Shown here: piece by piece, positions 1-64,000 of the stretch
Position numbering within the stretch: position 1 is the stretch's first letter
Layout: the number at the start of each line of letters is the position of its first letter
NCBI RefSeq assembly: GCF_020921035.1
Contig: NC_063155.1
Coordinates: 23,677,294 to 23,741,293, forward strand
Direction of reading: 5' to 3'
Length of the DNA: 64,000 bases
DNA from: Rhodamnia argentea
Taxonomy: Eukaryota; Streptophyta; Magnoliopsida; Myrtales; Myrtaceae
Notes under the pieces: generated by a model
What the model was told of the DNA's origin: nothing
The model's database searches: none
What the model saw: the letters and a program-made list of their open reading frames with translations, nothing else
Translations under genes and position numbers: made by a program

Positions 1-153
1 GCTCGGGCTTCCAATGAAGAGACAACAGGAGAAGCTCTGGAGTTTGCACTCGAGTATGGCAAATCCAATGGACTCTGCAAAATTGGAGACTCTGTTGTGG
101 CTCTGCATCGTATCGGAACTGCTTCAGTAATTAAAATCGTGACTGTGAAGTAA
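1..153 (+). CDS. Pyruvate kinase, cytosolic type, C-terminal end (partial)
   Basis: The last 50 codons and TAA stop of a gene that begins before the window. The frame is open from base 1 and ends in GDSVVALHRIGTASVIKI, a segment I recognise as the C-terminal end of plant cytosolic pyruvate kinase (phosphoenolpyruvate + ADP to pyruvate + ATP, last step of glycolysis). This part belongs to the C-terminal domain, not the active-site barrel, so catalytic residues cannot be checked here. No splice site is visible within the piece, so it is the last coding exon. The 3' UTR follows. Family assignment is by recalled sequence; isoform is unknown. Confidence 0.88.
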   Translation, partial: ARASNEETTGEALEFALEYGKSNGLCKIGDSVVALHRIGTASVIKIVTVK

Positions 154-2076
154 TTACCCTGCCATCCAACTTTCCGGTTACCTTCTTTCCGTAGGAGAAT
201 GGTTTGCAATCTTGGAGCAATTTTGGAATGAAAGAATGTTTTAATGACCTGCAGAAGATACTGCTAATGTTATATCTCCAGCTGTGGAGAATATTTGAGT
301 ACTCTTTAAATTTTCAGTATGGCGGCATTTTCAATAGTCTTTCTGCATATCGAGCTCATTGGATCTTGCCCGATGATTGGATGTGGCTGACAAGCTTACG
401 ATCCTTGGGTGGTGTTTTGCTAGTTTTTTAAAATATATTGGCAGGCAATTTTCTTACAAAGGCACAACTGAAAACTAGTGAATCACTAGTAGTAGTTTTA
501 CTACCTAAGATTGGAAAGGAATGATTCCCTAAAGGCTGTAATGAGTATTGCCGGTGTCTTTCTTGCAAAGTTGTGTTGGAGGGAAGGATCTGCTTTGAGA
601 TAATTCTAGTCATTCATAATCAGAAATATCAGAAGCAATGAGATTATTACATCATCAGACTCGAGCACTGATCTGTATACATTATGTATTCAAAGAGAGA
701 TCTATCTCTTCATTATGTGACCTCATCGGAGCACTTGAGCTTTTCTACAGGGGAAACTTTGAGAATATCAGTAGGTGTTCAAAGGCGATTGCACTAGAAT
801 CATCTCGCCTGTTGTGCTGGTCGGGAATCATCAAGAATGACTTGGAAACTAGAAAGCCCCTGAAAGATGCAAAAGGGACTCATCTCTGGGGTAAAAGTAC
901 TTGCTTGATCACCGGTCTTTTCAATCAGTTTTAATCAGGTTGGTGGCTGAAAAAAGTCGGATTTTTATTCAGGCGTTGACCCGGTTAAATTTCGGCGAAG
1001 AAAAAAAGGTATAATTAACACAGCATGATATTCGGCACATTCATAAATCCCATATTTTGTGAAAGTTTGATAGTGATCACAAGGGTATAATTCTCTCAAA
1101 CGCGCAATGATCCTCTTGAAGATTTTCTAAAGTACAATTTGCTAAATGTCGCCACTCCCCGTGAAAAGTCTATAATTCAGCGGAAGCAATATTCCAAACC
1201 ACCCATTTCGCCATCTCTCTAGAGAATTATATTCTTTTATGCCTCAAATTTTCTTAGTCTTACTTAAAGTTGTTGCTCAGAACCTAAATTCAACACTTTT
1301 GAAGGAATTGGACAAATCGCATTTAAATGACTTAAAACTCCTTTGAATAGAAAAGGAAAAAAGTCCTTAGCTCGAAGCAACTTGCAACTTCAACTCAGAT
1401 AGATTCGTCAATAAGACACAATCCACATGTGCCACACAGCAATTTGAGCAACCCGTCTCAATCAAACCCTTCTTTCTTACTCCAAAAATGTCATCAGAAT
1501 GAGTCAGGCTTGATCTGATGCGTTGGCGGTATCATCTCTGAAATAATATATTGTATTGACCCCAGATTTATAAAAGCAGGCCTGCTTTAGAATCGTCGAC
1601 TCCAAGACATTAACATCTTTGTCCTCTGGCAATTTCGTGGAAAGAGTCCCAGGAATCTTGAGCAATGAAAGAGTCATGTCTACTTCGCGGTTCACATGGC
1701 TTTCCTACCTAACTTTCAGCCCCCACAAACGTTCACCCACTCCACTCATTCACAGTATCAATGCAGATGTCCAAAAAGCCAGAAAATTTAGCAGTAACAG
1801 CAGTTGTAGCAGTACAATGTTGCAGGTCAAAGGATAAAGAAAAAGGCATGATGCCAAGGGAAATTTGACAAGGCTCAAAAGATGTACATACATGCAAAGG
1901 CAGAAGTAACCACAATCTGCTCGTTACGGATCCGGATTCATAATGCAAGGAACTATGTACACTAGCAAAGTAGCGACCGCAAGAACTTCAGGCAATATAC
2001 GGCATAGAGTAACAACAAAAGCCGAAAGCTCGCAAAAGTATGCTCAGGTCTCATCTGTTTGTTAAGAACTCCGCAC
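154..2076. other. Intergenic / 3' UTRs of two convergent genes
   Basis: The pyruvate kinase gene (+) and the RING ligase gene (-) converge on this stretch. The first few hundred bases are probably pyruvate kinase 3' UTR, and the bases just before 2077 are RING-gene 3' UTR. The short open frames here show no recognisable domain and no coherent splice partners. I see no repeat or RNA gene. Confidence 0.6.
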
Positions 2077-3216
2077 TTAATTTTCATCCATTTGTGAAGA
2101 GCTTTCATGGCCGTTCGCCTGCGTTGCTGATGAGGATGATGGAGAATTGCCTCCGCCGGATTGAGATCCCGACGATGAAAACAAGCCACTGAAAGGCCAT
2201 GGAAGGGAAAACCTCCTGCTATTTCCACTTCTTTCATCGTCATTCCCATCTTCACCACTTTCATGACCATTTTCGCTCTCTCTCTCCCTCTGCCTCCTGT
2301 TGTTGACATTTCTAGACCCATCAGAGTCGAGCTTGGACTCATCAGCAGGCAACTGATATCGGCAAACAGGACAAGAGCTATGAAGTTCTAACCAAGGCAA
2401 TATGCACCCACAATGGAACTTATGCTTACATGGCATTTCCTTTGCTTCCGCTCCAATCTCAAAGTCATCCAAACAAACGGAGCATTGTAAGTTCTCCTTG
2501 ATTGTTACAGTGGGCATCGATTCCACTGCCTCTTTCTGTGCCGGTGGAGTCCCATACCTGTTGGGATCATTTTCTGCCAGATGCTGCAATAACAAATCTA
2601 AACCGGGGCCTATGAAATAATCACCAAGTGAACCAACAGTGTTCTCATTCCGCGTTGAATCATAGGATGAACCCTGAACAATGATAGTTTGATTAAAAGG
2701 ATTGATAAAGATTACCCGCTCTTGTTCCCTATCCCTATCCCTATCCCTATCTCTGTCCCTCTCTCCATCTTCTCTGTCTACGTCTCTATTTCGGTTTGCA
2801 TCGTCAGATTCCGCAGCAATTCCAGCTCTAATGCCTTGCAACAATTGCAAAATAGTAGCGGAGCTTCTCCTCCTCCTCCGGATTATGGATTCAATTTCCC
2901 GGTCCAATTCTGTTTCTCCCTCATGCCGCGATTCGCCATCTTCGTTGTCATCATCCTCGTCATCAAACTCCAAACGTCTTGATATTCGGCGGCGATGGGG
3001 ATGGCCCATCATGCCGAGCAAGATCGGGGCCCAAAGAGAGAGCGCTCGATCTGATCCCAAGTCCAAATCATGTCCCTGACTGTCCCCCGTGCCAGCCCCC
3101 ATTTCCTCAATGAAACCGCTATCGCAAATCGGGCATTTGATCTCAACTTCCATGATGGGGTCTACCGTCTGAGAGCACATATGGCACCAATATCTTGTTG
3201 CCACTGGTTCTTCCAT
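2077..3216 (-). CDS. Zinc-ribbon + RING-H2 E3 ubiquitin ligase (RNF126/BCA2-like, AtCRT1 group)
   Basis: A single coding exon of 379 residues. Near the N-terminus a four-cysteine zinc ribbon (C11, C14, C28, C31 in WCHMC...KCPIC) is typical of the plant RNF126-like ligases. A RING-H2 follows at about residues 245-285 with all ligands present: C245, C248, C263, H265, H268, C271, C282, C285. This module recruits an E2 enzyme and transfers ubiquitin to substrates. Between them lie an acidic run (about 84-96) and an Arg-Asp repeat (about 145-166) encoded by a hexanucleotide repeat. The tail is Ser/Gly-rich. The start is the first ATG (MEEPVATRYW); an in-frame GTG four codons upstream is not needed. 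A leader intron is likely, because a good acceptor lies about 40 bases upstream of the ATG. Substrate is unknown. Confidence 0.9.
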   Translation of the reverse strand: MEEPVATRYWCHMCSQTVDPIMEVEIKCPICDSGFIEEMGAGTGDSQGHDLDLGSDRALSLWAPILLGMMGHPHRRRISRRLEFDDEDDDNEDGESRHEGETELDREIESIIRRRRRSSATILQLLQGIRAGIAAESDDANRNRDVDREDGERDRDRDRDRDREQERVIFINPFNQTIIVQGSSYDSTRNENTVGSLGDYFIGPGLDLLLQHLAENDPNRYGTPPAQKEAVESMPTVTIKENLQCSVCLDDFEIGAEAKEMPCKHKFHCGCILPWLELHSSCPVCRYQLPADESKLDSDGSRNVNNRRQRERESENGHESGEDGNDDERSGNSRRFSLPWPFSGLFSSSGSQSGGGNSPSSSSATQANGHESSSQMDEN

Positions 3217-4200
3217 TTTCTTTTTCACAACTTTCCCCCTTCAGAAGCTTTCTTTCTGCAACATTTTAAAACGGGGGAAATGAACATAGACCGTCTGGAA
3301 ACTGTATAAAATTGGAAAATAACAAAGAAACCACCTCATCTCAAACAAAGGGCTATGGTTCACAATCACAATACTAAGCAGATCTGGCACGTTAAGGTGC
3401 CACATCGAAATTCCTTACTTTCCCAAAAGATGGTTTCTCACCCAATTCCACCACCCAGAAGAAAGAAACTTAATATACAGTTAGAACAATCACTGATCAA
3501 ATACATCAGGAGCATACGATGATCATCTAAGAGATGAAAACAAGGAACCCATTTGACATCTACCTTAAGAAAAAGAGAGCAACAAACAAAGACGGAGAAT
3601 CTCTCCAAGGAAAATGACAAAATCAAAAAGCTCTTGGCTTACCAACAGAGATGAAACAAGGGCTCCAACAAACGTTCAAACCCGAGCTCCAGAAATACCC
3701 ACCAACACAAACTCAAGACCAACTCGTAAATCGCGAAATTTCTCCGTTCTAGAAAGTAATCCTAGGCCATCGTGCTAGCTTCGAGGGCAAAATGGGTAGG
3801 TGAAAGCCCCTGCAATAAATTCAGAAGAATCTGGAAGCCTCATAAACAGTGAACCAAAACCAACCACAGAAAGGTATAAATGGCATGAAAAATCAGGAGA
3901 AGAAGAAGAAAGAGCAGATTTGACACGCAACCTTAAATATTCAAGAACTCCCTTGGCTATTACCATCATCATCATTATCTTTATTATTTTAAGCAAACAG
4001 AGCATTGCTGGGTATGCAGAGAAAAGTCTATTTCAAGTCAAGAACGAAAGAGAAGAAAAATGAAACAGCACCCAAAATTTTTGCCGGAGAATCTGTGGAT
4101 TTTCGGTTGCAACCAAAGTTCCGATGGCGAAGAAGCAACGAAAGTGAAATGTCCTTCAGAAATTGCCGATGGCTCAAGATTCTCTCCCTCTCTATGGCGG

Positions 4201-4241
<41 letters not shown>

Positions 4242-4300
4242 GCTTTTACCTCTCCCAATGAGCATCGTCTTCGTGTATATTCATCATCGTGGTAAAGGGC
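3217..4300 (-). promoter_or_regulatory. Probable 5' leader with leader intron of the RING gene
   Basis: Upstream of the RING ATG on the minus strand a TTGCAG acceptor appears near 3257, and no plausible protein gene lies between there and a long CT/GA microsatellite at 4203-4238. GA-rich runs in the transcribed strand are common in plant 5' leaders. The simplest reading is a non-coding first exon around 4.0-4.25 kb, an intron of about 0.7-0.9 kb, and then the coding exon. The transcription start is not proven. Confidence 0.45.
4203..4238. repeat. (CT)18 microsatellite
   Basis: Eighteen uninterrupted CT dinucleotides on the plus strand (GA on the RING-gene sense strand), within the probable first exon or promoter of the RING ligase gene. 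Confidence 0.95.
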
Positions 4301-4940
4301 GAGTCTTTCTTATGGTGATTAATACTATCTTTTGTTGGGTCAGAACCAATCACGATTCTTCCCCCACCCAAGAAGAACTAACCACTGCTTGTTTTCTTTG
4401 GAAGAACTGACCATGATTAGCATGACGATTAGTGCTAAATCTTAAAAAAAAGACTCACCTAAGTCTCGACAAATCTCGAAATTCGAATAACCAAAAAAAA
4501 TTTGAAAAAGAAAATCATATGATATGATATTTAAATATAATCCCACTTATCGATTGCATCCCATGCTAATTTTAATAAAAAAATATTCGTGCTCTTTGTT
4601 AAAAGAGATCATTTTGCATTTTTTCCTTTTTTGAAATTCAAAATAAATTATTAATCTCATAATAAATTAAAGACAATCACATAATTATTTTTAAAAAAAA
4701 ATTATAATAGGATATTTCAAATTTAATTCACTTATCGGTAAATTCATATTAGTGCTATTTTTGCTAAAGAATATCCGTATTTTTGCTGAAATCGCTTGAA
4801 ACCCGTTATGATGATGTGAATTAGCACTTCATCAAATTAAGGTCATTAGTTTAGCTTTAAAAAGCATGATTTGGCAGAATCCGATCCGTCGCCTCCGCCT
4901 TGAGCGTCGGATAGCCCTCCGATCCAAATCAATGAGCGAT

Positions 4941-5061
4941 TATAAAGCGACGGCTCCTGTCGACGTTTTGCTTCGTTTTGCTTTGATTGAAGAGGAAACG
5001 GGGGCCGGGGGGTTGAAATTCCGGGGTTACGCGGATATAAAGCGACGGCTCCTGTCGACGT
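4941..5061. repeat. 26-bp exact direct repeat, 95 bp apart
   Basis: The same 26 bases occur at 4941-4966 and 5036-5061. Each copy contains a short inverted repeat (CGAC ... GTCG) and starts with a TATAAA string. The flanks are only loosely similar, so this is not a plain tandem duplication. Confidence 0.9.
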
Positions 5062-5569
5062 GGCGTTTTTGAAGGTCCAGGATGCGACACGTCAGCACCA
5101 AGCGATGGCCAGAATCGATGAACTTTCTGAGGGGGTCTTTTGTCCGCTGGATGGATGGATGGATAAGCATTGGCTGGACCGCTCGCTCCATTCCGCGAGA
5201 GGAATTGAAACGATCCCACGTAGAGCGTCGTTTTTGCCAACAAAGTGGGACAAAATCGTGTGGCTCTTCTTTAGAGATAAAAAGAAAAAATGGAGGAAAG
5301 ACCGAAAAAGTTGGCCCAACATAAAGAAGAAAACAACAGCCGTAACGAAGAATGTACCGCGACCGCACTCGCTCTCATTCATCACTAGAATAGTGAAAAA
5401 TTTCGTCCTGCCTTTTTTTTTTGCGAGGAAAGTCCGACCAAAACGAAAAAGCAAAAGGGAAAGATATATTTTCTTAAAAGATTTTAAGCGGGAAATACTA
5501 ACTATGAGCAACAAACACATTCGAAAAGAATGTTGTCGGCAGAGAATATTGAGTTGCGTATACGAATTG

Positions 5570-5720
5570 TACTTAGGGAAAAAAAAATCCCATATCGAAA
5601 ATTGTGTAAAATTAATAAGTTGATATATTCTAGTTAATCCATAGCTCATTGGTGTAAGGTCGGATTTATGTTCACTTTTAACAATTCCTCGAGTAAAGTT
5701 GTTCAAGTTTTGCTGCGCTA
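5570..5720. mobile_element. LTR-retrotransposon-like remnant (Copia-like, fossil)
   Basis: A stretch containing a 'TCCCATATCGAAAA' motif followed by an AT-rich block resembles, from memory, the ends of common plant Copia LTRs, where 'TCCCACATCGG' is frequent. Only a fragment is visible, there is no matching second LTR in the window, and no coding part. Assignment is tentative. Confidence 0.25.
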
Positions 5721-6920
5721 TCATGATTATCAAGATCTTTTTTGGAATTCTCCACATCTGTATAATTTGGCAGTGGTTTCACCACAATGAAGAAGTAAAA
5801 TCATTAGGATTTTAGGCAAACTGCCTTTGGAATTTCGACAAGAATGACAGATAAGAGCAAGGTCGGAAGGCGCCAGACGCAGTAAAAATGATTCTTTTCT
5901 CTCTTTTGTTGTTGGCTTCCATTAGGGTGAATCATTTCCGACCAATAAGGAATGTTTGACCTTCCTTTTTTCAAGCCTCCTGATTGTAGATGATCGTAGA
6001 GGGGATTCACGATTTCTGGCACAATCATCATGGGAAGACACAATCCACCCTGCCCAAAGGGACAGTGAGATCAAGCAAATTTCGACAGCAATTATGGGAG
6101 GAAGATTGATTTTGCATCCTAAGCTGCTGTCCGACAAAAGATGTGCGATCTGCTTGGACATAGGTCCATGGACCGGGTCATTCAACTTCGTGGGACGCAA
6201 GAGTTGATCGATATATACGATTGACTCGATCCATCGTGGACAACACAACCATTCATAATTGAGCTTAGTACATCCACAACCTCAGGATGCTGTAGCCGCA
6301 TTTCATAGTCGTGACACATTACTGAACCGCGACTCAAGAACTAAGTAGCATCTTGCTGCCTGCATGAAAGAAAATATTAAAACTGAAGAAACTAAATCTA
6401 CCATGAAATTTTTAAGGTACATCTCAAGCCTGTATGTTCTTCCTCACAGTTCTAGAAATAGAAAGAATTATATGAACAAGAAGCAATAACCAATCTGTTT
6501 TAGGAACATCAAAGGTCATGTTGAAGATGAGAAGTTACTGGACATCTAACAGCAGAAGGCACCTCAACTTCCAAGAAGTGCAAACAATGAGAACGAAAAT
6601 CATAGTGCACTATATATCCGAGTGTAACAAGTAAGCTTGTGAGGCATTCTGTTTCTGCACTTGGCTTTCCCGGCTCAACATAAACTCTGGAGCAGCTCTT
6701 GCTCAAAAAGCAAATTCATTGCGACCCCCAAAATTTCAATATAGAAATGCACGTTGAATCATCTTAAGTCTGAGTTCTAGGCTCCATCTGGGAAAGAATT
6801 TGGCTACAAATTGGTAATCACATGAGGGCCACTCTTTTGCACGGCGTGACTGCACTGAACAAGCCCAGAGAATGTCAAGGTATTTGGGGATTGACAGCTG
6901 ATAAACGAACTCTGAGCATG

Positions 6921-9615
6921 TCACGTCTTGATTAATGAGCTATCATTCTGGGGCTTGTTGGTTAAACTTTCAACCTGTAAAACAATCTTCATTCACAACA
7001 TACTCGGACAATATGTACCTTTCAAAACATCGAAATTCAAAATAAAACATTCATGGCTGAGTAACAATAATTTCTGTCCTTCAGAAGGGTAAACAACTAT
7101 AAGAAGTTACCACATACCAGGTTCACAAAGATTACACACAGGTAGGCATGCACATGCACACCCGCACATGCGCACAGTTAAAACATGGCCTCAGGCTGAC
7201 AATGTAGGTAGTTGACGATATGGCAAAACACAGTTATTAAGACAATTCCACAAAATAATCCACAACATTTCAAACTCTATGAAGTGAAGTAGGAGCATAG
7301 CGTTCAGTATACTGATCCCCAGAATCAGAACGATGAAAAATCCATAGAGAGAGTTCAGAGAAGTGTAGAGACCCACAATTTCTGCTCCATCAGCAACAGT
7401 GCCAATCACCAAATCTAAGTGTACAAACATTGATGATCCAGCACAACATGTCATCAAGAATTGCGGATTAAGAGCATTCCAGTAGACAGAAGACAACATA
7501 GAGATTTCTAACCATGGAAATTTTTCCAAGCCAGCAAATATTTCTCTTGGAAAGCAATAAGTCAACAATAACTTCATGCACGAACAGCCTTTGTCGATCC
7601 AGAGAAATGCAACAGACATCTCACATAGAAGCATCCAAGCAGAGAGAGAGAGAGTGCGCATGTGATAGAGAGAAAAACAAGCAATAAAGTTTGTCAAAAA
7701 ACACTTCACCCCATGTGAGAATCCATTATCTCGCCTATCTTCAAAAAGAGATGAAAAATAAGCAGGATCATATATGGAGCCTCCTAAGACATCGTCAGAA
7801 TCTGACAATCGTCCAACTGCTGCAGGAGTCACGGGACTTAGAAAGCTATTTCTCAAATCAAAATCTGGCTCTTGAGAAGCCACAGTTTCTGAAGATGAAA
7901 CCCCTAGCCTGTAAATCTGGATCCATATGAATGAGGAAGATAGCCTCACAGAAAACCCAACAATTTGCATCGCCAGGGTAAGCCTCACTGAAAAGATTAC
8001 AAACACGCCATAACTTTCAGATGAGATGTTCCTGCCAAAAAAGGGGGAAAAAGTTTTTAAGTCTGGGGGACGATTGAACAAAAACAAAATTTCACAAAGA
8101 CGTATAGAGTATGTAGTTCCACTAGATACAAAGTTGTGCATGAACACACTGTCTTGGCGATTGCTACTCAAGCAATGCCAAATTTAAAGGGGTCTAACAT
8201 TGACAGAAATGAGAAAAAATAATCCAGTCCATTGTCTTGGGCAACCTATCAGGATAAAATACAAAACTGACTTTATTTGACTTTCCCTGCTTGTCACCAA
8301 TGAGTCTTTAACTTCCACTTTGGCTAAGAGAAAGAAAAGAAGAATAGGGAGTGAGAAGAGCTTAAGATGAATGGTAAACTTAAGGCATACTGAGCATCGA
8401 AAAGGACATTAGCACCATGTTAGTAAAAACAAATGCAAGTGCAAAGGAGGTGCACAGCATTGCTCTAAAGTATTGTGGATGTGAAGCATGACAAGTGACT
8501 TCCACTTGTGTAAATAATGGACAGGCTGGCACATATATTGTGAAACTTCCTCCTGTTTTAGTAGGGATGTATGTCGACTTTCCCAAAGTTAATCCATCTC
8601 AGATGGTACTAATAAAAAGGTTCCAGTCATGTCAAGAACACTTTGAGACCCTATTCAGGAAGAAGCATAAGTAAGCTTATTGGGCAGGAGTCTACTAAAA
8701 GTGAGATCTAGTATTGTCGAATGGAATAATTTCATAAACCATGAGTTCACTGACAACTCATTCCAGGTGCAGGGGAATATAAGAGCCTTGCAAAATTGTA
8801 TGTTGCAACAGATAGAAATTAAGCAACATCCTTACAAGTTTAGCCCGTAAGAGTTTGCAGACTGTTATCAAGAGATTCATATTAAGCGACAGCAACCAAG
8901 CACAAATTAGTCCTGTAAGAATTAATAGAGAGATCCTACCTCTGTAACATTCTACGTTGCCATAATATCTTACAGACTAATTTGCAAACAAAATTCAGGA
9001 ATACATCAAAAGACATGGCCATCAATCTGTTCATTTGCTGATGGAATTCGTTAAACCCTTGAAGAGAAAATTCAACTGAGAAGTAGAACGAGTGCACTGA
9101 AATTCCTATACTTAAAAGGCCATAACATCCATTGGGGCTAGGAATTCGACCATTTTGACCACTCTAAGCAGTTACTATCCTGGATGGATCATATAATGTG
9201 AACAACCGATCTAAATCATCGTACGCACTCACCATATATCGTGGGTGAAGAGTATAAACCAGAGGACATCAAGGAGGATGGCACAGACGAGAAGCACGGC
9301 GTAGGTTCGGCCCAGACTCTGGCTGCTACTTTCAATCGCGACAAGCGCGAAGAGCGCAATCGCCAAATTTATGAGCAACACCCCATTGTACAATGCCCCC
9401 AGGGACCCGATCAGCGCACAAGCAATCTACAACGAAACACGCAAACCGAAATTTCACCGGCGAGTACTAAGCAAAAGAAGCAATCGAAGACGCACGAGCC
9501 CTAGGGCTAGAGGTTTTACCTGGATGTAAATGAAAATGACGGCCAAGCCCTGAAGTCTGTCGTAATCACGAAGCCACTGCTGCACTCGAGCTCCCAAGGA
9601 GCAACAACGCATCAT
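6921..9615 (-). CDS. Multi-pass membrane protein of unknown function (plant-conserved), 4 exons, 221 aa
   Basis: Exons in transcript order: 9520-9615, 9233-9426, 7710-8031, 6921-6974 (complement); phases agree and the total is 666 nt. The start is the first of two adjacent ATGs. Hydrophobic segments lie at about residues 22-44, 48-64, 74-93 and 105-125, so four or five membrane passes are likely, with a short cytosolic N-terminus (WLRDYDRLQG). Notable conserved-looking pieces are SSSQSLGRTYAVLL, LDVLWFILFTHDIW and RLTLAMQIVGFSVRLSSSF. The tail (140-221) is polar and carries DFDLRNSFLSP and LGGSIYDPAY. I recognise the sequence as a widespread plant protein without an experimental function. A distant likeness to animal AGTRAP (angiotensin receptor-associated protein) is possible but only an impression. 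The last exon is short (17 codons) and the least certain part. Confidence 0.78.
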
Positions 9616-12600
9616 ATGCCCAACGAGATGCACTCCCAAACTTCACGCGCGGCGGTCGAATCTTCACCGCAAGCACATGAATCCCGGAGGTTCCTCCTAG
9701 CGAGGAAGGAAGGAAGGAAGGAAGGAAGATATTGGAATTCCGAACAGAGGGAAGCGACGAGAGATGGGGGGGCCGATCGAGGACGGCGCTGCAACGGCGT
9801 GACCGGGAACGCACGAAAGACTAGCTCGAACGAGGAAGTGAGGGGGACAGCGGTTTCGAGCAATGCAGACAGAGCAATATAAAGAGCATCGACATGTCCA
9901 GTGTGCAAACTGACCGCGCATCTGGCGTGGGGGAACTCGAACGAGGAAGACGATTGGTCTGGTTTACTCTCCTTTTTTTAGCTTTGCGGTTCCGAAACAA
10001 CCAACTTTTTTCATTTTATTTTGCAATACTTCTCGATTTTTTTTTTTTTTTGGGGGAAAAATAAGAACAAAAATAAGGAATGGACCCTACGGATGATAAA
10101 ACTAATTAGTTTACGATAAATCTTCTCCGGCAATTGAAATACACAACATGCGATTATGCAATGGAAAAATCCGATCCAATTTGTTAGGAAAGAGGATATT
10201 TTTATAGACTACTCGATGACTACTTCGAATGAATTTATTAGAGGCATATTAAGAGTATTTTAAATATAATGATATCGAATTTTTTTTTTTTTTTGCAATT
10301 AATTATTTTTCTTTGGACCAAATTGTACAGCTCCTCACTAAGCATCCGTTTTAATTTTATATAATTCTCTGTAATTTTACACGGAGATGGTGAGATGCTT
10401 GTCAACTGCCGAGTGTGTAAGGCAAGCAAACATAAATTACACCGTTATGATTTCCGTAATCAAAGTAAATGCTAGATTAAGTGACACTTGCTCTGGCTCG
10501 CCCTTCAAAACAGCCAATGACCCGTCCCCAACCTAAAAAAAAAAATCATTTGGGAACTTTAATGAACGACCGAAGTAAAATAAAGTTTTTTCTTTCAAAA
10601 AGGATTACTATTATTATTATCCTTTTTCAGAAAAGGGAAATTTTGGGGGTGAGCTGAGCTGAGCTGAGCTGGACGTACAGAAGTAAAAAGAAAGAGGGGG
10701 GAGAGTCCCGACACGTGACGTTCATGAAGAGGCCGGTTGGCTTTTGACCGCCGGGCTGACCAGTAGGTCCATCATCACCGTCGCTAGGTGGGCCCGGGGG
10801 GCGACCAACCCGGCCTGCGCTCGGTCAATGACCAACGAGCACCTGGACACGACTTGCCCTTTTGTCTGAAAACGTTTGTTCAATACGAAACGTTTAAGAT
10901 TTCAAAACTTCGTAACTGTTGAGCCGTCTCATCGAGTATACCATTCTTGTATTTTTTTCTGAAATCTTAGCAGCCCATTTGTCGGCTCGACGAGGGACAT
11001 AGGCGTCCCGAGCAGTTCTGATCTGAATACAAGGCCCTCCGATTTCAGTTTTGCAAGCCCAGTTCAAAAAGCCCAGCTATGGAATATAGTTAGATGGATT
11101 CTTGGACCGACGTACATCGCTTGGCCCTTTACCCTTTTCTTTACCCAGACCAATTTAGATTTGTTCGATCCAGGGGCAGAGACGTGGAAACTGTGGGCTA
11201 CCTAGAGGCCCATGAAATAAACATGCAAGTCTCATTAACCAGTTCCGTTTAGGACCATTTTTTTGGTTAAAGGTTTAGGACCTTAATATGTAGAAATAAG
11301 CCTCACCCAGAGTAGTTTGCTTGCATTTAGTGAGATTTAAACGGACGACCTCCAGTTCCTAAGCTAGAAATCCTTTACTTTGGAAAGATCTCGGCGAGAT
11401 CATCCTACCTCTTCACATGTTAGCATCGCGCGCAATGAAAACTAATGTGCATGTAAGTGTTTCTACTGGTCCATATAAGCTAGGAGGATGACGTGCAAGG
11501 TTCTAAACTCACTTTATCTGATGAAGAAATTGGATGTTGAAGTGGCACGATTGTCATGATCACTGTGCTACGCCTGCGAACTTCATCAGGTATTTTGATT
11601 GAATGGTTGGTTCATCCACCACACGATCCACCAAACTATGTTTTTTTGGCGAAGTACATTAATCTTTTTCCTAGATTGGCCTTCTTCGGATCAATCTATA
11701 AACCAGTAGGTAGTTTTCGAGATTTCTGTGATTCCATGAACATTTAGGTGTCCTTGTCTTCTTTCTCCTAGATTGGCCTTGCCAGTAACTTAGCATTACT
11801 GACTTCTATCTTCTTTTTTCCTAAACATCGGATTACCGGGACGACCAATTCTAGTTTCATCAATAATTGACAGGATCTCTTGCTTGGAAGGAAAAAAAAA
11901 AAAAATGAAGTCATTTTCTGCTGGAACTGAAGAAAGAAGATGCTACATTCCTGGGATTCCAGGACTGAACATGTGAGAAAAATGTAGCATGTTCTCGCTC
12001 CTTTGGTCGCCGTACTTAAGAAAGCAGACAATGTCATGTGATATATTGCAGCTTATTATGTTAATACGAATATCGACTTTCCCTTTTCGATTTCTGCTGC
12101 ATTTACAGTCATCTGCCATCACAGACGCCTTGTGACTGAGATTAGAATTTTTTTTTCCTTCCTTTGAAAAGGGCAAACTCTTCTCTGCAAATATCAAGAC
12201 CACTTGCGCACAAGCACATGGCCCTCAGAGGCAATTTAATTCTCTCTGCTACACACAAGGGAAAATTTACTATCTCTTCACATGTGCGAGCGTGCATCCC
12301 TGCGTAGCTGAACTCGCCTAACACGCCACGGATGTGCAGCAACTTAGAGAGCGAGCGCTTTGGTCATCTATAGAAACAGTGTTTGTTTGTCGTCTTAATT
12401 AATCAGACGCCCTAGAAAGACTGATCAACTTTCAAAGCTGCGTAAACAAGCCAGAATTATTACTTGGTATGTTGGATTCGCGCTCCGCTCGCCCGCTGCC
12501 TGATCCGTGTTCGCGATGGCGGACCTAGGCTAGGCCGGTTTGTCTTGCCGGCAAGTTGCTGCCCCCTCCTGATCCCAAGGCGTTCTTGTATGACTTTAAT

Positions 12601-14197
12601 CAGCAATTCTGTATGCTCCGATTAGTAGATGGATTTCGCTTAAGTTGTAGCTGTTTATCCATTCCCTTGGGATCACATTTATACTCATTCTCTGGAGTCT
12701 TTGCTCTCCCCCATAACCTCATTTTTACCCTCACCATGTATCTTAATACACATTACATTCAAGATGCTTACTTTCTCAGTCACTCACTCACTGATATGAT
12801 ACGCGTCCATCTGCTTATCTCGAAACAACGCGTTGGACACGGCGAGAGCGAGGACCTTTTCCTAGTCCTAACGTCAGTGAAAACAAGATTCGCTCCTGCT
12901 CCTGCTCCTGCTCCATTATCTGTATTTGCCCCCATCTCTCCGTGTTTTGCAAAGATTATTTTTTTAATGACTTCCCCTTCTTTGCAAACCCTTCATGTCG
13001 CTTAGAACTCCCAAGGGTCCTGTGGAGATATTTGTGCACGTGAACTGCATTATTTCTGCACTTTCCAAAAGACTACCCACGACCGGTACAGACCATATCG
13101 CCATCGAAATCCTCAACTCTTTCCACGTAATGTCCTTCCTTTTTTGAATGTCCCTAGTAATTGCCAGACAGTGACCCCGAGAATTGACCCTAAACCTTAC
13201 TATTCCTTCCTTGTTAACATAATATTTGTGTTAAAGGGTCACGGACATGAGAAGTCATTACAGCTTGTTTCGGTTTTGTTCAAAGCTAAAATGAACGGTC
13301 GAGCATCCGGTCAAGCAAATGGACTTTCCTTTGTGAGGTACACATCAGGATCTCTCTCTCTCTCTCTCTGCATGCATGTGGCTTTCTTTTTGAGCGTTAA
13401 TGACTCAGTACTTATCAGAAATCGTCTCTTGTGGCTTTTATCAGTCGTGTCTTACAGTGTAAGGTGTGTCGAGAACTTTAAGATAGGACAGAAGACATAG
13501 AGAGAGAGAGAGAGAGAGAGTTGAGGATAGAAGAGGGAACCTTATCCCCTACTGTACCAACTGTATATTTTATTGGGCCATGCTTGGATATGGATCTTTC
13601 TAGCAGCAGCTGTCTTCTTCGAACCTCGACTCCAGTAAAATGCCTCCATTTCTACCCTTTTTAAGCTGATTTTATTTGGATTTAGATCACCTACATTGAG
13701 ATTTCTACTACATACTTACCATTACTCAAATCAAGCTATCCAAATAAAAATGAATTTCCTGATTTGAGAGAGGGTTGGGATTGAAAATTTTTCAAACTCC
13801 AAAAAAATTTCCGCCCAATTTTTTTCCTTCCCCCTCAGCAAATGACATGGCCTATTCTTGGCCGTCCATTTTCATTTGGACGGCCTGATTTAAATAATGG
13901 TAAGCATGTCACGTAAACCCCAATATCAGGTGATCCAGATCCGTTTTATTTAGTGTGGCAGACCAATGTCCCTTCAATGCTCCCCCCTAATCTTCTTCTA
14001 AGCTCCAACTCCGGTTCTCCGCTTCTTCCTTTGTTTTGTGCTGTGATATGTGGTTGATCTGGGCTTTAACATTTCGGATCTTTAGGGTTATTCTTTCGGT
14101 GGCTCCATGGTCCCGTCTTATGTTTATCACATAAATACTAGGTGATTAGCCTCCCTTTTTATAAATACAATTACTTTTAAGTAAAGGGTATGTCGTA

Positions 14198-14256
<59 letters not shown>

Positions 14257-14648
14257 GTTGTTGTTGTTGTCGTCGTCGTCGTCGTCGTCTTTTTTTCACC
14301 CACATACATCAATTTCAACCTTAGCTATGGTACTTCTCTCTTTTATTTTTACAGTTGTGACTCCTCTAAAGTCACGGTGTTGTTATCGTTCGGGTCGTCA
14401 TATAAAGACTCAAGTGGCCTCCCTTTTCTCTTCCAATGTTGACCCTCCATCCATAGCAAGACAGAAAACCCTAGTTAGCATCGTTCCTAAATCAACCATA
14501 AAGAAAAGAAGAGAGAAAAAAAAAAGGGAAAAGGGGTTGTTTACCCTTTATATTTAAGGGCTTGTACTTGGAACCTTGATGAGCTTGTGGTTGCGGCTAC
14601 GAATGAGAGCTTCTTCTTCTTCTCATGGAGAGGAAAATGATTGGTTCC

Positions 14649-14681
<33 letters not shown>

Positions 14682-14699
14682 ATGTATGGCATTGCGTGT
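9616..14699. other. Gene-free region: promoter side of the membrane-protein gene, then non-coding DNA
   Basis: The first kilobase upstream of the membrane-protein ATG is probably its promoter. It has a (GGAA)n run near 9707-9727, and a GC-rich patch at 10700-10860 with a CACGTGAC G-box and several W-box cores (TTTTGACC, GGTCAATGACC), plus a (GAGCT)n run near 10652-10672. Further on there are CT/AG microsatellites (about 13352-13368 and 13499-13521). Open frames such as 12556-13005 have no domain, no codon-use signal I can judge, and no splice partners. Part of 14.4-14.7 kb is likely the 5' portion of the MIR169 transcript. Confidence 0.5.
14204..14290. repeat. Compound trinucleotide microsatellite ATT-GTT-GTC
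   Basis: About 53 bases of (TTA)n run directly into (TTG)n at 14257 and then (TCG)n at about 14270-14290. Each block differs from the previous one by one base, so it looks like two point mutations, each followed by its own expansion. Confidence 0.95.
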
Positions 14700-14720
14700 A
14701 GGTGTCGAAAGCACGTTGTG

Positions 14721-14741
14721 CAGCCAAGGATGACTTGCCGA
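14721..14741 (+). ncRNA. miR169: Mature miR169 (5p)
   Basis: 5' arm of the hairpin; identical over 21 nt to the miR169a guide as recalled. Confidence 0.92.
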
Positions 14742-14814
14742 CTCTCTTTCTTCTTCTTTACTTGGATTGGATCTCTCTCTCCGTGTGTGTTGAATTAATG
14801 GAAATTTTGAAGTT

Positions 14815-14835
14815 GGCAAGTTGTTCTTGGCTACA
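14815..14835 (+). ncRNA. miR169* (3p)
   Basis: 3' arm strand that pairs with 14721-14741 leaving 2-nt 3' overhangs at both ends. Confidence 0.88.
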
Positions 14836-14850
14836 TACTTCTTTCAGCTC

Positions 14851-17800
14851 CACATGCCAGGCCATTGGTGATAACTCACGGTCACAGATGAATCGCCGAA
14901 TCCGAATTCCGATCCATTTTTCGCGCGCCCGTGATTGCTCGAGAGGTATGTTCTCGTTTGGATTCATTTCATGGTTCGTTCAGGTTGATTCTGAAAATAG
15001 GATGTTTCATCGCACTACTGCTCGTTTCCTTAAGCTCGCCCTTGGCCCCCTTGATGCACATGTTTGATCACTAGCAATCTCGGTTCACGAGAAGATTGAC
15101 TCTTGTCAGTATATTATCTACCTCAATCTGTAACTTCAGATACACCACTTTCAAGATCCGTGAAGCGAAAACCAAACTCAGAATGCGGGAGAAAAAGATA
15201 TCATGATGTGAGTCGATTATTCCTTGCATCATAGGTGTTGCTGCGTCTTGCAGCCGATACTCCTCGGGAGGGTGAGATACCAAGCAAAACTCCCATCTGA
15301 TACTACTAGTTTGATAAAGGAATACCTTTTGTCTGAACTACCTTGATTCAAAAGTCACCGACCTTGTTTAAGAATGAATGTGCTTATTGAGTTATCGAGA
15401 GGTATGTGGAGATCGATTGCTTATGAATTGCTAACATTCTCCAAGGCAGTGCAATACATAGCCGGTGAAGAAGAAAGAATGAGTTCATCTTCTCCCAGTT
15501 CCCTCTCCATCGTTGTGTGTGTCGACTGTCGACTCATCCATTAATTGTGGTGCTTACTTCTGATTAAGTACACTTGTGGATCACTCGCTGCCATATCATC
15601 TGCGGCCAACTATAGATTCTCGTCCAAACTGTGTTTATTTACCGGCGAGTCAAATGGTTTTGAGACATTGTATTTAAATCCTGAAGATATATTTCATTCT
15701 TTTGTCAATCACCAGGTCAGGTCCCTTGTGTCCCCAGTTCTTGGTCCAGAACGGGTATTATTGCTAATTGGGGAACCTGGACTTAGTAGAGAATTGGGTT
15801 TACGAACATTGTCGATCGTCGACGAAGAGAAAATGCAGCATCCAATCATCTTCTTTCTCATCTATCGGCGTCAGATTGGTTCGGACATTATTGAACATTG
15901 TTAGACTGCTTTCTGTGTTGTAAATAGTTTTGCTGATTATGAGTGAAGAAGGAAATAGCCTACAACATGTTTGTAACTTACTACACTGGCTAAGATAACT
16001 CGAGAAGGGCCCTTTTTTGCTAGGACCTCTCAACAGAAAAGTAATTTTCAAGAGATCAAATTGTCCACTATGAAAAGAGTTAATTGTCTTCAGAAATGGG
16101 GTGAGAGAATAGGCAAAAGCCGAGGCTGGACTGCATTGCTAGTTCAGATCTCATACTTTAAGATCTACTGTTGAGAATGATGTTTCCCTTTACAAGCAAT
16201 CACGCAATTTATGCGATCATCTGTTGAATCTCTCTGCCTGTGTTGTAGAGAGTTCATTTCTTGTGGATATCTGGTGCATGATCACATGTCTTCTCGCGTT
16301 TTCTTCTGCTTAGTCTCGGTTTTATCACAGGAGCAATGATCGAGTAGGTCTAAAACCATCGACCCATCTATTCATACTTTATGCCCGCATCTCTCGAAAG
16401 ATTTGTTATGTTGAGATCTACCATTCAAGATCGTCGTGTTTAGCCAACGAAAAACAACTTTGATTAGCACCTCGAGCATTAAAGAGACGGTCTTATTATG
16501 ACGAGCAGTGACTTCCTTTTGGAGGTAATCACCAAAAGCTTGGATTAAGGAAAGAGAATTAACAGTGATAGTATTGCCTACAAAACCTTTTCTTCTTACC
16601 AGAGCTGATTTAAGCCTCCTTTCATTCTAAATTTCTTATTTTGTACCACGTGTCGGGCCATGATTCATGAATTTGTCGTATGTGGTTCTTGCTTTCTCAA
16701 GTGGGCCTTGTCCATTTGCCTGCTGGCCTCACTGCCCACTTGGCCCAACCTATTTCCCCCCCTTTTTTCTTCCTCCTTATTTATTTATTTATTTATTTAT
16801 TTTCCTTTGTCCCTTTTGGCGTAGGATCTCAAATGTGTACTCTTCTATCTATGGAGCACAAATAATTGTCCTCAGTATTTGAATGGTCCAAAGTAAGCCT
16901 ACCGAAGAGATGACGTGGATAAAAAAATGTACTCTTCGCCGGATTCGGGGCGGGCTTGCGAGTTATTATTTGGCGGAATGCGACGTACCTTATCTGATCG
17001 GCTAATATCATCGATTACTGAGCATTATTTTGATGGCCTACTAATTCTCGATGCTACAATGGATGAAGTGCTAAGTTTCAATGCTTCTTGGGATTGGATT
17101 TGCTGTATTCAATAGAACCGAATATTAAAGCTTAGGATTGCACTTGTCTGACGTAAGATTAACGACTTTAGGTATAGACGAAAATTATTGTCGTCATGAA
17201 AAACGTTTAGCATCAATTATATTTTAAGCAACATAAATAATTATTTTTAAGAAATAATTCTTGTTTGCGGAATAAATGATGTCTTAACTTTTAAGTGTTG
17301 TCAAGTCTCAAACAAAATATGTTTGTCGTTATTTGGAGAATTATACGAAAAAGAACTAGCTTTGCATGTGTCATCATTTTATTCAAAAGTAGAGTTGTTA
17401 GGAGGATGCCGGTGAAGCAAAGGAAGCACACAGGAGTCATCAATTAGCTTACGTAACTCTTGATGATTAAAGTTCATAATCATCTTTGTAGGCATCATTA
17501 TAGAATAAAAATAAGTAAAGTCATTGTTAAGAGATAACTCCATATTATAACACATAGTTCCAGGAAAATTGTCTAGTTAGCATTACGCTTGTTTTATCTG
17601 TCAATTTAATCATAAACATTTACGCCTCATTGCAATGTAGTCATGTAACGATGTGCTACGTAAGACCGTTGGAGATGACTGGATAGTCATGTCAACGATT
17701 TTTTGGTCAAATCGACCAAAAGAATTATATTGAAATTTCATGCAACGGTATTCTACAGTGAAGCCGAATATGGTTACCTTGTTTGGTTTTCTTTTTTCTT

Positions 17801-20800
17801 TTACTTTAGGAATGTAATCATCATTTGGTTACATGAAACCGAATCACTAAAGGGAACTCGGTTAAGCTGATCAAGCGTACAGACGGGACAAGTTAATCTT
17901 CCAATTTGTAGAAGTCCCCATCTACCATTTGTCGTAATTCACTAAATCTTACTTCATTCTTGAAAGGCAGCGCAAACAAATAACTTTGCAAAGCGACCGC
18001 ACCAGCAAAAGAACAAAAAAAAAAAAAAACCAAAATTTCTTACTTATGGACCATCTCGTCACAAATTTTGGATTGAGCCAAGGCAAATAATTTGTGTACC
18101 ATGGATGGATATTAGAAATAATTACGAAGTCAGTTATAGGCTTAAAGCCCTATCGCACGGATTGTGATTCGGCCTTGAACTTTTAAATCTCTACGCGAAA
18201 TTCTAATGTAGTCTTTCGAATCAATTTTCATCGGAAATGAATGACATGCTAGTGTGCACGTGAGATGGTCGACGATGGATGAACTGCCGCATCGGTAATT
18301 TTTGGCAAAAAATGATCGAAAAGAAAGATTTATGACTGAATTGACATCCGTGTAATATGTTTAGAACTAATCAGGTAATTTTCCAAAGTTGACTCTTAAA
18401 CGTGAATTGCAGTTGCACGTCTGTCCATATGTCGTTGCCCAATTTAAACACAACCGTGGGCCCGCGGTGATGGGCCCGCCAACGCGCTTGGCGAGGTTTC
18501 CTTCTTGCACTGGGGTCCACTCAGTTTCTGTTTTAGAACGTACCTAACGATTTGCCTAATGACCTCAACCATTGTTTTTTTTTTTTGGGTCAAGTAATGA
18601 CCTCAACCTTTAAAGGCATCAATATACACACTTGAATTTTATTTCAAGAGATCATCTTCCCCATTTATATGAATTATTATTGCGCTCCTATTTATGAAAA
18701 TGCCCATTTTCTAAAAAGCCCAATCCGAAAATTGTAATTTCATGAGTCCGCCCAAAATACTCAAAAACTAATCAAAAACTGAAACTGTCCAAATCCAAAC
18801 AAGATGCGCAAATGAATTTGTAAGGAGGGACAACTTTTGGTTATGTTCGGAAAAGGTGAGATTTTCTTCGGAGGATGCGTATGTATTCATAAAACGAAAG
18901 GTACACAAGTGGTCATCCGGTCAAAAGAAAGTGAAGTACCTATTCGATCATTTCTCTTACCTTTGAAGGTCGACACTTGTTAAGCAATCAATTGAAGAAC
19001 ATTTCACGGTTTCTCTTGAAAATCGAATCATTCCGATCAACAAATGTCCCGGACACTAAGTTCTAACCCGCATTTCTTTGCTCAAAGGGTATCCCAGATA
19101 AACAGCCCCTTCTTACATCATCTTCTTTTTTTGTTCTTTCGGATCAATATTTGGAGCGGGTCGCAGGAGACGATCCGGGTTCTCAGTTCAATGAGTTTCA
19201 TCCTTATCGAGAACTCGCCAATGGACCCGCAAGAAAGATGCCCAGAAATTGTGCTCCTTCCTCGAGAAGATCGAGTCCCGATTGCCAATTCATAGTACGA
19301 AATCAAAGACACAAAAACCCAGAAAAGAACGGGGAAAATGGAGTTGCTTTGTGTAGCATGCATGCGATCGGCAGTTGTTTGGTCCTCGTTCTTCGGGGTT
19401 AGCATCGTAAGATAAGAGAGTGATTTTCTTGGCCCATCCATTGGTCTGTGTTTGACGTAGTTCGCACACATAACATGACTCCCACCCATGATCGTTACCT
19501 TGGACCAAGAATATATCAGACATCATCAGCAACAGTGTCCGAAAATTACCAAAAAAAATTAAAAAATTTGCAGGTATGGCGGAAAAGGATTGAAAATCTT
19601 CATGGTAGGTGAGCTCCGAGAGCAAGTCTTTAATGGTGGCTGGGAATCTTTCCTTCTAATTTTCATTTTTTTTCAAATTTGGGGTTTTCGTTTTTCTGTC
19701 GTTAGGAGCGACTCGAGAAGATTTTATAGATGATAACTTCCATAATCGTCATACTCTCTTCTTTCTTTTATGATACTTAAGCACGGGCAGAATGACCCGA
19801 CTATCTTGAAAATTATGGAACGCCTCGTCCCTCCCATGAATATGAACTGTATAGCTGAAAGACGCCCTCCACTGGAACCGACCGCTGCGGCAACCCTGAG
19901 CGATTTTTCCTTTTATGTAGCAATAATTCTTCTGCTCTGCACTAAAATTTCACACTTCATCTCAATGAACACTGTATGGCAAAAATGCCAGATTTAAAAC
20001 GCTTCATACTGAAAACTGAAACCCATTTACTATTTGTGGGACCCTCTCTCTCTCTCTCTCTCATTCAGCTGAAAGAATCTTGTCAAGAAGCCACAAACCA
20101 AACAATGACTATCTGCTGTACTTAAGATGCATATGATACAATTGTTGTTCTTGTACTTGTACTCCATGCTTTCACATGGGGCCTCAGAGAAATTTTAAAT
20201 AATTCAAGGGAGAAAAGTTGGTGGCAGGGCCTTTCTATAATCTCCTCCTGCGTATATAATTGTTTGTTCAAAATGGCATTTTAGCAATGTTGACGGGAGA
20301 CATGAATTCTTCCTTCAGAATGTGCAGAATCTTCTGCATTTACCTTTTCAACTACCTGCTTTCCGTTTTTTCTTTTCCCTCCCAGCACTCATTTCATGGT
20401 TATATTGTATTTGCCCCCATGGGACTCGTGTATACACTCATTCATAGTTCCTAGATTCCAGATAGAATAGATTTTGCTGGCTGGGGCTTGCCTTGAGTGT
20501 AGTCTGTAGACATTGAACTTTCCATGGTCTCGAATGACCGTGTCTGAGAGACCTTGCAATGAGCATGAGGGAGGTGTTTGCTTAATCTCCAGCCAAAGTG
20601 AAGACACCCTTTTCACTGTAAGTGCTCATTACACTATAATTTGTCACTTCTAAAATAGCAGCGAGAAGTTTAAGAGTGCATTCCGGTATAATTGCTTCAA
20701 ATGATGTATCAAGGAGTTTGATGGTCCTGCAGATTTTCTGAGAACTACTAGTTTTTCGATTTGATTAAGCACTTTCGGGACTTTTTGCATTGTTCTTGAA

Positions 20801-20832
20801 GTAAACTCTTTTTCAAGCCTTCAGCTATTGGT
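14851..20832. other. Gene-free region between MIR169 and the kinesin gene
   Basis: The first part may be the 3' portion of the MIR169 transcript. I find no supported protein gene: the frames at 15545-15904 and 19118-19489 show no known domain. A (TTTA)n run lies near 16780-16802, a CACGTG G-box near 16648, and a CT microsatellite at about 20043-20062. The last kilobase before 20833 should hold the kinesin promoter and possibly a non-coding or short coding first exon. Confidence 0.45.
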
Positions 20833-23800
20833 ATGACTTATGATGAGCATTCGAACAGGGGGAAGGAAAGATTAACCTTCCACAAGCCACTGAAGATGAC
20901 ATTGATGGAGAGGAAGAACTCTACCCAGAAGCTTGCCGAGACGATTCATTCCCTACTTGGGTTGAAGTCGCATTTGACTTCTACTTGGATCAGATCAGTA
21001 TGTGGCATCATGAGAACCCTACCATCCCCTCGTTCGTCTGACAGGATCGGACTGAAAATATCTGACACAGAGAAGGAGAATAACACCAGTGACACGGACT
21101 TGAGCATTGTCATTCCGAAAATCGGAGGTACATCTTACATTTAAAAGGGAGGACAAGCCCACTATCTTCTATTTTGTTCACAGAGTTGATCGTATTGAAG
21201 CACGTTCCTTGCCCCTGCAGATGAACTTGCTGAGCTGCATGATTGTATCAAACGGTTGAACGTTCGAAGAAGGCAGGTTCTCAATGAGTACCTGGACATG
21301 AAAGGTCAGTCGAAGAGATGAACAGAAGGAAGTATGTTTTTGTTACATGTGCATAGACATAAAAGTTACCTATTTGCTGTAAACCCAAAATCTCTCTATA
21401 TTGCTACTGCAGGAAATATTCGTGTATTTTGCCGTGTCAGACCGATGAATGTGACTGAGAAAATTGGGTGCGCTAGGCCAGTTGTGGCCACAGATTCGAG
21501 CACTGTTTTCCTAAAAGTTGCAAGCGGCAAGAACAAAAGCTATAGTTTTGATAAGGTTTTCCACCCGAGTTCATCACAAGGTGCTACAAGTGAACTCTAC
21601 TTTATCTGTGATTCCATTATCTCTTCTAATGTATGATATTGAGGGGAGTGTCCTATTCACCATAAATTTTTCAGTGCAGAAAGTAGGGTATGGTCTAATC
21701 AAAAGTATGACAGATGAAATTTTACAGGTGAAGTTTTTAGCGAAGTTGAGCCTTTGATCAAATCTGCATTGGATGGGTATAATGCCTGCATCTTTGCATA
21801 TGGTCAGACGGGCACAGGGAAAACTTTCACAATGGTGGGTACCATATCGCGAGGTTACTACAGATTAGAAAAATTATATTCCTGATAAGCATTAAAGCCA
21901 CGAGACAATGCATTCATTAGTTTGCATGTACACCAGGTCGAGTTTTGAAGCTCAAAATCATTTGAAGTGACTATAAAAGACCAGACAGACCTCAAACTAG
22001 ATACATAAAACTTCTGATAACTGCATTTAGGATTTTATGACTGCCAAAATTATTCCTACTTGTACTCCTGTCTAATTACTGAAGTCATAAATAACATTTA
22101 CTACGCTCTTCTTGACTGAATCTGTGCTGTCATTGTGATTTAGGAAGGTACTCCAGATTTTCCGGGAATAGTGCCTCGTAGTGTTGAAGCACTGTTTAAG
22201 CATGCTTTGGAGAGTAATTGTACACACCTCTTCACTTTCAGCATGCTTGAGATTTATTTGGGTAATCTCAAAGATTTGCTTGTCCCTCAGCCTAAACAAC
22301 CAACAGATCTGAGGCCGCCATGGTGAGTACTTACCCGTTCATCTTCGGAAACCTGTGCGTTCTAAATAGTATTTTGTCCACCGAAAAAACTCTGCTTTCC
22401 AATTTCCCTCATTGATCCGCAAATTTTTTCTAACATAGGTAATGGTTTTAATGAACAGCCTTTCAGTCCAAATGGATGCTAGGGGTGGAATTGAGGTTGA
22501 AAACCTTGTGGCAATACCAGTGAGCGACTATAACCAAGCCCTAAGGTTGTATAAACTGGGTAGCCGATTCAGGTCAACTGCTTCTACAAATTCTAACTTA
22601 ACTTCAAGCAGATCACACTGGTAAATAACTTCCTCTGTCTAGTATTGTGCATACTTAAAACAGCAAATTTTGCGGACAAAACATTAGCTATCTAGCACAA
22701 GTATCCGTAATCATAGGTTACTACCTGTGTTCAATCAAGTTCCCACTTATTTTCACAGTTCTAAGGCCTAGGAATGCTTCACAACATACAATATCCTTGT
22801 GTGGAAGGGAAACTAGAAAAATATAAGTATTTGAAACGCTTTAAGATTGTTTAACATAATTGTCTGCAGTATGATTCGCCTAAAAATCACATGCTACAAT
22901 GCACCTGAGAGACAACGAGAATCAAATAAAGTTTGGTTGGTCGATCTTGGAGGTAGTGAGCGTGTTCTGAAAACAAAGGCATGGGGCAAGAGACTTGAAG
23001 AGGGAAAAGCAATTAACTTGTCGCTTTCTGCTCTTGGAGATGTCATCAATGCCCTCCAGAGGAAAAAGCCTCACATACCTTTCAGGTAAATGAGAATTTA
23101 CAGGGACCTCACACATTTGTATTTCACACACCTGACAGCAGGCTATTTCCTTCACATGCTATCTTTGTGTGCTATTGAGTGCTCTGTCTCCAATTAAAAC
23201 TGTATAGCTAGGATATCAGTCATTGTTGCAACTAGTTTCTAGGAACAACTAAGGCTAAGAAATTCATTCCAGAATCCCAGACTTCTGAGGTATTAAATGA
23301 TGCAGCAAGTACAGCTTTCGAAGTCATCATCTCACATTTATATAACAAATGGGAAAGTTTTTTTCCCTCCAATCTGTTGTTGGTGAATGCCAACAACAGG
23401 AACTATGTTACGTGCATTACCCAAGACAGTAATCATCTGGTCCATCTCTCCACGGAAGCCAGCTATCCAGTGGGCTTTCTTAAAGCTGGTCGCTCCTGAT
23501 TCAGAACTTTGTATTTTTGACAGGAATAGCAAGCTGACACAAGTTCTAAAAGATTCACTAGGTAACTTATCTCTCTCTTTGAATCTACTTAATTCAGCTA
23601 GACATTGTTGCTGTTACTGAAAATGTACATCCCTAGAGCTTAAAAGAGAAAGGGAAGAAATACTTGCTTCGAAGTTTAAATTACTCGGATTCGTGTATGA
23701 GTGTCCAACTCCGAGCATAGCTATCTGATGTAGTGCAAGGTATGCGTTCTTTTGAGATGATGGTGAAGATTTTGAGCTGTGCACTCATCTTTCTTGGGCT

Positions 23801-26220
23801 GCCGCATGATAACATGGCTTCTCTCTTGCTGTCTTGATTTGGATATTGCTGCATCATAATATACCTGTGTCTCTCGGCATTTAGGGGAGGATTCCAAAAC
23901 GCTGATGCTGGTGCATGTGAGCCCAAAAGAGGAAGATCTCTGTGAGACAATATGTACATTAGGTTTTGCAGCAAGAGCGAGAAGCATCCACCTGGGAACT
24001 GAAGACTCTATAGTAAGCAAAGAAGATCCTGACTCTTTTCATTCTGGAAGTTTTTTAAGTTAAAGGTGGAAAAAAGACAGTCAATTGTTGGGAAGTGCTC
24101 GCTTCCCTTGATGTCTCTCATAAAAGATGTAGGATAATACGAAAACAAGAATTAGAGAGAGTATCATAGATCTCACTGAAGAAGTCTCAGCAAAATGTAG
24201 ACGAAGAAAAAATACCAGACTAATCAGATGATCAGGACATGCTGCTAAGGTAGATCTTGCATGTAGAAAAAGGGAAAAGTTAAGCAGGCATGTTTCTGAC
24301 ATTGGAGCTGTAGCAGTATGAAATTAAGCAGAAGGATAAAGAGGTTACACCTACTATAGTAACTAGGTATCCTGGCGAATTGACAGCATAAAAACATCCA
24401 GTACGAGTTACCCGCTTGGCACCATTAGCAGACAATCGCCAGTTTGACACGTAGAGACAACCATTCAATTGTTGCCTTATCATTTGATTCTAAGATAGAT
24501 GCAACTGTTTCTCCCGTTGCAATATCCATAGGGCTTCAGTGGGTACTATTCTTGACTTTGAAAACCTCTCTCTTTATCTAACTACCGATGTTAACTGCCG
24601 CAAATCAGGAAAGTGCACGTAAGGAAGCTGCAATGCAAAGCCTGCAGGAAACTATGGTAAAGATTGAAGATGAGCGTCAAAGAGTAAGCAGAAAGATTAA
24701 AGAGTTAACGAGAAAGTTAGAAAATCTAACAGGGACATCACCTTCCTATAACCACTCAACTGCTGAAGAGCCTGAGTTCGATTTTGGCACCACCAAGCAA
24801 AAAGCCAAAGATGTGAGAGCAGCACCTCTATCTAAACTACCACGATTTATGAGGCCAACTATATGCAGCCAAAGAAAATCAGGGACTGAGCACCAAATTT
24901 CCGAGGGGAAGCACCTTGGCCAAACAAAAAGAAGAAGGGCTCCATCTCAACGTGCAGGGTCTGTGAATTTCCCCATGAAGAGTCACTCAGATTTCAAGTC
25001 TGATTGCAGTATTTCCAGAGCCAGTTGCCTGGTCGACTTGGATACCATGTGCAATGCAGATACTGAGACAGAATACAGTCATGACATGACTGAATGCGAT
25101 GTCAAAGTAGTCGTACTCTCAGAGGAGAGAAGCTTCCTGATGACGACTGATGGAAAGGCACAGTTAGACCATGAAATGGTTCTTCCTAGCATTGACAGCA
25201 AATTCTATTCCACAGAAATTCTAGAGGTCGCTGATGGGCTGAATTCGCAGAATGTGATAAGTGCTGCTGGTGGTTATAAGAGTAAACGGGTTCCAGCTGT
25301 TCCTCTTCCCCCGAAGTTCAGGCACAATGGACAGAGTAATGCGGGTGTATCGTGCCTTGAAAGATCAGATGCAGAGAATTCTCCATCGAAAGGCCACATA
25401 GACATTCGGGAATATGAGGAAGAAAGTCAGAAAAGCTACTCTGCAAGCTCAACATCTGAAGCGGAAATTGATGAACTCATTACCTATTCAACTGGTTTTA
25501 CGGATGCACACTCTGAAACTCGTTGCAGAACTCCATCCTTAACAAATGAATCTATGATATGTACAAAACATAGCATTGATGCCTTGATGATACTGGACGA
25601 TGACAGTATCGATTATCAACGTCCACATGATGCTGTGTGTGGTAGACTAAACCAGAACAGTAGTGATGGAAGAGTTGATCAATTGCCCCCCATGGATGGT
25701 GTAAAGAGTGAAACCCACAGTTTGGAGGCTTCCCCACATCAAGAACATAGAGAATATTGTTTTTCTCTGGTTGGATCTCTTATTGATCAAGAAAAAGAAC
25801 TTGGGGTCAGTACATCAAACTGTAACTTGGAACCTGACAACTATAATGCGTCATTTGGATGGACTAGAGGAGATACCAAAAGGGCTGGCTTGTTTGAAAA
25901 ATCAGCAGCAGGAAGACAACATGACATGCTCAGATTGAAACACCAACGCACTCTATTCAAAGACAATGCCGGTCATAATAATGTGGACAATGGCTTGAAA
26001 TTGATTGCAGCAGAGGGATATACACAAAATACAGGTATGGTAGTTTGCCCAGATATTTGTTTCACGTCTCATGCTTGTAATCCCTTCTCTCTAACTTTTG
26101 ACAGGCATGTTTCATCTCCTCCAAGAGAAGTTTTGGAATCTATATTTTACCGCTCTTCTAGGACTCGGACTCCAAAACCTTGGATTTGAGCATGAATTTT
26201 TCGATGGTTTGACTCTCTAG
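20833..26220 (+). CDS. Kinesin-14 family motor protein, 11 exons, 972 aa
   Basis: Exons: 20833-21127, 21221-21304, 21413-21580, 21728-21834, 22144-22322, 22459-22620, 22870-23085, 23524-23561, 23885-24012, 24609-26034, 26105-26220; total 2919 nt with phases matching throughout. A short N-terminal region and helical neck (about residues 95-126) precede the motor, the order seen in minus-end-directed kinesin-14s. Motor landmarks: [12 protein letters not shown]-loop GQTGTGKT, switch I SSRSH, switch II DLGGSER (usual form DLAGSER) and [17 protein letters not shown] coiled coil follows ([12 protein letters not shown]... [20 protein letters not shown]), then a long Ser-rich tail and a hydrophobic end ([16 protein letters not shown]). 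ATG 20833 has an in-frame stop 36 bases upstream, but an upstream exon cannot be excluded. Likely role: microtubule-based organisation of spindle, division plane or organelles; cargo unknown. Confidence 0.88.
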
Positions 26221-28081
26221 AAGAAGCATCACATGAAATGCGCAAGCAACTATTACTAACTGATTGATTGTAGAAGACAGGAGAGACTGAGGTTGCTCGA
26301 GCATGTTTTATACAGTCTGGAACTTCTATCGTGCTACTCATTGCCACGTCTGAAGTCATATGCTGCCGAGGGGATTTCCTTTTCTCCTCCCCCTTGCTTT
26401 GGGTCAGTTTGAATAGCTCTTGTAAGTCTTCCTGATGGCTGGTTCTGTCCATCAGAAGAAATTAGAGAACCGAAGGTTGTGGATGCATACTGAACACATT
26501 TGACAGGATTCTGATTTTGGCCATGTAAATATGTAGACTCATCACTATTTCCAAAAAGTGAGCATATTCTAGATTCCTCTATCTTGTACAGCTCTATTGC
26601 TGCTGGTGACATCAAGGATTGAAGATAAAAGATTGCCAGATTCCGCTGATACGGGATTTAACTACAACCAGAGTTCAATCTTCAAGAAGAGTATTAATCC
26701 AAAAAGTAGAAGGTGATCGGAAAACCCTGAGCTACAGATTCATCTCTAGTTCTTCTCACTAGCCCACAATATGTCCTCACCTTCTGAACAAACTGTAAAC
26801 ATTCATCAATAAGTTGAAAGAAAGAAAGGTCTGTCCGCAATTTCAATCCCCTAGATGACTTTAAGAATGACCCACAAAACTAAACAAAAGAAACCAGCAC
26901 GCCGGTAACTTACCATCCCTTCTTGGGTTTTAGCCCTCAATCACAGCCATCTTTGCTATCACGGGGACCATTACTCAGTTGATGAGGCATCCATTACTGA
27001 GCACGATTCCCTCCATGTGACCTTTCAGGCTCAAGCTCAGGGCACACTGGGACTGGTTTCCATTATCCAAATATTTCGGCTAAAGAGCGAGTTAACCCAT
27101 ATCAAGTGTGTTATCCTGGGTGAAGATGAAAAAAGTCCCCTGAATACTATAAGCATTTAGATATGTAAGACGAAGCCATGGTGGAATACATGATCTCCTG
27201 TATTATTCCCATTTCATCCTTTGTATACCCTCATGATCTCGTCTGCAGAAGACATATCCTTCTCAAAATTTACGATTGTAAAGTTGAAATACTGAGTGGA
27301 GCACCAACGAACAAATCTGGGTAGGTTGGGGGAATACAGCAGATACTTCTTCTAGAAATAGACGAACCTGCCTACGAGAAAAAAAATGCTTAACATGGCT
27401 CGTAGAACCAAGTGGCGGTACAATTGACCATTCCCTGTTCCGCTACACATTTGAAACGTTGAAGCTTCTTTTTCATTTTCCATGCATGAATCAGATTCTG
27501 CTTCAAGTGATAGGATGGCCCTGATGCAGGTCTCCAAGGAGCGATATTTCTGGGGGCATTTCCTAGAACACTTGGGTTATGCCGTGGAACATCACCTGCT
27601 TTTGACACAACATGCTGAGTTTCTTTTCAGAGATGAGGCAAAGTGCTCACTTCCCCCTGAAAATTCCCCCGCCAATGGATTCGCCGCGACTAATCTACCA
27701 TCCAAATTCAGCAAATCTATTGAACATGGGACATCAATATCCTTGGAGTCTGAATTCTTAATGTTCTTACTACATATCTGCACTGTGCCGGTGGGTTGGT
27801 AGTTGATTAGTAGCCGTTGATCAGGAAGGTGATACAGTCCATTTATGGTGGAAAGCAGCATTTCGTATTTTCCACGTGCAACAGGAACGTGCACAAAATA
27901 AGGAATGATACAAAAAAGATAGAACAATACCACAGTTGACATTAGAGAAAAGTCAAAAACTGTCATTTTTCGTAAAAAGGGAGACATACGACCCTCAACA
28001 ATTTCTCACTTCCCCAAAGAATTACCAAAGCAACAACAACAATTCATGAGATCTACAGTAATGACATCGGACAACAACTCT
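26221..28081. other. Kinesin 3' UTR and unexplained open frames
   Basis: The kinesin gene (+) and the SKU5-like gene (-) converge here. On the minus strand several stretches look protein-like with possible splice ends: 27592-27987 (starts MSPFLRKMTVFDFSL, hydrophobic then polar), about 27390-27608 (includes RNIAPWRPASGPSYHL), 26975-27079 (PKYLDNGNQSQCALSL...) and 26334-26645 (RNLAIFYLQSLMSPAAIEL... ending RRGNE). I could not join them into one model with consistent phase, and I do not recognise a family. They may be exons or relics of an unassigned minus-strand gene, or chance. Confidence 0.25.
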
Positions 28082-29947
28082 TTAGATGGTGTAAGGCTTG
28101 GGCATGGGCAGACCTGCGACGGCACCGCAGAGCTGGAAGTTGTCGGGGATGTTGTACTCGTCCCTCAGAGACTTCTCGGGCGAGAGGACGCTAATGTAAA
28201 GCTCTTGCCCCAGGTAACGCCTCTCGGCCAGCTCAGACCTCAGGTTCCACATCCCAGCGTTGTCGAAGGTCAACATGATCGCAGCCCAGGATTTGGGGAA
28301 AACCTGGATGGTGTGCCTGCTCACAGCGTCAAGGAGGTTGTAGCTCTTCCTCTTCTCCGGGGTCCACCTCCCCGGCTCGATCCTGGCACACATCAAACAT
28401 CCAGAGTTAATAAGTTGTAGGACATGTCTAGGAAAAATCTAGGACGTCACCTGGAGAGATGCAACGTATCCTGGGAAAGTTTTTTTTGGTGTTATGGGAC
28501 TTACGCAACGGCGAAGAAGGAGTAGCCATCGAGGTGCCAGGACTGGATGCTCTTCTCATGGTTCTCCAGGATGATCTCGACGAAGGTCCTGAAGGTGACA
28601 TTCAACACGTTGGGGGCGAGAGTGACCAGGGAAGCCTTCTCGACCAAGGGCTCATCGGGGATGATGTCGTACTTGAAGACCTTGTCGGCAACACCAAAGT
28701 ACTCAGCGAGCTTCAGTGGGGTTGGGGGGTTGACATGGGAGACGCCATTGATGCCGTAGCGGAGCTTGCCACCGACACTGCTGGCCGAGCTGACGAGCTT
28801 GATGGTGCGGGTGATGTTGATCTGGCCGTAGTGGTAGGACCCCTGGGGGTTGGGGCGGGCAGCGCTGGCAGTCAGGTTCCACCGGAAGGAACGGAACTGG
28901 TTCAGAGACCAGGCCCAGCCATCGGGGGCAGCGGGGAGGACAGTGGAGGCCGGGATGCCATTGCCGTTGGTATAGCGGATGATCCCGGTGGATGTGACCA
29001 CGCTCTTTGTGAACCGGGTCGAGGCTACCATGAGGTAGTCCCGGGGAGCCTTGTCAGCGGTGATGAGCACAGAGTAGCATTGGCCAACATGGACATCAAG
29101 GGAGTCGTAGGTGTTCTGGACGGTGTGTGATCCTTCCATCTCGACGAGCTTCATCGGGTGGTCCTGGATCCTGAAGTTGAGGGAATTCTTGAGGCCAACG
29201 TTGCAGATCCGGTACTTGTAGGTCTTTCCAGGCTTCATGGTGAACAGGGGCTTGACATTCTTGCCCTTGCCTGTTTGGCCGTTGATGAGGACACCATCGG
29301 GCCTGCCAAGAGGGCGGCCGGTGTCCAGGAACTTCCTGAGAGCAGTGTGGCTCTTGGAGTACCAGTCACCAATGAGGACAGTGTAATCGTCCTCAGGATC
29401 GGCATAAGGGACAGGGATGAGCAAACGGCTGTTCACACGGAGGCCACCGAAGCCACCAGCCGCACGGTGCACTGCCGTGGTTGGGTAGTAGAAGTAGCTA
29501 CCGATCTGATCCTTGACCTGGAAGTGGTAGGTATAGTTCGTTCCTGGCAGGATCGGGCAGTTGGTTCCTAGAACTCCATCTTGCCACGAGTTCTTCCTTT
29601 GCTGGATTCCATTCCTGACAACAACAGCAACAAAGTTTAGCCCAATCTCGAAACTAAGAAAAACAGGGGAAAAAAACATGAGCAGGCTAATGATTTCCTC
29701 GTTACCAGGTGAAGAGAAGGGGCTCGTCAATATTGTTGAAGATGTTTATGACAATGTTGTTGTTGCTGGTGGAGTTGATGTTGGGGCCGGGGAATTGGCC
29801 GTTGATGAGGATGCCTTGCTGAGGGACTCCTAGCGGAGAGATGGTGCCGTAGGTGACGTTCCAGGTGAAGAAGAAGTAGGGGTCTTCACCACGGACCGCC
29901 ACGGCCCCGGCCAAGAGGCATAGAAGCAGAATTGTCGCTCTTTCCAT
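28082..29947 (-). CDS. SKU5-similar / L-ascorbate oxidase homologue (Bp10 pollen type), copy 1, 550 aa
   Basis: Exons (complement, transcript order): 29706-29947, 28505-29614, 28082-28382; 1653 nt. A signal peptide at residues 1-20 (RATILLLCLLAGAVAVRG, then EDPYFFF) sends it to the secretory pathway. Three cupredoxin domains of the multicopper-oxidase fold follow: about 23-140, 150-300 and 360-530 (PKSWAAIMLTFDNAGMWNLRSE near the end). The copper-binding motifs of true ascorbate oxidase (HWHG, HCH...H...M) are absent: only TAVHRAAGG and SWHLDGYSF remain. The protein probably acts in the cell wall without oxidase activity, as for SKU5/SKS proteins. No GPI tail: it ends PKPYTI. Many NxT/S sites suggest glycosylation. 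Intron positions and phases are the same as in the divergent copy at 35975-37856. Close family members are pollen-expressed; expression here is inference. Confidence 0.92.
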
Positions 29948-30200
29948 CTCTCTCAGCCCCCTTCTTTCCTAACGTTTGTGTGTGCGGAAGAAGATGATGA
30001 CTCTTCTTCTACCGTCTCATTTGGTTCTCGCCCGTTGCCATTTTATGTGAGGCATCCTGCCTAAAGATGATCCTCGTTCCCCGCCATACGAGCCCCGTCA
30101 AGTTCTCCGCGCCAGCCATTGTTCCCCTTTGGCCCCTTGGTTTACGCTTCTCCTTTCATCTCTCTCTCTCTCTCTCTCTCCCTCACATCCACATGTTCAT
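29948..30200 (-). promoter_or_regulatory. Promoter / leader of SKU5-like copy 1
   Basis: A TATA-like CATAAAAT (minus strand, 30040-30047) lies about 95 bases upstream of the ATG, and a CT microsatellite at about 30157-30182 lies further up. The transcription start near 30010 is inferred. Confidence 0.35.
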
Positions 30201-30840
30201 GGCTGTCCTGTGTTTTTACAGCAAGAAACGGAGACATGGTTGAGATGTGGAAATCCTATCCGAGGAAGGAGATCTTCGCGTTATGACTGACTCACTACAT
30301 GGTTCATGTTAAATATGCTATTGGCATCTGCGTACGAGATAACTAATTATGTGTGCAAGGTGGAGGAAAAATATATGCAATTTGCATGCACTGAAGTATG
30401 TTTAATTAACGTACTAAGGCAATATGATTGTTAAAAGAATAATGTTATAGTTCCTGTTCTACTGCATTATTAATAAAATAGATGTAATTACAAGACAAAG
30501 GATTGCTCTACGTGGGGAGTTTATATAACCATCGTTCATGTTAAATATTATGTAGCATAAATAAGACTGAATTGTAATTATTAACGATCATTCTATAACA
30601 TATGAGTTTAGAATAGGCAAAAAGCTCATGCAAAATCCTAAACTATGCTCTGTTGGACAGGTTCACCCCTAAACTTTTGCATGTCCTCAGGGAAAAGTAT
30701 ATCATCTAATTATCTTCATCAATACGCCTCCCTCTGTTCGATAAATAAACAATATTACAGGATCAACAAAGAGATTCATCATCAACAATAAATTTCCCAT
30801 TTGCACAAATATTCCGCGTGAGGGCATGAAGTGCTATCTT

Positions 30841-31275
30841 TTCTCAAATAAGGACATGAAGTGAATCTTATTTCAAATAAGGGATTGAAATTGAGAGCTG
30901 GGCGAGGGCCACCCTTACCGGCCATAGGCAAGCCCTCGCCATAGGCGAGGATTGGTTTGGCCAGATTTGGCGAGGGCTTGGGCAAGACAACCAACGCCCG
31001 GATCCGGCAAGGGTCGTTGAGCCCTCACCTAGTCGGTAGCGAAGGTCGTCGGGCCCTCGCCGAAAGCAGCCAAAAAAGAAGAAGAAATGACAACAAAAAA
31101 GTAATAAAATAAAAAAGCAAAGAGATAGTTTAGAATTATAATTGTCTTTGAACGAAAATGCCCTTGACCAACCAAAATATTTAGTCTGCGAGATAAGGCT
31201 CCTATATAAAACTGTCATGTTCACTTTACGTCTTTATTTGAAACAAAATTTACTTCAGGTCCTTATTTGGAATTT
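30841..31275. mobile_element. Small inverted-repeat element with GC-rich core (MITE-like)
   Basis: About 50-bp imperfect terminal inverted repeats (30842-30890 and 31221-31275; shared words CAAATAAGGAC.TGAAGT and TTTCAAATAA) surround a GC-rich middle (30895-31070) built from GCGAGGGC-type words. It has no coding capacity. Similar sequence lies on both outer sides (about 30726-30790 and 31318-31385), as if an older repeat had been split or duplicated by the insertion. Confidence 0.7.
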
Positions 31276-31650
31276 TTCTTAGTATACGATGTTATATAAT
31301 CGCTGGAAAAGTTAAATGGCGCATCACCCTCTGTTTGATTAATAAACGACATCACAAGGCCAATAAACAGATTCAGCATTGTAAAATTATAGCTCATCTT
31401 TTACTAATAAATCAAAATGAACAAATCAAAGAAATAATTGTTATAAAATAAACAAAAAGGACCCATCATTACAAAAGTTTAGTGGTATACTTTCAAAGGG
31501 ACACACTACATGATTGTTTATATTTCATAGATAGTTATTACTAAAAACATAATTAGTGGCCACCCTAATGATTAAATGCATACTTAGAGTCAGCCTTATC
31601 GTTTTACATTGTTAATTTTTATTGTATGTGTTACCTCTATAAATATATAT

Positions 31651-33394
31651 GTGTTCACTAGAAGTCCTAAAACTTGTCACGAAAATACAATTAGATTCTA
31701 AAACTTGCAAAAAGTGCAATCAAGTTATACAACTTGTTAGATTGGTGCAATCAAGTTGTTCCGTTAACTTTGTCCAATTTGGCTAATAAAAAATACTGAT
31801 GTGGCTTTTTTCTATATTTTTTCTCTCTTACTTGTCGAGGATATGGCCAAAACAGCATCGTTTTGGTCTGAATATAATTTTAATATATATTTTTATTTTA
31901 GTTAATTTAAAAAGAAGCTAAAGTTAGAGAAAAAAAAAGGTATAAAGGGAAAAACCAGAACCAGCAGACCCTCGTCGCCACCAATGGTGGGGAAATGGTC
32001 CATAGGGGGACCGACAACCCTCGTTGACCAATGGTGAGAGCCAGGCCCTAACGTAGGTCAGCCAAGGGCTGCCGTTGTCCGGGGACCAGGGTGGGATGGG
32101 CGGCCTTCAATTTGATTTGGGCGAGGGCCTATAGGCGGTCATTGGCAGTCAACTAGGGTCATTAGCCATTAGCCGGGGCCCAGCGACCTCAGCCGACCCT
32201 TGCCCCACCATCGTTGGCCCTTTCGATAATGGTGGTGGCGTTGATTTAATTAATATTTATATTAAAAATCAAATTTAGATCAAAATGAAGTCATTTTGGA
32301 TTTATCTTTTTTATTTTAGCTACATTAGCGCCACGAAAAGGTGTCAAACGGGTGGATTAAGTCGGGTTTGAGTCTGATCGAATATGATCCGTTCCATATT
32401 GAACATTTAACTCGTTTTGAACCATTTTCGTGTAATACAAATTAACGATCTATACTCGACTCGTATTATTTAAACACTTCCATATTTAACCAAATCATGA
32501 AATATTTGCTTCTCATAATTTGTTAAGAAAAATAATGTTATTAAAATACTTTTATGCAATACAAATCTAGAGAATTTTTTTATTTTTAATTTTTTAATTT
32601 TTTTTCAAAAAAATTATTTTTTATTATTAAAAAATATTTTAAATTTTTCTAAAAAGTATTTTTATTTTATTTTTCTTTTCTTTTTTCTTTCATTTTTCTC
32701 CAACTACCGATGGCGACAAATGGCGGCACAAGCGACAGTGAGTAGCAATGGGTAGCGGTGGACGACGGAGCAAGCGACAATGACCATCGGCGAGAGGCGG
32801 CTCGACAACGAGATTCCACCTCTTGAACATTTTTTGTATTTTTTAATTTTATTTTTCTTTTCTTACCCAAAAAATAATTTTTATTTCTTTCTTTTACTTA
32901 CAAAAATTAAAATTTAAAAATAAAAAACATAAACTAGTCAAGTTCAGCCTTTGTGGCCCATTTACAACTCGTGGAAGCTGCAGACCACGCCCATTCCTTA
33001 TGGGTCGAAAATGGGTTTAACTGTGTGACCCACTTTTTACCCATCTAATTCTTGTTTTTTTTTTTGGTCAAAATTTGACCCATCTATTTCAATTTTAACT
33101 TTTTGGACCCATTTTCATTCAGTGCTTTGAAAACTTAAAATCCATAAACAACCCATTTGTACAAAATATGGGTAAAAAATAGGTCATTGACCCATATTGA
33201 TGGCTCTAGCACCACGCAGGCGAGAGGAAATAGTTAAAAAAGCCATGTCAATATGTTTCATTAGCTAAATTGGACGGCGTTAACGGAAGGACTTGATTGC
33301 ATCAATCCGACGAGTTTTATGACTCGATTGCACTTTCTGAAAATTTTAGGACTCAATTGTACTTTTGTGATAAGTTTTACAACTTACAGTGTAC
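31651..33394. mobile_element. Long-TIR non-autonomous DNA transposon (about 1.74 kb, with nested insertion)
   Basis: About 135-bp terminal inverted repeats: 31651-31786 matches the reverse complement of about 33257-33394. Both arms contain two internal copies of a 'GTGCAATCAAGT' motif and end inside with 'GTCCAATTTGGCTAAT'-like sequence. The long TIRs suggest a Mutator-like element; the 9-bp target duplication expected for that family is not clear in the AT-rich flanks. The core holds a GC-rich CCTCG/GGGTC block (about 31970-32235) and no open transposase. A second element (32336-33208) is inserted in it; without that, the element is about 0.86 kb. Confidence 0.75.
32336..33208. mobile_element. 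hAT-like non-autonomous element nested in the long-TIR element
   Basis: The ends 'AAAAGGTGTCAAACGGGT' and the reverse complement 'TAGAGCCATCAATATGGGT' form a loose terminal inverted repeat of the plant hAT type (TAGAGGTGTCAA...). It is flanked by GCGCCACG (32328-32335) and GCACCACG (33209-33216), an 8-bp target duplication with one mismatch, as expected for hAT. Inside are AT-rich runs, repeated GGGT/ACCC words and no transposase frame. Confidence 0.65.
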
Positions 33395-34114
33395 ATATTC
33401 AAAAAATATAAGATAAATTGTTATGCCTTTGGACTCATTAAAGGAAAAATAAAGCAATGCTAATGAACTTTATATTGCGATCGAGAAAATACCGATCCAT
33501 AATTTTTTTTTTTTTTTGGGTATCCGATGGAGTACATCAATACACGAAAAGTATTTTTAATCATCTATTGGCATTTGACATGATTTTTTCGAAAAAATTT
33601 CAATGGTTCTTTATATTAATAAAATTACTATTTCAAAGAATATTTTTACAGCAGCAATAAATCAAAATATAGTCTGTTTCATGCTTTAAGATATATCTTA
33701 TTGGATCTAGTGTAACTCCTAAACAATATCTCACACTCTTTTAATATAATATCATTTTTTCTCATAAAGATGTAAAAGAATGGGTCGCCAAAATTTCATC
33801 AAAACACGAACGTTTATATGGTGACGTAAGTAAAAGAAAAACCCAATTACTAATCACGACACAACCAAATTAAATTTGACAAAGTTGGGAAAAATAATTA
33901 ACTTTAAGCATCAACAAATGCAAAATACATAACTAACCTAGCATTGGCAATGAAAAAGAAAGATATATGTGAATATTGTTATTTTGAAAATATATTGAGA
34001 GAATTCTAGATAGGCATTCTTGAGGAAAGAAGAAAATTAAATTTTTAAAAAATACAAATTGAATATTGTCTATTTTTGCAAGATATCCAACATTTCTTTT
34101 TGTGATACATTGGC

Positions 34115-34545
34115 ATAAATAACAAGGTTAGTACCATAAAGAACTCCACACATGTACACCTATGATAAATTTACCCCAAATTAATTTCTTGACCATCCCA
34201 AACTAGTACACATGTAATAAATTTACCCTTTATTAGTTTCTGTTAAATTATAACGTCAAATTGTCTAGTTAGATGACACACGTGATAGTTGACGGGTGTA
34301 CCGATTTGAAGTTTTTACCCTCTGTTTGTCACAGCTATACTAGTTTGGGGTTCTTAATGGTATGAACTCAATTTAACGGAAACAAATGAGGGGTGAATTT
34401 ATCACGGGTGTACCAGTTTGGAATTTTTGGTGATCAAAAACTTAGTTTGGAATAAATTTGTCATGAGTGTACCAGTTTAGAATTTTTTGTGACAGGTAAA
34501 TTTGTCACAAGTGTACTAGTGTGAGGTTTTCCGTGCAATTAACCC
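34115..34545. mobile_element. Inverted-repeat element built of short 'GTACACxTGTGATAAATTTACC' units
   Basis: The left half repeats a unit with ACTAGTACACATGTAATAAATTTACC, and the right half carries the same words inverted (GGTAAATTTGTCACAAGTGTACTAG). The whole stretch is a fold-back element of about 430 bp. A larger relative lies at 62371-63185. There is no coding capacity. Confidence 0.65.
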
Positions 34546-34624
34546 AAAGTAATAAGTTATCCACAGATTCTTGCCAAAATGTAAAGATAGACATCAAGTG
34601 ATTGCCAAAAAGATTAGGAAGAAG

Positions 34625-35002
34625 TTAGGGGTAATCAACAAGGAATGCTCGGACCGGACCGAACCACATAAAATTGGAACTAGTTATTTTCGGTCCGGTT
34701 CCCGATTCTAAGCGGAAACTAGACCGTCGAGACCGGATCAATTATTTTTATTTAAGTTTTATTTCTTAAATATACACTTAACAATCCACCGGTTATTTTT
34801 TTATTTCCTAATGTAAATCTTAATTTAATTAATACATTGAAAATAAAATCCTTGTTGCGCACCCCTACTAATAATCCACCGGTTATATTGGATTGCCTGG
34901 GCCCTAATTAGTCGGTCCGTTCCGATCCGGTCTCGGGACCATCCAATCCGGTTCCTGGTGTCTAAGTGGGACCGAACCGAACTGGAAACCGATCACCCCT
35001 AA
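34625..35002. mobile_element. GGTTCC/GGAACC-rich small element (copy A)
   Basis: It starts TTAGGGGTAATC and ends GATCACCCCTAA, which are inverted copies of each other. The body is rich in CGGACCGG / GGTTCCCG words. Related copies lie at 42183-42740 and 61677-62369. The TAGGGGTG end is reminiscent of hAT-type MITEs, but I could not find a clean 8-bp target duplication. Confidence 0.6.
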
Positions 35003-35849
35003 GAGAAGCTTGTGAAAAATAAAAGTGGAATATATGGAAATGGAAGATGATCGTGAAAAAATCACCTCTGGTCATACGTATAAAGTGAGACGACCAAATG
35101 GAAAAGAGAGAAGAAACTTTTTATTCTTAAGAGGATTCTACATTAATAATCTGACTAAAGAACAAAAGCTATCAAGAAAAGAGAATTCGTATTCTTACTT
35201 GATATTTTCATATTTCTTGCTAACTCATAATGTTTTACCTGCTCAAACTATAGTACGTTTATATATTATAATTCGATTGCAACTGCAATTCCATGTCTTA
35301 TGGAGGATATAACTACAAGATGGTTTCGGATCTACTTTAAATAAACTACACGTAAACTCTAACGTTGAACTTGATTGACGTGAATATTTTATCTTGTTAT
35401 AATTTTTGCATGATATTTCTCCAGCGAAACATGTCGAGATTATAGTATTAGACCCGTGCAATGCATGCGTGTCTTGTATCTTGCTAGCATGTAGTTAGAA
35501 TTCTCCACAGTAGTAATAACCTTGATGGCAAATTTTTCATTAGAGAGCCTCGGAGATATTTACTATGTTAGGACAATACTGCAGAACAGAATGCTGAAGA
35601 ACGGTCAAACTTTCTGTTTGAGCTATTGCTCTCAGCATGATTTTTTATCCACAGAACGATGGAGTTTCTGTTGACCTTCAGTTATATTGAAGGTGTCCCC
35701 CCCTAACAAAATTTCTATCTATGGACAAAGGCAAGAGGACTATTACAAGCCAAACCGGTGAGAGAAAGGTGGCAAAGGAGAGAAATTGACGGTGGTTCAA
35801 TGGTTGTTCAATGGTTTGACGATCCCTGAAAACTTCACAGCTTCACTTG

Positions 35850-35858
35850 TATATAAAA
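35850..35858 (+). promoter_or_regulatory. TATA box of SKU5-like copy 2
   Basis: TATATAAAA lies 117-125 bases upstream of the ATG at 35975. A start near 35885 would give a leader of about 90 bases. Confidence 0.65.
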
Positions 35859-35974
35859 CGCTCAGGGATGAATCCCGAGGGTGATAGAAGAAAACCCATC
35901 TTCTTCCATTCTAAATAGAATAGTCTGGATAAATAAAAAATTAAGGGTAGTGATCATAAAACAACTTAAGAGAG

Positions 35975-37856
35975 ATGGGTGGAGTGATGTTACTGCTGTT
36001 AGTATGCCTCTCGGCCGGGGCTATGGTGACCTGGGCCGAAGACCCATACTTGTTCTTCACGTGGAACGTCACTTATGGCACCATCTCTCCTCTGGGCGTC
36101 CCCCAGCAAGGCATTCTCATCAACGGCGAATTCCCCGGACCGAATATCAACTCCACCACCAACAACAACATCGTCATCAACGTGTTCAACAATCTCGACG
36201 AGCCATTCCTCCTCACCTGGTAAATCTTCTGATACACCGCAAATGCATTCCTCCGTATGCTAAGCAAAATGGTGGCGCATCGTTAAGCACGCTGCTTTGC
36301 ACATGTTTACACGCGCGGCATCTTTTGTTTGTTTTTCAGGAATGGCATTCAGCAAAGGAAGAATTCGTGGCAAGATGGCACGCTCGGAGCCAATTGCCCA
36401 ATCCCTCCAGGACAGAATTATACATACCGCTTCCAAGTTAAGGACCAGATTGGGAGCTACTCCTATTACCCGACCACCGCCATGCACAGGGCAGCTGGTG
36501 GATTCGGTGGCCTCCGCGTGAACAGCCGTTTGCTGATTCCTGTCCCCTATGCTGACCCTGAGGATGATTACACCGTCCTCATCGGAGACTGGTACTCCAA
36601 GAGCCACACCACACTCCAGAAGTTTCTGGACAGTGGCAGAGCCCTCGGCAGACCCGATGGAGTGCTCATCAATGGCAAATCCGACAAGGGCAAGGGCAAG
36701 GGCAAGGAAGAGCCTCTCTTCACCATGAAGCCAGGGAAGACGTACAAATACAGGATTTGCAACGTCGGTCTCAAGAATTCCCTCAACTTCAGGATCCAAG
36801 GCCACCCGATGAAGCTTGTTGAGATGGAGGGGTCCCACACGATCCAGAACTCCTACGACTCCCTCGATGTGCACGTTGGGCAATGCTTTGCCGCCCTTGT
36901 CACAGCTGATAAAGAGCCAAAGGACTACTACATGGTAGCCTCAACTCGATACACCAAGACTGTGCTCACCACCACAGCTGTTATCAGCTACACTAATGGC
37001 AAAGGTCCTGCTTCACCCATCCTTCCCGAGGCTCCCGTGGGCTGGGCTTGGACCCTCAATCAGTTCCGCTCCTTCCGCTGGAATCTCACAGCCAGTGCTG
37101 CCAGGCCTAACCCTCAGGGTTCCTACCACTACGGACAGATAAACATTACTCGCACCATCAAGCTTGTTAACTCAGCCAGCAGGGAGGGAGGCAAGCTTCG
37201 TTACGCCATAAACGGAGTCTCACACACAGACCCTGCAACCCCACTAAAGCTCGCAGAATATTATGGAATTGCAGACAAGGTCTTCAAGTATGATACCATT
37301 TCTGATGATGCACCAGCAACAGATTCGGACAAGATAACTGTGGAACCAAACGTGGCCAACGTCACTTTCCGCACTTTCGTGGAGATCATTTTCGAAAACC
37401 ATGAGAAGAGCATCCAATCATGGCATCTTGACGGATATTCCTTCTTTGCAGTTGCGTAAGTATCTGCCTCCATGTCCTTTTGTTTATAGGCACAATTGCA
37501 ACTGCGCTATTAAGCGAGTAATAATGTCAGCAATCTTTTTGGAACCATTCAACAGAGTTGAGCCAGGAAGGTGGACTCCAGAAAAGAGAAAGAACTACAA
37601 TCTCCTTGATGCAGTGAGCAGGCACACAATCCAGGTCTTCCCTAAATCATGGGCAGCCATCATGTTGACATTTGATAATGCCGGCATGTGGAACTTGAGG
37701 TCGGAGTTGGCAGAGAGGCACTACCTGGGCCAACAGCTTTATATTAGTGTTCTTTCCCCTGAGCGATCTCTCCGAGATGAGTACAATATCCCTGACAATG
37801 CCCTGCTCTGCGGCGTTGTCAAGGACCTGCCAAAACCTCCACCTTACTCCATCTAA
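35975..37856 (+). CDS. SKU5-similar / L-ascorbate oxidase homologue (Bp10 pollen type), copy 2, 553 aa
   Basis: Exons: 35975-36219, 36340-37455, 37556-37856; 1662 nt. Signal peptide about residues 1-21 (MLLLLVCLSAGAMVTWA, then EDPYLFF). Three cupredoxin domains, and the same loss of copper ligands as copy 1 (AMHRAAGG; SWHLDGYSF; no HCH motif). Both introns sit at the same codons and phase as in copy 1 (after LLTW and inside FFAVAVEP), and long blocks are identical in protein sequence (for example FRSFRWNLTASAARPNPQGS), so the two genes arose by duplication and inversion. A Lys-Gly repeat (KGKGKGKEE, about residues 192-200) distinguishes this copy. It ends PKPPPYSI without a GPI signal. Predicted role: secreted wall protein in tip growth or pollen; no oxidase activity expected. 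Confidence 0.93.
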
Positions 37857-40017
37857 AGTTCCAGCGGCACAGCTCATGTGGGCAGAGATAAGGGTGATCA
37901 AGAGAAGTGTGGAAGAAGCACTTACGACGAGCTAGCTGTGAAGAAACTTCTTTGCCATATTGACATGTAATTGTTTACGTCGAGAACTCGAGCTCAAACC
38001 TAAAAGAAGAACCACCTATGTCATTGCAAATACAAAGAGATAAAGGGACATGCACATGTTTCTTATGGAGAAAAATTCTCGACTTGAAATATACGGTATA
38101 GATAGAAAATTCAACCTCATTTTCTATATATGGTTTTCTTTTTTGCCACTCTATTACGAAACCAACCTCACTTGCTACTAAAGGTTAGTTCGAGGAAGTA
38201 GTCAATTACCCCTAACCATGCAGTTTTCAGCCAACCACCACAAAATACTGGTGGTTGTATTAGTTTGACCACGCAGTTCCTTACTGTCTTTCTCCTTGTC
38301 TAAACCACTCTGACAAGTGGATTAGGCATTCACCTGTTTCCCCCAGCATGATATCAAGACACTTGGTTCATGATTTAGGTATTGAGTCTTTCTTCAAGTA
38401 CAAAGATTAGCATCTTACTTCAACACATTCTGTTTTACACAATCATCTATCTTCAGACCACTTGCTACAGTTCTTTATTGTAGACGCCATACTGGAAAAA
38501 ACAATTAACCCTTGACGGTTTAACTGCTAATCCATCAACTTGGATTGTTGCAAAATTCAGTGAAGTGCTACCCGTGAAAATATGTACATTTGAAAACTTT
38601 GCTTACAAATATGTCAGATTGCCCCCACTGCATTTTACTTAATAGTTTAAAATTAAATGGTGTGCGTGAATATGAAAGACGATTAAATAAAAGAACCAGA
38701 ACTATCAGAATTCTCCGTGTACAAAAATTGTGATAGAACTAAGGAACTTCACCCAAGCTTCATCCCAGTCATGGATAGATCACCCAGGTTCGGGTCCATA
38801 AGTAGTGACAATTGCCCTATGAAGACTTGCTTTCGCTACTGCTCCGGTGGGTTCCCTTAGCCAAGCCACTGCCTATGAATCGCCGGGTCATTCTTCCATA
38901 GGCATGTAGTCAGAGTCCTAGTAGTCTCCTCCCACTACTTGGGAGCTTATGGTTTCATGTTCTATTTCACTCCCTAATGGAGGTTCTTTTCACCATAGAT
39001 CCACTTATGAAGAGGACTGTAATCAAATTATAGATGGTGCACACCTCTTCTTGGCAATAAGTAGGCGCATCTTTCAGGAAGAACTGGGGTCCTTGTTATT
39101 GCATGCCATTAAGTGCCTCGTAGATTGAACTGATGCAGATTGCAGTCCATCCATAATCATTCTAGGTCAAGAAAATATTCTATTCTCAGGCAGATATGTC
39201 TCTTCCGTGCATGGAAGCCTGTGACTTTCCTCATTGACCCTTGATTACATTTTACAATCTGTAACATGGATAAGAACTTGCTCCCGTCAAACCTTCTGTA
39301 CAACAGAAAATAGGACCTAAAATGAAAATCCTGGAGACGAACATCATTCTCCACAGAGCCATCCTCTTCTATTGTCATTGCTCCGCGGCTTTTGCACATT
39401 CCATCAGTAAATCGGCTTTTAGGTTTTGGCTTCCTAATTGAGCCACCATACATAGTGATCTACTTGTATAAGTGGTTCACTCGGATATCTTGGCTGTTGG
39501 ATGAGTTGGTAGTATTCTCAAATGGTTGACGGATAACCACAAACTGCTACAGATATTTGTGCACAGAACATGGCATTTTATATTTTTAGAACAGAGCAAG
39601 AATCACATAGCAACACAATTGAAATAAGCAATGAAGTACAATGTATAACTTACTCTCCCATAATAACTCCTGGTTGCAAGAGGCTTGAACTGTATTGAAA
39701 AATATGTCGGCTCATCATTACAATGCATTATAAAGTTCTAACGACCAGAGCTTGGCATTTTACCAGACACCAAATCTGCATATCCTATCCACGCATATCT
39801 TTTCTTGAACAAGCAAGGAAGTAAACCCACTTACAGCTCCATAACTAGTATGGTTCTGTCTCTAACTTTCACCATTGTCGAGTCAGCTCTGCCTGAAGCA
39901 AACAATTCTCCCGCCATATCAAACGCCAATCTATTTCTAAAGAGGAAAAATAAAAGAGCAAAAAGTTTCTGGTTCTGCCAACATGTATGCACTAAAGACT
40001 GATGAACTTGAAGGTGA
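37857..40017. other. Intergenic region with a plastid rDNA insertion
   Basis: It begins with the 3' UTR of SKU5-like copy 2 and ends with the 3' UTR of the GT47 gene (-). A plastid 23S rDNA fragment sits at 38748-38994. A 98-codon frame at 39157-39453 (-) has an ATG and basic N-terminus (MYGGSIRKPKPKSRF) but no recognised domain; I do not call it a gene. Confidence 0.5.
38748..38994 (-). pseudogene. Nuclear insertion of plastid DNA: rrn23 fragment (NUPT)
   Basis: Read on the minus strand, this matches the first third of plastid 23S rRNA almost continuously, as I recall the tobacco sequence: from GGTGAAAAGAACC... through GAAATAGAACATGAAACC, GCCACTGCCTATGA (plus strand) and CAGGTTCGGGTCCATAAG (plus strand) to GGGTGAA. 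Differences are mostly C-to-T or G-to-A, as when methylated plastid DNA decays in the nucleus, plus a small insertion near 38930. It is not a working rRNA gene. A mitochondrial 26S origin is unlikely given the plastid-specific stretch around GGAGCTTA..GTTTCATGTTC. Confidence 0.88.
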
Positions 40018-41912
40018 TCAATACAACAGACGATGCACCCCTCGCCTCACCCATAACTGGTAAGCAGTCATGTAAAAGGAATCGAAACCTCTCGGTGTTG
40101 TGTGCCACATGAAGTGTTTTCTTACTTGGGACAGATTATGGTACATGCTGAGGTAAATTTCTGCCGGTATAGCCAATAGTCTTTCCTTCAAGGACGATAT
40201 CTCCCTATGGTTGATAATGACGGAGAACTTGCTCCAGTCCAAGATGTTAGAAAATGGAAGGTCATAGTAATTTGAAAGAATAACAGGAACACAACCATAA
40301 TGTATAGCGTCACAGACCCTCGCTGTGTTCACCTCATAACCTTTCACATGGAGGCAATATCTGCTTCCCTTGAGACCTTCTTCGTAAGGAAAAGGACTTC
40401 TAGAAAAAACATCCATGGACGTATCGTTTTCATACGTGTCTATCAACTCTTGGCGAATGCGAGAGTTTTGGATGCGCCCCGAAAAGAAAACAAGTCGGTG
40501 CCTACAAAAGGACCCAGAGGATACATCGGTTCTGAAGCCCACAGCATCATAATAAAATTGCTGAAAGGAAAAGAAAATGAGCAGTCTCTAATCAACCATG
40601 GTACAAGGATAGATTCGAGCTGTTCTAAGATTATGGGTGGGTACAGGAAGGGAATAGCCAAAACTTTTATCCACTGTAAGAAATTGATGAAGTTGTTGGT
40701 TGGGGTACTTAGTTGACTCATCCACTTCAACTAACTCTTGTAATTGACCAGAAATTTCACGCACATCTTTCTCATGAAGCAACTGGGCGACTAAACAAGA
40801 CAACTTCACCAGGCAGAACAACAACAACATATTTGAAATGATCGTCTCTTACAATCCTCAAAAGAAATTCTAAAATAGAATCCAAATCAACCTCCTAAAG
40901 AAGCCTAGCATGTGAAATCCACGAATCAGTAGATAAAAATTGATGATTCATAACAAATTTCACGGACAAGACTACACAGACCTATGCAGCAACAAAAATG
41001 TGGACGCCCACAATCATACCTTTCACTCGGAGGGGTCAGAACCTGCTCATCTCTCCTCGGCCAGACTTGCGGAAGCGCCACGTCCTTATGTGCCACATAA
41101 GACCTCTGGAAATAGCTCGATGAACAAGTGACCTGAACCGCATGGTTGAGCAAATCGCGGTGCTTAGATGCCGCGTCCCTGCCGACAGAGTGGCAGTGTG
41201 CGTAGAAGTGATCAGCTCCCCCCGACGCATTCCAGAACCCGAACTCCCGGCCGATCCTCGCGGCGTACTCAGCGACGAAGTCCGCTATCGTCCCCTCGTG
41301 ACGCACCCGAGGGTCGTTCCGCATGTTGTTGATCGAAAAGGGCATGAAAAAGAATTGAGCTTGCTGGGGATCGGAGGTGACGAGCGAGCTCCGAAGGAGA
41401 GAGATCTTGAACATGTGCTCGCTGAAGTAGTTGCCAAGCTTGGGGTTAAAAGGGTCGACGTGGGGCAAGAAAATGTTGGCAAACGGAGAAGAAGAAGACG
41501 AAGAGGACGAGTAATAAGCGTCTGGGTAAACGTAAATCTTGAAGGAACGCATCATTTCTTGAAAATTAGCAGCGAAAGCCAGCCAGTCGTGATAGGGACC
41601 AAAATCTCTCTCCTTTTTCGGCGGAGACAAAGCATCTGCACTGGAAGATGCAGAGGTGGGAGCTGGAGAGGTCAGGTTCGCGAAGGGAGAGTGAGGTTGC
41701 GATCTCAGAGACGAGCTCTGAGCTCTTGGAGATTCGGCTGTGACTGTGACCGACAGTGGATCCGGGTGGAGAGATGGGTGGACGTGCTTGGAGCCGGAGA
41801 AGGAGAAGGAGAGGTAAAGGATAGATGCGAGAGTGAAGGTGCTCAGCAAGATGAGGAGCTTGTGATGGAGAGGTTGGTGGTGGTGCTTGGTTCTCTTGGT
41901 GAGCATGAACAT
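40018..41912 (-). CDS. GT47 exostosin-family glycosyltransferase, 2 exons, 458 aa
   Basis: Exons (complement, transcript order): 41020-41912 and 40018-40501; 1377 nt. Type II membrane topology: short basic N-terminus, one membrane segment at about residues 19-38 (LLILLSTFTLASILYLSF), a Ser/Pro-rich stem, then the exostosin domain from about residue 118 (FKIYVYPDAYY) to the end. Landmarks: FFMPFSINNMR, GADHFYAHCHSVG, KDVALPQVWPRR, HRLVFFSGRIQNSRIR, CLHVKGYEVNTARVCDAIHYGCVPVILSNYYDLPF. The last one lies in the nucleotide-sugar-binding half. Golgi-located GT47 enzymes of this plant clade build wall polysaccharides; donor and acceptor cannot be told from sequence. The ATG at 41912 is the first in frame: an in-frame stop precedes it with no other ATG. 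An in-frame TTG upstream is not used. An alternative exon-2 acceptor near 40547 would shift the frame and is rejected. Confidence 0.9.
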
Positions 41913-43290
41913 GGTGGTGACTGGCAAGAAGTGTCCAGCGAACTGCTCGTCAAGAACAACAGGGTAGCGTGCGTTGGAGAAGAAGGAGAGAACACAATTA
42001 ATCGGACAAGGCTATAAATTGTGAGATTGCCGCTTTCATTGTCCTTTTTACTTGTCTTTTTTTTTTTTTTTTTGGTCGAATTTCTTGCCTTTGTTCTTGT
42101 TTGTTTTGGCGCATTGAGTGCGTCCTTCTCCTTACTGAGTAACTGCAGGCCCAACTGAATGTTGTGCTTCATAGGTTTGATCTAGGGGCGAGTAAAAAAA
42201 TCATTAATCCATCCAAATAGAACCGGACCATACTCAACCGACTGATTTTGGATGATAACAGACAGGTAAGGTCCGGTTCCCAGGCCCAATTTCCTGGAAC
42301 CGGCGAGTATCGATTTGATTCTAGATTCGGGTGGGAACCATCCAACCGGCCCAACAAAATCGATCTTTTATATAATACAAATATATATTCTTTTAGAATA
42401 ACTTTTGCAAATATTACAACACTTATTACCTTACATATTGAAATTTTTTCATTTGGCAATGGTAGCATATCGTTTTCCCCATTATTATCTTGTATTATTG
42501 AAATTTTTCCTCCTTCAACTGTTGGGGATTGGTTACTTTTCTTTTTTAATTGATGTTGGTATTCGGTAACACCGTAATCGGGATCCAACCAAGAACCGAA
42601 CCGGACCGGTGGTTCGATTTTTGGGTGGATCCATGAAACAAGCGAGTGGTTCACGGTTCGCATTTTGTGGAACCGATCTCTAGCGGGCGGTTTTTAATTA
42701 CAGGGTGAAAATCATCCATTCTGGAATCGATCACTCTTAGATTGATTAAAAAAAAAATACCATTTTTCTTTGAATTGTTCTTTTCCCTCCTCTTGATAAT
42801 TAGACTGATGATCAGAAAAAGTGAGAAACAAATTTGATTGCTTGGACCCCCAGATGATGATGGAAAGAATTCTTTGCGATTTTGATGTAAAAATCGATTT
42901 TTGACATATAGTAAATAGCAAAAGCGTATAATTTTTTTCCCAAAGAAAGAGCTTTTTTTTTTCGAAATACCCGTAAAGCAGATTAAAATCGAAATACGGA
43001 GATTGGATTTGGTTGGTCCGAACAGTACGGGGCCTTCTGTCTTTTACTTCGGTTTCTCCGACCTTTTTTTAACCAATGGCTTCGCCATTAACGTCAAAGA
43101 ATCTCGACAGCTCGTCACTCTCTCTTCCCCTCGGAGAGCCCATACCCAACAAGACACCAAACAAAAGCACCGTCTTGCAGGAGCAACAGGCAATCGAGCC
43201 GAACGCGTCTGCTTCCCTTGTTCTCTTCGTCATCTCTGAACCTCGGCGAGTCCTCGATCCGCATCGCTTGAAGCAGAGATTAGGCAGCGG
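41913..43290. other. Shared upstream region of GT47 (-) and DUF1350 (+) genes
   Basis: A divergent promoter region of about 1.4 kb. Most of it is a small transposon (42183-42740). On the DUF1350 side, an upstream ATG at 43076 opens a 119-codon frame that overlaps the main start in another frame; see findings. Confidence 0.55.
42183..42740. mobile_element. GGTTCC/GGAACC-rich small element (copy B)
   Basis: It starts TAGGGGCGAGTA and ends GATCACTCTTA, with many CCGGTTCC / GGAACCGG words in the first 170 and last 170 bases and an AT-rich middle. Same family as 34625-35002 and 61677-62369. It lies 271 bases upstream of the GT47 ATG. Confidence 0.55.
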
Positions 43291-44114
43291 ATGGCGAGTT
43301 CAAGCTGGATTCAGTTTCATTCGCACCGGAGCGTCGCTCTCGGTGCCGGAAGCGAGTGGAAGCTGCCGATTCCTCCTCGGCGTTGTTGCGATGTCGCGTC
43401 TTGTTCACTCCGCGGTCGCCGCTCGATCGCCTTGAAGAAGCCGCTGCGAAGCAGAGTCCGTTGCAGCTACGATGACGGCAATCGGGGACCGCCGCAACAG
43501 CCGCCGTCTCAGTCCACGGGAGTTCGACTTTACAGCGAGATTGAAAGGTAATGGTTTCTGCTCTCTGTCAAAACTGTTCGATTGTGTACAGTTTGTTTCT
43601 ATTGGTATTGACATGTTTAGTCTTCTGGATTTGCGTGCTTAGAGGATTATCAGAAATCCAATTTTAGCAAAATGTTAATTAGAACTTTTTGCTATTACTG
43701 TGAACAGATTGTGGTTGCTTTGATGATATTAAATGGAACGAGTCTCGGGTCAGCTTATCATAATCAAAATTAGAGGTGTGACTGATTCCAGGAAACACGG
43801 TTGATCTTCACACGAAGAAAAAAGATTGACGTGCCTTTCACTTATGTAGAGCTTATTGACTTAAACTCATCATCATGAACGTCACAAAAACGAGTGCTTG
43901 TTCCGAAGTCTATACAGTTAGTGAAGAGCCACTGATTGTGTCATCTTATAAAAGTGTAGAATTTAGCTTTCCACGCATAACCCTTTCTCCCTTTATGGTT
44001 CTACAGTCGAAAGGTCAAGTCACTCTTTTTGTGTTTTGTAGAGTGCTCACTGAGACAGTACGCCAGTCTCAAAATGCTTGGGGTATTACAGGGGACTGGA
44101 GCCAAATTGAGGTG

Positions 44115-44146
<32 letters not shown>

Positions 44147-47046
44147 GACATCAGATAAATGTACTTTGAATTGGATGTTTCAGTTGCTCATTTGTTGTCC
44201 TCTTACATTTTTTTCATTTGGAAGGAAAATGTGAGTGTGGGAGTGTTGAAAATGTGTGTGTCTCGTCATACAGATGCTGAGAAATGAGATGAAAGCCATT
44301 GCAAAGCATGTCACAGGAAGGTTTATTTCAGACTTTCCCATCATCTTATTTGAGCGAATTTCTTCATGAATGTCACAGGGAGCTTGGGTCCTTAAACCAA
44401 GAAACTCACAGCCAAATGCAGTTGTACATTTTATTGGTGGAATATTTGTGGGAGCTGCCCCTCAGCTAACCTACCGTCTATTCCTTGAGCGGCTTGCAGA
44501 AAAGTGAGTCCTTCATCCAAATTGGAAGCATTTTTTGGTATTATAATGTTTATTAGTATTACTCTTTGCGAAAGCTTATCTGCAATTATGTATAAACATA
44601 CTTTTTTCCTCATTTTTTTTTTGTTTTGCTTTTTTTAATTGTACTTTTACGATGTTTTGGGTTGGCCAGCATTTGATAGTGTACTGATATTTGACTAGAT
44701 TGTGATAGTTTTGAATATTGTTATCCCCAATTTATTCATCTCTGTATACCCAATACTTTGCTGATGATTATGATATATATTGATTCTCAACCGAGGACAA
44801 GCATCATTGGACTTTTTAATTGTACTTTTACGATGTTTTGGGTTGGCCAGCATTTGATAGTGTACTGATATTTGACTAGATTGTGATAGTTTTGAATATT
44901 GTTATCCCCAATTTATTCATCTCTGTATACCCAATACTTTGCTGATGATTATGATATATATTGATTCTCAACCGAGGACAAGCATCATTGGACTTTTTGT
45001 GGTGATATAGGGGTATTTTAGTGATTGCAACACCATATGCCAGTGGGTTTGATCACTTCTTCATTGCAGATGAAGTGCAATTCAAATTTGATCATTGTCA
45101 TCGGTATCTACAAGATGTAGTGAGTTGCTCTGAAGGATGGACCAAGTTATTCAGGTCTATTTTCTCTTTTTAAAAGACATGCGGAGGGACTAATTAGCTA
45201 CTATATAGGTACATGATCTTCCTACTTTTGGCATTGGACACTCATTGGGATCCGTCATCCACCTTTTAATTGGTAGGAAAAAGTGCTGTGATTATTACTT
45301 GCAACGCAGTGACTGCTTGTACCTAAATTCTAAACTATCCATTTGATCAGGATCGAGATATGCGGTGCAAAGAAATGGAAACATATTAATGGCATTCAAC
45401 AACAAGGTACTTGTCCTGCTAGCGCTGCAAATTAAAAATGTTATTTATCTCAATGCCCTTTAAGTAATCCACTAGTTAGGATATTCAAAAAGGTTTATTA
45501 GTGAAACACTTCACTACTAGAAGATAACAGTAAAATAACTGAAATCGGGTTTCTTCCATATGACTGGTTTGTGTGTTCCTTATTTTAAGCTTTCAAGCGT
45601 AATTTTTTGTGCATGTCTACTTGCGCTAACAGGAAGACGATTCCTTGATGTGCTATGAGAAGTTTTTTCAGATGATTTTTTTGTTTGACAGGAGGCGAGC
45701 TTGGCTATTCCTTTGTTTTCACCTGTTCTGGTTCCAATGGCCCAGAGCTTGGGTCCATTTTTGTCCCAAATCGCATCATCACCAACAGTCAAGCTAGGGG
45801 TAAAGTTCATGAGTTGTTGGCTTCTGTACTAACTGATCTTAGATCAAGTAGGGATTTAGCTTTAGAATAATATTCTCCAAACCCCATTTTCCTAGTTGTT
45901 AGGATTACTACTTTGATAAGTGACATCTTTCATGACATTCATGCAGGCAGAAATGACTATTAAGCAATTAGAGAACCTCAGTCCGCCCATCATGAAGCAA
46001 GTACTTCCTTTAGTTGAGCAACTCCCTCCCTTGTACATGGACTTGGTCAAGGGGAGAGAGGACTTTTCTCCAAAGCCAGAAGAAACTCGACGACTTGTGC
46101 GTGAATACATGAAATGTGTTTTATTTAGTAAAATTATTTTCATGTTGATTGACTGCCTAATAGTATCATATGTGAACTATCCTTGAATGTTTTATTATAG
46201 CTGTAAGTTGTCTTAGCAAGTCTTGTGAAGCATTTCGATTTTATTGGTTATATCATAGTCGTGCATTCTCATTTTTATTAATAGAATCAGGCTTGTACCT
46301 TGTGTTCTCTTTAGGAGTTTATGCAAGTAGATTTCTCTTGACCTCTTTGATATTATGGTTAGCAAGTCTTGTTCATTGTCATTGAATACTGCTTCATACG
46401 TAAATTGTAACAGCATTCTCTTTTTCGAAAACATTATGGATCATCGTTTAGCTTTTTCTTTTCTTCTTTGTTTTGGGCTCATGGATCACCTTAGTTCTTA
46501 TTATTGATATTGCCGGACATTCCAGATAAAGTCCTATTACGGAATCTCGAGGAATCTTTTGATAAAATTTAAGGACGATTCTATCGACGAAACATCAACT
46601 CTAGCACAGGTCCTCAGTTCAGAATCGGCTATTAGTTCAATGCTGGACATGTCAATTCGTTTGTTGCCAGGAGATCACGGTCTTCCTCTGCAGCAGGTAT
46701 ATTTGCTGTGATAAACCTTTACTGTTCCAAATATATTTGCTGGTTGAAATTTCGGATCGCCTTCGACCTCTGGTGAAATTCTCATTGGCACATCCATTTT
46801 CCACAGGCTCTTCCAGATGTTCCACCAGCAATGGCTGATGCAGTAAACAGGGGAAGTGAGTTCATCACCAATATGACGGTGGGGACACCGTGGGAGACAG
46901 TAGCCAAAGAGATGGGAAATACTTTAGGTGTTGACCCGAGGTCGAGGATTCTTCGTGCACAAATATCCAAGGAAATAGACGTGCTTGTCGATGTTGTCAC
47001 ATCATGGGTGGCTTCAAACACAGGTCCCAAACTTTTGAGATCTTAA
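43291..47046 (+). CDS. DUF1350 alpha/beta-hydrolase-like plastid protein, 10 exons, 449 aa
   Basis: Exons: 43291-43547, 44042-44111, 44379-44503, 45011-45119, 45209-45272, 45351-45406, 45692-45799, 45947-46096, 46526-46696, 46807-47046; 1350 nt, all phases consistent. The first 60-70 residues are rich in Ser/Arg with few acids, a chloroplast transit peptide. The mature part carries the DUF1350 signature: VVHFIGGIFVGAAPQLTYR, IATPYASGFDHF, FGIGHSLGSVIHLLIGSRY, GREDFSPKPEETRRL, SYYGISRNLLIKFKDD, LPGDHGLPLQQ. GHSLG fits a nucleophile elbow with Ser as the possible catalytic residue; substrate unknown. Closest recalled relatives are Arabidopsis At3g43540 and At5g47860. Exon 4 was ended at the strong GTGAGT donor to give LQDVVHDLPTF. 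Intron 3 holds an exact 181-bp tandem duplication and intron 2 starts with a CT microsatellite. Confidence 0.92.
44115..44140. repeat. (CT)13 microsatellite at the 5' end of an intron
   Basis: It begins three bases after the exon-2 boundary of the DUF1350 gene, so it forms most of the donor-site context (GTGCTCTCT). Confidence 0.95.
44632..44993. repeat. Exact 181-bp tandem duplication in intron 3 of the DUF1350 gene
   Basis: 44632-44812 and 44813-44993 are identical as far as I can see by reading both, with a shared TTTTT at the joints. No divergence means either a very recent duplication or an assembly artefact. Confidence 0.95.
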
Positions 47047-48175
47047 TTATGGACGGTTTCAGGACTCTTTCTGATGGAAAGGTGTGTCAAGAATCTATAA
47101 GGGATAGCAGTTTGTAGTGCTTGTTGAGTTCTGCAGAAACTATTGTAAATGTGTTGGATAGGGTTTTTAGCCCTCCTGGGGTCCTATGTTCTGTATAGGG
47201 ATAATATTCTGGGTGTCAGCAATAGAGCACGTTTCTCCAGAAGAAATATGTGGGAATGTGTAGACAAAGGATGTTTGAAGCATCATGTTTCATATGAGGG
47301 GAAAAATTGTCTTGTTGATGCTATCTGATGAAAGGTATGTGTAAAGAACTTACGGGAACCATATGCTGCAGGCTGTAATGATGTTTGACTGTGTTTCCCC
47401 TTGAATTATCAAGCAAAGATCCCACATTCTAAAGATCACCCCATACAAGACCTAACATGGTCCAGTGGAAAATCTAGGATTGCCTTCCAGGGATAGTTTT
47501 CTCGGCATTTGAAAGAATTGCTCAGACGAGCGTACCCTGTGGGTCGACACATAGGTGCCCTGAATGGTGTAATACAACTTGTTCAGAAGTTTTCTTCCAT
47601 CAATTGGAGTGAGCAGCATAGGGTACTCCCTAAAGCCTGAAGGATAACGGCGACAGTGATCCTGAAGTTCGTTCTGAGCAATGGCAAAGAGAGACTCCTA
47701 GCATGGAAAAGGGAAAAAGGACTGAAATCCTATGAGGCCAAATGCTCCTCAGAATACCGACAAAAATAGCCCAGCTTGATTGCAAAGATGATTAATTCAA
47801 ACAGTAGAAAGCTCAGCACAAGGTTAAGTAAATTTCTGACGACTCAAAGATAACTGCGATGCAGTTCGGGAACGTTGGCATTCTAGGATCCTAACTATCC
47901 ATCCCACGTCGACGACAGAAAAAAGGAGGTCCCAGCGTCACAAGAAATGAAGACCATAAACTAATTCTAAGTCGCAAATTTTATGTGCTAAATCCATGAG
48001 AAATTTCCAAGTTATAAATCTATGCCTTGATTTTCACAATCCTACTCTGTCTGTGAATATGAGGGATGACCACATCTCATCTACTTTTTTATGTACACAT
48101 ATTAGTGGAGTTTGACAAACTACAGCCAATTCGTGAACGAAAGGAACAAAGTTGATGCCCTCAAGAGAATGGCAT
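47047..48175. other. Tail-to-tail 3' UTRs of DUF1350 (+) and RAD52-2 (-)
   Basis: About 1.1 kb between two convergent stop codons. No gene is visible. Confidence 0.6.
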
Positions 48176-51020
48176 CTACTCTTCATGATACAGATACAGG
48201 CCTAAGCCAAACCGAGCACATGCTCTACAGAAAGCTACTTCCTCCGCTGCAGCCACGGGATCTGCAATTTCACCATGGCTGCATGAAACTGTCCCAGTTG
48301 ACTCTCGATATGCCTGCATCAACATGCATAGTTTGCAAGTTAGAGATAACACTACAGGATTATCGCGATAAGCATGCAGTTATCTGAACAAAAACCAAGA
48401 TAAGCGTCAATATTACGCGTGGGATCTTCATCCTGAAAAGATAACCTTTTCTGTACAAAACTTCCGATAATAAACTAGACAAACCATTCATTACTGCATA
48501 TTGATTGTAGATGACTGAAAACCATAGTGGTCACAAGTATTATGCGAAAATACAATAAGTAACCACACAAACTCCTCCCCACCCACCCCCCAAAAAAAAA
48601 AACAATTATTATCAACACCAGTCTTATATCTTGTGTATAGTTTTCTCCCTTGCCTAGTTTTCCATGTACAAGTATTGTTTTCAGCCCTTGATATTTCCAA
48701 GCCTTTTACACTGGTAAAACCCATGCCCAGACTGCTAATGAAAAACTCAATAAGGAACTATTGAAACTCGATGTGGGAATTGAAGGAATGGCCTAAAAGC
48801 AATTATTCCGAAAGATATGCCAAATGTTTTCAGCAGTTAATATGTACAAGCATTTTTGACATTGGTAAACTGATGCTGAAATTGCCGATCTAAAGTTCAA
48901 TAGGAACTGTTGATTTCTAGCCAGGATTTAAAGGAATGGCCTAAAAGCAACTTTTCCTACTGCTTCACCAAACAACATTACATCGGTGAAGACCCAGATA
49001 ACCTAACATACATCATATCATACTTTACGATTAGTATCCACTTGCATGGATAATAATATCTGTCACCATCCATGATGCTGGTGCAAAGATAAAATGCGTT
49101 TAAGTTCCTCAGATAACTGAGATCTACATATCCAGTAACATAAGGGCAATGAAATCTGGTCAGGAAAGAAAAATTTGGGTACCAGAAAAGAGAGACTCAA
49201 AAGGATTGAAGCGAGGAACATTCAAACAGCCAGCTCTTGCAAGAGCTTTCATTTCCATTACACATGACAAGGGCAACATAGCAAGAAGGCCACGATGGTT
49301 TCGCGGGACATCTCGTCATGGAAGATTCTAATCCTAGACCACCCTTAAGAATAATAACCCTCTATAATGTCATAGAAACCATATAGTTTAGTTTTCATGA
49401 AAGAAGGATCATGAAGGATGAAATAAGAGCCTCACCTCTCCATCAGATCCTCTTATGGTAACACGGTACACCACAGTCACACTTCCACTGTCAGAATATA
49501 TAACATCACGTATTTCTCCACACCACCCTGTATAATTGCTGTTAGCATCTCCATACCATACAGAACATTAAAGAGATCAATAGCAAAATGCTTACATATG
49601 AGCTACTGTTATGACATGACAAGTGCTAAAATGAGCCTCCAAATTTTCCAGTAAGACTTTGGGAGCCATTCTAAAAGTTAATTAGAGAAAGAGCAAGGGA
49701 GATTCTAATTTTGCACACAATTCACAAATAAATACATGCTAATGTGAAGGAGGAGGAAAACGAGAGATGGGTCAGGTCAAAGAAATGGATGATGGGCCAG
49801 CTCACGCCAAAATGAGCATTATTCACAAAGAACACAAGATAAAGATTAGATCAATCGGAGTCTTAACCGAGGAGAGAGCAGTCAAGAGAAGAGAGCACTG
49901 CCAGGAATATCACTAAAATATCAAGATGCAAGTCCTGCTATAGAAATTCACATCGCAGCCGAATCAAACATAAGCAGCTAGCTTTGACTTCACCAAGCAA
50001 CAGGAAATTAGTACTTATATGAGGATGGAGTAACAAAACATTAGAGTGGAAAAGCAATTGTTATACTATATGGTTGTCATCAAGAAACAACAAACAAAAT
50101 TGAGAAACACGTCATATGGGAATTTCACGGCAAAAGACACCACATGTCGAAGCATAGCTAAAATGAGACACTTAACAAGGAGGAATTCCAGAGGTCGGGA
50201 AGCACTGCAGTTCAAACAACCGCATCCACCAGGAGAAAGGAAACACAAAATACCAGCAGAATACAAGCCATGAACATTTCAAGAGACGAGACAATGATAA
50301 CCCGCACCACCACAAAATTGAATTACCAGAAAAACAGAAATTTGCATCTCCCAAGATAGACAACGTCGACAAAGACGTGATACATCGAATACAGTTTGAA
50401 GAAATAGAAAATTGATGTTCAACCGAGAGTGTGATGGTTAAAAATGAGAGGAGGAAAGTCACAAACCAGGGGCATAGAAGCTCATCATCCGATTAGCATG
50501 GTACCTAAGAACAAAAAACATCAAATGAGCACCATCAGATCAGATCAACCACAGAAATCATTCCCAAAGAAAAATTCGGAAGGCTCCGAGATCCCGAGAG
50601 AAGGACGACCCACCAGGGAATGGAGTTGGGGGAGGAGGCGTGATCGTGCGAGGGCCGGGGCTTGACGACGTCGTCGGGGATCCTCTTGTTGAGGTCGCGG
50701 AGTATCTCGACGAGGGGGCGGGTGACGAACGAGGAGTAGGAGGACGAGAACGACCGGTCCAGGGGCACGACGTAGTTGGAATTCGGCACCGACCCTTTCT
50801 TCATGTTGCTGCCGCTGCTGCTGCTCGCGGCGTCGCCCCCAGCGCTCGCGCGCGCCAGGCGGAGTAGACGAGGCGGAGGCGGAGGCGGCGATCCCCTCAG
50901 GACGGCGGCGGCGAAGGGGCGGGGTCCGTGTGCGGGGGAGAGTGCGGGGCGGTCATTGCGGGGGGAGGAGGAATGTTTTGAGAGGAGGAGAGCGAAGCAG
51001 TTATTGCTCTGCAACGCCAT
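48176..51020 (-). CDS. RAD52-2: RAD52-like protein 2 / organellar DNA-binding protein (ODB2), 4 exons, 224 aa
   Basis: Exons (complement, transcript order): 50614-51020, 50467-50504, 49436-49527, 48176-48313; 675 nt. Start MALQSNNC is the first ATG in frame (the extension upstream needs a GTG). Residues 1-60 are rich in Ser/Pro/Arg, a plastid transit peptide. The conserved body reads PNSNYVVPLD, TRPLVEILRDLNKRIPDDVV, IPWYHANRMMSFYAPGWCGE, VVYRVTIRGSDGEAYREST, AEEVAFCRACARFGLGLYLYHEE, which I recognise as plant RAD52-2. In Arabidopsis this protein binds single-stranded DNA in chloroplasts and promotes strand annealing in recombination repair and group II intron splicing. Intron 3 (48314-49435) contains a degenerate ~180-bp tandem repeat. 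Arabidopsis At5g47860/At5g47870 has the same DUF1350-RAD52-2 neighbourhood as I recall. Confidence 0.93.
48656..48960. repeat. Degenerate tandem repeat in RAD52-2 intron 3
   Basis: Two copies of a ~150-180-bp unit (about 48656-48811 and 48836-48960) share ATGTACAAG.ATT, ACTCAATAAGGAACT-like and GGAATGGCCTAAAAGCAA words. They are clearly diverged, so this is old. Confidence 0.75.
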
Positions 51021-52300
51021 TTTGGGGAAGAATCGGCAGGGGACGGGGGGGGGTTTTCTCAAAAACCCTTTCCTTCCTCTTCTGCTTCGGCTAGGACTCG
51101 GACAGGGGAAGACGGACTGACCTGATCGGACTGAGTTCGGCACTCGAGTGGAGTTGGACTCGGTAAGACCAAACTGCTAATAATATTTTATTGCTAGCTT
51201 CGTCGGGAAATTGCTGCGTTATGCTTAACGTCCCTCGCTCGGCCGCCTCGTGCCAGATTTTTTTCCCGGAATTTTCTATTCCACTTGTCTCTGTCTCTGT
51301 CTCTCTTCAAGTCTTCCCGAGTCAAAGACGCTACCGTTCGACCCAAACCGAAAAAAAAAAAAAAACGCTATTAAATTTTTTTTAAAGAGCTAATGTTCTT
51401 TCCTGCCATTAATAATTTGACAGGAACATAAATGGTAATTAACTGCTCTCCATGATTTCCCCATTTGTTCCCTATTTGCACGGAATGACTTCTAAATGGG
51501 GCAAAAGAAGGGGCAAAGTGCGTTTCCTTCTGTCGCCAAATTGGTATCAACCCGGGCTTTCTTGTGTTTGACCGACGATCGAAGACAATTGGCGAGTTAA
51601 GTAGTCAAGTTACATCTTGGCTACACCCTTTTCAACAGTCGCTTGGATTAATCATGAATTACTGATGCAGCTCCTGTTCACCTCGACTGCATTCCTTGCA
51701 TTTCGCTCTTCCAAACAACAGCGGCAGGCTGTGCTTTCTATGGAGTTGCGTCAAAAGGTTCTGCCAAAGTATAACCCCTTGGTATGATATTTGGAGATTT
51801 AGTATTAGTGTATCGATACACGAAGAGAGTGAAAACGAGATTTTATACGAGGACAATCCTCCCAGGTTTGCACTTAAAATCCACGAAAAGATTCCGCAGC
51901 ACGCCGTGGCTTAGCTCGCATTTCCACATTTCCTTACTACCTCCGTGATGAAGAGCAGAAACAATGACTCGCCAATCACGAGGTCATTGTACATCACGCT
52001 AACTGTTAACAAGTATAAATTTAAGCCCATAGTAATGCAGGCAGAAGCAGCTATCTGTACCGAGGACATCAAACCGGGGTCCTAATTACCACCTATGCAT
52101 CATCAATGTGAATCATCAATCGGATAGATAAATTCTTTAAAAGAACTTTTCCAAAGAGAAAGGGACCCTTTCTCTCGATATCAGTTGATCCACAGACTTC
52201 CTCCTCTTGGTCGACAATGACTTGTGAAACATCTCGACAGCTTAAGCATTGCATGCTGGCGACTGAGCATGCCCATCAAGGTTTGTGCTTCCCTCTGGCA
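51021..52300. other. RAD52-2 promoter and SIL1-like 3' flank
   Basis: Just upstream of the RAD52-2 ATG is a GC-rich leader (to about 51150). Towards 52300 lies the 3' UTR of the next minus-strand gene. No gene of its own. Confidence 0.55.
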
Positions 52301-55300
52301 TCAAGTCGGAACCTGCATCCCCTGCAGAAGACAATCGGCATCCAAAATTTAGACTAAACTAAAAGGAACACACCGAAGTATTCTTTTCCGAGCACAAGGG
52401 GTGTTTTTCCAACCTTTCCCAGCTTCCGCTGATAAATTAACTCCACTTCTCTGCGAAGACTTTCTACATCCGCCGCATAATCTCTCCGAAATTCTTCAGC
52501 CATCAAATCCTCTAGTTGCTGCTGCATACGCTCCAATGCTGCGTCCAGACCACAGAACTCCTTGAAAATTAGAGCTTGGGTAGATCTTAGATGCAGAAGA
52601 TTCTTGACTGCAGTAAGTGCCTGAAGTCACACATTCAAGAGGCCACACGGTATCCCTCAACAATCTTAAATTATCAGGTTTCCATACCCAAATGCAGAAC
52701 AATTAGCTTTTGGCACAGGTCTGCCGTCGCATGGGCAGATGTTCATTGAAGTTACTGAATCAGATATGATGCAAAAATTAGCAGAGCAGTGAGAGCATGG
52801 ATGTAATCAGACAAGCACCTTTTCCTGGAGATCAAGGTCAGACGATGCCATCAGATCAACCACGGCCTTCAAGAATAATTTGTTGCTGAAGAAAGGTAGC
52901 TCATCTTCATTTGAAGCTTCTAATTGGCGCTCTGCCAGGTCACCGACAAGAAACACAGCCTTTCTCCGCAGTCTAATATCAATGCTTGAGTCGGTCAAAA
53001 TGTCCTAAAGATACAGAAACCCATGAGTTCCGAGCCACTCTCTTAAGCATAAATGTCTAACCTTATGTGACGGAATTACCTGAAGCATTAAATCGCCTGC
53101 TTGTGCATAAAATAACTGCTGACCAGCTACATTATTTCGAATTAAAGCAGAAACAGCATACAATGCTTTAGTGGCTTCTTCCACAAACTCAGATTTTACC
53201 ATCATCATCAGCTTCGCTAGCGCCCCCAATTCCAAGACCTAAGACAAGAAAATATATCAGTTAGCTTGATGACCAAATGCAACAGTGGCACGTAAAACCC
53301 AAATTACAGAGTTATGAAAGGAAAACATACCTGCCTTTGGATGAGAGGATTATTCTGACTGGCTTTCCCCAGAACCCATGCAGAAAGTTTCCTTACGTCT
53401 GGATCAGGATGGTCAAGCTCTCTTATAACCACAGCAAGCCCCCCAATTTTAGGCAAATCTAACATCAATGAGAGTAACCATGTCATCATGTAAAGAGCAA
53501 GAAAAACAAAATCTACCAGATTTCAGACCGGGAAAGGAAAACAATATTGAGGATACAACAACAACATCATGTAATATAGTCCATATCCTCAATTTTCATC
53601 AGTCCACAAACTTCATCATGTCTTAGAAGAGGTATTTCTCCTGAAACTAGCGAAAACAGAACCCTACCCGATGCAGTCACAACTCAGAAGTAAGGTCCGC
53701 AACTTGCCCAATAGAATATCGTCTTAAGTGGTAGTGTTATAAGCATGAGAACCGAAGGAATCCCTCTAGTCCAAAACCAACAACTCACAAAAAACCATTC
53801 AGATTGTCACTCCATAAAAACTGTCCAAGCACCAACAAGCCCAATGCTTCTAGCTCAGTGCAGTTCTCTGGTTTACCTTTAATTTTCTTAAAACTCCAGT
53901 GGTGGCCCTCGGGTATTCAATTTTAAATACCTGTCATTTCTCTATTCTGAGATTAGCACAAACACAAAAGATGGATTTCCTTGAAGTTCCAGAATCTTTT
54001 GTACCACTATTCAGAGTTCCAAACCATTATAAGAATTTAGGAACTTCTCTTGCCAACTTCGATGGATGAAAACTTAATGTAGTAAGATCAGGAATTGGTA
54101 AGAACAGCTTCACATGCCACAGAATGTGAAACTGATCAAAAGGAAGGTATCAGAGATCTCTCAAGTTTCTGGAGAAACAAGGCCAGAAAAAGGGGACCAC
54201 CAGATGAGCAGGAAATTTTGAGTTTGTCAGGGGCATAAGGTAAAATCAGCAATCTGACCTAATTACATAAACAGCATAAAGTAGATTAAATGCATCTCCA
54301 GGGTTTTGCTTCAAGTGCACCATAAAAATCAAGAAATTACACAAACATAAAGGCCAGGGATATGTTAGAATGAAATAAAGTAGGCATCCCAAGGGATTAA
54401 AAAACATTGGATTCTTCTTTCTCCCCTGCCTGCTAATATACGGGGAAAGTCACTTTTTGTGCTTTCTTAAACATGAGATTTCGTCAGCATCATTTGCTCT
54501 AAAGCAGGTAGAAGAGACTATGCAGGAGAACACAATAGCATGGAGAGTCAATTAACCAAATTGACCGGAACAAGGGAGGCAAGCACCAACAATGACATAC
54601 CATTTGCATTATCAATTGGCTCAACAAGTATCAAGAGCTCATGCAAAGCACGATGGCGATCTTCCAAAGGTAGGGAGGAATTCTTCAAATCATCTATAGC
54701 AATTTGCATCAATTGAGTGTCTGATGGCATTTTTAGTTTCTCCATGAGTTCCTAAGAGATCAATTAAAATGTCAAATGACCAAATCATGTATATCATACT
54801 GAAACGGGAAACAGAGGAACAAGAAATCCTAACTTGATAATTTCGATGAACTGGCGAATTGCATTCCAATTTACGAGGTATAGATCATGTGCATTCGCTA
54901 AGGAGTACCACTTTGCGTCAAAATTCTTAAGCTCCAGACAAAGGTGCAAGGACTTTCCCGACCACCCAAAACAAGAATTTTCCAAAAGGTAAAGCGTACC
55001 GCATAATGGAATTATTCTTAAGAATATGAAAATCCTTTAAAGGAAATAAAGTGATTTTCCTTAAAATAGGGCAGTTCCTCCAAAAGTCTAAAACAAAGTA
55101 CTAAGTAATGTGGAATGTCATTTTATCAAGGGCATAAGAACGAACAGCTAACATGCAGATAGCGCCACCAACCAAAGGCCTCGTCCTCCCAGAATAACCA
55201 CAGCTTTATCAACAAGGCAACTTACGATGATATGTGTATATTAACAAATAAAACTCTGCTAACGATCTCAACATGTTATGGCCAAAATTATGTGGTCATG

Positions 55301-56032
55301 AAATTATACATTTCAGTTCTTAACTCTTACTGACATGATGAACTATGGTGACTTAAGGTAACAAATAGCAACCGAACTAGAACTCTTCCAAATTTCTTTT
55401 ACCAGCCCATATAAGATTAAGATTAACTAGTTGCTTTCTCTACAAGATTCAGCGATAAGAAATAGTGATACAGATATAACACAACCTTCAGTTCCATCTG
55501 ACGCCTCTTGAGGTCGCTGGCGGACATTCGCTGCACGTCTTGCGTGGTTTCCTTCAATTTTTCAGGATCGGAGTGACCTGGTTACCCATAGACGATTCCA
55601 TCAACTTAGTCAAGCTTCCAGCATTCAAATCCGCATTTACCTCAATACCAGCTTTACAATTGGAAAGCAAATACCTACTGCAATAACTATACTTCGTGAA
55701 TATCAATTGACCTGGTTGCTAATCGAACGAATTCCCACCTAGAATTGACAAAAAAAAAAAAAAAATAGATAAGAGCATATACGCCTACCTATCGCCCACT
55801 GTAACATTCCATCGAGGGAAGAAAACCCTCCGTCGAGACCGTCCTGCTCATTAACAGCCTGAGCCGTCGGATCCTCCTGAGGATCGGACATCCTGACCAG
55901 ATCGGCCTCCTCCTTCGCGGTGGACCAGAACAGCCCCGTGGAGGCCGACCTGTTCACGCGCTCCGCACCCGCCACCGCCGCGACCACAACCACCACCACC
56001 ACCACCAGCCGCCCCAGGGAAAACCGCGCCAT
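52301..56032 (-). CDS. SIL1/Fes1-type Hsp70 (BiP) nucleotide-exchange factor, armadillo-like, 8 exons, 395 aa
   Basis: Exons (complement, transcript order): 55789-56032, 55486-55577, 54601-54751, 53331-53458, 53080-53238, 52819-53004, 52414-52620, 52301-52321; 1188 nt with matching phases. N-terminus MARFSLGRLVVVVVVVVAAVAGA is a signal peptide (cut about residue 23), so the protein enters the ER. The body has the Fes1/HspBP1 armadillo repeats: FSSLDGMLQWAIGHSDP, ALHELLILVEPIDNAN, KLSAWVLGKASQNNP, ALYAVSALIRNN, RRKAVFLVGDLAERQ. By family these proteins release ADP from Hsp70; the ER form (recalled relative At3g51980) would act on BiP during protein folding. There is no KDEL tail. The last exon adds only seven codons; if its intron is kept, the frame ends at 52354 with a different tail (KVGKTPLVLG...). 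Confidence 0.9.
55990..56007 (-). repeat. (GTG)n trinucleotide repeat coding for the signal-peptide core
   Basis: Six CAC units on the plus strand read GTG on the coding strand and supply most of the eight-valine run in the SIL1-like signal peptide. Confidence 0.9.
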
Positions 56033-56298
56033 GCCTCCTTCTTCGATGGTGCAGGCGGTGACTGGAGGAGAGCTCAAGCCTCAAGCTGCTGCTTCTCAAG
56101 CTAGCAAATAGGAAAGAGGGATCCGCAGCGGCGAAGATTCAGGAGTGCCGCGGTGGTTGGCGATTTATTCGAGGGAAGGGACTCTGTAGGAATCGAGAGC
56201 TTCGGACAAAAATAATTGGGAGAAGGAAGGGGGTTGAAGATTGGAGTCCGACGGAGGGGAGGAGGGGAACCGACGAGAACATGCGATGGACACGTCAT

Positions 56299-56445
56299 GC
56301 CGTCGAATCAACAAGCTTGTCAGCGGCTCTCAAAAGTATTGAATCTCTCGATGACTTGGCTGAAGTGTTTACTTATTTTTTTTTATTTTTATATTTACTT
56401 TTTGTGCATATTTCATTTTATTCGCGTCTCGTGTCTAATCAAATG
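56299..56445. repeat. Solitary copy of the 59.7-61.7 kb satellite unit
   Basis: It shares GGCTCTCAAAAGT, TCTCGATGACTTGGCT and CATTTCATTTTATTC words in the same order with the tandem array 3.3 kb away. It lies about 270 bases upstream of the SIL1-like start codon. Confidence 0.75.
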
Positions 56446-58260
56446 TGGTACTCATAACATGTCGTATATGTTATGACATGTTATGCCCTCGGCATCTATC
56501 CCACGTACATGCTATAATGACCCAAATTTTCAGCGAGCTTACCCCGAAATAGTATCACAATGTATCACAATGTGTATGAATAAGTATTGGTGAATGATAT
56601 TAGAATTTGACTAGGAGACGATATGGAAACACATTGTATATGGACCGAGTCCCATAAGACAAGTACATGAGAATTGGGACTAGACGACGACAACGGGGAC
56701 ACATGGCAAGTGACTACCAACTGGCGCCACGTGGCAGCCTATGGCGGCCACGATGGCCACATGTCACCATCACGGTGACACATGGCGGGCGATCGCCAAA
56801 TAGCACCACATGACAACAAGTGGTGCCACGTGGCGAGCGACAGTGCCACATATCACCATGAGTGACACATGGCAAGACACGTGTTACCACCATGGCTGGC
56901 CAACCGTCTCCCTCTTCTTATAAATAGTGCATGACATCAATTCATTTCGTCATTCGATTGTCGGATAACACTATTCCTAACCTTTACCTCCAACTACCAT
57001 GCCCTCACTCTGCCGTTGAACGCCTTTGCTCGGCCTTCATGCGCCCTCACCATCCCTAAGCCATCCCTTATCGTCGCCACATTCTATTGTCGTGTGCTGC
57101 TCGTTGAAATTCAAGCGATTAGCAAGGTTTTGTCGAGAAATCAAGGCGAGTGCATTTCTAACTCATATAGCTTATAGAGATTGACTTTGAAATCATGCAT
57201 CGATTAATATTTTCAAAGTATATTTGTAATCATGAAATCACATTGTTCCGTACGAGTGAGAAATAGGTACATGTCATTCATCTGTATATCATTGTGTTAT
57301 TTGAATGTATTGCTAAGGAAATGCCGACGAAGGTAAGAATGCATTGCATGTGTACGTCATGGCATTTCACGCCGAGATGAGAGATGTTGCGGTCAAAATT
57401 CTGCCGACGATGCCCCATGGGAGCCGGTACGAAAATCGGGATGCCTTCGACGAGCGGAGATGCCCCAGCCGTGTGATCCGGAATGCCTGCGGAGTGAGGA
57501 GCCACGTGAGTGTTCCGCGGAAATCGGTACTATGTGAGCCAAAAATGAATATGAAATCGTGAGGTGGTGACATTGACAGAAATCTTATGCATACATCTCA
57601 CATGTGCATCAAAGGCTGTGAAATAGCATGTTCATCTCATGATAATATTGGTATTGACACCTGAGATTTGATGTTATGTTCTGAATTCAGCGTTTGCATA
57701 CTATTGTGTTAAACTTCTATTCGCGGGGCTTTGGCTCAATGGTGTTTAATTGTGGTTTTCAGACAAATAGAAATGCCGCCTATGAACCCTGCGACTCCTA
57801 CTGCTGGCCATGAGGGAAAGTATAAGTTCATGAGAAGATCATATGGACCCTAACTTTCCGGAGGTTAAGTTTAAGGAGCTGGTTAGTGTTTTGTCAGTTC
57901 AAGTAGGGCTAGGTACCGGCCCGGTACCATTCCGTTTCACGGCCATGTACATAGCTGGTGATGATGGTGAGCTTTTGATCTCTCCCAATGGCTCTAAACG
58001 CAGGCAACGATAGTACCAGGAGTGGTCACGAGTAGATGGGCGTGGTGTTTTGGATACTGGGGTGGGTGTACATGTGTACAGAAAAGTTGTGTTTTGAATG
58101 GTGGTGGAGGTTAGATCAAGAAGGTAGTATGTTAGTATGGGTGCGGTTGGCGAATTTTGGTCCCGCTCTCCCCAGGATTTGTGCCAATGTCATTGTAAAT
58201 CGGAATGATATACTATCTACATATATGTAAAATGGGTTGTTGGGTCTAGCATGAAAATCT
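56446..58260. mobile_element. Possible LTR-retroelement remnant or unknown transcription unit (fossil)
   Basis: It opens with AATGACCCAAATTTTCAG, a style of start seen in some plant Ty3-type LTRs. A block of CACGTGG motifs follows (56700-56890), then TATAAATA at 56919-56926 and a downstream leader-like stretch. There is no second matching end in the window, and I see no capsid or polymerase coding part. If an LTR element, it is an old, broken piece. Low confidence. Confidence 0.25.
56919..56926 (+). promoter_or_regulatory. TATAAATA box with upstream G-box cluster
   Basis: A perfect TATAAATA lies downstream of three CACGTG-type sites (about 56731, 56827, 56878) and several ACACATGGC words. 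It looks like a promoter of either a retroelement or a lost gene. Confidence 0.4.
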
Positions 58261-58398
58261 GAATATGATTCATGTTTCAGGTAATGTGTGTGATGTGGTG
58301 TTGTTAGTAGAACTCATGAGAGGACATACCTTATTAGGCGTGTCTGCCATTTGTTTTGACATGCACTTGTACTTGTATGACCGCCTTATTATTTTTAG

Positions 58399-59191
58399 TT
58401 AGTCTTTCGCATGCGCCATTGTACCTATATAATAAAAGATTAAAACAGGGCACAAAGTTAATAAGCAGGTAGCAGACAGAGATGCCGCATGCACAAGCAA
58501 AATATCTTGTATTTTGTATTCGCGCTCCACTGTTTTAGGGTTTCTGCATTTCCCATCTTCTCTCCCATGTTGCGGTTCTTCCTTCGCCTCCAGCGAGCCC
58601 TCCCAACTCACCTCCATCTCCCGCCACCTCCCCCTCCGCCACCCATCTCCCATTCTGCCCACCCCTTCTCTTGTCTCCAACCCGAGCAACTTACTGCACC
58701 TACTTGGTGACGACTGATGCGCGAGTGAGAAGGAGTGATGCGAGAGGTCGCGACCACAGTAGGGGTCTGGGTATGAACGATTGGGAGGACGGCGGTTCAG
58801 GCGATTTGAAGGGTCAGGACGATTACAATTCTTGCAATTCGGGTGATTACGATTCGGGTGATTTGGTGGGCGATGCTGGGCAATTCTGGCAATATGTAAA
58901 TTTGGAGGGTCAAGGCAATTGCAATCCCTACAATTCAGGCGATTTGGAGGGGATGCCGGACAATTCGGGCAGGATGTAAATTTAGAGGGCAATTCCTATG
59001 ATTCCTACATTGACTCAGAGTCTTTGGAGGTGATCACTTGCCTCTCGGACAATTTGTTGGGAAACGACAGGGGAAAGTGCACTATTTACTTAATTGGTGT
59101 TGAACACGATACTAAGGTATACTCAGGTTTTTTATTTTTTATTTTATTTTTTTGGAGATTGATGTTTAATTTTATCTTACAAGAACTCTAG
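58399..59191. other. Degenerate ~80-bp repeat with chance open frames
   Basis: GATGCTGGGCAATTCTGG (58872) and GATGCCGGACAATTCGGG (58952) mark two ~80-bp units in a patch of GGCGATTTGG words. This low complexity keeps frames open on both strands (58671-58979 + with NSGD repeats; 58399-58992 - rich in Asn/Pro/Cys). I do not call either a gene. Confidence 0.5.
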
Positions 59192-59750
59192 TTGCATTTG
59201 GTTGTCTGGATTTCTGGTTAGAATAGGATTGGATTGGATTGGATTGGATAGGATAAGAAATCTAGGGATTTTGCCATATCCTATCCATTTGTTTGGTGAA
59301 CTATGATTTAAAATCGGATATTCTTATATCCAATCTTATCCCGCATTTGGTAGAAACCGTATATCAATATAAATGACATATATGCCCCTACGTGATGCTC
59401 ATGAAATATTCCGATCTTATTACTATAAAAATAACGTTCTCATACACACAAAAAAAACTTGAAAATATACACATTTTATTAGATTTTCAAACCTCTTTGC
59501 AAAAAAATAAATAAATAAAATGAAAATAGAAACAAACAAGACAAGAAAGTTGTCATCATTCTAAAAGTTAACTTTTATATGACGAATAAGAGAAATCCTA
59601 TCCGACCTTATCCTACACCCTTCCCTCGGATTTTTTTATCTGGGTTATATCCCCTCTATATCTAACATTATACGATCTAGGACATCTACCAAACACATGA
59701 TAGGATAAAACATATCATATTCTGAGTTTTATACAAACGACCAAACGCAG
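59192..59750. mobile_element. MITE-like element with TGCATTTGGT ends
   Basis: The left end (TTGCATTTGGTTGTCTGG) and the reverse complement of the right end (CTGCGTTTGGTCGTTTGT) match in about 15 of 21 positions. A (GGATT)n run at about 59226-59250 and inverted CCTATCC/GGATAGG words follow inside. There is no coding part. Superfamily uncertain. Confidence 0.55.
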
Positions 59751-59756
59751 TGTAGG

Positions 59757-61670
59757 AGTCATCTCATCTCGGACTTAATTTTTCAAAAGAATTACAAACT
59801 TACCCCCATTTAGTATTTTTCATGAAGTCATTAATTTTATCCGACAAATCTAAGGAACTAATATCACTAGATGCTAATTATTTTTCTGTATTTATCAAAG
59901 AAGGGTGTTTTTAAAGTACTGCCGTCAAATCAAGAACCTTCCATCGCGGATCAAGTGGCTCTCAAAAGTCCCAAATCTCTCAATGACTTGGCTTAAGTTT
60001 TCACTTAGTTTTGCTTATTTTCAAATTTATCTTTGGTGCCCATTTCATTTTATTCCCATCTCATGTGTGAAATTATCATCCCATCCTGGACTTAATTATT
60101 CAAAAGAATTACAAACTTACCCCCATTTATTATTTTTCATAAATTCGTTAATTTTATCTAACAAAGCTAAGGAACTAACATCACTAGACGCTAATTATTT
60201 TTCCGCATATATCAGAGTATTGCCGTCGAATTAAAAACCTTTCATCGCGGATCAAGCGGCTCTCAAAAGTCTCGAATCTGTCAATGACTCGCCTTAAGTC
60301 TTTACTTATTTTTGTTTATTTTTATATTTATTTTTTGTGCCCATTTCATTTTATTCCCATCTCGTGTGTGAAATTATCATTCCATAGCGAACTTAATTTT
60401 TTTGGAAGAATTACAAACTTGCCCCTCATTTATTTTTCATGAAGTCATTAATTTTATCCTACAAATCTAAGGAACTAACATCACTAGACGCTAATTATTT
60501 TTCTATATATATCAAATAATTTTTTTAAGTAGTGCCGTCAAATCAAGAACCTTTCATCGCAGATCAAGTAGCTCTCAAAAGTCTCGAATCTCTCGATGAC
60601 TTGGCTTAAAATTTTACTTATTTTTGTTTATTGTTATATGTGCGAAATTATCATCCCATCCCGGACTTCATTTTTTGGAAGAATTACAAACTTACCCCCA
60701 TTTATTTTTTTATGAAGTCATTAATTTTATTTTACAAATCTAAGGAACTAACATCATCGGATGCTAACTATTTTTCTGGATATATCAAATAAGGGTTTTT
60801 TTAAAGTCCTATCATCAAATCAGGAACCTTCCACCGCGCATCAAACGGCTCTCAAAAGTTTCAAATCTCTCAATGACTTGACTTAAGTCTTTACTTATTT
60901 TTATTTATTGTTAGATATGTGAAATTATCATCCCATCTTGGACTTAATTTTTCGGAAGAATTACAAACTTACACCCATTTATTATTTTTTCAGGAAGTCA
61001 TTAACTTTACGCTACAAATCTAGTGAACTAACATCACTAGATGCTGATTATTTTTCTGTATATATCAAATAAGGGTTTTTTTAAAGTGCTACCATCGAAT
61101 CAACAACCTTCCATCGCGGATCAAGCGGCTCTCAAAAGTCCCGAATCTCTCGATGACTTGCCTTAAGTCTTTATTTATTTATTTATTTTTATATTTATTT
61201 TTGGTTCCTAGTTCATTTTGTTCCCATCTCGTGTGTGAAATTATCATCCCATCTCGGAATTAATTTTTTGGAAGAATTATAAACTTACCCCCATTTATTA
61301 TTTTTCATGAAGTCATTAACTTTATCCTAAAAATCTAATGAACTAACATCACTAAATGCTAATTATTTTTATGTATACATTAAAGAAGGGTTTTTTTTAA
61401 AGTACTGCCATCGAATCAAGAACCTTCCGTCGTGGCTCTCTCAAAAGTCTCGAATCCCTTGATGACTTGGCTTAGGTCTTTACTTATTTTTGTTTATTTT
61501 TATATTTATTTTTGGTGCCCATTTCATTTTGTTCCCATCTCGTGTGTGAAATTATCATACCATCTCAAAATTAATTTTTTGGAAGAATTATAAACTTATC
61601 CTCATTTATTATTTTTCATGAATTCATTAATTTTATCCTACAAATCTTAGGAACTAATGTCACTTGACTC
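59757..61670. repeat. Tandem satellite, ~277-312-bp monomers, six to seven copies
   Basis: The anchor CTCTCAAAAG recurs at 59959, 60260, 60572, 60849, 61129 and 61437, spacings 301, 312, 277, 280 and 308. Each monomer also carries GAATTACAAACTTACCCCC, ATTATTTTTC.TGAAGTCATTAA, AACTAACATCACTAGA and TTTTAAAGTACTGCC blocks. Copies differ by several percent and by a deletion in the shorter monomers. Confidence 0.9.
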
Positions 61671-61676
61671 TATTTT

Positions 61677-62369
61677 TAGGGGTGAGTATGGTTTTGGTGG
61701 GGGTTGGTGGGCGGTTCCCACTATCGATCGAGAATCGCCCACTAATGATCGGTTTCGAAAAATTGGAATCGGGAACCAGCCTTTGGTTTAATGGATTCAC
61801 CTGGAAACTGTACTTGCGATCCGATCCGATTCTCGAGTAGGTCCATAGAATCGGTCCCTAATTCCTAAAAAATCGCATTCATCAATTGACATCATGGTGA
61901 ACCTAGTTTATACTAGGGTACTTCTTTACAATAAAAAGGCAAGAATAATAAAGAAATCTACATGAGGCTCTTGCTTATCAAACATGAAATGATACTATGA
62001 TTTTAGGATGGATGCTCCCATTTGGACATTTGGTTCCGTCTCTTACTTAACACTTTCTCACGTCAATCTCGACGGAGATACCCGTGAGGGAGCGAGAAAA
62101 GCTGTAGGGTAAATGGCAACATATTGATATGCATTCTATTTTAAGGACCGTGAGATGCGAGTAAGATTGTAGGGTATATGGCAAAAATAGGCGAGAAAGA
62201 CTCATTTTCCTTGAAAGTAAGTAGGAATATCGGTCCGGTCCGGTTCGGGTGGGCAATTCCACGCCTAGGATCGGGAACCGAAATAGTCCACCCGGGAATC
62301 GTCTGTTCTAAGTCGATCCGGTCCGATTCAGAGCGATCCGGGTGGTTCCCGGTTTCTTTGCATACCCCC
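61677..62369. mobile_element. GGTTCC/GGAACC-rich small element (copy C)
   Basis: It starts TAGGGGTGAGTATGG and ends GCATACCCCC. The body repeats GGAATCGGGAACC / GGTTCCCGGTTTC words as in the copies at 34625 and 42183. It directly joins the satellite array on the left and the fold-back element on the right. Confidence 0.6.
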
Positions 62370-62370
62370 G

Positions 62371-63185
62371 ATAAATTTACCATAAATTAATTTTTTTAAT
62401 CACCAAAATCCCAAACTTGTACACCTATAACAAAATTATCCGAAACTATTTTTTTTTTTCACAAAAAAACCAAATTACTACACTTATGACAAATTCATCA
62501 CAAACTAATTCTTTGACAATCAAAAAATTCAAACTAGGATATTTTTGATAAATTTATCTCAAACTAATTATTTAACCACCGGAAATTTCAAACTAGTATA
62601 ATGTGTCAAATTTACCCTCCGTAAATTTCCATAAGATTGGATTAATACTATGAAAAATCTTAAATCGATGCACATGTAAAATCTTAAATCGATGCACATG
62701 TAACAAACAAAGGGAAAAAATCTAAAACTAGTGCTCCTGTTAACTACCACGTATCATCTAACTTAGCAATTTATCCGTAAATTTAAAAAAAAAAATGGGT
62801 GGTAAAATTATCACAATTGTACTAATTTCAGAATTTTAGTGGCAAAAAAATTAGTTTCATGTAAATTTATCACATGTGTATTAGTTTGTGATTTTTTATG
62901 TTAAAAAAATTAATTTGGATTAAATTTATCACGGGTATACCAATTTTGAATTTTTTTGTGGTCAAAAAATTAATTTAAGATGAACTTATCATCAATTGAA
63001 GTTTTTTGTTGTCAGAATATTAATTTACGGTAAATTTGACACGGGTGTACCCATTTGGGGTTTTTTGTTGTCAAAAAATTAATTTGCGAAAAATTTGTCA
63101 CAGAGGTATCGGTTTAAGATTTTGTGTGATCAAAAAATTAATCTAAAGTAAATTTATCACATATGTATGAATGTGGAGTTTCTCG
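62371..63185. mobile_element. Fold-back element with ~60-bp units in both arms
   Basis: The left arm (to about 62620) repeats a ~60-bp unit around ACAAATTCATCACAAACTAATT. The right arm (from about 62790) repeats the inverted unit around TTAGTTTCATGTAAATTTATCAC six or more times. It is the larger relative of 34115-34545. There is no coding part. Confidence 0.7.
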
Positions 63186-63639
63186 ACTCTACTTAAAACT
63201 TCCAAATAACAAAAAAAAAAATTTAAAAATTTTGCCGTGCTTTTCACTATAATCATATGGGCATGACCAAGTTTACCGTGGGAGCGTATAGCCAAGGTAT
63301 TGACAAAGGCCCACAAAAGCCTATTCACGAAAGGAAACGAATTGCAAACACATTGTAAGCCCATTTGATAAAATACAAAACATTTCCAAATTTCTAAAAG
63401 ACTTGGTTAAGCTTTCCGAACGGGTCTTGAGCCTTTAAAATTATTGGGAAAAAGTTGAGATGTTTGGCAAATTTTTGTTGCCACTTTGGGAAAATGCCAG
63501 CATTGGCAAAGCTGTACGCTCAAGGCAGGTAGGTCTCTTGAGCCTTAATCTGATTTCAAGGTAAATGAACTTGTTTTCTTCCCAAATTGCCCCACTTTTT
63601 ATTTCATATTCCGATTCTGTCCTGGAAGTTCACGGATGT

Positions 63640-64000
63640 GGAGGAGATGAAGAAACGCCAACGCGGGGTCGCATGACACTGACGTCCATCGCCGCGATCG
63701 TGCAGCCTCAGTCACGTGACGCTTGGCTTGCTCGATGCCTCACCTAAAGTTGGGCCGACACTTGAAGGCGATGAGCTTCGCTCGGTTTCGAACGATGAGA
63801 TTTGCTCTGGTCACATGACACCAACGTCCATCATCGCGATCGTGCAGCCTTAGTCACGTGACGCCTGGCTTGCCCGACACCTATCTTAAGGCTGGGATGA
63901 CGCTTGAAGGCCAAATTGAGGAGAGATCGTGAGGCTCCATATCTGAGGGCGACGAGATTCGTTGAGCTTCAAACGACGAGATTTACTCCGACAAGGATTG
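63640..64000. repeat. Tandem repeat of ~142-180 bp running off the window end
   Basis: CATGACACTGACGTCCATC at 63672 recurs as CATGACACCAACGTCCATC at 63814, followed by a shared CGCGATCGTGCAGCC and CACGTGACGC. A third, longer unit starts near 63945 and is cut by the window end. CACGTGAC and GAGATTTG/ACTC words recur in each unit. Confidence 0.75.

Follow-up and report, generated by a model that had tools for sequence, protein, structure and literature searches.

The question raised by this locus is whether a region of Rhodamnia argentea DNA that appears to lack genes, and that is crossed by an open reading frame, contains a microRNA gene of the miR169 family. An earlier note on this stretch of 64,000 nucleotides (the window, taken from contig NC_063155.1) placed a MIR169 gene at 14700-14850, and both covariance search and folding bear this out. 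When the whole window was searched with covariance models, a single Rfam match reached its gathering threshold, the MIR169_2 hairpin, and this match spans the full model (1-118). The Rfam model named MIR169 (RF03311) reaches 26.6 bits against a cut-off of 80; because RF00645 scores 67.6 bits against a threshold of 50, the hairpin was assigned to RF00645 and not to RF03311. When positions 14690-14860 were folded alone, as the earlier note had proposed, a stable stem was obtained with an energy of -62 kcal/mol, compared with -39.96 kcal/mol (sd 4.08) for 200 shuffled sequences, none of which folded equally well (z -5.40). Based on these results, we are nearly certain that the window carries one flowering-plant MIR169 gene of canonical form. 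The coordinates of its features are collected in Table 1.

Table 1. Features of the MIR169 locus (positions are those of the window).
Feature	Position	Strand	Basis or remark
Candidate TATA box TATATT	14549-14554	+	Pattern only; transcription start expected at ~14580 from its position
(CT)16.5 microsatellite directly 5' of the hairpin base	14649-14681	+	
Whole MIR169 fold-back, including lower stem	14686-14865	+	Pairs in context folds; minimum free energy structure
Lower stem, 5' side, with interrupting mismatches and one 3x3 internal loop	14686-14720	+	Fold
Rfam RF00645 (MIR169_2) match	14710-14844	+	67.6 bits; gathering threshold 50; E-value 4.6e-17
Predicted mature miR169 (5' arm)	14721-14741	+	Identical to ath-miR169a as tabulated in PMC3602245
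Upper stem and loop	14742-14814	+	Predicted fold
Predicted miR169 star (3' arm)	14815-14835	+	Identical to the rco-miR169b star and zma-miR169b-3p as listed in published tables
Lower stem, 3' side	14836-14865	+	Predicted pairing

In a plant microRNA gene, the miRNA and its star are expected to form a duplex that contains few mismatches and ends in 3' overhangs of 2 nt. Here, the 19 positions of the duplex comprise 15 Watson-Crick pairs, three G-U pairs (positions 9, 11 and 12) and one mismatch (C-A at position 1), with no bulge, and each strand ends in a 2-nt 3' overhang, so that the overhangs described in the earlier note are confirmed in the pairing. The positions that it gave for the mature and star strands are exact. 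An exact 21-mer of the miR169 kind lies on the 5' arm, and the identification of this strand with the miR169a guide agrees with the Brassica napus table of PMC3602245, in which the same 21-mer is entered as ath-miR169a.

Both strands recur among the small RNAs sequenced from other plants, and it is from the small RNAs of these species that the exact ends of the mature and star strands are taken here. The mature 21-mer corresponds to rco-miR169d, e and f in the castor bean tables of PMC3722108 and to mno-miR169c in the mulberry tables of PMC4131894. Similarly, the star is identical to the rco-miR169b star (PMC3722108) and to mno-miR169b, which is referenced in PMC4131894 to zma-miR169b-3p. The star reads tabulated in these sources are few (4, 1, 0, 0 and 1 in castor bean; 1, 0 and 0 in mulberry). 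A sugarcane small RNA listed in PMC3579473 has 20 bases in common with the star, with a shift of one base. When compared over the mature and star strands, the locus shares its mature 21-mer with ath-MIR169a, but its star is one base off the corrected ath-miR169a-3p quoted in PMC8688358, and it shares its star (21/21 bases) with castor bean rco-MIR169b and maize zma-MIR169b, while the mature rco-miR169b ends in G rather than A.

A second MIR169 copy, or a perfect-like target, was sought in the window and rejected, as the 19-base core occurs once when up to three mismatches are allowed on both strands (chance expectation 0.01). The exact 21-mer does not occur in either the prokaryote or the viral collection; this is a weak control because only ~0.1 occurrences would be expected by chance in the prokaryote set.

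Below the duplex, an interrupted stem of ~35 positions reaches down to 14686/14865; its continuation to 14681/14870 is less sure. Ten pairs were sampled in three context folds of 401-1021 nt (14580-14980, 14550-15250 and 14580-15600): nine of them, spanning 14688/14863 to 14739/14815, had a probability of 0.93-1.0 throughout, and the outermost one (14682/14869) had a probability of 0.04-0.36. The lower arms, taken as 14681-14720 and 14836-14870, have a pairing energy of -26.4 kcal/mol. Equally good pairing was seen in 8 of 1000 shuffles and in 13 of 1709 segments of the window with similar geometry. By itself, the pairing of the lower stem is thus suggestive, not strong.

A stem of this kind is of interest for processing. 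According to the degradome data presented in PMC8688358, ath-miR169b is cut sequentially from base to loop and shows a peak lying 21 nt downstream of miR169b-3p. The same work counts miR169 as one of 14 families whose processing modes are conserved. Additional small RNAs close to the base of the hairpin are described in PMC2945783 for some Arabidopsis precursors, including MIR169m. The locus has the long stem below the duplex that sequential base-to-loop cutting, the mode reported for ath-miR169b (PMC8688358), needs; at this locus such cutting is predicted from the stem. The lower stem is consistent with base-to-loop cutting by DCL1, perhaps sequential or perhaps in a short form. Cuts would be expected after 14835 and perhaps after 14856; if processing is sequential, the first DCL1 cut would fall at ~14856/14857.

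Between 13.9 and 15.0 kb, TATA-like patterns (TATAWA or TATATW) occur at 14160, 14401 and 14549, the last of these ~140 bases upstream of the hairpin. The earlier note had proposed a start near 14590, which is close to the ~14580 expected from the 14549 site, an estimate derived from a sequence pattern. Its broader suggestion that 13.9-16 kb might all be primary transcript is unsupported as stated: with a start near 14580, the segment 13.9-14.55 kb would be promoter rather than transcript, although the sites at 14160 and 14401 would allow longer transcripts. Across 14.0-17.0 kb, the + strand contains no AATAAA and a single TGTAAATA, at 15919. A scan of 14.0-16.2 kb for bacterial-type promoters gave four sites against 5.4 expected, a result that is meaningless for a plant. 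Published work on the splicing of grapevine MIR transcripts (PMC2822795) offered nothing relevant to this locus. The candidate TATA site is flanked by two microsatellites, (TAT)20 at 14196-14256 and (CT)16.5 at 14649-14681, both of which could be used as length markers at this position.

The hairpin is covered by open frames, as the earlier note had warned in calling the frame over it false. The larger of these, 14702-15067, is 121 aa from stop to stop, and a second + strand frame of 57 aa (14625-14798) also covers part of the hairpin. If the 121-aa frame were a protein-coding exon, the hairpin within it could be incidental. The length of the frame across the hairpin is the point in favour of this reading, but the frame has no Pfam match (E-value up to 0.01), its first ATG (14798) falls inside the hairpin, and both sequence and structure fit MIR169; we give an exon practically no chance of being the explanation. 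Codon usage did not discriminate: the frame scored 0.016, within a range of -0.108 to 0.274 for held-out training frames. Six window frames were used for training, one of which (24582-26186) has no Pfam match and was assumed to encode a kinesin tail. An equally faint prospect is that the minus strand is functional, alone or as well, as a reverse-complement microRNA. Antisense microRNAs have been reported, including the MIR169 cases in rice and maize described in PMC3479107, and the minus strand folds at -44.4 kcal/mol (z -3.27, with none of 200 shuffles equally good) and matches MIR169_2 at 43 bits. This score, however, lies below the gathering threshold of 50, whereas the plus strand combines 67.6 bits with a known mature sequence, and any hairpin gives some antisense folding.

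The locus might instead be a silent or decaying MIR169 copy, correct in sequence but lacking a functional promoter or not transcribed. The miR169 family is large (14 members in Arabidopsis are mentioned in PMC3485258), so single copies may be dispensable. Arguing against decay are the intact hairpin, its single duplex mismatch and its stable lower stem, together with the TATA-like site ~140 bases upstream, and we regard a silent copy as very unlikely. The preferred reading is an intact, ordinary MIR169 gene, perhaps already annotated, that belongs to a common and long-known family.

Two + strand frames lie in the presumed 5' leader, at 14579-14701 (40 aa) and 14625-14798 (57 aa), and are possible miPEP candidates. 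Both are of low complexity, and the frame beginning at 14579 may precede the transcription start. Peptides termed miPEP169 from other plants are among those covered in the review PMC11055055. That the leader (for example 14579-14701 or 14625-14798) encodes a microRNA-encoded peptide which boosts transcription of the gene itself, an effect claimed for some miPEP169 peptides of other plants, seems to us very improbable.

The surroundings of the gene were examined by scanning with Pfam (E-value up to 0.01) the 90 stop-to-stop frames of at least 60 aa that overlap 8.5-24.5 kb. A kinesin motor was found in four frames and a microtubule-binding domain in one; all five lie at 21.3-24.1 kb and represent exons of a kinesin gene. 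The weak single matches were COX2_TM (0.0016), AChE_tetra (0.0055) and BMT (0.009), the last of which lies at 22.1 kb on the strand opposite to the kinesin frames and is under its cut-off. As the weak COX2_TM match is the only one among the 54 frames at 9.8-20.0 kb, the region described in the earlier note as apparently empty is indeed empty of confident known domains. Overlapping frames on both strands at 9202-9977 and 10630-10866 are among the most coding-like of 64 (codon usage 0.208-0.312). Three frames at 9202-9977, scanned singly, had no Pfam match, and those at 10630-10866 were scanned within the 54-frame set, where one frame had a weak match. Three further RNA candidates from 8-24 kb were set aside because they score far under their cut-offs: a MIR2118-like match over the CT repeat (28.5 bits against 85), a snoR66-like match (24.8 against 43) and an STnc550-like match (21.9 against 48). 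A tRNA scan found none.

Pfam scanning of 10 long frames, out of 58 listed, left five with no match. The other five comprise one RING-finger frame on the minus strand (2077-3240), a multicopper oxidase on each strand (28501-29745, minus, and 36287-37459, plus) and two minus-strand frames of a GT47 exostosin-like protein (40018-42011). The multicopper oxidase frames are similar, in opposite orientation and ~6.5 kb apart, and are likely a duplicated pair.

In other plants, a set of regulators of stress and growth is tuned by miR169. Specifically, Arabidopsis NF-YA transcripts are stated in PMC3485258 to be lowered by miR169, and cleavage of an NF-YA mRNA by rice miR169 is noted in PMC2670843. 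By analogy, NF-YA regulation is expected for the miR169 of the Rhodamnia locus. RNA polymerase II would make the primary transcript, probably from ~14580, and DCL1 would process the hairpin in the base-to-loop direction, releasing the mature/star duplex that is seen in the sequence and predicted fold. If the gene behaves like the rest of its family, the 5'-arm strand would then enter an AGO1-type complex and, once loaded, cut the mRNAs of NF-YA transcription factors. Knowledge of miR169 itself is unchanged by this locus; what it contributes is one well-placed regulatory RNA gene to the description of the genome, and it flags a hairpin at which gene prediction could introduce a false exon.
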